Positions 1 through 64,000 of a stretch of 64,000 nucleotides of DNA are shown here, one piece after another. A program made the translations under genes and the position numbers. Under the pieces are notes generated by a model, which worked only from the letters and a program-made list of their open reading frames with translations, was not told where the DNA came from and searched no databases. The number at the start of each line of letters is the position of its first letter. The stretch's first letter is position 1. This stretch comes from Pandoraea aquatica (lineage in GTDB: Bacteria; Pseudomonadota; Gammaproteobacteria; Burkholderiales; Burkholderiaceae), in the NCBI RefSeq assembly GCF_902459565.1, contig NZ_CABPSN010000003.1, positions 682,001 through 746,000 of the forward strand. The letters run 5' to 3'.

Positions 1-83
1 GATGCGGCCTAACGACGAATTCTTCTTGATGGGGCGTGTGCCTCGCAAGTAGGCGCACTCCCGCACATTCTCTTTTTGCATCC
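1..83 (+). promoter_or_regulatory. Upstream leader of rfbB
   Basis: This 83-base segment before rfbB has no convincing gene end. It contains a short hairpin (arms at 36-43 and 51-58, one G-U pair, 7-base loop). No clear ribosome binding site precedes the ATG at 84, so the operon may start further upstream, outside the window. Confidence 0.3.
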
Positions 84-1190
84 ATGATCTTTGTGACAGG
101 TGGCGCCGGATTCATCGGCGCAAATTTCGTTCTGGACTGGCTCGCGCAACACGACGAACCGGTGCTCACCATCGACAAGCTGACATACGCCGGCAATCTC
201 GCCAGTCTGGCCAGCCTGGAGCGCGACCCGCGCCATCGCTTTGCGCAGGTGGATATTTGCGACCGTGCTGCGCTTGACCGGCTGTACGCGGAACATCGTC
301 CGCGCGCGGTGCTGCACTTCGCTGCGGAGAGCCATGTGGACCGCTCGATCCACGGCCCCGGCGACTTCGTGCAGACGAACATCGTCGGCACCTTCACGAT
401 GCTCGAAGCGGCACGCGCCTATTGGGGTTCGCTCGAAGGCGACGCGCGCGATAACTTCCGCTTCCTGCATGTGTCGACGGATGAGGTCTACGGCTCGCTG
501 AGCCCGACGGATCCGGCTTTCACGGAAACCACACCGTACGCCCCGAACAGCCCGTACTCGGCCTCGAAGGCTGGCTCCGATCATCTGGTGCGCGCCTACT
601 TCCACACGTACGGTCTGCCGGTCCTGACCACCAATTGCTCGAACAACTACGGCCCGTACCAGTTCCCGGAGAAGCTGATTCCATTGGTCATCGCCAATGC
701 GCTCGCAGGCAAGCCGCTGCCGATCTATGGCGATGGCAGCAATGTGCGCGACTGGCTGTACGTCGGCGATCACTGCTCGGCGATTCGCGAAGTGTTGGCG
801 AAAGGCACGACGGGCGAGGTCTACAACGTGGGTGGCTGGAACGAGCAGAACAACCTGTCCGTGGTGAAGCATTTGTGTGCGCTGCTCGACGAACTGTCGC
901 CTCGTGCCGACGGCAAGTCGTACGCGGATCAGATTACGTTCGTCACCGATCGTCCGGGACATGACCGTCGATATGCCATCGATGCCCGTAAGCTTGAGCG
1001 AGAGCTGGGCTGGCGTCCGGCCGAGACGTTCGAGACAGGCATGCGCAAGACCGTGCAGTGGTATCTCGCCAATGGCGAGTGGGTGCGTCAGGTGCAGTCC
1101 GGCGAGTATCAACGCTGGATCGAAACGCACTATCAGGACCGCGAGGGCAGCGGTGGCGGTGCGGCAGACATAGCGGGAGGTGCGGCATGA
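84..1190 (+). CDS. rfbB: dTDP-glucose 4,6-dehydratase
   Basis: Converts dTDP-glucose to dTDP-4-keto-6-deoxyglucose in the cytoplasm, the second step towards dTDP-rhamnose and related deoxysugars for O-antigen or glycan. The 368-residue protein is an extended SDR: the NAD-binding GGAGFIG lies at residues 6-12, the catalytic T-D-E at 132-134 and YSASK with Tyr158 and Lys162. The ATG at 84 is chosen because it puts MIFVTGG at the N terminus as in the family; an in-frame ATG at 36 would add 16 residues unlike anything conserved. The last ~20 residues are Gly/Ala-rich and not part of the fold. The stop overlaps the rfbA start (ATGA), so the two genes are translationally coupled. Confidence 0.95.
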
Positions 1191-2074
1191 CGACAAGACG
1201 CAAGGGCATCATTCTCGCGGGCGGTTCAGGCACCCGCCTGTATCCGGCGACGCTGGCGGTGTCGAAGCAACTTTTGCCGGTCTACGACAAGCCGATGATC
1301 TACTACCCGCTGACCACGCTGATGTTGGCGGGGATTCGCGACGTGTTGGTCATCTCGACGCCGCAAGACACGCCACGTTTCGAGCAATTGCTCGGCGACG
1401 GCAGCCAGTGGGGACTGAATCTCCAGTATGCGGTGCAGCCATCCCCTGACGGTCTCGCGCAAGCCTTCCTGATCGGCGCGGACTTCATCGGTGACGACCC
1501 GTGCGCGCTGGTGCTCGGAGACAACCTGTTTTACGGTCACGATTTTGCCGCGTTGTTGGGGGCGGCGAACCGCCAGTCCGACGGTGCGACCGTATTCGCT
1601 TATCCCGTGAACGATCCGGAGCGTTATGGCGTGGTGACGTTCGACGATTCGGGACGTGCGATCGAATTGATCGAGAAGCCGAAGGAGCCGAAGTCGCGCT
1701 ACGCCGTGACGGGCTTGTATTTTTACGATAACGACGTCGTCGACGTTGCGCGCGCCATCAAGCCATCGGCGCGTGGCGAGCTCGAGATCACGGACGTTAA
1801 CAACGAATACCTGCGGCGCGGCAAGTTGAACGTGCAAATCATGGGACGTGGATACGCGTGGCTCGATACGGGCACGCATGAGTCGATGCTCGAAGCCAGC
1901 ACGTTCATCCAGACCATCGAAAGCCGGCAGGGATTGAAGGTCGCTTGCCCGGAAGAGATCGCTTACCGTCGTGGCTGGATCGACGCCACGGCGATTGAAG
2001 CTTTGGCGCAACCGCTGGCTAAAACAGGCTACGGCCAGTATTTGCTGGCCATGTTGCGCGAACGCGTGTTTTGA
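1187..2074 (+). CDS. rfbA: Glucose-1-phosphate thymidylyltransferase
   Basis: Makes dTDP-glucose from dTTP and glucose-1-phosphate, supplying RfbB. The 295-residue length is normal for RmlA. The nucleotide-binding signature GGSGTRLYP is at residues 12-20, followed by the [12 protein letters not shown] segment and the LGDN motif near residue 110. The ATG at 1187 overlaps the rfbB stop by 4 bases; a longer in-frame extension to 1058 runs inside rfbB and is not credible. It is the second gene of rfbB-rfbA-rfbC. Confidence 0.95.
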
Positions 2075-2087
2075 CGGATTTTTATCG

Positions 2088-2636
2088 ATGCAATTGATCG
2101 CAACTGCCATCCCCGACGTGAAGCGTCTCGAACCCAAAGTGTTCGGCGACTCGCGCGGCTATTTCTTCGAAAGCTTCAACCAGCGTAATTTCAACGACGG
2201 TCTCGGCGAGACGCTCACGTTCGTGCAGGACAACCAGTCGCGCTCGGTGCGCGGCGTGTTGCGCGGCCTGCACTATCAGGTCAAGCAGCCGCAGGGCAAG
2301 CTGGTGCGCGTGCTGCAGGGCGAGATCTATGACGTCGCCGTCGACATTCGCGAAGGATCGCCGACGTTCGGCAAGTGGGTCGCCGAAGTGTTGAGCGCCG
2401 AGAACAAGCGGCAGTTGTGGATTCCGGCGGGCTTCGCCCACGGATTCGTAGTGACGTCGGAGACGGCCGAGGTGCTGTACAAGACCACGGACTACTGGGC
2501 ACCGCAGTTCGAGCGCTGCATCCGCTGGGACGATCCGACGCTGGCGATTCCCTGGCCGCTCGACGGCATCACGCCGGTCGTCTCGGACAAGGACAAGCAG
2601 GGCATGCTGTTCGCCGACTACACTCACGAAGACTGA
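2088..2636 (+). CDS. rfbC: dTDP-4-dehydrorhamnose 3,5-epimerase
   Basis: Epimerises C3 and C5 of dTDP-4-keto-6-deoxyglucose in the dTDP-L-rhamnose route. The 182-residue cupin-type protein shows the family segments FFESFNQ (residues 26-32), RGVLRGLHYQ with catalytic His62, and YDVAVDIR. The ATG at 2088 lies 13 bases after rfbA and gives the usual N terminus. The 3' end overlaps the convergent cation-efflux gene by 13 bases. RfbD, the reductase that normally completes dTDP-rhamnose, is not adjacent. Confidence 0.93.
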   Translation: MQLIATAIPDVKRLEPKVFGDSRGYFFESFNQRNFNDGLGETLTFVQDNQSRSVRGVLRGLHYQVKQPQGKLVRVLQGEIYDVAVDIREGSPTFGKWVAEVLSAENKRQLWIPAGFAHGFVVTSETAEVLYKTTDYWAPQFERCIRWDDPTLAIPWPLDGITPVVSDKDKQGMLFADYTHED

Positions 2637-3841
2637 GTTTCACCCGTCACCCTGAGCACCCGCACGTACCGCAATCCCAGCGGGGCAAAGCGGGCGATCA
2701 GGGCGTCGGCGACGGTCTGCGACGGTCCTTCGATGCCGCCGTCGCCCGCCACCAAACTGTTCGAACCATTCGATCCGTTCAGCCCTTCGACGATCACGTC
2801 GGCTTCCAGTCCGTTGTTCAGATAGTGCAGCTTGACGTCGTGCAGGGCCAGCGCATTGGCCCGGCACAGCAGTTCGGCCGCACCGACCACCACAGCGCGT
2901 GCCGGCCACTGTTGCAGCGCGGTGCCCTTGGTATCGCTTTCCGGATCGACGTGCACCAGCACGTCGAGGATCTGCGGCTCGTTCATGACCGCAGCGCGGG
3001 CCTGTTCGGCCAGGTAGTGCCCCTCCGAGACCGACAGGCGTGCGTCCACGAGAATGTGGACGTCGACGACGATCTCGTCACCCATGCGGCGCGTACGCAG
3101 CATGTCGATGCCACGCACACCCGGTGTGTCGAGCAGACGCTGGCGAATCGTGACGGTCGTGTCGTCGTCCACGCCGCGATCGATCAGGTCCTGCAAGGCG
3201 TTCCAGCCGAATTTCCACCCGGTGCGTCCGATCATCAGTCCCACGAGCGCTGCCGCGAGCGGATCGAGAATGCGGTAGCCGGCGAGGTTGCCGAGAATCC
3301 CGCATGCCACCACGAGCGACGACAGGGCGTCCGAGCGCGCGTGCCAGGCATTGGCGACGAGCATCGCCGAGCGCACCCGTTGCGCGGCGCGCAGCATGTA
3401 TCGGAAAAGCCCTTCCTTGCTGACGAGCACGATCACCGACACGACCAGTGCGAGGGTGTGCACCTCGGGAATGTCCTCGGGGTGCAGCAGACGCTCCACG
3501 CCGCGCCACAGCATGCCCGCGCCCACCACGAGCAGGATCACGCCAAGGAACAGCGACGCGGCGTTCTCGTAGCGGCTGTGGCCGTAGGGGTGATCGGCGT
3601 CCGGTGCCCGCGCGCTGCCGCGTGCGGCGGCAAGTACCACGAAGTCGGAGACGATATCGGAGAAGGAGTGGATGCCGTCGGCGATCAGCGCCTGTGAGCG
3701 TGCGAAGATCCCGACGACGATCTGGGCGGTCGTCAGCACGACATTGACCCAGATGCTGACCCAGGTCGAATGGCGTGCGACGGTATGTTTGTCGAGCGCC
3801 TCGCTCGATGCCGCGAGGTTGTCGTAGTTCGAGTAGGGCAT
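2624..3841 (-). CDS. Cation diffusion facilitator (CDF) family metal transporter
   Basis: Inner-membrane proton/divalent-cation antiporter, probably exporting Zn, Co, Fe or Mn. The metal-site pattern is H58-xxx-D62 in the second membrane helix and H167-xxx-D171 in the fifth, with the conserved DHPYGHSRYE loop at 83-92. At 405 residues it is longer than the roughly 300 of minimal CDF proteins. The extra length is a C-terminal cytoplasmic region beyond the usual dimerisation domain, including a Ser/Asn-rich stretch. It is convergent with rfbC, with a 13-base overlap of the ends. Substrate cannot be decided from the sequence. Confidence 0.88.
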   Translation of the reverse strand: MPYSNYDNLAASSEALDKHTVARHSTWVSIWVNVVLTTAQIVVGIFARSQALIADGIHSFSDIVSDFVVLAAARGSARAPDADHPYGHSRYENAASLFLGVILLVVGAGMLWRGVERLLHPEDIPEVHTLALVVSVIVLVSKEGLFRYMLRAAQRVRSAMLVANAWHARSDALSSLVVACGILGNLAGYRILDPLAAALVGLMIGRTGWKFGWNALQDLIDRGVDDDTTVTIRQRLLDTPGVRGIDMLRTRRMGDEIVVDVHILVDARLSVSEGHYLAEQARAAVMNEPQILDVLVHVDPESDTKGTALQQWPARAVVVGAAELLCRANALALHDVKLHYLNNGLEADVIVEGLNGSNGSNSLVAGDGGIEGPSQTVADALIARFAPLGLRYVRVLRVTGETQSS

Positions 3842-3923
3842 GGCCGGGGCGTGCTTCTGTGCACGACGAAATCGGATCGATTGCGTATTGTATTGCGGAT
3901 GCCCCGGCTTTTTGCAATGGCGA

Positions 3924-5255
3924 TCAGTGCTCGAAGAACTTCATGACCGGCACCGTCATCAGCACCAGCCCGTACACGAGCACCACGATGGCGGCCGGCG
4001 AGCGCAGGTGTCGCAATGCACCGACGCGATACACCAGATAGGCAGGCAACAGGCAGGTCACGAACGCGTAGACGGGCACCGTCACCTGAATCAGGACCAT
4101 TGCTGACAAGCCGAACTTGACCCAACTCACCAGAATGCCGATGGCGACAGCGCCGATAAAGTACGGCAGTCGTCGGTTAAAGACGTCGCTTCTCGCCATG
4201 AAGCGGTCGACGAGGTTGAGCACAATGCCCCGAACCGCATCCTGAAAGCCGAGAAACACGCCGAAGAACGCGGTGAAGATCGCCGCCACGTCCAATACCG
4301 TCGACATCACCTGGACCGCGCTGCCGGGAATCACTTTCGCGGCCAATGCGAGACCGGAGATGTTATTGGCCAGCGCATAAACGGCGTCGTTGTGATTGAT
4401 CGACAGCAGGAAGGAGAAGCAGAAGAACAGCACCGAGACGATCAGAATGGCATATGCATATCGCATCGCACGCAATGCCCGGTACGTGGCGATTTGCGGA
4501 TCGCTTTCGACTTTGCGAAACGCGACGTTCATCGGATTCAGAATCTGCACAAAGTAGATCGAAAACATCGAGAACGGCAGCGTCAGCACAATATCGCGCA
4601 GCATGGAAAACGATCCGGTCCACACGAGTTCGAGATTGCTCAAATGCCAGTACGGCATCATCGCGAATCCGAGAAACACCACGATGGCCAGCTTCGTTGC
4701 GATGAGTGGGCCGGAAATCTTGAATAACAAGCGTTCACCGCTCGACGCGATCAGCACGAGCACGGTAATGACGGCAGCGAGAAACCAGACTTCCCCTTGC
4801 AGGGAATGTTGGGTGACGCCATACGTCTCCAGATAAGACGCGGCATCGCTGGTAATGGCCGACGAGTATCCGAACATCGCCTTGAGCAGCATCACGAAGT
4901 ACACGACACCAAGCACCATGCCCCAGTTCTTGCCGAGGTATTGCGTAATCACCTGCGCGTAATCGTCGCAATTTTTTGTGGCGGAAAGCGACTGAATATA
5001 GAGCTTCGAGATCAGATAGACGATCGGATAAGCAATCGCGAGCGAGATGATCGAAACTAGCGCGCCTTTGACGCCCATCTGCACCGGCAGGAAAACGACG
5101 CCGGATCCGATCGCCATGCCGATACACAGCACCACCCAGCCGAAGTCGTACATCGTGAACGGGGGCGCGGCGGCTTTTGTCATGCTCGCGCCGCTAGCCC
5201 CACCGGCACCACTGGCACCATTTGCGCCGTAAAGCGCACTTGACACTTCTTCCAT
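3924..5255 (-). CDS. HAAAP-family (serine/threonine-type) amino-acid permease
   Basis: Predicted inner-membrane amino-acid:cation symporter of the hydroxy/aromatic amino acid permease family (SdaC, TdcC, YhaO and YhjV relatives). The 443-residue protein has about 11 hydrophobic helices, with the glycine-rich first-helix segment GMAIGSGVVFLP. The ATG at 5255 has a good ribosome site (AGGAGAC, 4-bp gap); an in-frame ATG at 5183 would remove a Gly/Ala/Ser-rich 24-residue N terminus. It is divergent from the C-S lyase gene at 5611 across a 355-base regulatory gap, so a link to sulfur or hydroxy amino-acid use is plausible but unproven. Confidence 0.85.
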   Translation of the reverse strand: MEEVSSALYGANGASGAGGASGASMTKAAAPPFTMYDFGWVVLCIGMAIGSGVVFLPVQMGVKGALVSIISLAIAYPIVYLISKLYIQSLSATKNCDDYAQVITQYLGKNWGMVLGVVYFVMLLKAMFGYSSAITSDAASYLETYGVTQHSLQGEVWFLAAVITVLVLIASSGERLLFKISGPLIATKLAIVVFLGFAMMPYWHLSNLELVWTGSFSMLRDIVLTLPFSMFSIYFVQILNPMNVAFRKVESDPQIATYRALRAMRYAYAILIVSVLFFCFSFLLSINHNDAVYALANNISGLALAAKVIPGSAVQVMSTVLDVAAIFTAFFGVFLGFQDAVRGIVLNLVDRFMARSDVFNRRLPYFIGAVAIGILVSWVKFGLSAMVLIQVTVPVYAFVTCLLPAYLVYRVGALRHLRSPAAIVVLVYGLVLMTVPVMKFFEH

Positions 5256-5610
5256 TGTCGTCTCCTGATGATTGTTCGGTCGTTCGCCCCGTCGCTCGAT
5301 TAGCCTTTATCGGCTATCGGCGTTGAATGGTTTTTTTCGGGATAAGCGAGACCGGTTCGGTACAACGACGTGAATTCTATTGACGGGCCGACAGGGAAAG
5401 AAGCGCAAGATTTGACTAAGACCTGTGAACTTTGGTCACAAGTTGTCAGCGCCGGCTATCGCAACGTGAATCGCGGCGTGACCGGGTAAATCGCTTGGGC
5501 GTTTCAATCCATTTGTGACCGGATGGCAAAAGTGCCTGTAGTTATGCTCGCTTCTTTTCAGGCTGCCTCACATTCAGAATCTCAACGTGAATTCCCAATG
5601 AGAGCGCGTA
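5256..5610. promoter_or_regulatory. Divergent intergenic region, permease / C-S lyase
   Basis: This 355-base gene-free region must hold both divergent promoters. It contains an inverted repeat TGTGA-N7-TCACA at 5424-5440. A related TTTGTGACC occurs near 5514, inside a second imperfect palindrome (ATCC...GGAT). These could be operator sites for a regulator of one or both genes. No RNA gene or small ORF is convincing. Confidence 0.35.
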
Positions 5611-6810
5611 ATGACTGATTCGAACGATTCGAACGATTTCGATTTTCTCCCCGACAGACGCCATTCCAACTCGATGAAATGGGGCGCGGAGCGCCGGCTC
5701 ACGCCCGAACAGGCGGCGGCAGATCCGTTGCCCATGTGGGTCGCCGACATGGACTTTCGTGTCGCTGAGCCGATTCGCCGCGCGTTGCATGAGGCTGTCG
5801 ATTTCGGCGTCTTCGGTTACGGCAGCATCCCCACGTCGTTTCTGGAAGCCGTCGCGTCATGGCAAAAGCGGCGCTTTGGCTGGGATATCTCGCACGAGTG
5901 GGTGCTGCAAACGCCGGGCGTCGTCTCGGCCATCAATATGGCGATTCACGCCTTCACGAATCCCGGCGATTTCGTGCTGATCCAGACACCGGTCTACGTC
6001 CATTTCCATTACGACGTGCAAATCAATGGTCGACGTCTCGCACAAGCGCCGCTCCATTACGATGGCGAGCGTTACCGGTTCGATGCGAATGCGTTCGAAG
6101 CCGCGATCCAACCCGGCACCAAACTGTTCATCCTGTGCAATCCGCATAATCCGACCGGCAATGTCTGGTCGCGCGACGAGCTGATCACGATGGGCGAGAT
6201 CTGTGCGCGCCACGGCATTCTTGTGCTCTCGGACGAAGTGCATCAGGACATCATCCTCGACGAAACGAAGCAGCATGTGGCTTTCGGCACGCTGGGCCCC
6301 GCGCTCGCCAACAATTGCATCGTGGCGACCGCGCCGAGCAAGACCTTCAACATCGCCGGGCTGCAATGCTCGAACATGATCATTCCGAACAAGCGAATTC
6401 GCGAGCAATTCCGTCGGCAATGTGAGCGCAGCGGCATCAATCTCGTGAACCAGATGGGCGTGGTGGCGTGCGAAGCGGCGTACCGTCACGGCGAGCCGTG
6501 GCTCGAATCGCTGGTCGGCTATCTGCGCGAGAATCAGCGCCTGTTCGCGCAATCGATCAATGCGATGGACGTCGGTCTCAAGGTGTTTCCCGCCGAGTCG
6601 ACTTATCTGGCGTGGATGGATTGCCGCGCGTTGCGCATGAGCGATGCCGAGTTGCAGGACGTCCTGCTGCGCAAAGCGCGCGTATGGTTCGACGTCGGGC
6701 CGAAGTTCGGGCAAGGCGGGCAGGGCTTCATGCGCGTCAATCTCGGGTGTCCGCGCAGTCTCGTGAACGAGGCCATCGCGCGTATCGGCGACGCCTTTCG
6801 GAGGAACTGA
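5611..6810 (+). CDS. PLP-dependent C-S lyase / aminotransferase (MalY/PatB family)
   Basis: Fold type I PLP enzyme of the MalY/PatB group, whose characterised members cleave cystathionine or cysteine conjugates to a thiol, pyruvate and ammonia. The protein has 399 residues. The N-terminal PMWVADMDF segment (41-49) is diagnostic of the group; CNPHNPTGNVW (176-186) and SDEVHQD (207-213) follow, and the Schiff-base lysine is Lys244 in APSKTFNIAG. Its stop overlaps the start of the downstream MFS gene (TGATG), so enzyme and transporter form an operon. The true substrate is unknown; exporting the product or importing the substrate through the partner transporter is an inference. Confidence 0.88.
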   Translation: MTDSNDSNDFDFLPDRRHSNSMKWGAERRLTPEQAAADPLPMWVADMDFRVAEPIRRALHEAVDFGVFGYGSIPTSFLEAVASWQKRRFGWDISHEWVLQTPGVVSAINMAIHAFTNPGDFVLIQTPVYVHFHYDVQINGRRLAQAPLHYDGERYRFDANAFEAAIQPGTKLFILCNPHNPTGNVWSRDELITMGEICARHGILVLSDEVHQDIILDETKQHVAFGTLGPALANNCIVATAPSKTFNIAGLQCSNMIIPNKRIREQFRRQCERSGINLVNQMGVVACEAAYRHGEPWLESLVGYLRENQRLFAQSINAMDVGLKVFPAESTYLAWMDCRALRMSDAELQDVLLRKARVWFDVGPKFGQGGQGFMRVNLGCPRSLVNEAIARIGDAFRRN

Positions 6811-8006
6811 TGGCCTTCGTTTCTCTGAACTCGAACGTGCTGCGCCTGAGCGCGGCGCAGGCGCTGGCCGGTGCGAACGCGGCAGTGGTGTATGCGACGG
6901 CCGCCGTGATCGGGCACGGGCTGTCGCCTGATCCGGCGTTGTCGACGCTGCCGGTCACGATCTTCGTACTCGGGATGGCGCTGTCGACCATCCCTGTCGG
7001 GAAGCTGGTGCAACGCGTCGGACGCCGAGCGTCGTTCCTGCTGGGCAACGCGCTCGGCATCGTTGACGGGCTGCTGGCGGGCATCGCTATTTTGACGAAA
7101 TCGTTTCCGCTGTTCTGCTTCGCGATGGTGTTCGGCGGCGCTTACGCCGCCATCGTACTGACCTTCCGGTTCGCCGCCGCCGAGTGCGTGGGGCCGGACG
7201 AGCGGGCCAAGGCGCTCTCGACGGTGATGGCCGGGGGTGTGTTCGCCGGCGTCGTGGGGCCGCAACTGGTGACATTCAGCATGGACCTCATTCCCGGGAG
7301 CCTGTTCGCCGCGACCTACTTCGGTTCGGCCGTCGCGGCGTTGTTGTCGGCATGCGTGCTGGCAGGCATCAGGTTCGATGCGCCGCCGTCGATGGTGTGG
7401 GCGGACGGCAGAAGTACCTCGGCATTGATGCGTCAACCGCGTCTGATCACGGCCATCGTTTGCGGCGCGGTCGTGTACATGCTGATGAACTTCCTCATGA
7501 CGTCCGCGCCGCTGGCGATGGAAATTTGCGGCATTCCGCAGTCGACGGCGAACCTTGGGATTCAGTGGCACATCGTCGCCATGTACGGCCCCAGCTTCGT
7601 GACGGGCAGCCTGATCAGCCGCTTCGGCGCAAACCGTGTGGTGTTGGCAGGGTTGCTGCTGATGTTCGCGTCCGCGCTGGTGGGGCTCGCCGGGAACTCA
7701 TCGCATCACTTCGTGATTCTTCTGATCCTGCTGGGCGTCGGTTGGAATTTCGGCTTTCTCGGGGCGTCGTCGCTCGTGCTGGAGTGTCATACGCCGCAGG
7801 AGAAGAGCCGGGTGCAGTCGCTCAACGACTTCTTCGTGTTCGGCACGATGCTGATCGGCTCGTTTCTCTCGGGCGGTTTGCTCAGCACGTTCGGATGGGA
7901 AACGGTCTGCAAGTTTGCGCTGATCCCGCTGACGATTGCCACCGTGTGCATTTCGCTGATCTCGATGCGTCGCGATCGTGGGTTGCCCGCTCAGTCGGCG
8001 AGATAG
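6810..8006 (+). CDS. Major facilitator superfamily transporter
   Basis: Twelve-helix MFS permease of 398 residues in the inner membrane. The loop motif between helices 2 and 3 reads GKLVQRVGRRASFLLGN, the usual GxxxDxxGRR-type signature. The ATG at 6810 shares a base with the upstream stop and has GGAGG 5 bases ahead, which decides this start over the long upstream extension. It is co-transcribed with the C-S lyase, and its 3' end overlaps the convergent LysR gene by 16 bases. Sequence alone does not tell import from export. Confidence 0.85.
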   Translation: MAFVSLNSNVLRLSAAQALAGANAAVVYATAAVIGHGLSPDPALSTLPVTIFVLGMALSTIPVGKLVQRVGRRASFLLGNALGIVDGLLAGIAILTKSFPLFCFAMVFGGAYAAIVLTFRFAAAECVGPDERAKALSTVMAGGVFAGVVGPQLVTFSMDLIPGSLFAATYFGSAVAALLSACVLAGIRFDAPPSMVWADGRSTSALMRQPRLITAIVCGAVVYMLMNFLMTSAPLAMEICGIPQSTANLGIQWHIVAMYGPSFVTGSLISRFGANRVVLAGLLLMFASALVGLAGNSSHHFVILLILLGVGWNFGFLGASSLVLECHTPQEKSRVQSLNDFFVFGTMLIGSFLSGGLLSTFGWETVCKFALIPLTIATVCISLISMRRDRGLPAQSAR

Positions 8007-8926
8007 TCGGACAGCTCCCGGTCCCACGGGGGCACATCGCCATAGTCCTCGACCATGAAGTCGATGAAGCTGCGAATCAGCGGCTTCGAGTACTTGGAGC
8101 GGTAGTACATGGCATAGAGGGTGTGGACGATGGCGCATTTGTATTCGGGCAGCACGAGTTGCAGGCTGCCGTCGAGAATGTCCTTCGACACCACATACGT
8201 CGGCAGGCAGGCGATGCCCTGCCCGTCGACGGCAGCTTCGCGCAGGGCCATGCTCGAATTGGACGTCAGCTTGCCCTGCACCGGGATGTAATGCGTTTCG
8301 TCGCCCCGGCGGAAGGTCCACGACTTGTCGAGCGTCATCGTCGGGTACACGAGGCAGGCGTGCTGATGGATGTCGTCGGGTTTGACGATAGCCTCGTGGT
8401 CTTGCAAGTACGCGGGCGACGCGCAGTAGACCCAGTGAATCGGCGCAAGCCGCCGGGCCGCCAGTCCCCAATCGGTACCTGCCGTGATGCGCAATGCGAT
8501 GTCGTAGGCTTCCTCAGCGAGGTCGACGCAGCGGTCTTCGAGGGCGATGCTGGCGCGCACGCTCGGGTATTGCGCGAAGTAGCGTCCCAGCACCGACGGC
8601 AGTTGGCGGGAGCCGAACGCGAGCGAGCTGGTGATCTTGAGCAGGCCGTCGGGGCGACCGAACTGTTGCGCCGCGTCGAGCGTGGTGTCGATGTCCGCGA
8701 TGATGGCGTTGGCGCGCTCCAGAATGATCTTGCCGCTGTCGGTCAGCGTGAGGCTGCGTGTCGTGCGCTTGACCAGCAGCACCCCGAGACGCTCTTCCAG
8801 TTGCGCGAGACTCTTGCTCACGGCCGACGGCGTGATGTTCAGCTCGCGGGCCGCCGCCGAAAGGCTGCCGAGTTCGGCGATGCGCGCGAACACGGTGATC
8901 TGGGTAAGGGAAGCAAAGTTTTTCAT
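7991..8926 (-). CDS. LysR-family transcriptional regulator
   Basis: A 311-residue LTTR. The N-terminal winged helix-turn-helix (residues 10-65) contains GSLSAAARELNITPSAVSKSLAQLEERLG, followed by a periplasmic-binding-like effector domain. It resembles the CrgA/AphB-like group found beside oxidoreductases and efflux genes. It converges on the MFS gene rather than diverging from it, so the target is not obvious; its own promoter region (8927-9169) may be the site of autoregulation. Confidence 0.88.
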   Translation of the reverse strand: MKNFASLTQITVFARIAELGSLSAAARELNITPSAVSKSLAQLEERLGVLLVKRTTRSLTLTDSGKIILERANAIIADIDTTLDAAQQFGRPDGLLKITSSLAFGSRQLPSVLGRYFAQYPSVRASIALEDRCVDLAEEAYDIALRITAGTDWGLAARRLAPIHWVYCASPAYLQDHEAIVKPDDIHQHACLVYPTMTLDKSWTFRRGDETHYIPVQGKLTSNSSMALREAAVDGQGIACLPTYVVSKDILDGSLQLVLPEYKCAIVHTLYAMYYRSKYSKPLIRSFIDFMVEDYGDVPPWDRELSDYLAD

Positions 8927-9086
8927 ATCGCTGTGCCAGCCTCGCTAGGGCGTTGTTCGTGACGATTGCCGATAAGCGATTCTGACACCCGGAGGAATTC
9001 CGGGGCGTGCAATTTGCGACCGGCACCTTTGCCAAAGACTCACAAGTGAGCGTGGCGAGGTGCGTGCAAGCTTGGGAAAGGACGGC

Positions 9087-9118
9087 GGGGAAGGGGAGGG
9101 AGGGGGCGGAGGGGCGGG
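9087..9118 (+). repeat. Six consecutive G-runs (potential G-quadruplex)
   Basis: Six runs of three to five G separated by one to four bases lie at 9087-9118, between the rng stop and the LysR start. Directly after them is a hairpin with arms GGCCCTGC (9117-9124) and GCAGGGCC (9146-9153), which may end the rng transcript although it has no U-tract. The quadruplex-forming strand is the plus strand; the rng transcript would be C-rich here. Confidence 0.4.
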
Positions 9119-9169
9119 CCCTGCCGCCCGAGTGCTACGAGCGATGCAGGGCCGGGGACTGATGCGGCT

Positions 9170-10639
9170 TTACATCAGAATAATGTCGTATTGTTCCTGA
9201 TGGAACGACGATTCGACCTGAAGCGAGATCGGCTTGCCGATGAAGTCGATCAGCATCGCGAGGTGCTGCGACTCTTCTTCGAGGAACAGATCGACGACTT
9301 CCTGCGAGGCGATCAGGCGGAACTCGCGCGGATTGAACTGGCGCGATTCGCGCAGAATCTCGCGCAGGATGTCATAGCACAGCGTGCGCGGCGTCTTGAC
9401 TTGTCCCTTGCCCTGACACACGGCACACGGTTCGCACAGCACGTGCGCGAGCGATTCGCGCGTGCGCTTGCGGGTCATCTCCACCAGACCCAACTGCGAA
9501 AAGCCATTTACCGTGATGCGCGTGCGGTCGCGTGCGAGCGCCTTCTTCAGCTCCGATAGCACGGAGTCGCGATGATCGGCGCTCTCCATGTCGATGAAGT
9601 CGATGATGATGATCCCGCCCAGATTGCGCAGCCGCAACTGGCGCGCAATCATCAGCGCCGCTTCCAGGTTGGTCTTGTAGATCGTGTCGTCGAAGTTGCG
9701 CGCACCGACGTAGCCGCCGGTGTTCACGTCGATGGTCGTCATCGCTTCGGTCTGGTCGATCATCAGATAGCCACCGGACTTCAGATCGACGCGACGCGAC
9801 AACGCACGCTCGATTTCCGTCTCGACGTTGTACAGATCGAACAGCGGACGCTCGCCCGTGTAGTGCGTGAGCTTGCCGAGTACGGCGGGCGTGTAGATCG
9901 TCGCAAACTCGGCCAGCTTCTGATACGTCTCGCGCGAGTCGACAAGGATCTTGCCCGTCTCTTCATGCACGAAGTCGCGCAGCACGCGCTGGGCCAGATT
10001 CAGATCCTGATACAGCAGCGCGGGGGCGGGCACGCGCGTGCTTTGCTCGCCAATCGTCTGCCATGACTTGCGCAGATAGGCGATGTCGTTGGCAAGTTCG
10101 GCGTCGGCGGCGTCTTCTGCAATCGTACGCACGATGAAGCCGCCCTTCTCGTCGGCGGGCACCAGTGCCTGAATCTTGCTGCGCAGCGCCTCACGCTCGG
10201 CCTCGCTCTCGATCCGCTGCGAGATGCCGATATGCGGCTCCTGCGGCAGATAGACGAGCGTGCGACCGGCGATGCTGATCTGCGTCGAGAGGCGCGCACC
10301 CTTCGTGCCGATCGGGTCCTTGATGACCTGAACCATCAGCGTCTGTCCTTCGAAAACCGTCTTCTCGATGGGCGGCTGCGGATGCGGCACGGAGGTGTCG
10401 TTATTGGTACGCGGATGCCAGATATCGGCCACATGCAGAAACGCCGCGCGCTCCAGCCCGATATCGATGAAGGCCGACTGCATGCCCGGGAGCACGCGCA
10501 CGACCTTACCCAGATAGATGTTGCCGACCAGACCGCGCGAGAGCGTGCGCTCGATGTGCAGTTCCTGCACAGCGCCGAGCTGCATAAGCGCCACACGGGT
10601 TTCCTGTGGCGTGATATTGACCAGAATGTCTTCGTTCAT
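9170..10639 (-). CDS. rng: Ribonuclease G
   Basis: Single-strand endoribonuclease of the RNase E/G family that matures the 5' end of 16S rRNA and degrades mRNA. The 489 residues equal the usual RNase G length, with no long RNase E C-terminal scaffold. An S1 domain occupies about residues 38-130. The DNase I-like catalytic region carries the metal-binding aspartates in TTIDVNTG and IIIDFIDM, and the zinc-link CEPCAVC follows. It lies 40 bases after maf in the conserved maf-rng pair. Confidence 0.95.
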   Translation of the reverse strand: MNEDILVNITPQETRVALMQLGAVQELHIERTLSRGLVGNIYLGKVVRVLPGMQSAFIDIGLERAAFLHVADIWHPRTNNDTSVPHPQPPIEKTVFEGQTLMVQVIKDPIGTKGARLSTQISIAGRTLVYLPQEPHIGISQRIESEAEREALRSKIQALVPADEKGGFIVRTIAEDAADAELANDIAYLRKSWQTIGEQSTRVPAPALLYQDLNLAQRVLRDFVHEETGKILVDSRETYQKLAEFATIYTPAVLGKLTHYTGERPLFDLYNVETEIERALSRRVDLKSGGYLMIDQTEAMTTIDVNTGGYVGARNFDDTIYKTNLEAALMIARQLRLRNLGGIIIIDFIDMESADHRDSVLSELKKALARDRTRITVNGFSQLGLVEMTRKRTRESLAHVLCEPCAVCQGKGQVKTPRTLCYDILREILRESRQFNPREFRLIASQEVVDLFLEEESQHLAMLIDFIGKPISLQVESSFHQEQYDIILM

Positions 10640-10679
10640 AGATTGTCGACCAGACTCGAAATGCGCGGGGCTAGATACG

Positions 10680-11279
10680 TTAGAAGTCGACGCCCGCCTG
10701 ACGCAACAGCGCGGCGGTTTCGCAAAGCGGCAGTCCCATGATGCCGGAGTAGCTGCCGTCGATACGCATCACAAATTCGGCGGCTTTCCCCTGAATACCA
10801 TAAGCGCCCGCCTTGCCTTTCGGTTCTCCCGAGGCGACGTAGCGCTCGATCTCCTCGCGGCGCAACGGCCGGAACCACACGTGCGAGATGTTGACGGCCT
10901 GATGAATCTGTCCGTCGGCACAGACCGCTACGGCGGTGAGCACACGGTGACGGGTGCCCGACAGACGGGCGAGGACGGCACAGGCGTCGGCGTCGTCGAA
11001 CGGCTTGCCGAGAATGGTGCCGTCGAGACAGACGGTCGTGTCGGCCGTCAGGATCGGCGCGCCAGGCAGTCCGGCGCGTGCCAGACGGGCCACCGCCGCT
11101 TCGGCCTTGGCGCGCGTGACGCGCTGCACATAGTCATCGGGCGGCTCCCCGGGCAGCACGGCTTCGAGCGCTTCGGCGTCCTCGTCGGCATGAGGCAGCA
11201 GCAACTCGAAACGAACGCCGAGTTGTTGCAGCAGTTCCTGACGGCGGGGGCTTTGCGAAGCGAGGTAGATGTACGGCAT
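10680..11279 (-). CDS. maf: Maf-family nucleoside triphosphate pyrophosphatase
   Basis: House-cleaning enzyme that hydrolyses non-canonical or dTTP/UTP-type nucleotides to monophosphates. The 199-residue protein starts with the family signature [11 protein letters not shown] (residues 5-15); ADTTVCLDG and the [12 protein letters not shown] segment line the active site. The ATG at 11279 is chosen because [13 protein letters not shown] is the standard N terminus; 11 upstream in-frame residues are not conserved. It precedes rng by 40 bases. In many relatives rlmH sits directly upstream; here the ugp operon intervenes. Confidence 0.93.
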
Positions 11280-11551
11280 GGCGGCTTGGCTTGAATTCGT
11301 CCAGCCCGGCACACGGCTTTGCAGAAAATTGCAGCGCGCGCACCGGGCCGCTGGATGGGCTGGGCGAGGGGAACGCCCTATTATGCCGCCTTGCGACCCC
11401 GCCCGCCACCATGCGGCAGCGACCGGCGGGTGCCGTTTTTCAAGGGAAATGCGTGCGATCGGGGACTTTCAGGCGTGATCGGGGTGCCAGGGCGACCGGG
11501 GGCGCGCAAGGCGCGGGGACGTCCCCGATAGCCCTGACGTCCCTCTGCCGC

Positions 11552-12346
11552 TCAGAGGTCGGCGAGGAAGTCTGCGCCGATCAGGTCGATGCGGTCGGTG
11601 CAGATGGCGTCCACACCCCACGCGGCCAGTTCGCGGGCGCGGGCCGGCTCGTTGACCGTGTAGACGAGCATATGCAGCCCGGCGGCTTTGATCTCGGCGA
11701 CTTGCGGGCCGTCGAGATGCTTATGGCTCGCATGCAGCGTGACGGTACCCAACTTGCGGGCATCTTCGCGCCAGTGGGCCGGCACGGCCTCGTACAGCAT
11801 GCCGCGCGGCAGTTCCGGCACGGCAGCGGCCGCCGCTTCGAGGGCCTCATAGGAGAACGACGAGAGCAGGGGCGGCTGGGCCTGACCGGCCCACAGCGCC
11901 TTGACGGCCTGCGCCACCAACGTGCCCGTCTCGGCTTCGCGTCCCGGGCACGGCTTGATCTCGACGTTCGCCGCGAGTCCCAGCGCCTGACAACGCTCGG
12001 CCACCTGCGCCAGCGTCGGCATCGTCTGGCCTGCAAAGCGACCGTCCGCGCCGAACCAGCTACCGGCGTCGAGCTTTTCGATCTCGGCGTAGGTCATTTG
12101 CGCCGCCGCGCCGTGGCCGTTGCTGGTGCGATCGACGGTGTCGTCGTGCAGCAGGAAGACGACGTTATCCGCCGAGAGCTTGGCGTCGAATTCGACCATT
12201 TGCAGGCCGAGCGATGCGCCCATCTCGAAGGCGGCCAGCGTGTTCTCCGGCGCGAGCTTGCCGCCGCCGCGATGCGAGACGATGCGCGGATACGGCCAGT
12301 CTCGCCACAAATGGGCGGTTGCCGGGTCTGAGCTCATGCCGCTCAT
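11552..12346 (-). CDS. ugpQ: Glycerophosphodiester phosphodiesterase
   Basis: Hydrolyses glycerophosphodiesters to glycerol-3-phosphate and an alcohol in the cytoplasm, feeding on diesters imported by UgpBAEC. The 264-residue GDPD-domain protein has the catalytic HRGG at 25-28, the PENT metal site at 33-36 and the [11 protein letters not shown] block. Its start overlaps the ugpC stop by 4 bases, completing ugpB-A-E-C-Q. An ATG three codons later is an alternative start. Confidence 0.93.
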
Positions 12347-13437
12347 GCTTCCACCCGCTTGCCCGTCGACGGGTCGAACAGGTGCAGCGCCTTGGCGGAG
12401 ATGGCCAGCGGCATGACGGTCCCGGCCGCCGGACGCAGTTCGTGCGGCAGGCGCACCGTCAGGTTTTGCTCGCCCCAGCGGCCGTGCAGCAGGTTGTCCG
12501 CGCCGAGCAGTTCGAGCTGATCGACGGTGATGTTGGTTTGTGCGGCGAACGCGCCCAGCCCGTTCTGCTGTTCGGCAGGCACCAGATGCTCCGGACGCAC
12601 GCCGAGCACCAGTTCGCGCCCTGCGTGGGCCATGCTCGTGGGAGGCAGACGCAGCGCCGGGCCGCCGTCGACTTCGAACGTACGGCCTTCCGCGTCGACC
12701 CGGCCCTTGAGCAGGTTCATTGCGGGCGAACCCATGAAGCTCGCCACGAACAACGACGCCGGACGCTCGTAGACGTCGGTCGGCGTGCCGATCTGCTCGG
12801 CGTAGCCCTTGTTCATGACGATCACGCGATCGGCCAGCGTCATGGCTTCGACCTGATCGTGCGTGACGTACAGGCTCGTCGTCTTCAGGCGCTTATGCAG
12901 ACGCTGAATTTCCAGACGCATTTGTACGCGCAGCTTGGCGTCGAGGTTCGAGAGCGGTTCGTCGAACAGGAACACGGCCGGCTCGCGCACGATGGCACGG
13001 CCCATGGCCACGCGCTGACGCTGACCGCCCGAGAGTTCACGCGGCTTGCGTGCGAGCAGGGGTTCGAGTTCCAGAATGCGCGCCGCCGCGAGCACGCGCT
13101 CTTCGATGGCCTGCTTGTCGATGCCGCGAATCTTCAGGCCGTACGACATGTTCTGACGCACGTCCATGTGCGGATACAGCGCGTAGTTCTGGAACACCAT
13201 CGCAATGTTGCGATCCTTCGGTTCCAACTGATTGACGACCTGCGAGCCGATCAGAATGCTGCCTTCGCTCACCGATTCGAGGCCGGCGACCATGCGCAAC
13301 AGCGTCGACTTGCCGCAACCCGAGGGACCGACGATGACCACGAACTCGCCGTCTTCGATGTCGATGTCGACACCGTGCAGCACGTAGTTGTTCTGGTCGT
13401 AGGTTTTCTTGACGCTATGGAGTTTGAGATTTGCCAT
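12343..13437 (-). CDS. ugpC: sn-Glycerol-3-phosphate ABC transporter, ATP-binding protein
   Basis: ATPase subunit of the UgpBAEC importer, and a MalK/UgpC-type protein of 364 residues. Walker [10 protein letters not shown] lies at about residues 37-45, the signature [14 protein letters not shown] at about 134-147, and Walker [13 protein letters not shown] follows. The C-terminal TOBE/OB regulatory domain extends to the end. Two bases separate it from ugpE, and it overlaps ugpQ by 4 bases. Confidence 0.95.
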
Positions 13438-13439
13438 GA

Positions 13440-14285
13440 TTACTTATCCGAATCGACCAGACCACGCACGAACCAGCGTTGCATCAGCAGTACCACCGCG
13501 AGCGGCGGCAGCATGGCGAGCAACGTAGCGCTCATGACGAGTTGCCATTGGGTAGCGGTGTCCCCGCTGCCGATCATGCTCTTGATACCCACGACCGCCG
13601 TGGTCATTTCCGGTGCATTCGTCACCAGAATCGGCCACAGGTACTGATTCCAGCCGTAAATGAAGGTGATGACGAACAGCGCCGCGATGTTCGTCTTCGA
13701 CAGCGGCAGCACCACGTCGAAGAAGAAGCGCATCGGGCCCGCGCCGTCGATGCGTGCGGCTTCGACGAGTTCGTCCGGCAGCGTCATGAAGAACTGACGG
13801 AACAGGAACGTGGCCGTGGCCGAGGCGATCAGCGGGATCGTCAGACCGGCGTAGCTGTTGATGAGCCCGAGGCTCGAAATCACCTGCACCGTCGGGAAAA
13901 TCCGCACTTCGACCGGCAGCATCAGCGTGACGAAGATGAGCCAGAAGAACAGATTCCGCAGCGGGAAGCGGAAATACACGATGGCGAAGGCCGACAGGAT
14001 CGACACCGAAATCTTGCCGATGGTGACGACCAGTGCCATGAACAGACTGTTGCCGAGCATCAGACCGAAAGGCATGGCGGCATTGCCGGTGCCCGCGCTC
14101 CACACCGTCGAGAAGTTCTCGAGCAGGTGGGTGCTCGGAATGAGCGACAGGGGAACGTTGAAGACTTCGCTCTCGTTCATGGTGGCGGCGACGAACGCCA
14201 CGTAGAGCGGAAAGACCACCAGCAGCACGCCGATTATCAGCATGACGTGGCAGAAAATATCCAGGCCGCGACGGTTCTCGATCAT
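13440..14285 (-). CDS. ugpE: sn-Glycerol-3-phosphate ABC transporter, permease UgpE
   Basis: Inner-membrane permease of 281 residues with six predicted helices. The EAA loop that docks on UgpC reads [24 protein letters not shown]. It pairs with UgpA as the translocation pore. Its start overlaps the ugpA stop by 4 bases (ATGA). Confidence 0.94.
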
Positions 14286-15178
14286 GCGTATTGCACCTTG
14301 CGTTCGATGAATCGGAACTGCACGACCGTGAGCACGATGACGATGACCATCAGCACCACCGACTGGGCAGCCGAGCTGCCGAGGTCGAGCCCCTTGAAGC
14401 CTTCCGAGTAGATCTTGTAGATCAGCGTCATGGTCGACTGGCCCGGACCACCGCCGGTGGCCGCATCGATCACCGGGAAGGTGTCGAAGAACGAGTACAC
14501 GAGGTTGACCACGAGCAGGAAGAACGTCGTCGGCGAAATCAGCGGCAGTACCAGCCCGAAGAAGCGTCGGATCGGGCCTGCGCCGTCAATCGCGGCGGCT
14601 TCCACGAGCGAGCGCGGAATCGCCTGCAAACCGGCGTAGAAGAACAGGAAGTTGTAGCTGACCTGCTTCCAGATCGACGCGAGCACGACGAGGAACATCG
14701 CCTGTCCGCCGTTCAGGGCGTGGTTCCACTCGATGCCGACCTTCGCCAGGCCGTAGGTGACCAGGCCGATACTCGGGTTGAAGAGGAAGGCCCACAGCAC
14801 GGCGGCAATGGCCGGTGCCACGGCGTACGGCCAGATCAGCAGCGTCTGATAGAGGCGCTTGCCGCGCGTGACCCGGTCGGCCATCGCCGCGAGCAACAAC
14901 GAGATGACCAGTCCGCAGACGGTGACCAGTCCGCTGAAAATCATCGTCGTGCGGAACGACGCGAGATAGAGCGAATCACCCCACAGCGAGGTGAAGTTGT
15001 CGAGCCCGACGAATTCGCTCGACAGGCCGAAGGCGTCTTGCGTCGACGTGGATTGCCACAGGGCTTCGCCCGCAGGCCAAAGGAAGAACAGGGCCGTGAT
15101 GATGAGCTGCGGCGCGACAAGCGCGTAGGGCAGCCAGCCGGTGCCGAAGCGGGGGCGTTCTCTGGAGTTTTGCGCCAT
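14282..15178 (-). CDS. ugpA: sn-Glycerol-3-phosphate ABC transporter, permease UgpA
   Basis: Inner-membrane permease of 298 residues and partner of UgpE. The EAA loop [24 protein letters not shown] is present. The ATG at 15178 ([11 protein letters not shown]) is preferred to an upstream in-frame start because the latter lies within the ugpB-ugpA hairpin region and adds non-conserved residues. It is separated from ugpB by 147 bases that hold a terminator-like hairpin. Confidence 0.93.
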
Positions 15179-15191
15179 AACGTAGTGACCG

Positions 15192-15228
15192 AAAAAAACC
15201 AAACCGGCCCGCGTATCACGCGAGCCGG
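15192..15228 (-). terminator. Attenuator-like hairpin between ugpB and ugpA
   Basis: Arms at 15204-15213 and 15219-15228 form a 10-bp stem with one mismatch and a 5-base loop. On the minus strand the stem is followed by TTTGGTTTTTTT. The structure sits after ugpB and before ugpA, so partial termination would give more binding protein than permease, a common arrangement for ABC importers. Confidence 0.6.
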
Positions 15229-15325
15229 GAAGGTGTCATTGTAACGTCACGATGCACGCCGCAAATGCAGGAAAAGCCCCGGCATTGCGCGTGTCATCGT
15301 GCGTTCATCGAACGTTGAGAATGGC

Positions 15326-16657
15326 TTAGCTGCCTTGCTTCGCGAAACGGGCCAGGAGGTCGTTACCGCGTTCCACAGCCTTGTCGAGCGCGGCTTTAGG
15401 CGTTTGCTTGCCGCTCCACACGCCTTCGAGTTCCTCGTCGACCACCGTACGGATCTGCGGCATGTTGCCCAGACGCAGACCGCGCGTGAACGGCAGCGGG
15501 TCCTTGTTGAGCATCTGCTTGATGGCCGTGTCGGCACCCGGGTTCTTCGCGTAGAAGCCTTGCTTCTCGGTCAGCTCGTAAGCGGCCTTGGTGACCGGCA
15601 GGTAGCCGGTGTCCTGGTGCCACTTGGCGGCCACGGCCGGCGAGGCGAGGTAGTTCAGGAACTTGGCCACGCCCTTGTACTCGGTGGCCGACTTGCCGGC
15701 GAGCACCCACAGGCTGGCGCCGCCGATGATGGCGTTTTGCGGTGCGCCCTTCACGTCGGCGTCGTACGGCATCATGCCCACGCCGTAGCTGAACTTGGCG
15801 TACTTGCCGATGTTGGCGAGCGCGCCCGACGTCGTCATGGCGATACCGCAGTCGCCGCTGTAGAACTTCGAGGTCACTTCATCCTTGCGGCCCACGTACG
15901 TGAACGTGCCTTCCTTGGCCATGTCGGCCAGGAACTGGATGTGCTTGACCTGCTGCGGGCCGTTGAATTCCAGCTTGGCGTCGAGGCCGCCGAAGCCGTT
16001 GTCCTTCGTGGCGAACGGCAGGGCGTGCCATGCGCTGTAGTTTTCGAGCTGCGTCCAGCCTTGCCAGCCCATCGTGAAGCCGCACGACATGCCCGAGGCC
16101 TTCAGCTTCTCGGCGTCGGCCTTCACATCGGCCCACGTCTTCGGCGCTTTGTTCGGATCGAGGCCGGCCTTCTTGAAGGCGTCCTTGTTGTAGTACAGCA
16201 CCGGCGTCGAGCTGTTGAACGGCATCGAGATCAGGTGGTTGGTCTTGCCGTCGGCGTAGTAACCGGCGATGGCGGGCACGAAGGCCTTTTCGTCGAACGG
16301 CTCACCGGCGTCCTTCATGACTTGCCACACGGGCTTCACGGCCTTCTTGGCGCCGATCATCGTGGCGGTGCCCACTTCGTACACCTGAAGAATGGCCGGT
16401 GCGTTGCCGGCGCGGAACGCGGCGATCCCTGCGGCCAGCCCTTGCTCGTAGTTGCCCTTGTAGATCGGGACAATCTTGTAGTCGCTTTGCGATGCGTTGA
16501 AGTCGGCTGCGATCTGGTTGACGCGATCGCCGAGGGCCGATTCCATCGAATGCCAGAATTGGATTTCCGTGGCGGCCAGGGCCGACGTGCTCATGCCGAG
16601 TGCCAGTGCGGCGCCAACGCCAGCGAGGGCGAACGTGCGCAGGGAAGGTTGCTTCAT
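15326..16657 (-). CDS. ugpB: sn-Glycerol-3-phosphate ABC transporter, periplasmic binding protein
   Basis: Periplasmic receptor that captures glycerol-3-phosphate or its diesters for UgpAEC. The 443-residue protein has a Sec signal peptide, with a basic start, a hydrophobic core and a predicted cut after STSALA (residue 28). The mature part begins [10 protein letters not shown], typical of extracellular solute-binding family 1. The ATG at 16657 has a ribosome site (GGAG, 6 bases ahead), deciding it over an in-frame start 10 codons upstream. It is first in the operon; promoter signals are discussed for 16658-16991. Confidence 0.94.
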
Positions 16658-16991
16658 GCCAATCTCCGGGGGTTCACGAGAAGTCAAGGGTCTGATTGTG
16701 TGAGTGGACCCTACTTGTTCGCGGTGCGAACTGTAGCGCCGCGTAGACTAACACGTCGTTGTGATTTTTCCATTCGCAGCGCACAACGCGTGTTGCACGC
16801 GAGTGCAACGGGGGGATTGACACCACGTGAAGTGCCCCGGCCAGCAAGGCCCGACGGGGCATCGACGGTCCGGCACAACGTTGCGTTGCACCGCAAAAAG
16901 CGTTTGTGACTTATGGATGACTTATTTTTTTGTCATACAAGGACGGCGGACGCAACACCAGGTTGCCTGCCGTCCCGTCGACAGCACGCCG
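16658..16991. promoter_or_regulatory. ugp promoter region and 3' end of the rlmH unit
   Basis: This 334-base gap holds the ugpB promoter (minus strand). A perfect palindrome GTTGCAC-N4-GTGCAAC lies at 16792-16809. A Pho-box-like direct repeat lies at 16909-16927 on the minus strand (AAGTCAT-N4-AAGTCAC, 11-base period), about 250 bases before ugpB. GC-rich hairpins occur at 16833-16861 and at 16941-16975; the latter lies just after the rlmH stop and may mark the end of that transcript. Confidence 0.45.
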
Positions 16992-17462
16992 TCAGACCCG
17001 ATGGTAGGGGTGATTGGCGTTGATGCTCCACGCGCGGTAGAGCTGCTCAGCGAGGAGCACGCGCACCATGCCGTGCGGCAGGGTGAGGCTGGACAGGCGG
17101 ATGAGGGTGTCGGCGCGCGACTTGAGCGCCGGGTCGAGCCCGTCGGCACCGCCGATCACGAAGGCCACGTCGCGGCCGTCCTGTTGCCAGACGGTGAGCG
17201 ACTGAGCCAGACGCATGGTGGTGAGATCCTGCCCACGCTCGTCCAGACACACGAGACGGCAGCCGCGTGGCAGCGCCGCGTCGATGCGTTGCGCTTCGGC
17301 AGCCATGACCGTCTCGGCCGTACGGGAGTTGGAGCGCTGCTCCGGCTTGATTTCTTTGAGTTCGATGCGCAGCTCGGGGGGCATGCGCTTGGCGTACTCG
17401 GCGAAGGCGGTCTCGATCCAGCCGGGCATCTTGTGCCCGACTGCGAGAATGAACAGACGCAT
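16992..17462 (-). CDS. rlmH: 23S rRNA pseudouridine-1915 N3-methyltransferase
   Basis: SPOUT methyltransferase that modifies pseudouridine 1915 of helix 69 on assembled ribosomes. The length of 156 residues is standard. The N terminus [15 protein letters not shown], the SAM-binding knot segments LDERGQ and [10 protein letters not shown], and the C-terminal [13 protein letters not shown] are all typical. It follows rsfS by 24 bases in the nadD-rsfS-rlmH ribosome/NAD cluster. Confidence 0.96.
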
Positions 17463-17486
17463 GTCGGCAGTGTCGCGCGCGGCGTC

Positions 17487-17924
17487 TTACTTGCTGGTCT
17501 TGCGACGGGCCGGTGCCGGGGCAGCGGGCGCGTCTTCCTCGTCTTCCTCTTCCGCGCTGGCCTTCACACCGGCCTTGGTGCCGGCAGCCTTCAGGCGGAC
17601 GGGCTTCTCGCCCCAGATTTCTTCGAGGTTGTAGTACTGGCGCAGGGCCGGCTGCATGATGTGCACGATGGCGTCGCCGGTGTCGACCAGCACCCATTCG
17701 CCCACGTCTTCGCCTTCCATGCTGACGATGTCGCCGCCGGCGGCCTTGACCTTGTCGCGCACGCTCGCGGCGAGTGCCTTGGTCTGGCGGTTGGACGTGC
17801 CGCTCGCGATGATCACGCGCTCGAACAGGGCGGTGAGGTGTTCGGTGTTGAACACCTTGATGTCCTGGGCCTTGACGTCTTCGAGGGCGTCGACGATCAG
17901 GCGCTGAAGTTTACGAATATCCAT
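17487..17924 (-). CDS. rsfS: Ribosomal silencing factor RsfS
   Basis: Binds ribosomal protein L14 and blocks subunit joining under starvation. The DUF143 core occupies residues 1-112 and includes IIASGTSNRQTKALA and VLVDTGDAIVHIMQPALRQYY. After this comes a low-complexity tail of about 30 residues rich in Glu/Asp, Ala/Pro and finally Lys/Arg, not part of the family fold. It lies between nadD and rlmH. Confidence 0.94.
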   Translation of the reverse strand: MDIRKLQRLIVDALEDVKAQDIKVFNTEHLTALFERVIIASGTSNRQTKALAASVRDKVKAAGGDIVSMEGEDVGEWVLVDTGDAIVHIMQPALRQYYNLEEIWGEKPVRLKAAGTKAGVKASAEEEDEEDAPAAPAPARRKTSK

Positions 17925-17985
17925 AGTGCGTCTATTTGGTGAAACAGGGGTGCGAGATAGCGGCCCGGCAGTTGCCGTAGGGCCG

Positions 17986-18708
17986 TCAGGCGCGGTACAG
18001 GTGTTGCGTGCGGATGTACTGCCACACGGGTTCGGGCAGGTTTGCCGGGGGTGTGACGGTGTCTCGCGCGTGCGCCAGCATGGCGCGCAACTCGGTGGCG
18101 GAGATGTCGACGGCCAGTGAGTCGTCGATCAGGATGCCGCCGCATGGCGTGGATTGTACCCCGAGCGCGGACTTTTCCCGTTCCCCGAAGACCTGACGCA
18201 GTTCCGGGGACGCGGTCTCGCGACTGAAACCGGGCCGCGCCGCCGCACAAACATGGGCGTAATCGAACAGTTCGCGCCACGCGTGCCAGGTGTCGAGCCG
18301 CACCAACTGGTCCGAGCCGATGAGCAGCGAGAGCGACGCGTCGGGTCCGGCGTCCTGCCGCATTTCCCGCAAGGTATCGACGGTGTAGCTCGGCCCGGCA
18401 CGCTCGATCTCACGCGTGCTGACGATCACTTGCGTCGACGGATGCGTGACGGCCAGCTCGGCCGCCAGCCCCTGTGCGGCGAGCCGGGTCATCGCCAGCC
18501 GATGCTCGGCCGCCGTGCTGCCTTGCTTCTGCGGCTGCTGCCCGGCGGGCATCAGCACCAGTTCGTCCAGTGCCAGCGTGCGTGCGAACAGCGCGCCGAG
18601 CGCGAGATGGCCCGTGTGGATCGGATCGAACGTGCCGCCGAGCACGCCAATACGCTTGGGCGCTGGGGTGGCCGGGTTAGCTTGCTGTGCAGGTGAAGTG
18701 ACGGTCAT
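17986..18708 (-). CDS. nadD: Nicotinate-nucleotide adenylyltransferase
   Basis: Makes deamido-NAD from nicotinate mononucleotide and ATP. The 240-residue protein has the nucleotidyltransferase GGTFDPIHTGH motif at 24-34 and ends with the ISATELRAML (ISxTxxR) motif near residue 205. The first ~18 residues are a non-conserved Pro/Ala-rich lead. It lies 13 bases after hemF and 61 before rsfS, all co-directional. Confidence 0.95.
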   Translation of the reverse strand: MTVTSPAQQANPATPAPKRIGVLGGTFDPIHTGHLALGALFARTLALDELVLMPAGQQPQKQGSTAAEHRLAMTRLAAQGLAAELAVTHPSTQVIVSTREIERAGPSYTVDTLREMRQDAGPDASLSLLIGSDQLVRLDTWHAWRELFDYAHVCAAARPGFSRETASPELRQVFGEREKSALGVQSTPCGGILIDDSLAVDISATELRAMLAHARDTVTPPANLPEPVWQYIRTQHLYRA

Positions 18709-18721
18709 GCGCGCAGAGCCT

Positions 18722-19657
18722 TTACACCCACTCGCGGCGCACGAGGAAGTCGGTGTAGAGCTTTGCTTCGGGCGTGCCCGGCTCAGGCTTCCAGTCGTAG
18801 TGCCATTTCACGATCGGGGGCATCGACATCAGAATCGACTCGGTGCGTCCGCCCGATTGCAGGCCGAAGTGCGTGCCACGGTCCCAGACCAGATTGAATT
18901 CGACGTAGCGGCCGCGGCGATGCGCCTGAAAATCGCGTTCGCGCTCGCCATACGGCATGCCACGACGGCGCTCGACGATGGGCACGTACGCGTCGAGGAA
19001 CGCGTCCCCCACGCTTTGCATGACGGCGAAGCCCGTGTCGAAGCCGCCGCCGGAGAAGTCGTCGAAGAAGATGCCGCCGATGCCGCGCGGTTCCTGACGA
19101 TGCTTCAGATAGAAGTACTCGTCGCACCACGTCTTGAAGCGCGGATACCACGTGGTATCGAACGGATCGAGCGCGTTCTTGCACGTCTGATGGAAGTGTT
19201 GGCAGTCTTCTTCGTGTGCGTAGTACGGCGTGAGATCCATGCCGCCGCCGAACCAGAACGCGGGCAGCTCGCCCGGCGCGGTAGCGATCAGAATGCGCAC
19301 GTTGAAGTGCACCGTGGGGCAGTACGGATTGCGCGGATGCAGGACCAGCGAGACGCCGAGCGCTTCGAAGCCGCGTCCGGCCAGTTCAGGCCGTGAGGCG
19401 CTGGCCGACGCGGGCAGCTTGTCGCCGATCACATGGGAGAAGTTGACGCCGCCGCGCTCGAAGAAGTCGCCGTCGTCGAGCACGCGGGTGCGGCCGTCGC
19501 CACGCAGCGCGCCGTCCGCCGGACGCTGCCAGTCGTCGACGACGAAGCGTTTGCCGTCCAGGCGCTCCAGCGTCTCGACAATGCGGTCCTGAAGCCCGAG
19601 AAGATACGTGCGTACCGCGCCCGTGTCCGGCGCCGGTGCGGTGTCTTGCGCTGTCAT
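18722..19657 (-). CDS. hemF: Oxygen-dependent coproporphyrinogen III oxidase
   Basis: Converts coproporphyrinogen III to protoporphyrinogen IX using O2 in haem synthesis. The 311 residues are typical of HemF. Recognisable blocks include [40 protein letters not shown] and the C-terminal [11 protein letters not shown]. It is 13 bases upstream of nadD and preceded by a gap with tandem repeats. Confidence 0.95.
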
Positions 19658-19772
19658 TCTGTGACGTCCCTTGCGTGGTCTGTGTATGCAAATTGCGGTT
19701 TTATCCGCGATTGTACCGGCACGAGGGCAGCCGCGGGCGGGCGGCGCCGCGTTCCGGTGCCGCCCGAATGAC

Positions 19773-19805
19773 CTGAATCAAAGCTGAATCAAAGCTGAAT
19801 CAAAG
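19773..19805. repeat. Three tandem 11-base repeats (CTGAATCAAAG)
   Basis: Three head-to-tail copies of CTGAATCAAAG start at 19773, 19784 and 19795 (the last base of the third is the only doubtful point). They lie between the MscS gene end and hemF. A GC hairpin with arms 19738-19745 and 19759-19766 lies just beside them on the hemF side. Confidence 0.8.
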
Positions 19806-19824
19806 GATGTCGCGCCCGGCGGGG

Positions 19825-20733
19825 TCAGGGGGCCGGTGCGTTCGGCAGTGTCCCGGCAGGTGCGGTGCCACCCGCGCCCGGCACGATGGGGGGCACGGCG
19901 CTGGTGCCGCCGGCCGCCGGCCCGGCCACGCCCGGCGGGGGCATGAGGATCTGCCGTGTGGCGGGCACCGGCCAGTGGGCCGTGCCGCCGACTTCGGCAA
20001 TCGCCTTGTTGGTGTCGAAGTAGACCTGCCAGTAGTCGCGGTTGTGGCAGTAAGGGCGCACCGCGAGCACCGGCCCGGACGGATTGAACTCGAGAATCTC
20101 GACGTCCACGCCCGGCTTCTCGACCACGTTGGGAATCTGCGCGACGCGGGCCTTCAGGCGGGCTACGGCGTCGTTCAGGTCGACCGTGTGCGCGAGCTGT
20201 GCCGTGAGGTCCACGCGCCGGAAGGCGTTGGCGTCGTACACGGTGATGTTGTCGCCGAACACCTTCGTGTTGCCGACGTACACGCGCAGGTTGTCCGGCG
20301 TCGTGAGCGTGGTGACGAACAGGCCGATCTCGTCGACCACGCCCGTCACGCCACCCGCGCTGATCATGTCGCCGGACTTGAACGGACGCAGCACGATGAG
20401 GAAGATGCCTGACGCGAAATTCGACAGCAGCCCGGACCAGGCGGCGCCGATGGCGATACCTGCGGCAGCAAGCAGCGCCGCGAACGACGTCGTTTCGATG
20501 CCGCAGACACTGAGAATGGAAAGGATCAGGGCGATACGCAAGGCAATGCGCATCGTCGATTCGGTATAGCGAACGAGGGTGGGATCGATGTGGCGGCGAT
20601 TCATCGCGCTGCGAACGAGTCGTGCCAGCAGATTGATGACGATGCCACCGATGATCCAGATGACGACGGCCATCACGATCTTCAGGCCGAACGGCACCAG
20701 ATAATCGTTGACCAGCTTATCGAGGTCGAACAT
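19825..20733 (-). CDS. Small-conductance mechanosensitive channel (MscS family)
   Basis: Inner-membrane stretch-activated channel of 302 residues. Three N-terminal helices end in the pore-lining Gly/Ala helix AAAGIAIGAAWSGLLSNFAS, followed by the RPFKSGDMI linker and the beta and alpha/beta cytoplasmic domains. The last ~35 residues are a Pro/Gly/Ala-rich tail absent from E. coli MscS. The ATG at 20733 has a GGAGAC site 4 bases ahead; a longer frame upstream is not supported. Confidence 0.92.
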   Translation of the reverse strand: MFDLDKLVNDYLVPFGLKIVMAVVIWIIGGIVINLLARLVRSAMNRRHIDPTLVRYTESTMRIALRIALILSILSVCGIETTSFAALLAAAGIAIGAAWSGLLSNFASGIFLIVLRPFKSGDMISAGGVTGVVDEIGLFVTTLTTPDNLRVYVGNTKVFGDNITVYDANAFRRVDLTAQLAHTVDLNDAVARLKARVAQIPNVVEKPGVDVEILEFNPSGPVLAVRPYCHNRDYWQVYFDTNKAIAEVGGTAHWPVPATRQILMPPPGVAGPAAGGTSAVPPIVPGAGGTAPAGTLPNAPAP

Positions 20734-20943
20734 GTAAGTCTCCGTCGAGCGAGGGTCTGTCGGGAAAACTGCATGAATGCCGCCGGGGCTGGCCGGCCGC
20801 GCGCTCTCAGGGTAAACCTTCGATGTCACGCGACGCCAGCGTGCCAAGTTGGCCCGCGCTTGTCAATCGTGGAGGAGTGAAGATGTGAGGCAGCCCAGCG
20901 CCTGACGCAGCGCTGATGACGCAAGCGGCTGGCTCAAAAGACT

Positions 20944-20976
20944 ACGGCCCGGGGAACGCGAGGTTCCCCGGGCCGT
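20944..20976 (-). terminator. Intrinsic terminator after purD
   Basis: A perfect 14-bp stem (20944-20957 with 20963-20976) and a 5-base loop lie 48 bases past the purD stop. The minus strand then reads AGTCTTTTGAG, a modest U-tract. The same stem could also act as a barrier on the other strand. Confidence 0.65.
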
Positions 20977-21023
20977 GGTGAAGCGATCCGGCTTAAATGG
21001 CGAAAGTACCGGACGCTGACGTC

Positions 21024-22301
21024 TTATTCCGGCTTGCGCGCCAGTGCGCGGTTGCCGATGTCGTGGCGATACTGCATGCCGTCGAAGTTGATCTGATTGA
21101 CGGTCTGGTACGCCACGCTTTGCGCGCCGCGCACGGTGTCCGACAGGCCGACCACGCACAGCACACGTCCGCCCGTGACCTTGAGCACGTTGTCTTCGAG
21201 CTGCGTGCCTGCATGGAACGTCACGCATTCGTTGGTCTCTGCCGGGACTTCCGAGATGCGGTCGCCCTTGCGCGGCGTGTCCGGGTAGCCGTGAGCGGCG
21301 AGCACCACACCCAGCGCGTAACGGCGATCCCAGTCGAGTTCGATCTTGTCGAGCGTGCCCGCAATCGCGTGCTCGACCACCACCGAGAAGTCGCCCTTCA
21401 GACGCGCCATGATCGGCTGCGTTTCCGGGTCGCCCATGCGGCAGTTGAATTCGAGCGTCTTGACGTTGCCGTCGGCGTCGATCATCAGACCGGCGTAGAG
21501 GAAGCCCGTAAAGCGGATGCCGTCGGTCTCCATGCCGCGCACCGTCGGCATGATGATCTCGCGCATCACCTTCGCGTGAATCTGCGGCGTGACGATCGGC
21601 GCGGGCGAGTAAGCGCCCATGCCGCCCGTGTTCGGGCCCTGATCGTTGTCCAGCAAACGCTTGTGATCCTGCGACGTGGCCAACGGCAGCACGTTCTTGC
21701 CGTCGACCATCACGATGAAGCTGGCTTCCTCGCCTTGCAGGAATTCCTCGATCACCACGCGGGCACCGGCGTCGCCGAGCTTGTTGTCCGCGAGCATCAT
21801 GTCGACGGCGTTGTGCGCTTCTTCCAGCGACATCGCCACGACCACGCCCTTGCCGGCGGCCAGACCGTCGGCCTTGATGACGATCGGTGCGCCCTTGGCG
21901 TCGATGTAAGCGTGCGCGGCGGCTGCGTCAGCAAACGTTTCGTAATCGGCGGTCGGAATGCCGTGACGCTTCATGAACGCCTTGGCGAAGTCCTTCGACG
22001 ATTCGAGCTGCGCGGCTTCCTTGGTCGGTCCGAAGATCTTCAGGCCACGGGCGCGGAAGATGTTGACGATACCGGCGGCAAGCGGCGTTTCAGGGCCGAC
22101 GACCGTCAGCGCGATGCCTTCGCGTGCGGCGAATTCGGCGAGCACGTTCGGATCGCTGATCGGCACGTTGCGCAGGCGCTCGTCGAGCGCCGTGCCGCCG
22201 TTACCCGGTGCGACATAGACCAGTTGAATACGCGGCGATTGGGCAAGCTTCCACGCGAGCGCGTGTTCGCGGCCGCCCGAGCCGACAACCATGATCTTCA
22301 T
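21024..22301 (-). CDS. purD: Phosphoribosylamine-glycine ligase
   Basis: Second step of purine synthesis: ATP-dependent joining of glycine to phosphoribosylamine. The 425-residue ATP-grasp enzyme shows the N-terminal MKIMVVGSGGREHALAWKL, the ATP-binding DGLAAGKGV loop near residue 148, and the metal-site EFNCRMGDPETQ near 285. Only 2 bases separate it from yebC, so the two are co-transcribed. Confidence 0.96.
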   Translation of the reverse strand: MKIMVVGSGGREHALAWKLAQSPRIQLVYVAPGNGGTALDERLRNVPISDPNVLAEFAAREGIALTVVGPETPLAAGIVNIFRARGLKIFGPTKEAAQLESSKDFAKAFMKRHGIPTADYETFADAAAAHAYIDAKGAPIVIKADGLAAGKGVVVAMSLEEAHNAVDMMLADNKLGDAGARVVIEEFLQGEEASFIVMVDGKNVLPLATSQDHKRLLDNDQGPNTGGMGAYSPAPIVTPQIHAKVMREIIMPTVRGMETDGIRFTGFLYAGLMIDADGNVKTLEFNCRMGDPETQPIMARLKGDFSVVVEHAIAGTLDKIELDWDRRYALGVVLAAHGYPDTPRKGDRISEVPAETNECVTFHAGTQLEDNVLKVTGGRVLCVVGLSDTVRGAQSVAYQTVNQINFDGMQYRHDIGNRALARKPE

Positions 22302-22303
22302 GC

Positions 22304-23029
22304 TTATTCCCCGATGACGGCGTTGGTGAACACTTCCTGCACGTCGTCGAGGTTTTCGAGCGCGTCGAGCAGCTTTTGCATCTTCACGGCGTCGTCGCCG
22401 GTGAATTCCACTTCGGTTTGCGGCTTCATCGTCACTTCGGCGACTTCTGCCTTCAGGCCTGCGGCTTCGAGCTTGTCCTTGACGGACTGGAAGTCGTTGG
22501 GCGGGCAGATCACTTCGAAGCTGCCGTCTTCATTGGTGATGACGTCGTCTGCACCGGCGTCGAGCGCCACTTCCATCAGCTTGTCTTCCGGGGTTTCCGG
22601 CGAGAAAAGGAACTGACCGCAATGCGTGAAGAGGAACGCGACCGAGCCGTCGGTGCCCATATTGCCGCCGAACTTCGAGAAGGCGTGACGCACTTCGGCC
22701 ACCGTACGCACACGGTTGTCCGTCATGGTGTCGACGATCACGGCTGCGCCGTTGATGCCATAGCCTTCGTAGCGGATTTCTTCGTAGTTCGCGCCGTCCA
22801 GACCGCCTACGCCGCGATCGATCGCGCGCTTGACGTTGTCCTTGGGCATGTTCGCGTCGGCAGCCTTTTCGACGGCCAGACGCAGGCGCGGGTTGCTGTC
22901 GGCGTCACCGCCGCCCAGACGGGCTGCGACCGTGATTTCCTTGATCAGACGTGTCCAGACTTTACCGCGCTTGGCATCTGCCGCAGCCTTCTTGTGCTTG
23001 ATGTTGGCCCATTTGCTATGACCCGCCAT
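22304..23029 (-). CDS. YebC/PmpR-family DNA-binding protein
   Basis: A 241-residue member of the widespread YebC family (some members regulate transcription, others assist translation of proline stretches). It starts [22 protein letters not shown], the family hallmark, and contains [11 protein letters not shown] and the [13 protein letters not shown] segment. The ATG at 23029 is set by that conserved N terminus and a GGAG site 7 bases ahead. It leads the yebC-purD unit. Confidence 0.94.
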
Positions 23030-23233
23030 GAATTTCTCCGTCGTGCCGCACTGAGCGGCGAAGTATGCTCTGCCGGCCTGCGCAGTCCGGCGCGGCCAAC
23101 CGTTGAAACGGGAGCGCCCGCCACCATTGGGTCGCGGGCGCCGATTGCCTCGCCGCCCCGTCGTCTCGCACGGATCCTGTCGGTCACGTGGGGCATTTCG
23201 GGGCGGTGCAGTCCGAGCGGCAACCTGTGCCGC

Positions 23234-23239
23234 TATAAT
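23234..23239 (+). promoter_or_regulatory. -10 element upstream of the DUF853 gene
   Basis: A consensus TATAAT lies at 23234-23239 in the context GCTATAATCGG. No good -35 hexamer is seen at 17 bases. Transcription would start near 23246, which makes the ATG at 23256 unlikely to be the main start and supports the one at 23331. Confidence 0.55.
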
Positions 23240-23330
23240 CGGAGGCAATTTTATCATGCCGCCGCACCGTGCCACGGGTGTTTGCTGCGCCGTGTCACGA
23301 GCCGCGCCGCGTCTACCGCAGAGGTCGCTC

Positions 23331-24962
23331 ATGCCCAAGAAGCCCGTGCCGTCGCAAGCGTCGTCCACCGCGACCCCAGCCGATCCCGTTCCTGCCGTCG
23401 CCACCCCCGCAACATCCGCTGCTTCAACGAGTTCCGCTCACGAGTCCAGTGAAGGGCTGGTGATCGCGCGCAACGCGCAGCACCTGCTCGGTCTGCTGCC
23501 CGCAATGGGCAACCGCCACGGGCTCATCACCGGCGCGACCGGCACCGGCAAGACCGTCACACTGCAAGTCATCGCCCAAGCGTTTTCAGACATTGGCGTG
23601 CCCGTCTTCCTGGCGGACGTCAAAGGCGACCTGACGGGCATCACGCAGCCCGGCGTCGAGACGCCCAAGCTCAAGGAACGCATCGCCAGCCTCGGCTTCG
23701 ACACGCCCGACTGGCACGGCAGTCCTGCCACGCTGTGGGACGTCTTCGGCGAACAAGGCCACCCGGTGCGCGCCACCATCTCGGATCTGGGGCCGCTGCT
23801 GCTCTCCCGCCTGCTGGGCCTGAACGAGACGCAGACCGGTGTGCTCAACCTCGTCTTCAAGATCGCCGACGACAACGGTCTGCTGCTGCTCGACAGCAAG
23901 GATCTGCGCGCCATGCTCCAGCATGTGGGCGACAACGCGTCGAACTTCACCACGCAGTACGGCAATATCTCGGCCGCGTCGGTCGGGGCGATCCAGCGCG
24001 GGTTGCTTACGCTGGAGCAACAAGGGGCGGACAAGTTCTTCGGCGAGCCGATGCTCAACATCGAAGACTTCATGCAGACGGACGCGCAGGGACGCGGCAT
24101 CGTCAACATTCTTGCGGCGGACAAGCTGCTGGCCGCCCCGCGTATCTACGCCACGTTCCTGCTGTGGCTGCTCGCGGAGCTGTTCGAGCGACTGCCGGAA
24201 GTTGGCGACCCCGACAAGCCGAAGCTCGTCTTCTTCTTCGACGAGGCGCATCTGTTGTTCAACGAAGCGCCGAAGCCTTTGCTCGAACGTATCGAACAGA
24301 TGGTCCGGTTGATTCGTTCGAAGGGTGTGGGCGTGTACTTCGTGACGCAGAACCCGGTCGATGTGCCCGATACGGTGCTCGGCCAGTTGGGCAACCGCGT
24401 GCAGCATGCGCTGCGCGCTTATTCGCCGCGGGATCAGAAAGCGGTGAAGGTCGCCGCGCAGACGATGCGCGCCAATCCGTCGCTCGATATCGAGACGGTG
24501 ATCGGCGAACTGGGCGTCGGTGAGGCGCTCGTGTCGCTGCTCGATGAGAAGGGGCGTCCGGCGGTGACCGAGCGTGCCTACATCTCGCCGCCCGCGTCGC
24601 GTATCGGGCCGATCACACCGCAGGAGCGCGCTGCGCTGATGGCCAGCTCGCTCGTCGCGGGCGTGTACGAAAACGCGGTCGACCGCGAATCGGCGTACGA
24701 GAAGCTCGTGGGCCGCACGCAGGAACGTCAGCCGGACGGCACGCCTGCGCCAACGGGCGGCGCACCCGCCGGTGGGGCTGGCGGAGGCGGCGGCTGGCTA
24801 GACTCCCTCGGCGGCCTGCTGGGCGGTAGCGGGTCACGGAGCAAGGACTCGCCCGTCGAGGCGATGGTCAAGAGCACGATGCGTACCGTCGGCAGTCAGC
24901 TCGGACGCGAAATCGTGCGCGGCGTGCTGGGCAGCATCCTGGGCGGCAACAAGCGCCGGTAA
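23331..24962 (+). CDS. DUF853 / HerA-like helicase ATPase
   Basis: A 543-residue P-loop ATPase of the HerA/FtsK-like DUF853 group (E. coli YjgR relatives), function not established. After a 40-residue Pro/Ala/Ser-rich lead, the Walker A GATGTGKT lies near residue 68 and the Walker [14 protein letters not shown] near 300. A Gly-rich region precedes a C-terminal helix ([20 protein letters not shown]). The start at 23331 has AGAGG 5 bases upstream. An in-frame ATG at 23256 has GGAGG 10 bases away but lies almost at the predicted transcription start. Confidence 0.85.
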
Positions 24963-25102
24963 GGCGGATACTGATGCTGATGTGGGCGTGCACTGTGTTG
25001 CGCGCCCGCGTTTTCTTGCGTTTGTTTCTTGCTTCTCGCGTCTTCTTTGCCCGTGCTGCAGATCCGGTTCCCGTCAAACAATAAAAGGTCGCTCACTCGC
25101 CG

Positions 25103-26020
25103 ATGTCCCTCAAATCTTCGCTGGAGCCGGTGCGAACCGGTGTCGCACACGATCCGCTGTGGCTGCGCGCTGCGCCGCTCATCTTTCTGTTCCTGTGGTC
25201 CGTCGGTTTCACCGTTGCCAAGATCGGTCTGGAGTACGCCGATCCGCTGACGTTCCTGGCGTTGCGCTACGGGCTGGTGCTCGTGGTGCTCGCGCCGCTC
25301 GCGGTCGTGATGCGTCCGCCGTTGCCGAAGACGGCCGCCGCGTGGGGGCATCTCATCGTCATCGGTCTGCTGATTCAGGCGCTGTATTTCAGCATGACAT
25401 ATCTGGCGCTGCGACTCGGCGTGTCGGCGGGGAGCGTGGCGCTGATCACGTCGCTGCAACCGATTCTCGTGGCGCTGGCGGTGCCGCATCTCGTAGGCGA
25501 GCGCGTGAGTGGCCTGAACTGGATCGGGCTCGGTCTGGGACTGGCGGGGGCGGCGCTGGTGATCGTGGCGCGCTCGGCGGTGGAGGCGACGTCCGCCGTC
25601 GGGCTGTTATTGACGTTCGTCGCACTGGGCGCGATCACATGCGGCACGCTGTACGAAAAGCGCTTCGGTGTGGGCCAGCACCCGGTGACGTCGAATCTGG
25701 TGCAGTACTTCGTCGGTTTCGCGGCGACGCTGCCGCTCGCATGGTGGCTCGAACCGATGCACGTCGCGTGGACGTGGCAACTCGGTCTGACGCTCGTCTA
25801 TCTGGTAATCGGCAATTCGATCATCGCGATCTCGTTGCTGCTGGCGATGATCCGGCGCGGTGAGGCGTCGCGCGTATCGGCGCTGTTCTTCCTCGTGCCG
25901 CCCTCGGCGGCGCTCGCGGCGTGGCTCATGGTCGGGGAACACATGCCGCCGCTGGCGTGGGCGGGGATGGTGCTGGCAGCCGTCGGCGTGGCGATGGCGA
26001 CGCGACGCAAGGCGGCATAA
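25103..26020 (+). CDS. EamA-family (DMT) transporter
   Basis: Drug/metabolite transporter superfamily permease of 305 residues with ten hydrophobic helices arranged as two EamA repeats (about 20-150 and 165-300). Members export amino acids, nucleosides or other metabolites; no substrate can be read from the sequence. A bidirectional terminator lies between it and the convergent upp gene. Confidence 0.87.
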   Translation: MSLKSSLEPVRTGVAHDPLWLRAAPLIFLFLWSVGFTVAKIGLEYADPLTFLALRYGLVLVVLAPLAVVMRPPLPKTAAAWGHLIVIGLLIQALYFSMTYLALRLGVSAGSVALITSLQPILVALAVPHLVGERVSGLNWIGLGLGLAGAALVIVARSAVEATSAVGLLLTFVALGAITCGTLYEKRFGVGQHPVTSNLVQYFVGFAATLPLAWWLEPMHVAWTWQLGLTLVYLVIGNSIIAISLLLAMIRRGEASRVSALFFLVPPSAALAAWLMVGEHMPPLAWAGMVLAAVGVAMATRRKAA

Positions 26021-26041
26021 GTAAGATGCGCCCACAAAGCA

Positions 26042-26070
26042 AAAGCCCCGGCAGGACCGGGGCTTTTTTA
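26042..26070. terminator. Bidirectional terminator between EamA gene and upp
   Basis: A perfect 10-bp stem (AAAGCCCCGG at 26042-26051, CCGGGGCTTT at 26057-26066) with a 5-base loop. It has T-runs on both strands (TTTTTT at 26064-26069 on plus; AAAA at 26041-26044, read as Us on minus), serving both convergent genes. Confidence 0.9.
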
Positions 26071-26087
26071 ATCAACGTATCGCTTCA

Positions 26088-26738
26088 TCAGTTCTTGGTG
26101 CCGAACAGGCGGTCGCCTGCGTCGCCGAGACCCGGAATGATGTATGCGTGGTCGTCCAGACGTTCATCGAGCGAAGCGACGTAGAGCTTCACGCCCGGAT
26201 GCGCGTCGAGCAGCACCTTCACGCCTTCCGGCGCGGCCACGAGGGCGAGGAACGCGATGTTCTCGGGCGTGACGCCGCGCTTGATCAGCACGTCGACAGC
26301 GTGCACGGCCGAGTAGCCGGTCGCGACCATCGGATCGCACAGGATGAAGCGGCGGTCGGCTACGTCGGGCAGGCGCACGAGGTATTCGACCGGACGATGC
26401 TGCTCGTCGCGATACACGCCGATATGGCCGACGCGTGCGGACGGCACCAGATCGAGCAGTCCGTCGCTCATGCCGACGCCGGCGCGCAGCACGGGCACGA
26501 TGGCGAGCTTCTTGCCCGCGATGACGGGGGCGTCCATCTCGACCATCGGCGTGTCGATGCGCTCGGTCGTGAGCGGCAGGTCGCGCGTGATCTCATAACC
26601 CATGAGCAGCGTGATCTCGCGCAGCAGGCCGCGGAACGTGCGCGTCGACGTTTCCTTGTCGCGCATGTGCGAAAGCTTGTGCTGAATCAGCGGGTGATCG
26701 CAGATGAAGAGGTTCGGGAATCGGGTGTCTTGTTTCAT
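26088..26738 (-). CDS. upp: Uracil phosphoribosyltransferase
   Basis: Pyrimidine salvage enzyme making UMP from uracil and PRPP. The 216-residue type I PRTase shows [12 protein letters not shown] (near 85-96), the PRPP loop [11 protein letters not shown], and the C-terminal uracil site [16 protein letters not shown]. The family loop more often reads ATGGS; the Tyr here is a mild variation. The ATG at 26738 gives [11 protein letters not shown]; the alternative is a TTG three codons earlier with no better ribosome site. Confidence 0.94.
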
Positions 26739-26942
26739 GGCAGGCAATTTGGGGCTGGGGCCGCCCGGTCGGTATGACCGGGTCGGCGTCGCATGGCCGC
26801 GATTTTAGCCGATGCGGGCGATGGCGGTCCGAGTTTCGATCTCGGTCACCCCAAATCAGGGCGGAAATCCCGATGGCGATTCGCCCGGTTTAGCGTGCGC
26901 GAAGTAACGTCACAGCAGCGTTCCCACGATTCCCTTAGAATC

Positions 26943-26975
26943 GCTGCAAGACGGCTGCAAGACGGCTGCACGACG
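26943..26975. repeat. Three tandem 11-base repeats (GCTGCAAGACG)
   Basis: Three head-to-tail 11-base units start at 26943, 26954 and 26965; the third has one change (A to C). They lie 49-81 bases upstream of the SDR start at 27024 and could phase a regulator or simply be slippage products. Confidence 0.8.
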
Positions 26976-27023
26976 ATGAAAAGCGGCCAACGACCAACGC
27001 ATCACTTGTCTTGAAGGCAGAAC

Positions 27024-27803
27024 ATGGATCTGGGAATCAAGGGCCGCACCGCGCTGGTGTGCGGTGCGAGCAAGGGGCTGGGACGCGCGTGTGCGCAAGC
27101 GCTGGCCGAAGCTGGCGTCAACGTCGTGATCGTGGCGCGCACAGCCGACGCACTGAACGCCGCCGCAGCCGACATCCGTGCGGCCACCGGCGTGAACGTG
27201 ACCGCCGTGGCCTGCGACATCACCACGCCGGAAGGCCGCGCACAGGCGCTCGCGGCGTGCCCGCAGCCCGACATCCTCGTGACGAACGCGGGCGGTCCGC
27301 CCCCGGGCGACTTCCGTGACTGGCAGCGCGACGACTGGATTCGCGCGCTCGACGCCAACATGCTCACCCCCATCGAACTGATCAAGGCCACGGTCGACGG
27401 CATGATTGCGCGCGGCTTCGGGCGCATCGTGAACATCACGTCGTCCGCCGTGAAGGCCCCCATCGACATTCTCGGACTGTCCAACGGCGCGCGTTCCGGG
27501 CTGACGGGCTTTGTCGCCGGGTTGGCGCGCACCACCGTGTCGCATAACGTCACCATCAACAATCTGCTGCCGGGCGCGTTCGACACGGATCGTCTGACGG
27601 CAACCCTGAAGGCGTCGGCGGCCAAGAGCGGTCAGAGCGTCGAGGACACGCGCAGCAAGCGCGCTGCCGCAGTGCCGGCGCGCCGCTTCGGCCAGCCCGA
27701 GGAGTTCGGCGCGACCTGCGCTTTCCTGTGCAGCGCGCACGCGGGCTACATTGCCGGACAGAACGTGCTGATCGACGGCGGCGCTTACCCCGGCACGTTC
27801 TGA
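27024..27803 (+). CDS. SDR-family protein with atypical catalytic residues
   Basis: A 259-residue Rossmann protein resembling 3-oxoacyl-ACP reductases. The cofactor loop reads CGASKGLG (13-20) and the NAG motif is present as TNAGGPPPG. Ser in NITSS is kept, but where classical SDRs have Tyr-xxx-Lys this protein reads N-G-A-R in LSNGARSGLTG. A recognised SDR subgroup is described as lacking a perfect catalytic tetrad, so this may be a conserved variant rather than a decayed gene. Codon use and frame are intact. It is followed by mgsA after 73 bases. Confidence 0.85.
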   Translation: MDLGIKGRTALVCGASKGLGRACAQALAEAGVNVVIVARTADALNAAAADIRAATGVNVTAVACDITTPEGRAQALAACPQPDILVTNAGGPPPGDFRDWQRDDWIRALDANMLTPIELIKATVDGMIARGFGRIVNITSSAVKAPIDILGLSNGARSGLTGFVAGLARTTVSHNVTINNLLPGAFDTDRLTATLKASAAKSGQSVEDTRSKRAAAVPARRFGQPEEFGATCAFLCSAHAGYIAGQNVLIDGGAYPGTF

Positions 27804-27876
27804 GCCACGCCGCGGTGCATCCCGCCATCGCATTGACCGCACTCACTGAACTCATCAGCACCCAGGACTCGCATTC

Positions 27877-28290
27877 ATGACGGTTTCGACGGTACCCAAG
27901 GTAAGAATTGCGCTGATCGCGCACGACAAGAAGAAGGACGAGATCCTCGCGGTCGCTCGCGACTACGTCGAGGTATTGCGTCAGTGCCAGCTCGTCGCGA
28001 CGGGCACGACAGGCGGGCGCATCGCCACGGAACTCGGTCTCGACGTCGAGCGCATGCTCTCCGGCCCGCACGGCGGCGACTTGCAGATCGGCGCGCAACT
28101 GGCCGAGGGACGTGTGGACATGGTGCTGTTCCTGCGTGACCCCATGACGCCGCAGCCTCACGAACCCGATATCAACGCATTGGTGCGCGCTTGCGACGTG
28201 CACAACGTACCGTGCGCGACCAACAGCTCGACGGCGCGTCTGCTGCTCGAACAGTTGATCGTGCGACTGGCCGCACAGCCCTCGGCGTGA
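27877..28290 (+). CDS. mgsA: Methylglyoxal synthase
   Basis: Converts dihydroxyacetone phosphate to methylglyoxal and phosphate, a bypass of lower glycolysis. The 137-residue protein has the phosphate-binding TGTTGGRI (42-49), the catalytic Asp68 in [10 protein letters not shown], and [18 protein letters not shown] with His95. It sits between the SDR-like gene and the quinone reductase, all on the plus strand, which may be an operon. Confidence 0.94.
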
Positions 28291-28358
28291 TCGACAGGCA
28301 CTGAGAGTCCCGCCGCGGCAAGACACTACCCAGATAGAAAGGAGCGAGGAAGACAACC

Positions 28359-29333
28359 ATGACCAAAGCCATTCGCATCGAACAGAACGGCGGCCCCGAA
28401 GTGATGAAGTGGGTCGATGTCGAAGTCGGGGAGCCCGGTCCGGGGGAGGCGCGTGTGCGCCATAACGCCGTCGGGCTGAACTACATCGACGTCTACTTCC
28501 GCACGGGGTTGTATCCGCAGCCGCTGCCCGCCGGTCTCGGCATGGAAGCCGCTGGTGTGGTCGAAGCCGTGGGCGAGGGCGTGACGCACGTGAAGCCCGG
28601 CGACCGCGTGGCTTACGCGAGCCGTCCGTGCGGCGCATACTCGCAAGCGCGCGTGATGCCCGCCGCACCGCTGGTGCGTGTGCCCGATAACATCAGCGAC
28701 GATCAGGCCGCCGCCATGATGCTGCAAGGCATGACAGCGCAGTACCTGCTGCGTCGCACGTATCCGGTCAAGGCCGGGGACACCATTCTGATTCACGCCG
28801 CCGCCGGTGGCGTGGGGCTGATCGTGTGTCAGTGGGCGAAGGCGCTGGGCGCGACGGTGATCGGCACGGTCGGCTCGGACGAGAAGGCCGCGCTGGTACG
28901 TCAGCACGGCTGCGATCACGCGATCGTCTATACCCGCGAGAACTTCGTCGAGCGTGTGAAGGAGATTACGGGCGGCGAAGGCGTGCCGGTCGTGTACGAC
29001 TCCATCGGCAAAGACACCTTCATCGGTTCGCTCGACTGCCTGCGTCCGCTGGGCACGATGGTGAACTTCGGTAACGCGTCCGGCCCTGTCACGCAAATCA
29101 ACACGTCGGATCTGGTGTCGCGCGGGTCGCTGTTCTTCACGCGCCCCACGCTGTTCAACTACACCGCCAAGCGCGCCGATCTGGACGCTACGGCGGGCGA
29201 GTTGTTCGACGTCGTCGGCAAGGGCACGGTCAAGATCGAGGTCAATCAGCGTTATGCGCTGACCGACGTCGCGCAGGCGCACCGCGATCTCGAAGCGCGC
29301 AAGACCACCGGGTCGACGTTGCTGATGCCCTGA
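28359..29333 (+). CDS. Zinc-independent quinone oxidoreductase (Qor type)
   Basis: NADPH:quinone reductase of the medium-chain superfamily, 324 residues. The N-terminal GroES-like domain lacks zinc ligands. The Rossmann motif is HAAAGGVGLIVCQWAKALGA, and the GTVGSDEKAALVRQHGCDH strand/helix follows. A strong ribosome site (AAAGGAG) lies in the 68-base gap after mgsA. A clear terminator follows at 29380. Confidence 0.9.
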   Translation: MTKAIRIEQNGGPEVMKWVDVEVGEPGPGEARVRHNAVGLNYIDVYFRTGLYPQPLPAGLGMEAAGVVEAVGEGVTHVKPGDRVAYASRPCGAYSQARVMPAAPLVRVPDNISDDQAAAMMLQGMTAQYLLRRTYPVKAGDTILIHAAAGGVGLIVCQWAKALGATVIGTVGSDEKAALVRQHGCDHAIVYTRENFVERVKEITGGEGVPVVYDSIGKDTFIGSLDCLRPLGTMVNFGNASGPVTQINTSDLVSRGSLFFTRPTLFNYTAKRADLDATAGELFDVVGKGTVKIEVNQRYALTDVAQAHRDLEARKTTGSTLLMP

Positions 29334-29379
29334 GCCGCGCACTTATCGGACCTATCGCACGTATTGCGCGATGCCAATG

Positions 29380-29406
29380 AAAAAGGACGCTTCGGCGTCC
29401 TTTTTC
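29380..29406 (+). terminator. Intrinsic terminator after the quinone oxidoreductase gene
   Basis: An 11-bp perfect stem (29380-29390 with 29395-29405) is capped by a stable TTCG tetraloop, and the right arm ends in TTTTT. The left arm begins AAAAA, so it may also serve the convergent YkvA gene. Confidence 0.9.
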
Positions 29407-29445
29407 GTTTTCTGCGATGCGTGCCCGTTAGCAGGGCAGCGGGTA

Positions 29446-29727
29446 TCAGGCTCGCTGGGTGAAAACATGCGCGCGTGCGTCCTCGCGCACATCGACCGGC
29501 AGGCGCTTGATGATCCAGTGGACCACCATGCCGATCACGACCACGTCGTCGAGCAAACCGAACACCGGCACGAAATCGGGAATCAGATCGATGGGACTGA
29601 GCAGATAGACCGCGAGCAGCACCACAGCAGGCAACAGCCAGCGCGGACGGCGCGGGTCGCGGGCCGCATGCCAGAGCACGCGGAAGTCATGGCGGGCGAT
29701 TTGCCACAGACGAAGAAAACGCTTCAC
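29446..29727 (-). CDS. YkvA-family (DUF1232) membrane protein
   Basis: A 93-residue protein with the DUF1232 signature YLLSPIDLIPDFVPVFGLLDDVVVIG (residues about 41-66). One or two membrane-embedded segments surround it, with a basic N terminus. The function of the family is unknown. It is divergent from the PuuD-like gene across 415 bases. Confidence 0.85.
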   Translation of the reverse strand: MKRFLRLWQIARHDFRVLWHAARDPRRPRWLLPAVVLLAVYLLSPIDLIPDFVPVFGLLDDVVVIGMVVHWIIKRLPVDVREDARAHVFTQRA

Positions 29728-30142
29728 TTGCTAACTCCTGGTACCAATGCGCCCGCCGGGAAGCCCAGGGCGCCAAAAGGCGATTTCACCCAATCGACAC
29801 GAACGTCGTTCAATGTTGAGTGAATATCGCGCAATTTGTCTCGATTATACGCAATCGGGGTGTTGCGTGCCGAGCCTCGTTCAACCGCCGCTGGCATGCA
29901 TCTCATGCGTAACAATGAACTAAGACATCGTGCGGCCGGGACGGTTTCATCGAGGCGCGGAAAGGGAGGGGAGGTGGGTGGGAGCGGGCGATTGCGGCGC
30001 TGGCGTCGCGGGCCGCGCAGAAATGGGCTGTCTGGGATAGCGGTTGCGGCGGGATTGTGGCGGCGGGATAATTCCCGGGCCGACGTGGTCAATCCTACTT
30101 TCCCCCTTCGTCCACTTTTTTCGGACGCATCCAAACGCCATC
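29728..30142. promoter_or_regulatory. Divergent intergenic region, YkvA / PuuD-like gene
   Basis: A 415-base region with no convincing ORF. It includes an AT-rich stretch near 29815-29870 likely to hold a promoter for the minus-strand gene. A G-rich block with five G-runs at 29964-29988 could form a quadruplex on the plus strand, about 160 bases before the PuuD-like start. Confidence 0.3.
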
Positions 30143-31591
30143 ATGACCGACGCTCAAGATCCGAAATCGCCGCAGCATCCGTCCAAGCCCGAATCCGATA
30201 CGAGTAAGAGCGCAACCTCGCCGACGACAGGTTCGTCCGAGTATGTGGAGCCCGCGTCGCCTGCGACGCCGCGCCCCACGGCAAAGCCCGTCGCCGGTAC
30301 GGCCGAAGGTTCCGGCGATATGCCGCCCAATCCCGACACGTTGACGCGTCCCGCACCGCCTTCCGAAGTGGCCAGCGCGGCGCGATCGGATGGATCCGAC
30401 GATTCGAAGGCTGAGGTGCCGACGTCCGGTGCGTCAGCCGCCAAGCCCGCCGCGCCCGCCTCGGCGGCCGAAGTGGCTTCCGACCGCAATCCGATCGGCT
30501 CACCCGTTCCCAAATCGGGCGACGACGTGAAGGCAGCCGGTGTGGGGAGTGCCGGAGGCAACATCGGCGAGACGGGGGCAGGTGCCGCAGGTGGTGCGGG
30601 AGGTGCAGGTGGTGGCGCAGGTGGTGGCGCAGGCGGTGGCGAGCCGCCGCATCAGCCGTCGTTCGGCGCAACCGGGCCACGTCCGGGCAGTCCGGCGTCG
30701 ATGGGCGGTCAGCCGTCGTACTTGCAGGCGGGCGATTCGCCGTGGTCGGTGCTGCGCCGGATCATGTCCGCGCGCTTCCGTGCCTGGTACGACCGCGCGG
30801 GTCAACGCATCACGCAACGCACGCTGAAGATCGGCATCTCGGCCCGTATCTTCCATCCGGAGCCCGGTTCGAAGGGATTGCGCAGCAAAACGCTGCAATA
30901 CCTCGAAGAGTCGATTGCCCACTGGGTGATGTCGCGCGACGTACTCGTCTTCATGATCCCGACGGTGGACACGCAAGGCTTGCTTCACCCGAGCCACATC
31001 CGTTTGCACGATTACGCGAAGCACCTCGATGGGCTCGTCTTGCAGGGAGGGGCGGACGTCTCGCCGCTGACCTATTCGGAAGTGGCGACGCGTCACGAAT
31101 GGCAAGGCGACCGCATGCGCGATATGTACGAACTCGAATTGCTCCATGAGTTCGTCGAGCAGGGCAAGCCGATTCTCGGTGTGTGCCGTGGCTGCCAACT
31201 GATCAACGTGGCGTTCGGCGGCACGTTGCATCAGGACATTGCGACGGATTTGCCCGAAGCGATCCCGCACGTCACGGAAACGTACGAACACAATCGTCAC
31301 ACGTTGACGTTCCCGGAAGGTTCGTCGCTCGCGCAGATGCTGGCGCCGGTCGATGTGCCGATCGTCAACTCGATTCACCACCAGTCGGTCAAGACACTGG
31401 GGCGCGATCTGAGCGTGGAGGCGGTGTGTGCGGAAGACGGTGTGGTGGAGGCGATTCGCTACCGCAAGGCGCCGTTCGTGATGGGCTTGCAGTGGCACCC
31501 GGAATTCCACCGCGCAGGCGGACCGGAGTTTCTGGATTGCACGCCGGTGCTGGATAACTTCCTGCGTGCAGCACGCGAGACGCGCTTCTGA
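30143..31591 (+). CDS. Gamma-glutamyl-gamma-aminobutyrate hydrolase-like protein (peptidase C26) with long N-terminal extension
   Basis: Class I glutamine amidotransferase-like hydrolase related to PuuD, which releases GABA from gamma-glutamyl-GABA in putrescine breakdown. The catalytic domain starts near residue 225. The nucleophile is Cys348 in GVCRGCQL, and the His452/Glu454 pair lies in QWHPEFH. The first ~210 residues are unusual: low-complexity Pro/Ala/Ser/Thr then Gly-Ala-Gly repeats, with no recognisable domain or signal peptide. No other putrescine genes are nearby, so the substrate is an inference. A terminator shared with the porin follows. Confidence 0.85.
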   Translation: MTDAQDPKSPQHPSKPESDTSKSATSPTTGSSEYVEPASPATPRPTAKPVAGTAEGSGDMPPNPDTLTRPAPPSEVASAARSDGSDDSKAEVPTSGASAAKPAAPASAAEVASDRNPIGSPVPKSGDDVKAAGVGSAGGNIGETGAGAAGGAGGAGGGAGGGAGGGEPPHQPSFGATGPRPGSPASMGGQPSYLQAGDSPWSVLRRIMSARFRAWYDRAGQRITQRTLKIGISARIFHPEPGSKGLRSKTLQYLEESIAHWVMSRDVLVFMIPTVDTQGLLHPSHIRLHDYAKHLDGLVLQGGADVSPLTYSEVATRHEWQGDRMRDMYELELLHEFVEQGKPILGVCRGCQLINVAFGGTLHQDIATDLPEAIPHVTETYEHNRHTLTFPEGSSLAQMLAPVDVPIVNSIHHQSVKTLGRDLSVEAVCAEDGVVEAIRYRKAPFVMGLQWHPEFHRAGGPEFLDCTPVLDNFLRAARETRF

Positions 31592-31678
31592 TGTGACGCG
31601 CCGACGGGCGGCGCTGTTCGACGCAGCGTCGTAGCCGTTGTAGCGTCCTAGCGTTGAGGCAATCCGTTTGTGCAATGA

Positions 31679-31706
31679 AAAATGGCAGCCCGAAGGCTGC
31701 CATTTT
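31679..31706. terminator. Bidirectional terminator between PuuD-like gene and porin
   Basis: A perfect 12-bp stem (31679-31690 with 31695-31706) carries a CGAA tetraloop, with A-run and T-run flanks on both strands. It ends the converging transcripts. Confidence 0.9.
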
Positions 31707-31757
31707 CATGTCAGGAGCACCGCGATACGACTGTCGGTGCTCGCGCCACTTCGATGC

Positions 31758-32918
31758 TTAGAAGCGGTGACGGATGCCCGTGCCCACAACGGTTTGCGAG
31801 CTGGTCGACGACATACCGCCGGCAGCGCCGACACCGGCTTGGAGGCCCGTGCCTTCGTTGTCGGAGATGTGCTGGTACGAACCCGTCAGGTACACATCGG
31901 TGCGCTTCGACAGACGGTAGTCAGCTTGCAGCGTAACGGTGTGGAACTTCGGCTTCTTGTCCGTCGAATCTTGCTTGGCCATCGTGTACGTGTACGCGGC
32001 CGACAGCGAGACTGCCGGGGTCAGCATGTAGCGACCGTTGACTTCGAAGTTGTCGAACTTCAGGCCGTCGTTGCCGAAAGCAACTGCGGTGCTGTTGTAG
32101 TTCAGACCCGTCAGACCTTGCAGTTGGGTGTGGGTGTACACCAGGCCGACCGTTGCCGGGCCGAAGGCGTAGTTACCACCGATACCCCAGACGCGTTGCT
32201 TCGACGACTGGAACACCGAATCACCGCCTGCCGACGTGTCGACAGCGCCCGTGCCGTTGTTGTTACCCGGATTGCCTTGACGCTCCAAGTAAGCAGCAGC
32301 CACCGTCAGCGGGCCGTTTGCGTAGTTCACGCCGGCGCTGAATGCACGGTTGTTGGCGAAGTCACCAGCCTTGTTCGAGAAGCCATACAGGCCGCCGAAC
32401 GTCAGGCCGTTGTAGTTGGCGCTCGAGTACTTGACCGAGTTGTTCACACGGAACGAGTTGTTCGTGTTGTCGTTGTCATACGGGTGCGAAGCGATCGTGC
32501 CGCCGAACGACGAACCGTTCAGGGTCAGCGGTGCCAGGTAATCAACCAGCGAGTCGTACTGACGGCCGATCGTCACAGCGCCGAAGCGGTCGTTTTGCAG
32601 ACCAACGAAGGCTTGACGACCGAACATGCGGCCGTTTTGGCCCGACGTGCCGTTGTTGATCGAGAAACCGTTTTCCAGCACGAAGATGGCCTTGTTACCG
32701 CCACCCAGGTCTTCCGAGCCCTTCAGGCCCCAACGGCTGCCGTTGACCAGGCCGCTCGTTGCGCGGAAGTTCTTCGAACCCGAAGCCGACGACGTCGTCG
32801 AGTTGCTCGTGTAAGCGACGCCAGCGTCGATCAAGCCGTACAGGGTGACGCTGCTTTGAGCGTGCGCGGTCATCGAGAACGCGCCGACGACGGCAGCGGC
32901 AAGAAGAGTTTTTTTCAT
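31758..32918 (-). CDS. Gram-negative trimeric porin (OmpC/OmpQ-like)
   Basis: Outer-membrane general porin of 386 residues. A Sec signal peptide is cut after TAHA (about residue 20) and the mature N terminus is QSSVTLYGLIDAGVAY, as in Burkholderia/Bordetella porins. The constriction loop region follows RMFGRQAFVGLQNDRFGAVTIGRQYD. The protein ends VVGTGIRHRF, with the terminal Phe needed for Bam recognition. Codons are more biased to highly expressed ones than in its neighbours. A long upstream region with repeats and a hairpin suggests regulation. Confidence 0.95.
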   Translation of the reverse strand: MKKTLLAAAVVGAFSMTAHAQSSVTLYGLIDAGVAYTSNSTTSSASGSKNFRATSGLVNGSRWGLKGSEDLGGGNKAIFVLENGFSINNGTSGQNGRMFGRQAFVGLQNDRFGAVTIGRQYDSLVDYLAPLTLNGSSFGGTIASHPYDNDNTNNSFRVNNSVKYSSANYNGLTFGGLYGFSNKAGDFANNRAFSAGVNYANGPLTVAAAYLERQGNPGNNNGTGAVDTSAGGDSVFQSSKQRVWGIGGNYAFGPATVGLVYTHTQLQGLTGLNYNSTAVAFGNDGLKFDNFEVNGRYMLTPAVSLSAAYTYTMAKQDSTDKKPKFHTVTLQADYRLSKRTDVYLTGSYQHISDNEGTGLQAGVGAAGGMSSTSSQTVVGTGIRHRF

Positions 32919-33600
32919 GGTTTAAGCTCCAGTAACGTGACACGAATCGCAGAATTCGCGTGTAAACAGAACGCGGCGAAACAGAACATGTCGAGGTGAC
33001 GATTCATCACGCTTCATCACTCGCGGACCCGAACAGCTATCGGCACTGCTCTGTTGACAGGGGGCAGTGTATGAGTCACCGCTACTCCCGCCTATTTCAG
33101 AATCCGCAAGAATCTATTTCAGATATGAAAAGAATCTGTGAGGCACGTCCTAAAGCGTTGTCGGACAAGGGATTGGCTTGATTAAGCCTAGGCGAGAAAT
33201 CGCGATGCAAGCGACGTGTGTTGCGCTCGGGACACAGTGTGGTGTGCAAGTGATAGCGCGCGAGAAGCGTTGCCAGCAGTGGTTTTGCGCGCGACACGCA
33301 TGTTCGCGTTTAGTTCCATCGCAGTGAATGCACACGACAGTGAGGGATCGCGCACCCGATGCATCGCGCAAAACGTGCGATGTGAATTTCCGTGAGGACG
33401 TGAGTGCGTTGTTGCGATGTGCGACGTCGCTATATAGATAGCGATTCATCGCCGTGTCAGGGGGCTGCCATCTCACTGTCATGGGGCTCACGTACTCGCG
33501 CGCATTGAGCCATTTCTGAGATGTTGGCAAGCGCATGAAATCGGCGCGTGCCAAAAAGGCCTTTATTTATGGGGTTTTACGGACTATTGCGAGTCACCGA
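32919..33600. promoter_or_regulatory. Porin promoter and leader region
   Basis: Gene-free region upstream of the porin (minus strand). A ribosome site (TGGAG) lies before its ATG. A hairpin at 33044-33069 (CACTGC/GCAGTG arms with inner CTGT/ACAG) lies 126-151 bases upstream. Further up are two copies of CTATTTCAGA (33092-33101, 33114-33123) and three AGAATC hexamers (33099, 33109, 33131), spaced 10 and 22 bases, suggesting a tandem activator site of the OmpR type. Short ORFs here look random. Confidence 0.4.
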
Positions 33601-33616
33601 ATAATTCATTGCGTCG

Positions 33617-33635
33617 AATGATGACAATGATTTTC
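33617..33635. promoter_or_regulatory. Fur-box-like operator
   Basis: AATGATGACAATGATTTTC matches 14 of 19 positions of the classical Fur box. It overlaps the -35 region (ATGACA at 33621-33626) of a promoter whose -10 is TATACT at 33647-33652. This is the layout expected for repression by Fe-Fur of the small RNA that follows. Confidence 0.6.
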
Positions 33636-33658
33636 GGATGCACACCTATACTACGTTC

Positions 33659-33733
33659 CGCGAGAAGTAGACTTTTGCGTTGAGTGAAAAGTCTCCAAAC
33701 CTTGGCGCGGCCTCATCGGCCGCGCTTTTTTTT
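33659..33733 (+). ncRNA. Candidate iron-regulated small RNA
   Basis: About 75 bases between a -10 box TATACT (33647-33652) and a textbook intrinsic terminator. The predicted RNA has a first hairpin with an 8-bp perfect stem (AGACTTTT 33669-33676, AAAAGTCT 33687-33694). A single-stranded C/A-rich linker (CCAAACCTTG) follows. The second is a GC hairpin (33705-33712 with 33718-33725) followed by eight Ts. No plus-strand protein gene lies upstream, so the terminator needs another transcript. The Fur-like box over the promoter suggests a RyhB/PrrF/NrrF/BrrF-type role. The linker's CUCC could pair with ribosome binding sites. Identity is inferred from layout, not from sequence match. Confidence 0.6.
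33705..33733 (+). terminator. Intrinsic terminator of the candidate small RNA
   Basis: An 8-bp GC-only stem (GCGCGGCC/GGCCGCGC) with loop TCATC is followed by eight Ts on the plus strand. The minus-strand sigma-54 activator gene ends at 33759, but the U-tract is on the wrong side for it. Confidence 0.88.
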
Positions 33734-33758
33734 GCCCGCGATTTTTGCGTTGGGAAAA

Positions 33759-35033
33759 CTAGGCGTAGTGCCGCGTGCTGAGTGCTTCGCCGCAATCGCG
33801 AACATGCGGAATGCTCAACTGCTTGAGCTTTCGATACAGCGATGCACGACAGAATCCCAGCGTGCGCGCGGCCGCAGAAATGTTCCAGCGATGCTGCGCG
33901 AGCGCTTGCAGAATGCGCTCGCGTTCCTGATCGTGCGGCGCGTGTGCTTCTTCGTGTACACGATATTGCGTGTGCGAAACAAGGCTGGCGGTATAGGCCG
34001 TTGCCTCCACACGAACGTCGCGCGCTTCCTCATCGTGTATCACCGGTTGTGCCGAATGCAAGGCACGCGATGACGCGAGTTCCGGTGGCAGATCGTCCAC
34101 ACACAAACGTTCCCCACTCATCACGGCGCACGCATATCGCAATGCCGCGCGCATCTGACGCAAATTCCCCGGCCACGCATGCATGAGAAGACACGTGAGC
34201 GCGTCGGACGTCACACGCGCGAGCGCCTGATCGACACGTAGGTCCGGCCATTCGTCGCACAACATGCGCGCGATCAGCTCGCGCTTGTCATCGCGCTCAC
34301 GCAAGGTGGGCAGCGTCAGTACGCCGACGGCGATCCGGTAGTAGAGGTCTTCACGGAACGTGCCTTGTGCGACGGCGCTCGCCAGATCCTGGTGCGTGGC
34401 GCAGATCAGCTGGACGTCGACCGGCACTGGCTGACTCGCCCCTAGTGGCGTGACTTCGCGCTCCGATAGCACGCGCAGCAAACGCGTTTGCATGGCGTAC
34501 GGCATGTCGCCGATTTCGTCGAGGAAGAGCGTGCCGCCATCGGCTTGCTGCATCTTTCCTTTCATCCCCCCGGGCAACGCACCGGAGAAAGCACCGCGCT
34601 GATAGCCGAACAGCTCGCTCTCGATGAGGTGCTCCGGCAACGACGCCGTATTGATCGCGACGAACGCCTGTGCGCGTCGCTCGCTGTACTCATGTAATGC
34701 ACGAGCAAGAAACTCTTTACCGGTCCCCGTCTCGCCGAGAATCAGCACGGGCAGACCACGGTCGACGAAGCGCTTGCCGCGCGCGAGCAGATCGCGCATG
34801 CGGGTGTCGGTGCCGCACAGATCGTCGATGGCGAGGTAGTCGGGGCGAAGCTGACGGGAAGCTGGGGCCGGCGCGGTGGCGGCCGGCACGCGTACGACAC
34901 GTTCGGCAAGCTCGGCCAGCGCGGCGATGTTGTTGAAAGCGGTATTGGCACTATGGGCACTGGCTGCGCCGAGGGGGGCGGCGTGGCCGACAGGTCGAGC
35001 GGGGGCGGACGCTACAGCGAGGTGAGCGGGCAT
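33759..35033 (-). CDS. Sigma-54 activator (AAA+/Fis, AcoR-like) without N-terminal sensor
   Basis: Enhancer-binding protein of 424 residues. An unstructured Ala-rich lead of about 65 residues replaces the GAF/PAS-type sensor of AcoR relatives. The AAA+ domain has Walker A GETGTGKE (100-107), sigma-54 contact loop GAFSGA (147-152, normally GAFTGA) and Walker B GGTLFLDEIGD (166-176). The Fis-type helix-turn-helix lies near 388-411 (WNISAAARTLGFCRASLYRKLKQL region). A ribosome site AGGAGAC precedes the ATG. A perfect 14-base palindrome (TCGTATTGGTACGA, 35048-35061) lies 15-28 bases upstream. It is a plausible activator of the two sigma-54 promoters at 40072-40594. Confidence 0.88.
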   Translation of the reverse strand: MPAHLAVASAPARPVGHAAPLGAASAHSANTAFNNIAALAELAERVVRVPAATAPAPASRQLRPDYLAIDDLCGTDTRMRDLLARGKRFVDRGLPVLILGETGTGKEFLARALHEYSERRAQAFVAINTASLPEHLIESELFGYQRGAFSGALPGGMKGKMQQADGGTLFLDEIGDMPYAMQTRLLRVLSEREVTPLGASQPVPVDVQLICATHQDLASAVAQGTFREDLYYRIAVGVLTLPTLRERDDKRELIARMLCDEWPDLRVDQALARVTSDALTCLLMHAWPGNLRQMRAALRYACAVMSGERLCVDDLPPELASSRALHSAQPVIHDEEARDVRVEATAYTASLVSHTQYRVHEEAHAPHDQERERILQALAQHRWNISAAARTLGFCRASLYRKLKQLSIPHVRDCGEALSTRHYA

Positions 35034-35196
35034 GACTTGTCTCCTTCTCGTATTGGTACGAAAGGGCGCCGTCGGTGGCTTGTGGCCTGGCGATTCCTGA
35101 CGTCTCTTTATGTCGCGGCCGGCTCGGGTGACCTACCGCCAAAGCAGGATACGACCGCTCAGTCATAACATCCAATACAATATTGATGCGCTATTA

Positions 35197-35211
35197 ATAC
35201 CTCAGGGGTAT
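35197..35211 (+). promoter_or_regulatory. LysR-type box ATAC-N7-GTAT
   Basis: ATACC-TCAGG-GGTAT lies at 35197-35211, directly before the LysR ATG at 35215. It overlaps its AGGGG ribosome site, and fits the textbook ATAC-N7-GTAT LTTR core, so autoregulation is likely. Confidence 0.5.
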
Positions 35212-35214
35212 CAA

Positions 35215-36159
35215 ATGATCGAGTTGCGCCATTTCCAGTACTTCGTGGTGCTCGCGCAGACCCTGCACTTCGGCCGCGCGGCCCAGCAATTGCATATCTC
35301 TCAGCCGCCGCTCTCGCGTCAGATCGCCTTGATGGAAGCGGAGCTGGGCGTGCAGTTGTTCGAGCGCACGAATCGCAGTGTGCGGCTCACGCGGGCGGGC
35401 AATCGCTTCTATCAGGACGCTGTGGAAATTCTCAACTCGGTCGATCGCGCGCGTCGCAACGTGGTGGCGGCCAGCCGTGGGGAAGATGGCGCGATTACGG
35501 TCGGCTTCATGATGTCCTCGGCGTACAACATCCTGCCGGCGCTCACGCGGACCTACGCGGCGGCGTTCTCGCGCGTCGACATGAAGCTTGCGGAGACGCT
35601 GCCGAACCTGCTGGCGGAGGCCGTGCGTGCCGGTCAGACCGACGTCGGCATCATGTACCGCCCGGAAGATCTGACCGGCCTCGACACGGCAACGGTGTTT
35701 CGCGAGGAGATGGTGGCCGTGATTCCTCGCACGCATCCGCTGGCGAAGGTACGGGTGCTCGACGCCGCGCAGCTCGCCGAGGAGTCGTTCGTGAGCATCC
35801 CGCGCGAGATCGCGCCGCTCGTCTACGATCTGGTCGTGACCCACTGCCGCCGCTCCGGGTTCTCGCCGCACATCCGGCTTGAAACGAACCTTCAGCAGAC
35901 GATCATCAACCTCGTGGGGGAAGGGCTGGGCGTGGCGATGGTGCCGATGTCGATGAGCGGGGCGAGCGCGTCCGGCAATGCGCTGTTCAAGCCGCTGCGC
36001 AACGCGCCGGTGGCCGAAGTGGCGTTGCTATGGAGCCGGGACAATCACAACCCGTGTGTGGCGACGTTCGTGGAGAATGCGCGCAGTGTATGGCGCGAGA
36101 TGCAGCGCGCGCCTGGGGCGCGGCTGGTGCCCGATCTGCCGGACACCAGCGTGCTTTGA
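35215..36159 (+). CDS. LysR-family transcriptional regulator
   Basis: A 314-residue LTTR. The helix-turn-helix lies at about 17-37 (HFGRAAQQLHISQPPLSRQIALMEAELG) and the effector domain follows with FMMSSAYNILPAL. The group resembles regulators of aromatic-acid and dicarboxylate catabolism (CatR/BenM-like N terminus IELRHFQYFVVLAQ). The ATG at 35215 is chosen for this conserved start. It lies divergent from the sigma-54 activator and converges on the SDR of the TRAP operon. Confidence 0.9.
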   Translation: MIELRHFQYFVVLAQTLHFGRAAQQLHISQPPLSRQIALMEAELGVQLFERTNRSVRLTRAGNRFYQDAVEILNSVDRARRNVVAASRGEDGAITVGFMMSSAYNILPALTRTYAAAFSRVDMKLAETLPNLLAEAVRAGQTDVGIMYRPEDLTGLDTATVFREEMVAVIPRTHPLAKVRVLDAAQLAEESFVSIPREIAPLVYDLVVTHCRRSGFSPHIRLETNLQQTIINLVGEGLGVAMVPMSMSGASASGNALFKPLRNAPVAEVALLWSRDNHNPCVATFVENARSVWREMQRAPGARLVPDLPDTSVL

Positions 36160-36204
36160 CGCTAAGAGGAAGCGCGCGAAACGATTTCGTCGCGCTTTCC
36201 CTCG

Positions 36205-36960
36205 TCAGATTTCCAGAATCCCGGCCGCGACGAAGCCGCCGTCGACCGGCAGGATGTGGCCGGTGACGTACGACGCGTCGTCCGACGCGAGAAAACTCAC
36301 CGCACCGGCGATCTCGTGCGGCTGTCCGTAGCGCCCGAGCGGCGTCGTCTCCGTGTAATGACGGCGCGAAACGTCCGAGTGCAGCACTTTGGTCAGCGGC
36401 GTGTCGATGGGCCCGGGGGCGATCCCATTGGCGGTGATGCCGAAAGGTGCGAGTTCGATGGCCATCTGCCGCGTCAGCCCGATCACCGCGGCCTTCGACG
36501 TGCCGTAAGCCGTGCGTCCAGCACTGGCGAGAATGCCCGCGACCGACGCCAGATTGACGATGCGTCCCCAGCGCTGCTCACGCATGAGCCGCGCGGCGTG
36601 CTGCCCGCACAGCAGGGTGCCCGTCAGATTGACGGCCATGACCTGATGCCAGTGATCGAGCGGGTAGTCGAGAAACGGGAACGTCTTGGCGACGCCCGCA
36701 TTGTTCACCAGCACGTCGCAGCGCCCGTGGCGCTTTGCGATCTGCGCGAAGCCGTCGGCAATCGACGCCTCCTCGCCCACATTCATGCCCAGCGCCCACG
36801 CGCGGCCGCCCGACGCACTCAGCGCTGCGGCCGTCTCGGTCGCCGCGCCTTCGTTCAGATCGGCCACGACAACCGTCATGCCATCCTTGATCAGACGTTC
36901 GCAAATGGCGGCGCCAATACCCATTCCACCGCCCGTGACTACTGCTACCTTCTCCGTCAT
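36205..36960 (-). CDS. SDR-family NAD(P)-dependent oxidoreductase
   Basis: Classical short-chain dehydrogenase of 251 residues. The cofactor loop is TGGGMGIG (9-16), NNAG is near residue 86, and the catalytic Ser and Tyr-xxx-Lys lie in SVAGILASAGRTAYGTSKAA. The protein resembles 3-oxoacyl-ACP reductase/3-hydroxyacid dehydrogenases. It lies 102 bases after the TRAP permease with an RNA-stabilising hairpin between (36995-37029), so it is the last gene of the dctP-dctQM-SDR unit. It probably oxidises or reduces the imported hydroxy- or keto-acid. Confidence 0.9.
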   Translation of the reverse strand: MTEKVAVVTGGGMGIGAAICERLIKDGMTVVVADLNEGAATETAAALSASGGRAWALGMNVGEEASIADGFAQIAKRHGRCDVLVNNAGVAKTFPFLDYPLDHWHQVMAVNLTGTLLCGQHAARLMREQRWGRIVNLASVAGILASAGRTAYGTSKAAVIGLTRQMAIELAPFGITANGIAPGPIDTPLTKVLHSDVSRRHYTETTPLGRYGQPHEIAGAVSFLASDDASYVTGHILPVDGGFVAAGILEI

Positions 36961-36994
36961 GCTATGGACTCCTAAATGTACTGATGGCTACAGC

Positions 36995-37029
36995 ACGGGC
37001 CCCGCCGCCAGCTGTGCGGCGGAGCCCGT
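36995..37029 (-). other. Intercistronic hairpin in TRAP-SDR operon
   Basis: Arms ACGGGC...GCCCGT and CGCCGC/GCGGCG form a two-part GC stem with a short loop between the permease stop and the SDR start. No U-tract follows, so it is more likely an mRNA processing or stability element than a terminator. Confidence 0.45.
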
Positions 37030-37062
37030 CGGTGATATCGCGAAACCGTTAAGGGGTTAGCG

Positions 37063-38940
37063 TTACTTCAGGAAACCGATCGAGATCCAGGGGATGAAGA
37101 CTACGATGAGCAGGGCGACGAGCAGCGCGCCCATATAGGTCCACATCCGGTTGAACACTTTGTCGGGCGAGGTCTTGCCGATGGCGCACGCGGCGTAGAA
37201 GCCCACGCCGAGCGGCGGTGCGAACAGGCCCATGCCCATTGAGAGGATGACGACCATCGCGTAGTGCACGTCGTGAATGCCGAGGGAGCGCGCGACCGGG
37301 AACAGCAGCGGTCCGAACAGCACGATGGCCGGAATGCCTTCGAGCACGCTGCCGAGCACGATGAACACGACCATCGAGATGAGCAGGAAGCCGACTTGTC
37401 CGCCCGGCACACCGTGCATCAGGCCGACGAGCTTCGCGGAGAAACCCGATTGCGTGAGCGCCCAGGCCATGGCCGTCGCCATGCCGATGATCAGCAGAAT
37501 CGCGCCGGAGAGGGCGGCCGTTTCCGTGAGCAGCGGATAAAGACGCTTGAAGTTCAGGTGCTTCCTGAAGGCGTGGACGATCAGTCCGATCACGATCGTG
37601 TACGCGATACCGATGGTCGAGACTTCCGTCGCCGTGGCCGCGCCTTCGATCACGGCCGTGCGGATCAGGATCGGCAGCGCGAGGGCGGGCAGCGCCACGA
37701 TAAACGTCTTGCCGATCACGCCCCACGGTGCGCGACGTGCTGCGCTCGGCGCTTCCTTGCGCGAGCGGGCGAAGCACACCACGACGATCGCGAGCGTAGC
37801 GATCACGGCGGGCAGCAGGCCGCCCACGAAGAGTGCCGTGATCGACACACCGCACACCGCACCGATGGTGATGAGCACGAGGCTCGGCGGGATCGTCTCG
37901 GTCATCGCGCCGGTGGCGGACAGCAGCGCGACGAGGTCTTCCTGCTTGGAGCCGCGACGTTGCATTTCCGGGAAGAGCGCCGGGGCGACGGCCGCCATGT
38001 CGGCTGCCTTCGAGCCGGAGATGCCCGAGACGAGGAACATCGCGCCGAGCAGCACGTATTGCAGGCCGCCGCGCACGTGGCCGAGCAGCGACGCCATGAA
38101 TTCGATCAGACTGCGCGCCAGACCGCTCATCTCGATGAGTGCGCCCAGCAGCACGAACAGCGGCACCGACAGCAGCACAAGGCCGGACATGCCTTCGTCC
38201 ATGCGGCTGACGACGATTTGCAGCGGTGCGTCCGTCACGAGCGCCAGATAGGCGAGCGTGGCGGTCCCGAAGGCGAACGCAATCGGAATACCGCCAGCCA
38301 CACACGCGCCGACGATCAGCACGAAGAAGATCAGCAGGTTGTAGTTGCCCATCGCGATCAGTGCGGGGCGGCCGAGCCAGAGCGCCGCACCGAGGGCGGC
38401 GACGAACAGCACGCCGAGGCCGAACTGACGGGCGCTGGAGCAGCGCGCCATGCGTGAGATCGCGGCAATGAGCATGAGTGCTGCGCCCACCGGCAGGGCG
38501 GCCGCGCGCAGCCCGTCGGGGATTTCCAGCGCGGGCGTGGTGATGTCCATCTGTTCGATGGCATGCGTGTACGCGGGCATGATGATGAGCGCGACGAACA
38601 CGCACACCGTCAGCGCGGCCATAGTCTGAAACCAGTCGCGCCAGGCAGCGGGAAGTTTGTTGACGATGGCGGACAAGCGCATGTGCTCGCCCCGGTCGAG
38701 TGCGAGCACGGCACCGAGCATCGAGAGCCAGATGAAGAGAATCTGCGCGAGCTCATCCGACCACGTGAGCGGATTGTCGAACCCGTAACGCGAGATCACC
38801 CCCGCGAGCAGGATGAGAGTTTCCGCCACCACCAGCAGCACGGCAACCGCCTCGGTGACTTTCATCACCGCGCGGTTGACATGGCAGAAGAGGCGGGCGA
38901 GCGCGTGCGTCGGCTCGGCCGTCATCGTCAACGTTTCCAT
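37063..38940 (-). CDS. TRAP transporter permease, DctQ-DctM fusion
   Basis: Inner-membrane permease of 625 residues that fuses the small and large TRAP subunits. Residues about 15-170 form a DctQ-like four-helix unit (RYGFDNPLTWSDELAQILFIWLS motif). A linking helix precedes the DctM part (about 195-625), with VPLFVLLGALIEMSG and many helices. The start directly abuts the dctP stop. Na+-coupled uptake of an organic acid is the family role; the substrate is unknown. Confidence 0.92.
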   Translation of the reverse strand: METLTMTAEPTHALARLFCHVNRAVMKVTEAVAVLLVVAETLILLAGVISRYGFDNPLTWSDELAQILFIWLSMLGAVLALDRGEHMRLSAIVNKLPAAWRDWFQTMAALTVCVFVALIIMPAYTHAIEQMDITTPALEIPDGLRAAALPVGAALMLIAAISRMARCSSARQFGLGVLFVAALGAALWLGRPALIAMGNYNLLIFFVLIVGACVAGGIPIAFAFGTATLAYLALVTDAPLQIVVSRMDEGMSGLVLLSVPLFVLLGALIEMSGLARSLIEFMASLLGHVRGGLQYVLLGAMFLVSGISGSKAADMAAVAPALFPEMQRRGSKQEDLVALLSATGAMTETIPPSLVLITIGAVCGVSITALFVGGLLPAVIATLAIVVVCFARSRKEAPSAARRAPWGVIGKTFIVALPALALPILIRTAVIEGAATATEVSTIGIAYTIVIGLIVHAFRKHLNFKRLYPLLTETAALSGAILLIIGMATAMAWALTQSGFSAKLVGLMHGVPGGQVGFLLISMVVFIVLGSVLEGIPAIVLFGPLLFPVARSLGIHDVHYAMVVILSMGMGLFAPPLGVGFYAACAIGKTSPDKVFNRMWTYMGALLVALLIVVFIPWISIGFLK

Positions 38941-39960
38941 TTACGCGAGCTTCCCTGTGTACTTTTCCAACATGGCCCATGCTTCGTCGCCAAACTTCTT
39001 ATGCCATTCGGCGTAGAAGCCGGCGGCGCGAAGTTTGTCGCGGAACTGCTCGTTGTTCGGAGCGTTGAACACCAGCCCCTTCTGCTTGAGCTCCGCCATC
39101 ACGCCATCGTTGAGCTTGCGCACGTCGTCGCGCTGCGCCATGGCGGCGGCGTTCACGTTGGCGGTGACAATCTCCTGAAGGTCCTTCGGCAGCTTGTCCC
39201 ACTTCTGCTTGTTGGCGAGGAACCAGAAGCCGTCCCACATGTGGTTCGTCATCGACACGTACTTCTGCACTTCGTAGAGCTTGGCCGTGGTCAGCAGCGC
39301 CAGCGGGTTTTCCTGCGCTTCGACGATGTGCGTTTGCAGGGCCGAATACACTTCGGCGAAGTTGATCGATGTGGGCGACGAATCGAACGCCTTGAACATC
39401 GACGTCCACAGCGGGCTCGTCGGCACGCGGATCTTCAGACCCTTGAGGTCGGTCGGCGAGTTGATCGGACGGCTGCTCGTGGTGATCTGGCGATAACCGT
39501 TCTCCCAGATCTTGTCGAACGCGAACACGGTCGTCTTCGCGATCTGGCCGCGCACGTGCGCACCGAGATCGCCGTCCATGGCCGCCCACACCTGGCTGTA
39601 GTCCTTGAACGCGAAGCCCACGCCCGATATCTGTGCCGACGGCACGAGCGTGCCGAGAATCAGCGGCGAGAGCGTGAAGTAATCGATGGCGCCCGAGCGA
39701 ATCTGGCTCAGCATGTCGCTGTCGGAGCCGAGCTGATTGTTCGGGTAGATCTGGAAGTCGATGCGGCCTTTCGATTGCTCCGCAATCTTCTGCGCCATCT
39801 CCTTGGCGCGGATGTTCATCGGATGGCTGACCGGCAGGTTATTGGCGAACTTCAGCGTGAATTCGGCGGCGTGTGCCTGCGTTTGATACAACCCCGTAGC
39901 GGCGGCGGCCGATGTGGCGGCCACAACCTTGATGAAGTGGCGGCGATCCATGGTGCTCAT
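38941..39960 (-). CDS. TRAP transporter substrate-binding protein DctP
   Basis: Periplasmic receptor of 339 residues. The N terminus has a twin-arginine motif (DRRHFIKVV, residues 5-13) and a hydrophobic core with cut after QAHA (about 31), suggesting Tat export. The ligand domain has the conserved arginine segment LKGLKIRVPTSPLW and the NP/QENPL block. The ATG at 39960 has AGGAG 7 bases ahead, deciding it over a start 19 codons upstream. The operon is driven by a predicted sigma-54 promoter about 110 bases upstream. Confidence 0.92.
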   Translation of the reverse strand: MSTMDRRHFIKVVAATSAAAATGLYQTQAHAAEFTLKFANNLPVSHPMNIRAKEMAQKIAEQSKGRIDFQIYPNNQLGSDSDMLSQIRSGAIDYFTLSPLILGTLVPSAQISGVGFAFKDYSQVWAAMDGDLGAHVRGQIAKTTVFAFDKIWENGYRQITTSSRPINSPTDLKGLKIRVPTSPLWTSMFKAFDSSPTSINFAEVYSALQTHIVEAQENPLALLTTAKLYEVQKYVSMTNHMWDGFWFLANKQKWDKLPKDLQEIVTANVNAAAMAQRDDVRKLNDGVMAELKQKGLVFNAPNNEQFRDKLRAAGFYAEWHKKFGDEAWAMLEKYTGKLA

Positions 39961-40071
39961 ACTGCATGTCTCCTGTTTTTTGGTTTGGTGACTGCGTCTG
40001 AAGCGCGAGCCGTGCACACGTGTTGCCGTGCAACGTCCCGGCCAACTCGGAAAAGTGGCTGGCTAATCTTA

Positions 40072-40088
40072 CGCAAATCGAATGCCAG
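40072..40088 (-). promoter_or_regulatory. Sigma-54 promoter of the TRAP operon
   Basis: On the minus strand CTGGCATTCGATTTGCG matches the -24/-12 consensus, with TGGCA and TTGC both complete and GG-N10-GC spacing exact. Transcription would start near 40061, about 100 bases before dctP. Confidence 0.75.
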
Positions 40089-40275
40089 TTCGGCATCCGA
40101 ACGGGAAAACCCTTACGTTGTTAAGCATTAGTGAATTCCCGGGGGCGGTGCCACGCGCCGGTCGTGCGGCCTCTGTAGCCCTTTCATCAGGCGCAACAGG
40201 CCTTCGCGGCGATGCCGGGGGCGTGGCGCGTTTTGCTGCGTGTGCGAGGCTTGTCCGAACCCAGCAACCATGCGG

Positions 40276-40354
40276 GTGTGACACCTGTCGCATTTCACCG
40301 ACGCCTTGCGACACCTGTCGCAAATGCCGCTGCGTCCGATGCGACAGGTGTCGC
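40276..40354. promoter_or_regulatory. Three palindromic enhancer sites TGCGACA-N2-TGTCGCA
   Basis: Copies lie at 40276-40291 (one mismatch), 40306-40321 (extends to an 18-base TTGCGACACCTGTCGCAA) and 40339-40354 (inverted orientation of the CC centre). Centres are 30 and 33 bases apart, about three helical turns. They lie roughly 220-320 bases upstream of both predicted sigma-54 start points, the usual position for an activator of this class. Confidence 0.8.
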
Positions 40355-40577
40355 ACCGATTTGGGAGGGCTGGGCATTGCTGCGGCACAGCAAATTTTCT
40401 TCATCCGGCGCGCTTCAGAATTCACTTGATCGGCCACCGAATCCCGCTTTACGCTTGCGTCAATTGCGTATGCGCCACAAGCGCAGCAAGTGAACGACCT
40501 CGCAACGACGACTGACCGAGCCGTCGATGTGGCAGATCAGGCGTCGTGCCGCGCATGGACAAACGCCTTGCAGTGAT

Positions 40578-40594
40578 CTGGCATCGAAATTGCT
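40578..40594 (+). promoter_or_regulatory. Sigma-54 promoter of the thiolase operon
   Basis: CTGGCATCGAAATTGCT has complete TGGCA and TTGCT elements with exact GG-N10-GC spacing. Transcription would start near 40605, giving a leader of about 30 bases to the thiolase ATG at 40635. Confidence 0.75.
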
Positions 40595-40634
40595 CACCGG
40601 AGTCTGGATGACCCCAATTTTCCGGAGACACTTC

Positions 40635-41801
40635 ATGGTTGCTGCATGCCTTACCGGCTGGGCCCACTCCCAGTTCGGCAAACTCGATAACGTCGACGCC
40701 GAGGTCCTGCTGGCCGACGTCGCCCAGGCCGCCCTCGACGATGCGGGCCTTACGCCCGAGCAGATCGATTCCATTCACGTCGGCACCTTCAACGGCGGTT
40801 TCCTGTATCAGGACTTCCCGTCGTCGCTCATCTTCAACCGCATTCCCGGCCTGCGCTTCAAACCCGCCACGCGTTACGAGAATGCTTGCGCGACCGGTTC
40901 GGCTGCCGTGCACGGCGGACTGCAATCGATCGAGGCGGGTAAAGCCACGCACGTCCTCGTGATCGGCTTCGAAAAGATGACCGAACTCGCTACGCCGCAG
41001 GTCGGCGAAGTGCTGCTCAAGTGTTCGTATGCACGTGAGGAGGCTGGCATTCCCGGTGGCTTCGCGGGCGTGTTCGGCACCATCGCGCAGGCGTACTTCG
41101 ACCGCTACGGCGATCAGTCCGACGCACTCGCACGCATTGCCGCGAAGAACCATCGCAACGGCTCGGTGAATCCGTATGCGCATATGCGTCGCGACTTCGG
41201 TTACGACTTCTGCCGCAACGTTTCTGAGAAGAACCCGTTCGTGGCCGGTCCGCTCAAGCGCACCGACTGCTCGATGGTGTCCGACGGTGCGGCTGCGCTG
41301 GTCATCTCGAAGGCCGACGTCGCACGCGGCATGCCCAAGGCGGTCGGCTTCCGCGCCGCTGTGCAGGTCAACGATTACCTGCCGCTCTCGCGCCGCGACC
41401 CGCTGGCGTTCGAAGGTGGCCAGCATGCATGGCGTCAGGCGTTGGGCGTGGCCGGGGTCTCGCTCAAGGATCTGTCGCTGGTCGAGACGCACGACTGTTT
41501 CACCATCGCCGAACTCATCGAATACGAAGCGATGGGGCTGGCCAAGCCGGGGCAGGGCGCGAGTGTCCTCGCCGAAGGGTTGACGGAAAAGAACGGCCTG
41601 CTGCCGGTGAATCCGTCGGGCGGTCTGAAGGCGAAGGGGCACCCGGTGGGTGCGACCGGTGTGTCGATGCACGTGATGGCGGCCATGCAACTGACGGGAA
41701 CGGCGGGCGACATGCAGATTCCCGATGCGAAGCTGGCGGGCGTCTTCAACATGGGCGGCGCGGCCGTGGCGAACTACGTGAGCATTCTCGAAGCGCGCTG
41801 A
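40635..41801 (+). CDS. Thiolase-family acetyl-CoA acyltransferase (SCP-x type)
   Basis: A 388-residue thiolase likely to cleave a beta-ketoacyl-CoA or to condense acyl-CoA. The nucleophile is Cys85 in ENACATGSAA. HDCFT (His of the SCP-x-like group) precedes a C-terminal GHPVGATG motif whose His belongs to the active site. The ATG at 40635 has CGGAGA 6 bases upstream. It heads the operon thiolase - acyl-CoA ligase - PPC1 - PPC2 under a predicted sigma-54 promoter. Confidence 0.9.
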   Translation: MVAACLTGWAHSQFGKLDNVDAEVLLADVAQAALDDAGLTPEQIDSIHVGTFNGGFLYQDFPSSLIFNRIPGLRFKPATRYENACATGSAAVHGGLQSIEAGKATHVLVIGFEKMTELATPQVGEVLLKCSYAREEAGIPGGFAGVFGTIAQAYFDRYGDQSDALARIAAKNHRNGSVNPYAHMRRDFGYDFCRNVSEKNPFVAGPLKRTDCSMVSDGAAALVISKADVARGMPKAVGFRAAVQVNDYLPLSRRDPLAFEGGQHAWRQALGVAGVSLKDLSLVETHDCFTIAELIEYEAMGLAKPGQGASVLAEGLTEKNGLLPVNPSGGLKAKGHPVGATGVSMHVMAAMQLTGTAGDMQIPDAKLAGVFNMGGAAVANYVSILEAR

Positions 41802-41829
41802 GCGTGCCGGGCCATCAAGGAGACGAGAA

Positions 41830-43407
41830 ATGCTCAAGAAGGTCATGAACCTCGGCCGGATGTTGGCCGACGTCGCGCGGCGGCACCCGGACGAACCCGG
41901 TCTGATCGTCGGCGACAACGTCACGACGTGGGGCGAGATCGATGCCCGCGTGAACGCTGCCGTCGACGCGCTGCGCAGGCTCGGCGTGAAGAAGGGCGAC
42001 AAGTTGCTCGTGCATTCGCGTAACAACCTGCCGATATTCGAGAGTGCGTGGATCGCGTTTCGCCTCGGGGCCGTGTGGGTGCCGACGAACTTCCGCATCA
42101 CCGCGCCCGAAGCGGCGTATCTGGGGCAGTCGAGCGGCGCTTGCGTGATGATTTACGACGCGGGTTTCGAAGGCCACGTCGATGCGGTACGTGCCGCGTC
42201 GCCGGCGTTGCGGCACGTCATCGCTCTCGGAGCACCGCGTGCGGGAGAGTTGCACTACGAGACGCTCGTTGCAGAACACATGGGTGCGCAGGGATACGAG
42301 GAAGAGGTGGAGTATGAAGATCCGCTGTGGTTCTTCTACACCTCGGGCACGACCGGCCATCCGAAGGCGGGCGTGCTCTCGCACGGGCAGATGGCGTTCG
42401 TCGTTACCAACCATCTGGCCGATCTGATGCCTGGCATCACGTATCGCAGCCGCTCGATGGTCGTCGCCCCCCTGTCGCATGGCGCGGGTATTCACGCCAT
42501 CGTCAACACGGCGCGCGGGGCGGCCAGCGTGTTGCTGCCGGGCGAAAAGATGGACGCGGAGCAGGTCTGGCAGGCGGTCGAGCGTCACCGGGTCGACAAC
42601 ATGTTCACGGTGCCGACTATCGTCAAGATGCTCGTGGAAGATCCGGCCGTGGATCGCTACGACCATAGCTCGCTGCGTTTCGTGATCTATGCGGGTGCGC
42701 CGATGTACCGCGCCGATCAGAAGTACGCGTTGCAGAAGCTGGGCCGCGTGCTGGTGCAGTACTACGGGCTGGGCGAGGTGACGGGCAACATCACGGTGTT
42801 GCCGCCGTGGTTGCACAGCGATGACGACGATGCGCCGGATGCGCGCGTGGGCACGTGCGGCGTGCCGCGCACCGGTATGGAGGTGGCGATTCTGGATGAG
42901 CAAGGGCAGCGTCAACCGGCGTTCGGGTCGGGCGAGATCTGCGTGCGCGGCCCGGCCGTCTTCATGGGCTATCACAACAATCCGGACGCCAACGCCAAGG
43001 CGTTCAAGGACGACTGGTTCCACACCGGCGATCTCGGTCATGTCGATGCGCAGGGGTTCCTGTACATCACAGGCCGGGCGTCGGACATGTACATCTCGGG
43101 CGGCTCGAACGTCTATCCGCGCGAGATCGAGGAAGCGCTGCTCACGCATCCGTGCGTGTCGGAGTGCGCGGTGCTCGGCGTGCCCGACCCCAAATGGGGC
43201 GAGAGCGGGCTCGCGGTGGTGGTCGCCCGGGAGGGCATGGCCGCACAGGCCGATGAACTGCTCGGACATCTCGAAGCGCGTATTGCCCGCTACAAGTGGC
43301 CGCGTCGCTTCGTGTTCTGGAGTGCCATGCCCAAATCGGGCTACGGCAAGATCGTGAAGAAGCAAATCAAGACGATGCTCGAAGAGCAAGGAGACTATCG
43401 ACTATGA
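41830..43407 (+). CDS. AMP-dependent acyl-CoA synthetase
   Basis: Activates a carboxylic acid to its CoA thioester through an acyl-adenylate. The 525-residue ANL enzyme has the P-loop FYTSGTTGHPKAG near residue 172, YGLGEVTGN, the hinge block DWFHTGDLGHVDAQGFLYITGRASD, and the C-terminal lysine in KSGYGKIVKK. An AAGGAG-like site lies before the ATG. It most resembles medium/long-chain or aromatic acyl ligases; the acid is unknown but may be the TRAP cargo. Confidence 0.92.
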   Translation: MLKKVMNLGRMLADVARRHPDEPGLIVGDNVTTWGEIDARVNAAVDALRRLGVKKGDKLLVHSRNNLPIFESAWIAFRLGAVWVPTNFRITAPEAAYLGQSSGACVMIYDAGFEGHVDAVRAASPALRHVIALGAPRAGELHYETLVAEHMGAQGYEEEVEYEDPLWFFYTSGTTGHPKAGVLSHGQMAFVVTNHLADLMPGITYRSRSMVVAPLSHGAGIHAIVNTARGAASVLLPGEKMDAEQVWQAVERHRVDNMFTVPTIVKMLVEDPAVDRYDHSSLRFVIYAGAPMYRADQKYALQKLGRVLVQYYGLGEVTGNITVLPPWLHSDDDDAPDARVGTCGVPRTGMEVAILDEQGQRQPAFGSGEICVRGPAVFMGYHNNPDANAKAFKDDWFHTGDLGHVDAQGFLYITGRASDMYISGGSNVYPREIEEALLTHPCVSECAVLGVPDPKWGESGLAVVVAREGMAAQADELLGHLEARIARYKWPRRFVFWSAMPKSGYGKIVKKQIKTMLEEQGDYRL

Positions 43408-43940
43408 AACCTGCGCTTTCACGGGTCTTTCAACATGCAGGCGCCCCCACGTTACCCCGTGTGGAAGACTGCGTGTTGAGCGGGCAGCACGAACTGCGCG
43501 TGACGATCCGGACTGGTGCCAATCTCGGCGAGGCTTTGCGCGCGGCGTTATCCCGCTATGCGTACGGCGGCGGCGTCGGGCGTTTCTGTGCGGGGACCGC
43601 GAGAGGTTTGCGGTACCACATGATCGAGAACACGACGGATGCGGATCGTCCCTTCGGCTATGGTGAGCCGGTCGACGAGATGCGCGAGGTCGATTTGATC
43701 GGCGGCGCGATTACCGTGGGCCGAACGGCCGACGGCGCGACGCTGATGCATTGCCATGCGGGCTTCTCCGATCCGTCGGGCGAGCTGCATGGTGGGCATC
43801 TGATTCTCGATCACACGTGGGCCGGAGACGAGCCGGTGGTGATTCGTCTGTGTCTCTTTGCGCATGGCGGCTACGTGACAGGGGACGACGAGGAGACGCG
43901 GTTTCATCTGTTGCGTCCGGTGGCGGGAGAACTGTCATGA
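43404..43940 (+). CDS. PPC/DUF296-domain protein with intact metal site
   Basis: A 178-residue plants-and-prokaryotes conserved (PPC) domain protein. The metal-binding histidines of the family are seen as His116 and His118 (MHCHAGFSD) and His132 (GGHL). The start overlaps the ligase stop by 4 bases. Bacterial PPC proteins form trimers and their role is unknown; here the gene is locked into an acyl-CoA operon. The 4-base overlap with the next PPC gene suggests the two products act together. Confidence 0.85.
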   Translation: MKPALSRVFQHAGAPTLPRVEDCVLSGQHELRVTIRTGANLGEALRAALSRYAYGGGVGRFCAGTARGLRYHMIENTTDADRPFGYGEPVDEMREVDLIGGAITVGRTADGATLMHCHAGFSDPSGELHGGHLILDHTWAGDEPVVIRLCLFAHGGYVTGDDEETRFHLLRPVAGELS

Positions 43941-44350
43941 GCGTCGCGCTGGATGTTCCGGTCGCCATCGAGAATGGCACGTTGGGCAGGTTGGTGGTGG
44001 CGCGTCTGAAGCCGAATCAGGATCTGACGGAAAGCATCGAGGCGCTGTGCGCCGAGCATGCGATTGCGCGCGCGATCGTGCGTGGCGCGGTCGGGAGTCT
44101 GATCGATGCGAGGCTGGCGTTTCGCGCCGGCGACGGCTGGCGCGAGCAAGTGGTGAACGGTCCCGGGGTAGAGATCCTTAACGTGTTCGGTGAGGTCGAT
44201 GCAAGGGCCGGTGCCGCCAACGCCATGCCGATGCTGCACGGCATGGTGGCGGACACGAACGGTCGCATGTTCGCGGGACGCTTCGTGCGCGGCGGCAATC
44301 TCTCGTTCATCACTATCGAGGTGACGTTGCAGGAGTGGTTGCCGGCGTAA
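43937..44350 (+). CDS. PPC/DUF296-domain protein lacking metal-site histidines
   Basis: A 137-residue second PPC-domain protein. It keeps the fold pattern (LxxAxxSLxDAxL, GEVDxR, MLHGMVADTNG), but the positions of the metal histidines read His101, Met103 and Arg115. It is translationally coupled to the first PPC gene (ATGA). A mixed complex with one metal-binding and one non-metal-binding partner is an inference. A strong terminator follows. Confidence 0.82.
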   Translation: MSVALDVPVAIENGTLGRLVVARLKPNQDLTESIEALCAEHAIARAIVRGAVGSLIDARLAFRAGDGWREQVVNGPGVEILNVFGEVDARAGAANAMPMLHGMVADTNGRMFAGRFVRGGNLSFITIEVTLQEWLPA

Positions 44351-44377
44351 TCGACTAAGCGACGGCGACAGAAAGCG

Positions 44378-44408
44378 AAAGGGGGACGCATTTGATGCGT
44401 CCCCCTTT
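44378..44408. terminator. Terminator between PPC genes and alaC
   Basis: A perfect 14-bp stem (44378-44391 with 44395-44408) with a 3-base loop. T-rich flanks on the plus strand (CCCCCTTTTCTTG) and on the minus strand (GCTTTC) suggest it serves both converging operons. Confidence 0.88.
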
Positions 44409-44438
44409 TCTTGTCGTGATCGACCGATGCCGCTGCCG

Positions 44439-45656
44439 TTATGCAGTGGTCGGCTGCACCAGTCCGTCTTCACGGAACATGTGTTTGATACCCCGTACCG
44501 CCTGACGAATGCGCGACTCGTTTTCGATCAGCGCGAAGCGCACGTATTCGTCGCCATACTCACCGAAGCCGATGCCCGGCGAGACCGACACCTTCGCCTG
44601 CGCGAGTAGCTTTTTGGCGAATTCCAGCGAGCCGAGCGCGCGATATTGTTCGGGAATGCGCGCCCAGATGTACATCGACGCCTTCGGCAGATCGACCGCC
44701 CAGCCCGCTTCCGTCAGTCCCTTGTAGAGCACGTCGCGGCGGCGCTGATACTGTTCGCGAATTTCCTCGACGCACGTCTGATCGCCTTCGAGTGCGGCAA
44801 TGGCGGCGACCTGAACCGGCGTGAATGTGCCGTAGTCGTGATAGCTCTTGATGCGCGCGAGCGCTGCGACAAGCTCAGCGTTACCGACCATGAAGCCGAT
44901 ACGCCAGCCCGCCATGTTGTAGCTCTTGGACAGTGTGAAGAATTCGACGGCGACGTCCTGCGCGCCGGGCACCTGCATGATCGACGGTGCTTTGTAGCCG
45001 TCGTACACGATGTCGGCATAGGCCAGATCGTGCACCACGAGAATGTCGTGCTTGCGGGCGAGGTCGACGACGCGTTCGAAGAATTCCAGCTCGACGCATT
45101 GCGCCGTGGGGTTCGACGGGAAGCCGAGGATCACCATCTTCGGCTTCGGATGGCTTTCGCGAATGCCGCGTTCGAGTTCGGTGAAGAAGTCGATGCCGGG
45201 CGTCATCGGCACGGAGCGGATGTTCGCACCGGCGATGACCGCGCCGTAGATGTGAATCGGGTAGGACGGATTCGGCACGAGCACCGTGTCGCCCTGATCC
45301 AGCGTGGCGAGCATCAGGTGGGCGAGGCCTTCCTTCGAACCGATGGTGACGATGGCTTCGCGCTCCGGGTCGAGTTCGACGTCGTAGCGATCTTTGTACC
45401 AGTGCGTGATGGCGCGACGCAGACGCGGAATGCCGCGCGAGGTCGAATAGCCGTGGGTATCGGGACGCTGTGCGACTTCGACGAGCTTGCTGACGATATG
45501 CGGCGGCGTGGCCCCATCGGGATTGCCCATCGACAGATCGATGATGTCCTCGCCACGACGGCGTGCGGCCATCTTCAGTTCGGCGGTGATGTTGAAAACG
45601 TACGGGGGAAGACGATTGATGCGCGCAAAGCTGCGCGAGCCCTGAGAGCTGGACAT
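44439..45656 (-). CDS. alaC: Alanine transaminase AlaC
   Basis: Transfers the amino group of glutamate to pyruvate. The 405-residue PLP enzyme starts with the strongly conserved [29 protein letters not shown] block of AlaC (YfdZ) proteins, close to the E. coli protein over its whole length. The PLP lysine lies in [16 protein letters not shown]. The ATG at 45656 is chosen for this N terminus; an in-frame extension to 45836 crosses the divergent promoter region. Confidence 0.95.
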
Positions 45657-45895
45657 GTTGAACCCTGGAACGTAAGCGCCCGGAACCGTCCGAGCGACGC
45701 CGGTGTGCTGGCCACACCGTGACGGCGACTGTAGCGCGGCGTCGTGCGCTTTGGCAAGAAATTCTTGAAAGCGATTTTTTCGATGGGGGCATACCATCGT
45801 TCGCGAGGTGTGGTGGTCATGGGCGGCGCAGCGCAAGGGCGTCGGTTAAGATGGGCGGCCTTGAACCGGGCAGCGCGAAAGCGAAAGGAGTGTCG
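45657..45895. promoter_or_regulatory. Divergent region alaC / SMR transporter
   Basis: Holds promoters in both directions. A palindrome CGATGG-N7-CCATCG lies at 45781-45799, next to a T-run (TTTTTT, 45775-45780), and could be an operator. No riboswitch-like structure was recognised. Confidence 0.35.
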
Positions 45896-46225
45896 ATGGC
45901 GTATGTGTACCTGTTGGTGGCGATCGTGGCGGAAGTGATTGCGACGTCGGCATTGAAGGCCTCAGATGGATTCTCGCGTGTCGGTCCGGTAGCCTTGGTC
46001 GTCGTTGGGTACGGCATCGCGTTTTACATGCTGTCGCTCACGCTGCGCACGATCCCCGTGGGCATTGCGTACGCGATGTGGTCGGGGCTGGGCATCGTGC
46101 TCATCTCGATTGCGTCGCGCGTGCTCTTCGGGCAAAAGCTCGATGCACCGGCATTGCTCGGCATGGCGTTGATCATCGCCGGGGTGCTGGTGATGAATCT
46201 CTGGTCGAAGTCGTCGGCGCATTGA
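45896..46225 (+). CDS. EmrE-type small multidrug resistance (SMR) exporter
   Basis: A 109-residue, four-helix proton antiporter. Glu13 in [12 protein letters not shown] is the proton/drug site, and [18 protein letters not shown] matches EmrE/Qac members rather than the guanidine exporter Gdx. It probably exports quaternary ammonium or other lipophilic cations as an antiparallel dimer. The ATG at 45896 has AAAGGAG 5 bases before it. Confidence 0.92.
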
Positions 46226-46251
46226 GACGGTTGATACGCTGCGCTGCGGGA

Positions 46252-47457
46252 TCAGCGATGACCTTCGGCTTCGGCAAGCACGGCCTTGAGCGCGCCGATA
46301 CAGCTGTCGATTTCCGCGCGTTCGATGACGAGCGGCGGCGCGAGGCGCAGCACCGTCGAGCGCGTTTCTTTGGCGAGCACACGGCGTCGCAGCATCCGCA
46401 TCGACAGATCGTGGGCGTCGGCCCGAGCCGGATCGATTTCGATGCCGGCCCACAGACCGCGTCCGCGCACTTCCCGAATCAACGGCGAATGAATCGCGTG
46501 CAAGCGCGACAGCAGGTATTCGCCCATCTCCGCACTTCTGCCCGGCAGGTCTTCGTCGGCCATGACGTCGAGCGCTTCGAGCGCGACGGTGGCTGCCAGC
46601 GGGTTGCCGCCGAAGGTCGATCCGTGACTGCCTGGCTCGAACAGGTCGATGACGTCGTGCCGCGCGACGAAGGCGGACACGGGCAGCAGACCGCCACCTA
46701 AGGCTTTGCCGAGCATGATGCCGTCCGGCACGATGCCTTCGTGCTGATAGGCAAACCAGCGGCCGGTACGTCCCAGACCCGATTGAATTTCGTCGAGCAG
46801 CATAAGGATGTTCTGTTCAGTGCACAGTTGCCGTAGTCCGCGAAGAAACCCGTCTGGCGGGATGACGATGCCGCCTTCGCCCTGAATCGTTTCGAACAGG
46901 ACGGCGCAGGTGTTGGGGGTGATGGCGGCGCGTACGGCGTCGATGTCGCCAAAGGGCACGCGGATGAAGCCGGGCGCGAACGGCCCGAAGTCGGCGCGAT
47001 AGGCGAGCTCGGAAGAAAAGCCGACGATGGTGGTGGTGCGTCCGTGGAAATTGCCGTCGGCGACGATGATTTCGGCGCGCTCGGCAGGAATCCGCTTGAC
47101 GCTGTAACCCCAGCGTCGCGCCGCCTTGATGGCGGTTTCGACGGCTTCCGCGCCGGTGTTCATCGGCAGGGCGCCACCGAGCGTGGTGAGATCGCAGAGA
47201 CGTTCGAGAAAAGCGCCGAGACGGTCGGTGTAGAAGGCGCGGGAGACGACGGCGAGGCGTTGGGCCTGCGCGGTGAGCGCGGCGACGAGACGCGGATGCG
47301 CGTGCCCGTGACTGACGGCGGAATAGGCGCTCATCATGTCGAGATAGCGGTTGCCCTCGACGTCCCAGACCCAGACGCCCTTCGCATGCGAGAGCACGAC
47401 GGGCAGGGGTGAGTAGTTGTGCGCACCAAAGCGTTGTTCGCGTTCGATCTCGTTCAT
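46252..47457 (-). CDS. rocD: Ornithine-oxo-acid aminotransferase
   Basis: PLP aminotransferase class III of 401 residues that converts ornithine to glutamate semialdehyde in arginine/ornithine breakdown. Family blocks include EREQRFGAHNYSPLPVVL at the N terminus, NTGAEAVETAIKAARRWGY, VLFETIQGEGG, DEIQSGLGRTGRWFA and the PLP lysine in MLGKALGGGLLPVSA. The ATG at 47457 has GGAGGAA 6 bases ahead. It ends 26 bases from the convergent SMR gene. Confidence 0.93.
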   Translation of the reverse strand: MNEIEREQRFGAHNYSPLPVVLSHAKGVWVWDVEGNRYLDMMSAYSAVSHGHAHPRLVAALTAQAQRLAVVSRAFYTDRLGAFLERLCDLTTLGGALPMNTGAEAVETAIKAARRWGYSVKRIPAERAEIIVADGNFHGRTTTIVGFSSELAYRADFGPFAPGFIRVPFGDIDAVRAAITPNTCAVLFETIQGEGGIVIPPDGFLRGLRQLCTEQNILMLLDEIQSGLGRTGRWFAYQHEGIVPDGIMLGKALGGGLLPVSAFVARHDVIDLFEPGSHGSTFGGNPLAATVALEALDVMADEDLPGRSAEMGEYLLSRLHAIHSPLIREVRGRGLWAGIEIDPARADAHDLSMRMLRRRVLAKETRSTVLRLAPPLVIERAEIDSCIGALKAVLAEAEGHR

Positions 47458-47557
47458 GAGCGCGTTCCTCCACACCTGAAGTCTAGATGCGAACGCGATG
47501 GCACGCAAAGGGGACAAGTCCCGAAGCGCCGCGCATGATACTGGCTTGTACGTGCGC

Positions 47558-47563
47558 TATAAT
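47558..47563 (+). promoter_or_regulatory. -10 box for tRNA-Arg
   Basis: TATAAT at 47558-47563 in the context GCGCTATAATCGCC, 94 bases before the tRNA, suits a stable-RNA promoter. A good -35 is not seen at 16-18 bases. Confidence 0.55.
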
Positions 47564-47656
47564 CGCCGATTACTCGGATGTGGCGCACGTTTCATTCACG
47601 TGCACCCAGCCCTCCGAGTCTCTCCGGCAGCGATATCCGATCGCCGCCATCACGCA

Positions 47657-47733
47657 CTGCCCATAGCTCAGTTGGATAGAGCATCGGCCTTCTAAGCCGA
47701 CGGTCGGGGGTTCGAATCCCTCTGGGCAGGCCA
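47657..47733 (+). tRNA. tRNA-Arg (anticodon TCT)
   Basis: A full cloverleaf of 77 bases. The acceptor stem CTGCCCA pairs with TGGGCAG perfectly. The D arm starts GCTCAGTTGG, the anticodon stem TCGGC/GCCGA encloses loop CTTCTAA with anticodon TCT (47691-47693), and the T arm has GGTTCGAATCC. Discriminator G is at 47730, and CCA is encoded at 47731-47733. It decodes AGA/AGG. Confidence 0.97.
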
Positions 47734-47749
47734 GCAAGCTTGGCGTGTT

Positions 47750-48763
47750 TCAATCTGGCCGAAGTCCGGCCTGTCGCTTATTCCCAGTGCTGCCATGGTC
47801 TGACGAGTCGGCCCTCGCACGTATTTCGGCAATGCCTGCCCCCACGTACCGCACTGCGCTTACAAACGCGTCCAGCGCCGGCGTCTGATTTGTCTCCGCG
47901 CGCGTCACAAGACCCACAGCCGGCATGGGCCATTCTCCCGGTGCGTTCAGGATAGCGATGACGCCAAGCCGCTGATATTGGACGGCAATCGGCCGAGGAA
48001 GAAAGGCGAGCCAATCGGTGTCTTGCAGCATTTGCAGATTCGCAAGCACCGAGACACATTCCACCTTGGGTATGGGGACAGTCGTCAGATGGTCGGCGAA
48101 AAATTGCCGAATCGACGTCCGTAACGGTGCGTCGCCACCCGGGAATATCCAGTCGGCAGAGGCGAGCATCGCCGGTGTGATCTTCTTTCGTCGAGCCAGA
48201 GGATGATGATGGCGAGCGACGATACAAACGCTCTCCTCGAACAGCGCCTCCCGGGAAAAATGAGCCGCCGCAGTCGCGTCGCCCAGTCGACAGACGACGC
48301 AGTCGAGCTTGCCCTGCGCCAGTCCGCCGAGCATCCAGTCGATCGACCCTTCATGAAACTCCGCCACGACGCCGGGTGCATCCTTCGATAAGTGCGTCAG
48401 CACGTTGCTCAGAAAATCGGGAATCGCGACCGGCATGATGCCGACGCGAACCTTTCCGAGAGCACCGTTGGCGATCAGCTCAAGATCGCTGCCGAGCTTT
48501 TGCATCTCGGTCAACATGATCCGCGCACGATCGATAACGATCTGGGTCGCAGCGGTGGGCCTGAGTCCTCGTGGATGACGATCGAACAATCGCGTGCCGA
48601 ACAGCGTCTCCAACTCGCGAAGCGATTTGCTCGCGGCCGGCTGTGTCATGTGAAGACGCGCAGCCGCGCGGTGAATGCTGAGCGTATCCGCCAGCGCGAC
48701 AAGCAATGCCAGATGCCGTGCCCTCAGGCGGGCGAGGAGGTGTCGTTCTATGACTCGTGGCAT
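47750..48763 (-). CDS. LysR-family transcriptional regulator
   Basis: A 337-residue LTTR of the GbpR/PcaQ-like group, with helix-turn-helix SIHRAAARLHMTQPAASKSLRELETLFG and effector domain GKVRVGIMPVAIPDFLS. The ATG at 48763 is preferred to an upstream TTG (48799) because MPRVIERHLLARLRARHL is the usual group start. It ends only 17 bases from tRNA-Arg and is divergent from the secreted MBL-fold gene. A palindrome in the gap may be its operator. Confidence 0.88.
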   Translation of the reverse strand: MPRVIERHLLARLRARHLALLVALADTLSIHRAAARLHMTQPAASKSLRELETLFGTRLFDRHPRGLRPTAATQIVIDRARIMLTEMQKLGSDLELIANGALGKVRVGIMPVAIPDFLSNVLTHLSKDAPGVVAEFHEGSIDWMLGGLAQGKLDCVVCRLGDATAAAHFSREALFEESVCIVARHHHPLARRKKITPAMLASADWIFPGGDAPLRTSIRQFFADHLTTVPIPKVECVSVLANLQMLQDTDWLAFLPRPIAVQYQRLGVIAILNAPGEWPMPAVGLVTRAETNQTPALDAFVSAVRYVGAGIAEIRARADSSDHGSTGNKRQAGLRPD

Positions 48764-48771
48764 GGAATACC

Positions 48772-48792
48772 CTGATATCGCGAAGTTATCAG
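48772..48792. promoter_or_regulatory. Palindrome CTGATA-N9-TATCAG
   Basis: Perfect 6-base arms lie 9 bases upstream of the LysR start, inside the divergent gap to the MBL-fold gene. A LysR-type site controlling both genes is likely. Confidence 0.45.
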
Positions 48793-48885
48793 TCCCCAAA
48801 AAGAAAGCATTACTGACGTGCGGGAGGGTCGTGCAATTCTACATGCGCAAGTGGTTCGATAAATCAAAACAACCGGAGACCCCAT

Positions 48886-49875
48886 ATGCAGAAGATGCTA
48901 CGAAAGTGTGGTGTGATTTTGGCGCTTCTGAGCGCCGTAGGGAGTGCCCCCGCGAGTGCGGAGACGATGCGCGTCACGCTTCTCGGCACCGGCACACCGA
49001 TACTGAACATCAACCGCTTCGGCATCAGCGTGCTTGTAGAGGCGGGCACACAAAAGCTGTTGTTCGATGCTGGCCGGGGCGTCGCGATGCGCCTGCATCA
49101 GCGGCAGGTTCCATTGCGTGACATCTCCGCCGTCTTTATTAGTTTGTTGAATTCAGACCATATCACCGGGCTGCCGGACCTTTATGCGACCGCGCCGCTT
49201 CCGACCGATGACGGACGCCTCAAAACGCCGATGACCCTGTTCGGCCCGGATGGCATCGACAATGTGGCTCGCGGCATCGAGCTGATGTTCAAGGACCAGA
49301 ACCGGATGCGAATGCTGGAAGGCGAAGTGGTCGAGCCGGCGACGCATATCCACGCAAAGCGAGTCGAGCCCGGGATCGTCTATGAGAAGGAGGGTGTGAG
49401 GGTTTCGGCCTTCCTAATCGAGCACGGTCATGTCAAACCGGATTTCGGTTACCGCATCGAATACGGTGGACACGCCATTGTCATTACCGACGACACGACT
49501 TACTCCGAAAACCTCGTCGCACATTCGAAGCATGCCGATCTCATGGTTCAGAGCGTCGCGATCGGCAGTCGCGCACTCGAGCGAGCCGCACCGGACTACG
49601 TCAATCACTTTTACGGATATCTCGCCAGCCCGGAGAGTGCGGGTCGCATTCTTTCGGAAGCCAAACCTAAGCTGGCGGTGTTTGCCCACATCTCGCTTTA
49701 CAGCCGTTCAGACATACCGCGAGCCACCGTGGATGAGTTGCGTGAGCGCGTTCAGGCGGCTTATCCCGGCAATTTCGTCATTGGCGAAGACTTGATGACC
49801 TTTGACATCAATGACCACGGCGTCACACGGGCCCCGTATTCGCCGGAAGTCAGACAACAGGAGCCGAGGACCTGA
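48886..49875 (+). CDS. Secreted metallo-beta-lactamase-fold protein with degenerate metal site
   Basis: A 329-residue MBL-fold protein related to RNase Z/arylsulfatase-like hydrolases. A Sec signal peptide ends near SAPASA (residue 25), placing it in the periplasm. The metal motif H-x-H-x-D-H reads L87-x-N89-x-D91-H92, so the first two histidines are missing. The block that should supply the next His reads HFYGYLASPE. Asp203 (TDDT) and His268 (FAH) remain. The open frame and preserved fold argue against a pseudogene; reduced metal binding or a binding-only role is inferred. It is regulated with the divergent LysR gene, presumably. Confidence 0.82.
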   Translation: MQKMLRKCGVILALLSAVGSAPASAETMRVTLLGTGTPILNINRFGISVLVEAGTQKLLFDAGRGVAMRLHQRQVPLRDISAVFISLLNSDHITGLPDLYATAPLPTDDGRLKTPMTLFGPDGIDNVARGIELMFKDQNRMRMLEGEVVEPATHIHAKRVEPGIVYEKEGVRVSAFLIEHGHVKPDFGYRIEYGGHAIVITDDTTYSENLVAHSKHADLMVQSVAIGSRALERAAPDYVNHFYGYLASPESAGRILSEAKPKLAVFAHISLYSRSDIPRATVDELRERVQAAYPGNFVIGEDLMTFDINDHGVTRAPYSPEVRQQEPRT

Positions 49876-49883
49876 GTGCGTGG

Positions 49884-50789
49884 CTAAGCAACGGGTTGCT
49901 GCCCAAACAACTCCGCGACGCTCTGCCGTATCCACCGGCAGGCAGGGTTCTGATGAAAGCGGGCGTGCCAGTACTGCATGATCGTGAAGGAGGGCAGGCT
50001 TACCGGCATGGGCAGCACGCGAAGCGCATTGCGCCGTTGCAGCACGTCGGCAAGCAATCGCGGAACGGTGGCCAGCAAGTCGCTGCTCGTCAGAATCTCA
50101 CCGATCCCGAGATAGCTCGGAATGCGCAAATGGACCCGTCGCAGCGGCGCTTCGGTCTCGAGCATTCGAATGACTGCGGCGAAGCCGCTGCCTGCAACCT
50201 TCACTTCCAGATGGGCTTCGCTCAGATAGCGCTTGAGCGTCAGGCGCGAATCGATCCTCGGATGGTTGTCGCGTAGCAGGCAAACCACATGATCGTCGAA
50301 CAGCTTCTGTTGATAGAAACCCGCTTCGATTTGCGGCATGTAACCGATGATCAGATCGACTTCGCCGCTTTCCAGTTGCGCCGCAGTTTCCGTGGAAATA
50401 TGCGTCGTCTCGATGCGCACGTTCGGGGCCTCGGCGCGCACTTTCGCGAGAATTTGCGGCAGCAGCACGACCTGACTGATGTCCGTCATCGCGATGTTGA
50501 ATACGCGTTGCGACGACAGCGGATCGAACACGGCCTGAAGCGACAACGTGTGCTGCAACAGCCGTAACAACTCGCGTATCGGCGTGATGAGCGCTTCCGC
50601 ATGTGGTGTCGGCCGCATCCCGCCACCGATCCGCACGAACAGCGGATCGTTGAATCGCGTTCGCAATTTGGCCAGCCCCACGCTCAGCGTTGGCTGACTC
50701 AATTCGAGTTTTTCCGCCGCACGCGACACGCTTCCCGTGGCGTAGATCTCGGCAAAGATCTGGAGCAATTTCAGATCGAATTCATTCAT
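49884..50789 (-). CDS. LysR-family transcriptional regulator (NodD/NahR-like)
   Basis: A 301-residue LTTR starting MNEFDLKLLQIFAEIYATGSVSRAAEKLELSQPTLS, typical of the NodD/NahR/LinR group that senses aromatic compounds. The ATG at 50789 has a GGGG-rich site 6 bases ahead; an ATG four codons earlier is possible. It is divergent from the MHS transporter of the aromatic cluster, its most likely target. Confidence 0.88.
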   Translation of the reverse strand: MNEFDLKLLQIFAEIYATGSVSRAAEKLELSQPTLSVGLAKLRTRFNDPLFVRIGGGMRPTPHAEALITPIRELLRLLQHTLSLQAVFDPLSSQRVFNIAMTDISQVVLLPQILAKVRAEAPNVRIETTHISTETAAQLESGEVDLIIGYMPQIEAGFYQQKLFDDHVVCLLRDNHPRIDSRLTLKRYLSEAHLEVKVAGSGFAAVIRMLETEAPLRRVHLRIPSYLGIGEILTSSDLLATVPRLLADVLQRRNALRVLPMPVSLPSFTIMQYWHARFHQNPACRWIRQSVAELFGQQPVA

Positions 50790-51134
50790 GCCACACCCCA
50801 TCGTTTGGCTTCCGGCATTGACGTCCCCCGGCGCTCGATTCCGTTTTCTCAGGAAAGCGAGGATGTCATATCGCCCGTTTTTTCGCCGTTTTCATGCATC
50901 GGCCGAACTCCGTCGAATCGCGGCGAATCCACGTGGGGCCAAGCCGGGCGGCCTCTATTAGGTTTCGTAATAGAACGTATTGAATCCGATTTATGGACCT
51001 TGCGTCGGTCAGCGTCTACCGTAGTCCCATAAACGCATATCCACGCGGTCGAAGGTCTCCCATGAGGTCAATCGTCCCCAAAGCGGCACCGATAGCCGTC
51101 ATTAAATAATTCAAATACTGAATAATCAGGAGAC
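50790..51134. promoter_or_regulatory. Divergent region LysR / MHS transporter
   Basis: A 345-base region with both promoters and no credible ORF. An LTTR-like ATTC-N7-GAAT (ATTCA-N5-TGAAT, 51109-51123) lies just before the transporter ribosome site. AT-rich sequence at 50960-51000 may hold a further binding site. Confidence 0.45.
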
Positions 51135-52748
51135 ATGCAATTGGAAACTTCGCTAACCCGGAAGCAGGAGGGGCACTGCCCACTCCCGAGAGCGCATTCG
51201 GCGAAGGGCGCGCGCGTGGTGCTGGCGTCGTCCTTCGGCGCGTTGCTCGAATGGTACGACCTGTATATCTACGCCGCACTCGCCAGCACCTTCGCCCATC
51301 TGTTTTTCCCGCCGGGCAATCCGACGGCGGCGGCCTTGTCGAGTCTGGCGGTGTTCGGGGCCGCTTTTGTGCTGCGGCCCATCGGCGCAATTGTCTTCGG
51401 ATACATCGGCGATCGGGTCGGACGCAAACGCACCTTCGGCATGACCATCGTGCTGATCGGCGGTGCAACGCTGGGGATCGGCTTGTTGCCGACGTATGCC
51501 CACATCGGCATTCTCGCGCCGACGCTCCTCGTCGTGCTGCGACTGCTTCAGGGCCTCGCGCTCGGCGGTGAGGTCGGAGGCGCGGCGACCTATCTGACGG
51601 AACATGCGGATCAGCGGCGTCGCGGCTTCATGAGCAGCTTCCTGCAAGTGACCGCGACCGGCGGTCTGGTGCTGTCGATTGCCGTAGTGACCGTGACGCG
51701 GGCCTGCATGAGTACCGCTGCGTTCGAAACGTGGGGCTGGCGCGTGCCTTTCCTCGTCTCGCTGATCCTGCTGTTCATCGCGATCAAGCTGCGCGCAGGC
51801 CTCGGCGAATCGCCCGTCTTCGAACAGTACAAAGCCGAAGGCAAGCTCGCGCGCAATCCCATCGCGGCAAGCTTTCTCGACCGCAAGAATCTGAAGAACG
51901 TGTTTGTGCTGCTGTTCAGCGCGGCCTCGGGTGTTGGCGTGTTGTATGGCACGGCGCACTTCTACTCGTTCTACTTCGTCGGCACCGTCCTCAAGGTCGA
52001 TCCGGAGACGACGAATCTGCTGATGGTGATGTCGCTGCTGGCGGCCGCGCCTTTCTACTTCGTTTCCGGCTGGATGTCGGACCGGTTCGGACGCAAATGG
52101 GTCATGGTGCTGGCGTGCCTCGCGGCGGCGCTGACCATTCAGCCGGCATTCAAAGCGCTAACCCATTTCGCTAATCCCGGGCTGGAAACGTTCCTCGCCA
52201 ACACGAAAGTCGAAGTCTCCGCCAATAACTGCAAGTTCCATCTGTTCTCCGCGCCTGCGTCCGACTGCGACAAGGTGCGCGACTTTCTGAGCGCCTCCGG
52301 GGTGTCGTACACGATGACACCGGCCACGAGCGACAGCGTCGTCACCCGCATCGGGTCGCAACGTATCGACAATTTCGACGTGCCGGCGCTTAAATCTGCA
52401 CTGGAAAGCGCCGGTTGGCAGGCGCACGCAGACGAGCGGCAAATCAACAAGCCGATGGTGTTCCTGATTCTCTGGTACCTCATCGTGCTGCTGGCGATGG
52501 TGTACGGCCCGATTGTCGCGTTCATGGTCGAGCTGTTCCCCGCGAACGTTCGCTACACGTCGCTCTCGTTGCCGTATCACATCGGGTCCGGCTGGTTCGG
52601 CGGCATGCTCCCGTTCGTGGTCTCGGCGATGAATCTCTCGTTGGGGAATGTCTACGGCGGGCTGTGGTATCCGGTGGGTGTCGCGGCGCTCTCGTTCGTC
52701 GTCGGCGCATGCTTTATGACCGAGACGCGCCACAACAAGATCGACTGA
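51135..52748 (+). CDS. Metabolite:H+ symporter (MHS family MFS), probably organic/aromatic acid uptake
   Basis: A 537-residue MFS protein of the MHS family (KgtP, ProP and ShiA relatives). The N terminus SSFGALLEWYDLYIYAAL and the loop GYIGDRVGRKRTFG are family motifs. About 90 residues near 342-430 are non-membrane sequence between helices, containing two Cys (NNCKFHLFSAPASDCDK). This insertion is known in Burkholderiales members and is not a disruption. A ribosome site AGGAGA precedes it. It starts the transporter-flavoprotein-porin-hydroxylase series. Confidence 0.88.
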   Translation: MQLETSLTRKQEGHCPLPRAHSAKGARVVLASSFGALLEWYDLYIYAALASTFAHLFFPPGNPTAAALSSLAVFGAAFVLRPIGAIVFGYIGDRVGRKRTFGMTIVLIGGATLGIGLLPTYAHIGILAPTLLVVLRLLQGLALGGEVGGAATYLTEHADQRRRGFMSSFLQVTATGGLVLSIAVVTVTRACMSTAAFETWGWRVPFLVSLILLFIAIKLRAGLGESPVFEQYKAEGKLARNPIAASFLDRKNLKNVFVLLFSAASGVGVLYGTAHFYSFYFVGTVLKVDPETTNLLMVMSLLAAAPFYFVSGWMSDRFGRKWVMVLACLAAALTIQPAFKALTHFANPGLETFLANTKVEVSANNCKFHLFSAPASDCDKVRDFLSASGVSYTMTPATSDSVVTRIGSQRIDNFDVPALKSALESAGWQAHADERQINKPMVFLILWYLIVLLAMVYGPIVAFMVELFPANVRYTSLSLPYHIGSGWFGGMLPFVVSAMNLSLGNVYGGLWYPVGVAALSFVVGACFMTETRHNKID

Positions 52749-52808
52749 TGCGATCGGTCCAATTGACGAACGTACGAACGCATTGAGCTCTTTTATTCAG
52801 GAATGATC

Positions 52809-54068
52809 ATGAAGCGTATTTTGATTGTCGGTGGGGGATTTGCCGGGCTTTGGAGCGCGTTGGGCGCGGCACGCAAGCTCGATGAAGCGCAGGCGACGTC
52901 GGACGTCGAAGTGGTGCTGGTGAATCCCACGGCGCATCACAGCATCCGTGTGCGCAATTACGAGGACGACCTCGACGTAACGCTCGTCCCGCTGGTCGAA
53001 GTGCTGGAGCCGGCCGGCGTGCGCTGGATTCGTGGCACCGCAACGCACATCGATGCCGCCGCCAAGACGGTGACGGTCGATACCGACGGCAAAGCGACTT
53101 CCGTTGCGTACGACAAGCTCGTGCTCGCGTCGGGCAGCCACCTGGCCTATGCGCCCGTCGAAGGTCTGGCGGCGCACGCTTTCGATGTGGATACGTACGA
53201 GGGGGCGCGACGGCTGGAGCAACATCTGGAGACCGTCGTGCAGGAAGACGGCGGGGGCAAGCGCACTGTGATCGTGATCGGCGCGGGCCTGACCGGCGTC
53301 GAACTCGCCGCAGAACTGCCGAGCCGCTTGCGCGCGCTCGTTGCAGCACAGGGTGGCGGCGTCGACCAGCCGGCACCGCGCGTGGTGCTTGTCGACCGGA
53401 CCTCGCTGATCGCGTCGGCCATGGGCGGTGCGCAGCCTGTCATCGAGCAGGCGATGACCGAAATGGGCGTGGAGATGATGCCCGGCGTCGATATCAAACG
53501 CGTCGACAGCACCGGCATCACGCTGGCCGACGGCACACATATCGAGGCTGCAACGGTGGTCTGGTGCGGCGGCATGCGGGCAAGCCCGCTGGCGGAATGT
53601 TTCCCGGTCGAGCGCGACGCGTTGGGGCGTTTGCCGGTCGACAAGCACATGCAGGTGGCCGGTGTCGCGAACGTCTTCGCGGCGGGCGACATCGCGCGTG
53701 CGCTATTCGAAGACGGCAAGCACGCATCCGTCATGTCGTGCCAGCACGGGCGGCCGATGGGGCGCTACGCCGGGCACAACGTGGCCGCCGACTTGCTCGG
53801 CCTGCCGATGCTGCCGCTCGACATCGACTGGTACACGACGATTGTCGATCTCGGCCCGTGGGGGGCGGTCTACACCGAAGGCTGGGACCGTAAGCTCGCG
53901 GCGCAGGGACAGCTCGCGAAAAAAGTCAAAAAAGTCATCAATTGCGAGCGGATCTATCCGCCCCGGACGGGCGTTCGAGCCGACCTTTTCAAGGCGGCCG
54001 AGCCATCCGTTCAGGCCCCGCCACCCATCGGCAAACAGACGTCGGCCGGGGACAGCGCGGAAGGGTGA
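52809..54068 (+). CDS. NADH dehydrogenase-like (NDH-2 type) FAD-dependent oxidoreductase
   Basis: A 419-residue pyridine-nucleotide-disulfide-type flavoprotein. The FAD motif ILIVGGGFAGLWSALGAA is at 4-21, the NAD motif VIVIGAGLTGVELAAEL near 155-171, and the second FAD site VANVFAAGDIA near 288. It resembles NDH-2 and ferredoxin/quinone reductases. The ATG at 52809 is chosen because AGGA (52799-52802) lies 6 bases ahead; the ATG at 52803 would touch it. It may supply or dispose of electrons for the hydroxylase downstream, which is inference. Confidence 0.85.
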   Translation: MKRILIVGGGFAGLWSALGAARKLDEAQATSDVEVVLVNPTAHHSIRVRNYEDDLDVTLVPLVEVLEPAGVRWIRGTATHIDAAAKTVTVDTDGKATSVAYDKLVLASGSHLAYAPVEGLAAHAFDVDTYEGARRLEQHLETVVQEDGGGKRTVIVIGAGLTGVELAAELPSRLRALVAAQGGGVDQPAPRVVLVDRTSLIASAMGGAQPVIEQAMTEMGVEMMPGVDIKRVDSTGITLADGTHIEAATVVWCGGMRASPLAECFPVERDALGRLPVDKHMQVAGVANVFAAGDIARALFEDGKHASVMSCQHGRPMGRYAGHNVAADLLGLPMLPLDIDWYTTIVDLGPWGAVYTEGWDRKLAAQGQLAKKVKKVINCERIYPPRTGVRADLFKAAEPSVQAPPPIGKQTSAGDSAEG

Positions 54069-54329
54069 CGACGACGCGCTGCGTCTTCGTTTCCCCGTGA
54101 GTCGCGCGCTGCTATTGGATCCAGTCGTCTGAACGGCGACACGGACATCCGGCAGCGCGCTTCCTAGAGCAGAGACCGTCGGCGTCACATAGGGCGTCGA
54201 CAAGGAAATTCCGGCAAAGGTGCGGAGGTATCGACACGCCTGCCCGGAGGCCGGCGCTCGTCTTTCGATCTGCCGAGCGACACACATCACAACGCACATA
54301 ACAAAGATAAATCCGGTTTGGAGACAACC
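54069..54329. other. Gap between flavoprotein and porin genes
   Basis: A 261-base plus-strand gap without a convincing ORF or terminator. AT-rich sequence near 54285-54315 before the porin ribosome site (GGAGACAACC) may carry a separate promoter. Confidence 0.25.
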
Positions 54330-55475
54330 ATGATTTCGAAGACTCATCAGCAGATGTTGCGGGGTGCGCTCGGCGGCGCACTACTCTGGAGTTGCGGTGC
54401 TCACGCCACCAGCTACATGAATCTCTACGGCGTTTTCGACACGGGCATCGAGTACGTGTCACACGCCTCCACGAGCGGTGGACTGTTCCGCGTGCCCAGC
54501 CTGACGGGGGAGGTACCCTCGCGATGGGGAATGCGCGGCGTGGAGGATCTCGGCGGCAATCTCAGCGCGGTCTTCACGCTCGAGAGTGGCTTCAACCCGA
54601 ATAACGGCACGTTGGGACAGGGCGGCCGGTTGTTCGGACGTCAGGCGTTCGTCGGCTTGCAGTCGGACTACGGTCTGGTGTCGTTCGGCCGCCAGTACAA
54701 CATGACCACCTGGGCGCTGGCGGACGCGAACGTGCTCGGCCCCAACATCTACAGCATCAGCTCGCTCGATCCCTACCTTGCTGTGGCGCGCAGCGACAAC
54801 ACGGTCGCTTACAAGGGGACGTTTCGCGGGCTGACCGTCGGTGCGACGTATTCCTTCGGGCGCGACGCCGGGGGCACCGGCAACACGCCGGGGCAAGGCA
54901 CTTGCTTCGGCAGTATCCCCGGCCATACGTCGACGTGCAGTCAGTGGACGGCGATGCTCAAGTACGACGCAGCGCACTTCGGTTTGGCGTTCGCCTACGA
55001 CGTCCAGCATGGCGGTCCGGGTGCTGCCGTCAGCTACTTCGACGGGACACCTTCGACGCCCCTGACCGGCGAGATGGACAAGGACGTGCACACCACCGTG
55101 AACGGCTACGCCACGTGGGGCGCGCTGAAGATCGGCGGCGGATGGATCGGGCGCTACGTGACGACCGAGGGCGGTGCGCCGGAAGGCCGTTACGACATGT
55201 TCTTCGCGAACGCGAGCTACACCTTCACGCCCGCATTTCAGGTCGACGGGCAGCTCGTCCGGATCGTCAATACCCATCAGAACACGCGCGCGACGCTGGC
55301 GGTGTTGCGTGGGACTTATTCGCTCTCGAAGCGCACGGCCGTCTATTTGCAAAGCGGCTATCTGATTAACAGCGCTCACGCCAGCTACACGGTGAGCGTG
55401 GGCGGCGGCGGAACGACCCCGCCACAGGGCGCGACCCAGCTCGGCGTGATGGCAGGCATGAAGACAAGTTTCTAA
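54330..55475 (+). CDS. Trimeric porin, probably for aromatic-acid uptake
   Basis: Outer-membrane porin of 381 residues. The signal peptide is short with a cut after AHA (about residue 26); the mature start TSYMNLYGVFDTGIEYVSH is porin-like, with GGRLFGRQAFVGLQSDYGLVSFGRQYN. The barrel ends LGVMAGMKTSF with the terminal Phe. Two Cys in the middle (GQGTCFGSIPGHTSTC) could form a disulfide in an external loop. The ATG at 54330 (GGAGACAACC ahead) is preferred to a TTG four codons earlier. Context implies a substrate-specific role. Confidence 0.92.
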   Translation: MISKTHQQMLRGALGGALLWSCGAHATSYMNLYGVFDTGIEYVSHASTSGGLFRVPSLTGEVPSRWGMRGVEDLGGNLSAVFTLESGFNPNNGTLGQGGRLFGRQAFVGLQSDYGLVSFGRQYNMTTWALADANVLGPNIYSISSLDPYLAVARSDNTVAYKGTFRGLTVGATYSFGRDAGGTGNTPGQGTCFGSIPGHTSTCSQWTAMLKYDAAHFGLAFAYDVQHGGPGAAVSYFDGTPSTPLTGEMDKDVHTTVNGYATWGALKIGGGWIGRYVTTEGGAPEGRYDMFFANASYTFTPAFQVDGQLVRIVNTHQNTRATLAVLRGTYSLSKRTAVYLQSGYLINSAHASYTVSVGGGGTTPPQGATQLGVMAGMKTSF

Positions 55476-55488
55476 GCAGGAGGCAACG

Positions 55489-56688
55489 ATGACTGAAAAG
55501 GACAAAGGGCGGCGTGTGCTGATCGTGGGCGGCGGCATCGGCGGGCTTGCGGCCGCGCTGGCGCTCGCGCGTCAGGGGATTCGGGTGCAGTTGCTGGAGC
55601 AAGCGGCAGAAATCAAGGAAATCGGTGCTGGGATTCAGCTCGCGGCGAACGCATTCAACGCACTGGATGCGCTTGGCGTCGGCGAAGCGGCGCGCCGACG
55701 CGCCGTGTTCACGGATCACATGACGATGTTCGACGCCATCGACGCGAAAGAGGTCGTGCGCATCAACGTCGGCGCACCGTATCGCGCGCGCTTTGGCAAT
55801 CCTTACGCGGTGATCCATCGCGCGGACATTCATCTGTCGATTCTCGAAGCCGTGCAGGACGATCCGCTGATCCAGTTCCACACCAACACGCATGTATGTG
55901 AGTTGGCGCAAGACGCGAGCGGGGGGACGGTGACCGATCAGCATGGCGAGCGATATCGCGCCGATGCTGTGATCGGCTGCGATGGCGTGAAGTCGACCGT
56001 ACGTCAGGTGCTCATCGGCGATGACGTGCGTGTGACGGGGCATGTCGTCTATCGCGCCGTCGTCGATGTCGAAAACATGCCAGAAGACTTGCAGATCAAT
56101 GCGCCCGTCGTCTGGGCGGGGCCGCATTGTCACCTCGTTCACTATCCGCTGCGTGGCGGACAGCAGTACAACCTCGTCGTGACGTTCCATAGTCGCGAGC
56201 AGGAGGAATGGGGCGTGCGTGAGGGCAGCAAAGCGGAGGTGCTGTCGTACTTCGAGGGCATTCATGCGCTGCCGCGACAGATGCTGGATCGTCCGACCTC
56301 ATGGAAGCGATGGGCGACGGCCGATCGCGACCCGGTCGAGCGCTGGAGCTACGGGCGTGCGACATTGTTGGGCGACGCCGCGCATCCGATGACGCAATAC
56401 GTCGCGCAGGGGGCGTGTCAGGCGCTGGAAGATGCTGTGACGTTAGGCGCAGCCGTTGCCGCGACCGACGGCGATTTCGAGCGCGCCTTCCAGTGTTATG
56501 AGGCCGCCCGAATTCCCCGCACGGCACGCGTGCTCTACTCGGCACGCGAGATGGGACGGATCTATCACGCCAAAGGCGTTGAGCGGCTGGTACGCAATTC
56601 GCTGTGGAAGGGACGCACCGACGAAGGATTTTACGACGCGCTGGATTGGCTGCACGGCTGGCGTGCGGAGGACTGCCTTAAGTCTTGA
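55489..56688 (+). CDS. FAD-dependent monooxygenase, 3-hydroxybenzoate 6-hydroxylase-like
   Basis: Class A flavoprotein hydroxylase of 399 residues. The FAD site VLIVGGGIGGLAAALALARQG is at 10-30, the DG motif VIGCDGVKSTVR near 162-173, and GDAAHPM near 300. Its similarity in order and motifs to 3-hydroxybenzoate 6-hydroxylases (AEIKEIGAGIQLAANAF, HCHLVHYPLRGG, YVAQGACQALEDA) suggests para-hydroxylation to gentisate. No gentisate dioxygenase is in the window. Salicylate-type hydroxylases are the alternative. It overlaps the convergent LysR by 11 bases. Confidence 0.82.
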   Translation: MTEKDKGRRVLIVGGGIGGLAAALALARQGIRVQLLEQAAEIKEIGAGIQLAANAFNALDALGVGEAARRRAVFTDHMTMFDAIDAKEVVRINVGAPYRARFGNPYAVIHRADIHLSILEAVQDDPLIQFHTNTHVCELAQDASGGTVTDQHGERYRADAVIGCDGVKSTVRQVLIGDDVRVTGHVVYRAVVDVENMPEDLQINAPVVWAGPHCHLVHYPLRGGQQYNLVVTFHSREQEEWGVREGSKAEVLSYFEGIHALPRQMLDRPTSWKRWATADRDPVERWSYGRATLLGDAAHPMTQYVAQGACQALEDAVTLGAAVAATDGDFERAFQCYEAARIPRTARVLYSAREMGRIYHAKGVERLVRNSLWKGRTDEGFYDALDWLHGWRAEDCLKS

Positions 56689-57664
56689 TGCCCTTGCCAC
56701 GCGGAGTCACTGCGCTTGACGTTGCCGCTGCCGCCGTAGCGGCTTCACTCAGCCTCTCGCGCAACCAGACCATGCCCGGATCGTTGTGATTGCGCGGATG
56801 CCATGCCGCGCTCAGCGTGAAGCCGGGGAGAGGGAACGGGAGCGCGAAGGCGTCCAGACGGTCGGCATATCGCGACACCAGTTGTGCGGGCATTGTGCAG
56901 ACGTAGTCGCTGTGGCTCAGCAGCTCCGGCACCACGGTGAACGCCTGAACCGAGACGGCGACGTCGCGTGAGCGGCCGAGCGACTGAAGGTGCTCGTCCA
57001 CGAACCCCATGAAGCTCCCGCCGCTCGTCGACACGAGCACGTGTCGTAACGCGCAGTAAGCACTCAGCGTGAGCTTGCGGGTGCCGCGAGGATGCGACTT
57101 GCGCTGTGCCATCACGAACGTCTCGTCCACGAGCTTTCGTGCGCGCATGGTCGGCGGGACCATGCGCTCGGAGCCGATCAGCAAGTCGACTTCGCCGGAT
57201 TCGAGTTGCGCCGCGATCTCCATCGCGCGCGCGTGAACGAAGGCAATCTGCACCCCTTTTCCCGTCACGGAGGGCAGCGCCTCCAGCAACGCCATGCCGA
57301 TCGTCGAGGTCGCGTTATCGCTCGCTGCAATGACGAAGCGGCGCTCGTCGGTCATCGGATCGAACGCTGGCGACTGACGCACGACGGTAGCCAGATCGCT
57401 TAACGCCGCGCGCAGCGGTGTGAGCAATGCCAGGGCACGGGCTGTGGCAATCATGCCGCGCCCGGTGTCGGCCGGGATCAGCAGCGGATCGCCGAACAGG
57501 CGTCGCAGTCGCGCCAACTGGGCCGACACGGCGGGCTGCGACAGCCCGAGCCGCTCGGCCGCGTGCGTGACGTTCCGGTCCGCGAGCAGCGCGTCGAGCG
57601 TCACCAGCAGATTCAGGTCCACCCCCTTGAAATCGACCACGGTTATGCCTCGTATGTTTGCCAT
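56678..57664 (-). CDS. LysR-family transcriptional regulator (NodD/NahR-like)
   Basis: A 328-residue LTTR with VDLNLLVTLDALLADRNVTHAAERLGLSQPAVSAQLARLRRLFG. Its 3' end overlaps the hydroxylase stop. The start at 57664 lies inside a perfect inverted repeat. A GTG at 57640, with GAGG 9 bases ahead, is an alternative start giving a 320-residue protein beginning VVDFKGVDLNLL. It is divergent from the reductase gene, the likely target. Confidence 0.87.
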   Translation of the reverse strand: MANIRGITVVDFKGVDLNLLVTLDALLADRNVTHAAERLGLSQPAVSAQLARLRRLFGDPLLIPADTGRGMIATARALALLTPLRAALSDLATVVRQSPAFDPMTDERRFVIAASDNATSTIGMALLEALPSVTGKGVQIAFVHARAMEIAAQLESGEVDLLIGSERMVPPTMRARKLVDETFVMAQRKSHPRGTRKLTLSAYCALRHVLVSTSGGSFMGFVDEHLQSLGRSRDVAVSVQAFTVVPELLSHSDYVCTMPAQLVSRYADRLDAFALPFPLPGFTLSAAWHPRNHNDPGMVWLRERLSEAATAAAATSSAVTPRGKGIKT

Positions 57665-57680
57665 CTATTTCAAACATACG
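57651..57680. promoter_or_regulatory. Perfect inverted repeat 10-10-10 operator
   Basis: CGTATGTTTG at 57651-57660 and its exact reverse complement CAAACATACG at 57671-57680 flank a 10-base spacer. The left arm covers the LysR 5' codons and the spacer contains its ATG, so binding would repress the regulator and could also control the divergent reductase gene 52 bases away. Confidence 0.75.
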
Positions 57681-57731
57681 TCCGGAGCGCCTAGAGTGCA
57701 AGGCATGTCATCTCAACCCGGAGTGTCGATC

Positions 57732-58808
57732 ATGAAAGCCTGGATTCTCGAACGTGTCGGACAACCCCTCGTGCTGCGCGACGTCGATACCCCCGACGTG
57801 CGCCCCGGTGCCGTGCTCGTGCGCATGGAAGCGGTCCCGCTGCTGAGCTACACGCGTGCCTATCTGAACGGTGAATTGCCGTATCAATACCCGGAAGGGC
57901 CGTTCACACCGGGGACGAACGGCGTCGGCACCATCGTGGCGACGGGCGCCGGGGTGCATCACTTTTGTGCCGGTCAGCGTGTCGCGGTCAATCCGTATCT
58001 GACGAGCACCGAAAACGTCGACTCGCCCGCGGAAGTCCTGATCGGGCTGACGGGCATCAGCGACGACAGCGCGCCGCTGCTGCAAGACTTTCCGCACGGC
58101 ACGTTGCGTGAGATTGCCGAGTTTCCTGCATCCGCACTGGTGAGTCTGGCAGGGCTGGAACACGTCCCGTCGGAACGGCTGGCCACGCTTTCCAAATTCG
58201 CCGTACCGATGGGCGGTCTGCGTCGTGGGCGTCTGGTGGCGGGTGAGACGGTGGTCGTGAACGGCGCGACGGGGGCCTTCGGTTCGGCCGCCGTACTGGC
58301 TGCGCTTGCCATGGGCGCGTCGAGCGTCATCGCGCTGGGACGCCGCATCGAGCCGCTTGAGTCGCTCGCCCGACTCGGCGGGGAGCGGGTGCGTCCGGTG
58401 GTGTTGTCCGGCGACGCAGTGCGCGATGCTGCGGCGATCCGATCGGTCGGGCCTTCGGGTGTCGATCTGGCGTTCGATATGGTGGGGCAGGCGACGGACC
58501 CGTCCAGCACGCTGTCCGCGCTGCGAAGCCTCAAACGTCGTGGCCGCATGGTGCTGATGGGCAGCATGAACGTGCCCTTGCCGCTGCCCTATGGTGAGAT
58601 GTTGCGCAACAGCTGGGAGGTGATGGGGCACTTCATGTACGCGCCGTCCGACTATCGCGCGCTGGTGTCCATGGTGCGTGCGAACCAGCTCTCGCTTGAG
58701 ACGATCGGCGTTAAAACCTTCCCGTTCGATCACATCGAAGCGGCTATCGACGCCGCAGGCGCACAGGCGGGACTGGACGCCACGGTGGTCTCGTTTGCCC
58801 AGGCCTGA
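57732..58808 (+). CDS. Zinc-independent medium-chain alcohol dehydrogenase-like oxidoreductase
   Basis: A 358-residue MDR-family oxidoreductase. The catalytic-zinc positions are not zinc ligands (LSYTRAYL instead of the Cys motif; PGTNGVG instead of GHE). The cofactor motif is VVVNGATGAFGSAAVLAALAMGA. The ATG at 57732 has GGAG 8 bases ahead; an upstream ATG at 57705 is less likely. Divergent from a LysR gene, it probably reduces an enone, aldehyde or quinone; the substrate is unknown. Confidence 0.83.
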   Translation: MKAWILERVGQPLVLRDVDTPDVRPGAVLVRMEAVPLLSYTRAYLNGELPYQYPEGPFTPGTNGVGTIVATGAGVHHFCAGQRVAVNPYLTSTENVDSPAEVLIGLTGISDDSAPLLQDFPHGTLREIAEFPASALVSLAGLEHVPSERLATLSKFAVPMGGLRRGRLVAGETVVVNGATGAFGSAAVLAALAMGASSVIALGRRIEPLESLARLGGERVRPVVLSGDAVRDAAAIRSVGPSGVDLAFDMVGQATDPSSTLSALRSLKRRGRMVLMGSMNVPLPLPYGEMLRNSWEVMGHFMYAPSDYRALVSMVRANQLSLETIGVKTFPFDHIEAAIDAAGAQAGLDATVVSFAQA

Positions 58809-58827
58809 GCGGGGGAATTTTTGCCTG

Positions 58828-58857
58828 TCACCACACCGAGTGCGATGCGTGGTGACG
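58828..58857. other. Hairpin between convergent genes
   Basis: Perfect 8-bp arms GTCACCAC (58828-58835) and GTGGTGAC (58850-58857) with a 14-base loop. T-runs lie on the wrong side for both strands, so it is a weak terminator at best. Confidence 0.35.
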
Positions 58858-58868
58858 TTGGCGGGGAG

Positions 58869-59294
58869 CTACGCCGCGACGTAAGTCGGGCCGTCCCAGC
58901 CATCGAGATACTTCGGCAAGTCGTCGACGACATCCACCACGCGCTCACGGTAGAACAGGTGCATTGTCGGCGCGAGTGCGGCGTCGAGTTTGCCGCCGGT
59001 CGCGCGGGCGGTGATCGCGTTCGGCACCACGCGCATGCCCAGGCGATTGGTGCCGAAGACGACTTCGCCACAGACGTCGCAGAACGTCTTCGTCATCTGC
59101 TTTTCAGGATGTTTGAACGTGCTTCCAGCGCGCTCGCCAACGGTGACCGCCTCAGACGCCCACGCTGTCGCGGAAAAGACCGACGTGCCGTAAAAGTCCC
59201 GGCATGACGAACAGTGACAGTTCGCCCGCGCGGCGGGACTGCCATGCAAATCCAGGGACATCGTTCCGCATAAACACTTGACGTTCAGTGACAT
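58869..59294 (-). CDS. GFA-family (CENP-V/Gfa-like) zinc-binding protein
   Basis: A 141-residue member of the glutathione-dependent formaldehyde-activating fold. All expected zinc cysteines are seen: CLCG (7-10), CHCSSC (about 27-32) and CDVCG (about 73-77). No glutathione-formaldehyde dehydrogenase is nearby and most family members have no proven activity. The ATG at 59294 (MSLNVKCLCG) is the family start, with GAGAGAC ahead. Confidence 0.87.
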   Translation of the reverse strand: MSLNVKCLCGTMSLDLHGSPAARANCHCSSCRDFYGTSVFSATAWASEAVTVGERAGSTFKHPEKQMTKTFCDVCGEVVFGTNRLGMRVVPNAITARATGGKLDAALAPTMHLFYRERVVDVVDDLPKYLDGWDGPTYVAA

Positions 59295-59413
59295 GAGTCT
59301 CTCGCTAAGCGTGCCGTCGATCGGCGTCGCGCGAGAGTCTAGCATTGGTCATCGCGGGGGGGCGCTCTCACCTTGCCGTATCATGACGGCCTCTCTCTCG
59401 AAAAAGTCCTGAA

Positions 59414-59872
59414 ATGCAAGTCCTCGTCGATGCCGACGCCTGCCCCGCAGTCATTAAGGATATTCTGTTCCGCGCGGCCAAGCGCGAAGAAATGATGGTG
59501 ACGCTGGTGGCGAATCAGTTTCTGCGCACGCCACCGTCGCCGTTCGTCAAATCGATTCAGGTGCCGCCGGGGTTCGACGTGGCGGACGCGCGTATCGTCG
59601 AGATGGTCGAAGACGGGGATCTGGTGATTACCGCAGATATCCCGCTCGCGGCGGCGGTCATCGAGAAGGGAGGGAAAGCGCTTGATCCACGCGGGAGCTG
59701 GTTCACGTCGGAAAACATCAAAGAGCGCCTGTCCGTGCGCGACATGATGGACCAGTTGCGCGCCGCCGGGATCGAGACCGGTGGCCCTGCCCCGTTTAGT
59801 CCGCGCGACAGCAAGGTGTTTGCCGGTGAACTGGACCGCTTTCTGGCCCGTCAGCGCAAAGCACCTCGTTAA
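59414..59872 (+). CDS. YaiI/YqxD-family (UPF0178) protein
   Basis: A 152-residue member of a conserved family with a PIN/NYN-like nuclease fold of unknown function. Family landmarks are the start [22 protein letters not shown], the [16 protein letters not shown] acidic segment and the C-terminal [13 protein letters not shown]. The aspartates in VDADACP and ITADIP are the likely metal ligands. It ends 7 bases from the convergent ankyrin gene. Confidence 0.9.
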
Positions 59873-59878
59873 GTCGCG

Positions 59879-60523
59879 TCAGGCTTCTGCGCGAGGCCCG
59901 CGCGCCTTCAGCGCCACCAGCATCTCCACGATATCGCTCGGCAGCTTGCGTTCGCGCGCGATGTCCACGCAATCTCGGCCACGGACGTCGGCGATCGTTG
60001 GGTCTGCGCCTGCGTCGATCAGCAGACGCAGCGTGGCGAGCCGTTGCAGTCGTGCCGCGTAGAACATCGGCGTTTCGCCGTGGGCGCGCAGATTGAGCAC
60101 CGGCCGGTGGGCGAGGAGAGCGCGGCACATGGCATCGTCGTCGCGCCACACGGCCGCCCACAGCGAATAGCTCGGGTTCGCGCCACGACGCAGCAGGAAC
60201 TCCACGAGCGGACGGTTTTCGCCGCGCGCCACGGCGTACCAGAGCGCCGTGGCCTGAAAATCGCCCTCGTCCTCATCCATCGGGACGACCTGCTCCAGCA
60301 CCGCCCCCGCTTCCAGCAACGTCTCGGCCGTCTTCAGACCGTTCGGCTCCAGCAGTCCTGCCGTCTCCGAGGGGCGGATCGAACAGGCCAGATGCAGCGC
60401 AGTCCGATGCTTCGGGTCCGAGGCGGAAATGAGGTCCGGGGCCTCGGACAGCAAGCCCGCTACCGTGCCGCAATCCCACTTCCGTGCTGCATTGAATAGC
60501 GCTGTTTTCGAGGGTTTCGCCAT
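59879..60523 (-). CDS. Ankyrin-repeat protein
   Basis: A 214-residue soluble protein made of about five ankyrin repeats. The best are HRTALHLAC (near 40), TALWYAVARGENRPLVEFLLRRGANP (near 92-117) and ETPMFYAARLQRLATLRLLIDAGADPTIADVRGRD. No signal peptide or enzyme domain is present. The ATG at 60523 follows GGAGAG by 6 bases. Likely a protein-binding scaffold; the partner is unknown. Confidence 0.85.
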   Translation of the reverse strand: MAKPSKTALFNAARKWDCGTVAGLLSEAPDLISASDPKHRTALHLACSIRPSETAGLLEPNGLKTAETLLEAGAVLEQVVPMDEDEGDFQATALWYAVARGENRPLVEFLLRRGANPSYSLWAAVWRDDDAMCRALLAHRPVLNLRAHGETPMFYAARLQRLATLRLLIDAGADPTIADVRGRDCVDIARERKLPSDIVEMLVALKARGPRAEA

Positions 60524-60656
60524 CGGGGGCTCTCCTTGAGGGCGTCCTGCGACGCCCGGGTCTATGACCGTGACCCAGGGTATCGCTGCTGTATGTGCGT
60601 AGTGTGGCAATCGGCAATACTGCGAGCCGCGCTTGCCTCGCAGTATGCCTGCACAA

Positions 60657-62804
60657 TCAGAAGAACATTTCCAGGTTGACCCCGACGTGCGTTCGCGAAC
60701 CGACGTCGCCACCTGCTACGCCGTTGACGAATGCCGAAACCTTGGCCTTTTTCGTCATCAGGTAGCCCACTCGCGCCCCATATTCCAGCCAGTTCAGACG
60801 GCTTGAGACCTGCGGCGTGAGGCTGCCGATGCCGCCGACATTCAACTGCGAGCCGTCTCGATAATTGAAGCCGTGCGCCCACGCGCCCCAGAGCGCCGCA
60901 TCGATGCTCGACGTGAAGGCATGTACCCACTTCTCGCGGATCTTCAGGACATTCATGGTCGACGACGATGCGCCCATGCTGGCTTCGAACGGGTTGCCCG
61001 GCGAAAGCACCTCGCTATACGTCGACGTGCGCATGACCTGACGTCCGAGTTCGATCGACTGGCTGAACTGATCGCTGTCGGTCGCATCGATGCGCATGCC
61101 GAGACGGGCAAAGCCATAGGCCTGCCGTCCGGACGCATTGGCGCTGCCTGTCGCGGTGCCCGCTCCGTTCGCGTAGTTGCGCGAGAAGCGGTAATTGCTG
61201 TCCGGCGAGTAGAAGCCGCCGATCTCGCCGAACCAGCCGAAGCGCTCACCAAGCCGGTGCTCGTAACGTAGCTTGAGCGCTGCCGTGAAAGCTCCCTTCA
61301 TCTGCGTGTCGCCGTAGGTTTCCGACGCGTAACCCACGCCGGCGACGATCTCGAACGGCGCGAGATTCAGATGCCCGGTGATCCCTGCGGCGAGCGAGCC
61401 GACAGCGCCAAACGCGGCGACACCGCCCGTCGGTCCCGAAGCGCCGGACGTGCCGGAGGCCGAGGACATCTGGCCTTCGCCCAACATCTGATCGGCGAAA
61501 CCATGCATCTGCCCCATGACGCCCTGACGCGCCCGGCCCATCTGATCGGCCGACGCCTGCACCGATGCGGGGGTGGTGATACCGGCGATCACCGGCGGCG
61601 GAGTGGTGGTGCCGGGCGACGTGCCGGGGGAGGTACCGCCATCGGGCTTGGTGGAGGGCGTCTCCGGGGTTGCAGGGTCCGGATCGGGTTTCGGCAACAC
61701 CGTCGCATCGAGATAGCGAATGACGTACACCTGAGGAGTGCTATTCGGCCCGGAGCGGAAACCGTCTCCCGCGATGTACTGCCCGTTGGCCGAAAGACCC
61801 GAGACAGTGCTCAGCGATATGCCGCTCGTGGAGACCCCGGCATTGGAGAGCAGCGTGAGCAGATCCTGCATGCCGGTGGCGTTTGTCCACCGGAACATGC
61901 GCATTTCACCTTGCGCTGTGTAGGATCCCCCCACGACGACGGCGCCGTTGGCGCTGACGAGGGTTGCGACGGATAGCGGGCCGCCCAACGTTCCAAGATC
62001 GACCAGGCCGGTTGCGCTTGTCCAGCGAAATGCCCGTTGAGCGTTGCTTGCGGTGTTGGCCATGCCAGCCACGACGTTGCCGTCCGCACTCACGGCTTTC
62101 GCGTTGGAAAGGGTGCCACCGAGCGTCCCCAAGTCCTGCATGCCCGTGGGCGCGGTCCAGCGGAATGCGTGTATCACCGAGGCGTCGGTGGCCGACGCGC
62201 CGGACCAGCCGACTACAACGCTGCCGTTGGCGTTCGCGGAGATCGCATAGGAGGCGTCGCCGCCGAGCGTGCCAAGATTGGTCATGCCGCTGGCCGCCGT
62301 CCAGCGAAACGCGCGCTGTTCGGACATTCCCTTCGCCAGCGAGCCGCCCACGACGGTGGTGCCGTCTGCGCTTACGCCAAAGGCGTTCGACGAGACGCCA
62401 CTACCAAGGGAGCCGAGATTCTGCGTGCCGCCGTCTGCCGTCCAGCGAAAGGCGTAGCTCGTGTTGTAACCAGTGCGGACGTAGCCGACCACGACGCTGC
62501 CGTCGGCGTTCACTGCGGCGGCTTCGCCACCCACGTCACTGATGATTTGGACCCCCGTGGGGTTGGTCCAGCGAAAGGCGCGAAGGCCTGCTGGCGTGGT
62601 CAAAGTGCCGATCACGGTCGAGCCGTCCGCGCTCATACTCACGGAATTCGTGGCGTTCGCTTGTGGCAACGAGAAGAAGATGGGCGTTTCCGCGCTCACC
62701 GAATCTGCGGCGTAGGTGCTCGGGCTAAGGAGTGCGCTAGCCGCCAGGGCAACCAAAGAGCGGCGAGGGCGCGTGTGCGGGCGCGTAGGAAGGACGAAGG
62801 CCAT
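60657..62804 (-). CDS. HAF-repeat autotransporter-like outer-membrane protein
   Basis: A 715-residue exported protein. A basic N terminus and hydrophobic segment (RRSLVALAASALL) give a Sec signal cut near TYAAD. Residues about 45-360 hold six FRWT-ended HAF repeats (LGTLGG...VSADG..VVVG...AFRWT pattern), predicted to fold as a beta-propeller-like passenger. A Pro/Thr/Gly linker follows, and residues about 450-715 form an autotransporter beta-barrel ending in NLEMFF with a terminal Phe. The ATG at 62804 is chosen over an upstream frame because it lies directly before the signal peptide. Surface adhesion or binding is the likely role. Confidence 0.85.
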   Translation of the reverse strand: MAFVLPTRPHTRPRRSLVALAASALLSPSTYAADSVSAETPIFFSLPQANATNSVSMSADGSTVIGTLTTPAGLRAFRWTNPTGVQIISDVGGEAAAVNADGSVVVGYVRTGYNTSYAFRWTADGGTQNLGSLGSGVSSNAFGVSADGTTVVGGSLAKGMSEQRAFRWTAASGMTNLGTLGGDASYAISANANGSVVVGWSGASATDASVIHAFRWTAPTGMQDLGTLGGTLSNAKAVSADGNVVAGMANTASNAQRAFRWTSATGLVDLGTLGGPLSVATLVSANGAVVVGGSYTAQGEMRMFRWTNATGMQDLLTLLSNAGVSTSGISLSTVSGLSANGQYIAGDGFRSGPNSTPQVYVIRYLDATVLPKPDPDPATPETPSTKPDGGTSPGTSPGTTTPPPVIAGITTPASVQASADQMGRARQGVMGQMHGFADQMLGEGQMSSASGTSGASGPTGGVAAFGAVGSLAAGITGHLNLAPFEIVAGVGYASETYGDTQMKGAFTAALKLRYEHRLGERFGWFGEIGGFYSPDSNYRFSRNYANGAGTATGSANASGRQAYGFARLGMRIDATDSDQFSQSIELGRQVMRTSTYSEVLSPGNPFEASMGASSSTMNVLKIREKWVHAFTSSIDAALWGAWAHGFNYRDGSQLNVGGIGSLTPQVSSRLNWLEYGARVGYLMTKKAKVSAFVNGVAGGDVGSRTHVGVNLEMFF

Positions 62805-62918
62805 CGTGAAGGATCGCGAAAAATCCCGATCTTCGACGAACCAATATTGGCCCGCCCCGCATGGCGTCCCGGAAAGATTGACTGCGCGTCCCAACGGCAG
62901 GACGCGCGCTCGCTATGC

Positions 62919-64000
62919 TCAGGAAGGCACGTCGGATGCAGCGTCGGTTGGGCCGGGACGCGTGCGCTGAAGGCCTTCGAGCCATGCCCGGATGGTGGTC
63001 TCGTCTCGTGACGGCGGTGCGCCGTCCGGACCCGGTACGCCGGACGGATGCGGGTGGCGAACCATGGTCTTGTGCGCACTCGCGCGCACTTCTCCCGGAC
63101 TGACACCGAACCGCCGACGAAACGCGCGGCTGAACACGCTTTCGCTCGAAAAACCGTAACGGTAGGCGATCTCGATGATGGCGATTCGCTGGCCGGTCGA
63201 GAGCAGGAGTTCGTCGAAGCACCGATCGAGCCTGCGGGCCTGAATATAGGCTTGCACCCCGCCGTCCGCCTGAAACCATCGGTACAGATTGGATCGCGAG
63301 ATCCCCATCGCCAATGCGATCTGTTCCGGCGACAACTGTTCGGCGTGCAAATGACGCTCGATATGCGCCTGCACCAGGCGCTTGACGCCGTCGCGAAGCA
63401 CTTGCTGCGTCGGCGCGTCGTTGTCCAGGAGCTTCGACTGTGCGCCGCCCAGCAGAATCAGACTTGCATTCACGGACGCCGCCATCTCTTCGTTCGTGAG
63501 CATGTGCGCGCTTCGCGTGAGTTCGCTCAGGTGCGAGGCGAGTAGTCGGGAGGTACCCAGCGCTGGATCCAGTACGGCACCATGCAGCTTGCGGTTGCGC
63601 AGCGACGTCGGCAGGCGGTCGCGCGGCACGGTGAGCGTGATCGTCGAAAACGAGGGCGTGCGGCTGTTCACGGTCTGCCCGAGATCAAACACGCTGATGG
63701 CCCCGGCACTGGCGTTGACCGTGCGCTTGCCGTACTCGCCCTCGATGCCGCCGGAGGTCACCAACTGGATCATCAGGTGATCGACGTGACTGCGCCGCAC
63801 GTCTGCCGCGCTGCGGCGATGCGTCATGGTGGCCGAGCAGGTGCTCCGGCTGATCAGACAATCGCCCAGATGCGTGCCGCTCATTTCCCCCTGAAACCCC
63901 TGAGGGCTCGTTTCGATGCCAACGTCGACATAAGGTCGCACCAACGTGCGCCAGATCTCCGGTGCCTCCGGGTGTGTCCGGCTGTCGAACCGGGCGAAGA
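62919..64000 (-). CDS. AraC-family transcriptional regulator (5' end beyond window)
   Basis: At least 341 residues from a TTG at 63944, but the frame stays open to the window edge. The upstream residues (FDSRTHPEAPEIWRTLVRPYVDV) look like the normal N terminus of AraC-binding-like regulators, so the gene probably starts outside. The AraC helix-turn-helix pair is clear at the C terminus: LSPEQIALAMGISRSNLYRWFQ and IIEIAYRYGFSSESVFSRAFRRRFGVSPGEVR. An extra ~40-residue tail follows. Target genes are unknown; the HAF autotransporter lies immediately downstream on the same strand. Confidence 0.85.
   Translation of the reverse strand, partial: FARFDSRTHPEAPEIWRTLVRPYVDVGIETSPQGFQGEMSGTHLGDCLISRSTCSATMTHRRSAADVRRSHVDHLMIQLVTSGGIEGEYGKRTVNASAGAISVFDLGQTVNSRTPSFSTITLTVPRDRLPTSLRNRKLHGAVLDPALGTSRLLASHLSELTRSAHMLTNEEMAASVNASLILLGGAQSKLLDNDAPTQQVLRDGVKRLVQAHIERHLHAEQLSPEQIALAMGISRSNLYRWFQADGGVQAYIQARRLDRCFDELLLSTGQRIAIIEIAYRYGFSSESVFSRAFRRRFGVSPGEVRASAHKTMVRHPHPSGVPGPDGAPPSRDETTIRAWLEGLQRTRPGPTDAASDVPS

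Follow-up and report, generated by a model that had tools for sequence, protein, structure and literature searches.

A putative shared sigma-54 control region between divergent TRAP transporter and thiolase/CoA ligase operons in Pandoraea and related genera

Catabolic operons under bEBP control, and sigma-54 control regions shared by two operons, are well known, the sigma-54 contact loop of the textbook bEBPs being GAFTGA, and LysR-type activators with a divergent target are familiar too, having a box of the form ATAC-N7-GTAT and a divergent regulator-target gene pair as their usual layout. The AcoR operator is described in PMC10018347 as palindromic and roughly 30 bp in length. The locus presented here lies within a 64,000-nucleotide stretch of Pandoraea aquatica DNA (hereafter, the window, meaning the whole stretch that was analyzed) and very probably holds, between two operons, a switch cluster turning on the uptake of a small organic acid and its CoA-dependent breakdown together.

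The two operons and the region between them

The genes of the cluster, along with a LysR-type box located between the two regulator genes, are as follows:

33759-35033, minus strand: sigma-54 activator (bEBP), 424 aa; Pfam Sigma54_activat (2.4e-64) and HTH_8 (Fis-type HTH)
35197-35211, no strand: LysR-type box ATACCTCAGGGGTAT (ATAC-N7-GTAT), the only match in the window
35215-36159, plus strand: LysR-type regulator, start set by alignment (ORF list: 35110)
36205-36960, minus strand: SDR dehydrogenase (Pfam, 7.2e-68)
37063-38940, minus strand: fused TRAP permease DctQM (Pfam DctM and DctQ)
38941-39960, minus strand: TRAP solute-binding protein DctP (Pfam), nearest solved relative 4oan (63% identity)
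40635-41801, plus strand: SCP2-type thiolase (NCBIfam PRK07516) with NACATG, HDCF and GHPVGATG motifs
41830-43407, plus strand: acyl-CoA ligase (PRK07470), 892 bits versus a cut-off of 774
43404-43940, plus strand: PCC1, PCC-fold protein with H116, H118, H129 and H132 invariant
43937-44350, plus strand: PCC2, PCC-domain protein that lacks the His motif

Pfam agrees with the allocation of these genes in an earlier note on this DNA, which had TRAP uptake and the SDR on one side and a CoA ligase, a thiolase and two PCC proteins on the other, and also bears out the sigma-54 activator gene that the note had placed some 5 kb away, the product of which has the AAA+ sigma-54 interaction domain and the C-terminal Fis-type HTH of a bEBP; the LysR gene adjoining it is an addition of the present analysis. 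The genome has a single rpoN match (225.8 bits versus a cut-off of 22.8). The sequence score of PCC1 is under the Pfam cut-off (22.5 versus 25 bits), its predicted structure being that of a PCC protein. Directly after PCC2, at 44380-44410, an inverted repeat and the T residues behind it resemble, by eye, an intrinsic terminator.

The divergent starts of dctP (39960, minus) and the thiolase gene (40635, plus) are separated by a 674-base gap, in which the following elements were found:

40029-40044, minus strand: additional, weaker sigma-54-like sequence upstream of dctP, TGGCCGGGACGTTGCA, restricted to close Pandoraea loci
40072-40087, minus strand: predicted sigma-54 element of the TRAP operon, TGGCATTCGATTTGCG, kept in relatives
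40277-40292: putative enhancer palindrome 1, one mismatch (TGTGACA)
40307-40322: putative enhancer palindrome 2, exact
40340-40355: putative enhancer palindrome 3, exact
40579-40594, plus strand: predicted sigma-54 element of the thiolase operon, TGGCATCGAAATTGCT, kept in relatives

Both of the outward-facing sigma-54-like elements with GG-N10-GC spacing that had been pointed out previously were recovered (40072-40087 and 40579-40594), TGGC and TTGC standing at that spacing on either side, and these two are the only TGGCA-N6-TTGC matches of the 64 kb window, for which approximately 0.6 would be expected under a first-order Markov model. Sixteen Pandoraea loci (338,621 bases) have at least two such sites each and 38 in total, all but three of which (35) fall in the dctP-thiolase gap, and no second site of the 40029-40044 type was seen at that place in L031, L032 or other genera. 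As for the three copies of TGCGACA-N2-TGTCGCA claimed in the earlier note, three sites are indeed present, but only two are perfect, the first having one mismatch; the spacing of 30 and 33 bases was measured just so (from 40277, 40307 and 40340), and the distance of 220-320 bases given for the palindromes from both start points agrees with the values computed between the palindrome centres and the starts implied by the -12 elements (approximately 257-320 on the plus and 224-287 on the minus side). Scans tolerating up to three mismatches showed no excess over chance for the two motifs (6 matches versus 6.8 expected; 115 versus 124) and, being at chance level, were left out of the evidence, the significance of the elements resting on strict matches, arrangement and conservation instead.

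Conservation across genera and operons that stand apart

Promoter elements, palindromes, the LysR box, the gene set, their conservation and their co-location were all shown by comparing sequences. The best 80 of 392 thiolase loci were kept, and in 53 of these dctP and the thiolase gene are near neighbours in divergent orientation. The closest named relatives of the thiolase among these best 80 of 392 come from 17 Pandoraea loci (82-100% identity), and the divergent set covers Pandoraea, Herbaspirillum, Paraburkholderia, Pseudomonas and others. Outward TGGC-N7-TTGC elements on both sides, at most approximately 200 bases from the start codons, were found in 52 of the 53 divergent loci versus one of 2,439 control windows, the palindrome with at most one mismatch in 42 (40 exact) versus two of 2,439, and all 53 hold the core ACA-N2-TGT versus 103 of 2,439, these counts overstating the number of events, because the control windows were taken from anywhere in the same loci, and are hence mostly coding DNA, and because related species are not independent. 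The sole exception for the promoters, L076, has the palindrome, its dctP-thiolase gap showing no recognisable promoter elements, and nine of the 11 divergent loci (out of 53) that have no palindrome with at most one mismatch are from Pseudomonas. The palindromes thus turned out to be conserved near the same operons in relatives, as the comparative check proposed in the earlier note asked, with their arms changed in Pseudomonas, and the observation of predicted promoters and putative enhancer palindromes is, as far as sequences go, real and conserved across genera.

Among the best 80 of 392 thiolase loci, some of which are incomplete, the ligase is present in 78, PCC1 in 65 and PCC2 in 71. Extra neighbours in other genera include an OprD porin together with DXP and FPP synthases (L061), a D-lactate dehydrogenase (L060), an aldo/keto reductase (L056) and an alginate lyase (L040), and these four loci point to no consistent substrate.

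A sceptic might take the two promoters as unrelated ones that share a region by chance and serve operons of different pathways, and the fact that the operons are apart in some genera would fit this, as would L169-L171, where dctP and dctQM accompany a different ligase and neither a thiolase nor a PCC match turned up within 19.8 kb. Where the operons stand apart, however, they retain the same control elements: in the six Pseudomonas loci with the TRAP and thiolase genes some kilobases from each other (L060, L061, L063, L064, L068 and L075), all six thiolase operons are preceded by both a sigma-54 element and a palindrome core, and dctP has a sigma-54 element in six and the palindrome core in five (L060 lacks the core), which, pooled, amounts to sigma-54 elements in 12/12 upstream regions and palindrome cores in 11/12. 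The gene set, moreover, stays linked across several genera, and a chance arrangement seems to us most improbable. We regard the separated Pseudomonas operons as the strongest comparative test of one regulon, and the putative regulon passed it; the previous proposal of one regulon for uptake and CoA-dependent breakdown is supported, with the palindromes conserved and the separated operons keeping their control elements.

A probable route from the signal to the promoters

The explanation we find quite probable for the locus as a whole, judging from the sequence comparisons, is a shared sigma-54 control region from which an activator would serve both operons via the palindromes, with a LysR-type protein providing the input. 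A signal would act on the LysR protein at its own box (35197-35211), setting the amount of the AcoR-related activator (33759-35033), which would bind the 16-bp palindromes in the middle of the region and, by DNA looping, open both outward sigma-54 promoters; one of these would yield TRAP uptake and the SDR, and the other would yield the thiolase, the CoA ligase and the two PCC proteins, so that a small acid would be imported, oxidised by the SDR, converted to a CoA ester and cleaved by thiolysis. What we infer from the comparison is that these proteins bind the sites named and that the DNA loops, as well as the LysR step, the sequence of reactions and the substrate.

In 32 genomes of the window's genus, 73 exact palindromes are spread over 28 genomes, 54 of them less than 1 kb from the thiolase start and 17 approximately 1.4 kb from the gene of an activator paralogue (57-60% identical); two (L148:3019 and L149:2981) are near neither cluster. 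Exact palindromes are missing from four genomes: in G003 and G028 the cluster is present, its palindromes having one mismatch and its two promoter elements being in place, and G017 and G026 have no thiolase match. There are 21 activator paralogue genes, and the region could be read for 20 of them (the G026 contig ends before it); at 20/20 of these loci, the palindrome (17 exact, two with one mismatch and one with two) stands between two outward sigma-54-like elements, the reductase-side one being off consensus at -24 (TGGWTCG). In the window's own genome (L097:9018-11191, contig C7), as well as at 19 like loci, activator and LysR paralogues adjoin this second palindrome site, which is flanked by what looks by eye like a phosphopantetheinyl-transferase-like ORF (no NCBIfam hit, and no Pfam hit for a longer reading of the frame) and, on the other side, by an aldo/keto reductase. 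In Burkholderia/Paraburkholderia, an aldo/keto reductase adjoins the main-cluster ligase (L056:12941-13930 and L062), being 71% (L056) and 70% (L062) identical to its counterpart at the second palindrome site of Pandoraea.

The HTHs of the activator and its paralogue have 29/43 residues in common, and the activator is supported as the palindrome reader, because the same palindrome recurs next to its paralogue at another place in the genome. The HTH of the Pseudomonas activators is altered (mostly CRPSLYR, and I-A/P-P-L for IPHVRD), and so are the palindrome arms (e.g., GGAGACACCTGTTACA), with the core retained. In a family sample of 120 genomes, the exact palindrome occurs in 15, namely in 10/11 of the window's genus and in 5/109 of the others. 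Two of the latter five (L179 and L183) have the same cluster, one (L182) has no match to the query proteins, and the remaining two (L180 and L181) show tandem palindromes 23 bases apart together with a sigma-54 element, an activator gene lying within the same 19.8 kb; the element of L181 (L181:9675-18515) is approximately 100 bases before genes for E1alpha, E1beta and an E2 catalytic domain (Pfam, L181 only). The L181 activator, from another genus, is a 669-aa protein with a long N-terminal part, 45% identical to the window activator over AAA+ and HTH. The product of 33759-35033, then, would be the protein that reads the palindromes.

One could argue that the palindromes are LysR sites instead, with the LysR protein running the operons and the activator working elsewhere: a LysR gene adjoins the activator gene both at the cluster and at the paralogue locus, with similar HTHs (45/59 residues identical), and, as the paralogue locus also has its LysR gene, co-location per se does not exclude LysR as the reader. 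LysR, however, has another box, which lowers this reading; a separate classical box is found by the LysR gene itself in 34/36 non-Pseudomonas loci with both regulator genes, and no palindrome with fewer than four mismatches lies between the two regulator genes in 51 loci. In addition, the palindromes are more than 200 bases from the start points of sigma-54 promoters, which require an enhancer-binding protein, and the tandem palindromes of L180 and L181 occur with an activator and no LysR match within 19.8 kb, the other regulator of L181 being of the IclR type. Palindromes read by LysR would, thus, seem very unlikely.

ATAC-N7-GTAT is located between the activator and lysR in 34 of the 51 loci with both genes, or, by genus, in 34/36 non-Pseudomonas and 0/15 Pseudomonas loci, the two non-Pseudomonas loci without it (L035 and L036) having TTACC...GGTAT instead. 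Elsewhere in 1.55 Mb there are eight matches, of which the one in L037 resembles the same box at a cut edge, as the activator gene falls outside that locus. None of the 19 paralogue loci scanned has the box, and its absence there and in Pseudomonas makes the LysR step less general than the sigma-54 step. The best NCBIfam model for the LysR protein is AlsR (NF045775) at 253 bits versus a cut-off of 430, and membership in AlsR was rejected at that score, which is under the curated cut-off.

The activator itself has no recognised domain before AAA+ (Pfam), with 49-138 residues ahead of Walker A in 53 sequences, and all 53 activators (that of the window and those of 52 loci) have a GAFSGA loop, i.e., Ser where GAFTGA has Thr, as does the paralogue in the window's genome, the L181 protein having GTFTGA. 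Since no input domain is recognised, the signal most likely enters via LysR. The signal might also act on the activator directly, for instance by way of a partner protein (as PspF is controlled by PspA) or of the activator's short and variable N-terminus, with LysR regulating only itself; the fact that just 3 bases separate the LysR box from the start codon of LysR, which autoregulation would call for, and the variability of the activator N-termini would agree with this, whereas the poor conservation of the N-terminal part across loci and the divergent orientation of the LysR and activator genes in 51/51 loci with both do not. We deem such a direct signal rather unlikely, and input via LysR seems to be the simplest reading.

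Substrate hints and relation to known systems

The thiolase scores 654.5 bits versus a cut-off of 412 (PRK07516), the catalytic Cys, HDCF and GHP motifs are present, and its HDCF aligns with 4bi9. PCC1 is a PCC/DUF296 protein by fold and His motif: residues H116, H118, H129 and H132 are invariant in 33 sequences, the HxH...GGH motif lines up with that of PCC proteins of solved structure, and the model (mean pLDDT 86) matches PCC structures with Z scores of 16.1-17.3, as opposed to 7.7-10.3 for acetolactate decarboxylases (3.2-4.5 A rmsd over 113-132 residues), to which no sequence match was found among the matches listed. PCC structures also top the Foldseek list, followed by acetolactate decarboxylases (E 0.006-0.03), with unrelated rows mixed in at the lower end, a ranking that roughly matches the VIA list. 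PCC proteins are not known to act as decarboxylases.

DctP resembles 4oan (RPB_2686), the 63% identity of which is independent of the middling DctP model (mean pLDDT 73) giving Z 30.6 and an rmsd of 3.0 over 287 residues, and the ligand of which was reportedly modelled as acetolactate. A review (PMC5812351) counts 2-acetolactate among the new TRAP ligands of the same project, with the protein not named. These hints (4oan, the PCC1 fold and a LysR protein nearest to AlsR), each weak, tentatively suggest a small hydroxy- or keto-acid as the substrate class, an acetolactate-type substrate in particular being improbable. Taken all together, a LysR-to-sigma-54 cascade, a sensorless GAFSGA activator, AcoR-like enhancers, an acetolactate-type 2-hydroxy-3-oxo acid and PCC1/PCC2 acting as a metal-dependent enzyme of the acetolactate decarboxylase superfamily make up a conjunction that we consider unlikely. 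A TRAP transporter paired with a malonyl-CoA ligase is a familiar combination, and malonate, considered for the DctP relatives of L169-L171, was rejected as the substrate: the ligases of L170 and L171 match PRK08162 (962-963 bits) and score 211-212 for malonyl-CoA synthase, under the cut-off of 558.

The probable regulon comes with a clear, searchable DNA signature from Pandoraea to Pseudomonas, which makes its substrate accessible by simple growth and reporter tests, and it also provides a genetic context for testing the role of bacterial PCC/DUF296 proteins as well as a natural set of activators in which the loop for sigma-54 contact is altered and no sensor domain is recognised. Should PCC1/PCC2 prove to be an enzyme, this would be the first metabolic role for bacterial PCC/DUF296 proteins, labelled “putative DNA-binding” in structure entries. 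Among the papers listed in literature searches for this gene set, which covered a minority of subscription papers, none names such a system, which lends weak support to the corresponding claim of the earlier note.

AcoR with the sigma-54-dependent acetoin (aco) operons is among the closest of the described systems, given the identity of the window activator to the L181 bEBP over AAA+ and HTH and the tandem palindromes with a sigma-54 element before the E1alpha, E1beta and E2 genes of L181, the protein of which we infer to be AcoR from gene context and size (it gave no GAF domain or AcoR model hit). The window activator differs in being without the long N-terminal part, in having GAFSGA versus GTFTGA, in being paired with a LysR gene and in having TRAP, CoA-ligase and thiolase genes as its presumed targets; having no sensor region, and its gene set including no acetoin dehydrogenase genes, it was rejected as AcoR itself, and it may nevertheless read DNA like AcoR. 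With LysR-type activators, the box and the divergent layout are alike, the presumed target here being a sigma-54 activator, i.e., a two-step cascade, and with acetolactate decarboxylases, PCC1 has the structural likeness given above at a sequence identity of 8-14%. What sets the locus apart is the combination: a GAFSGA activator with AcoR-like kin in which no sensor domain is recognised, a divergent LysR gene, and palindromes that serve two operons here and recur at another conserved locus.
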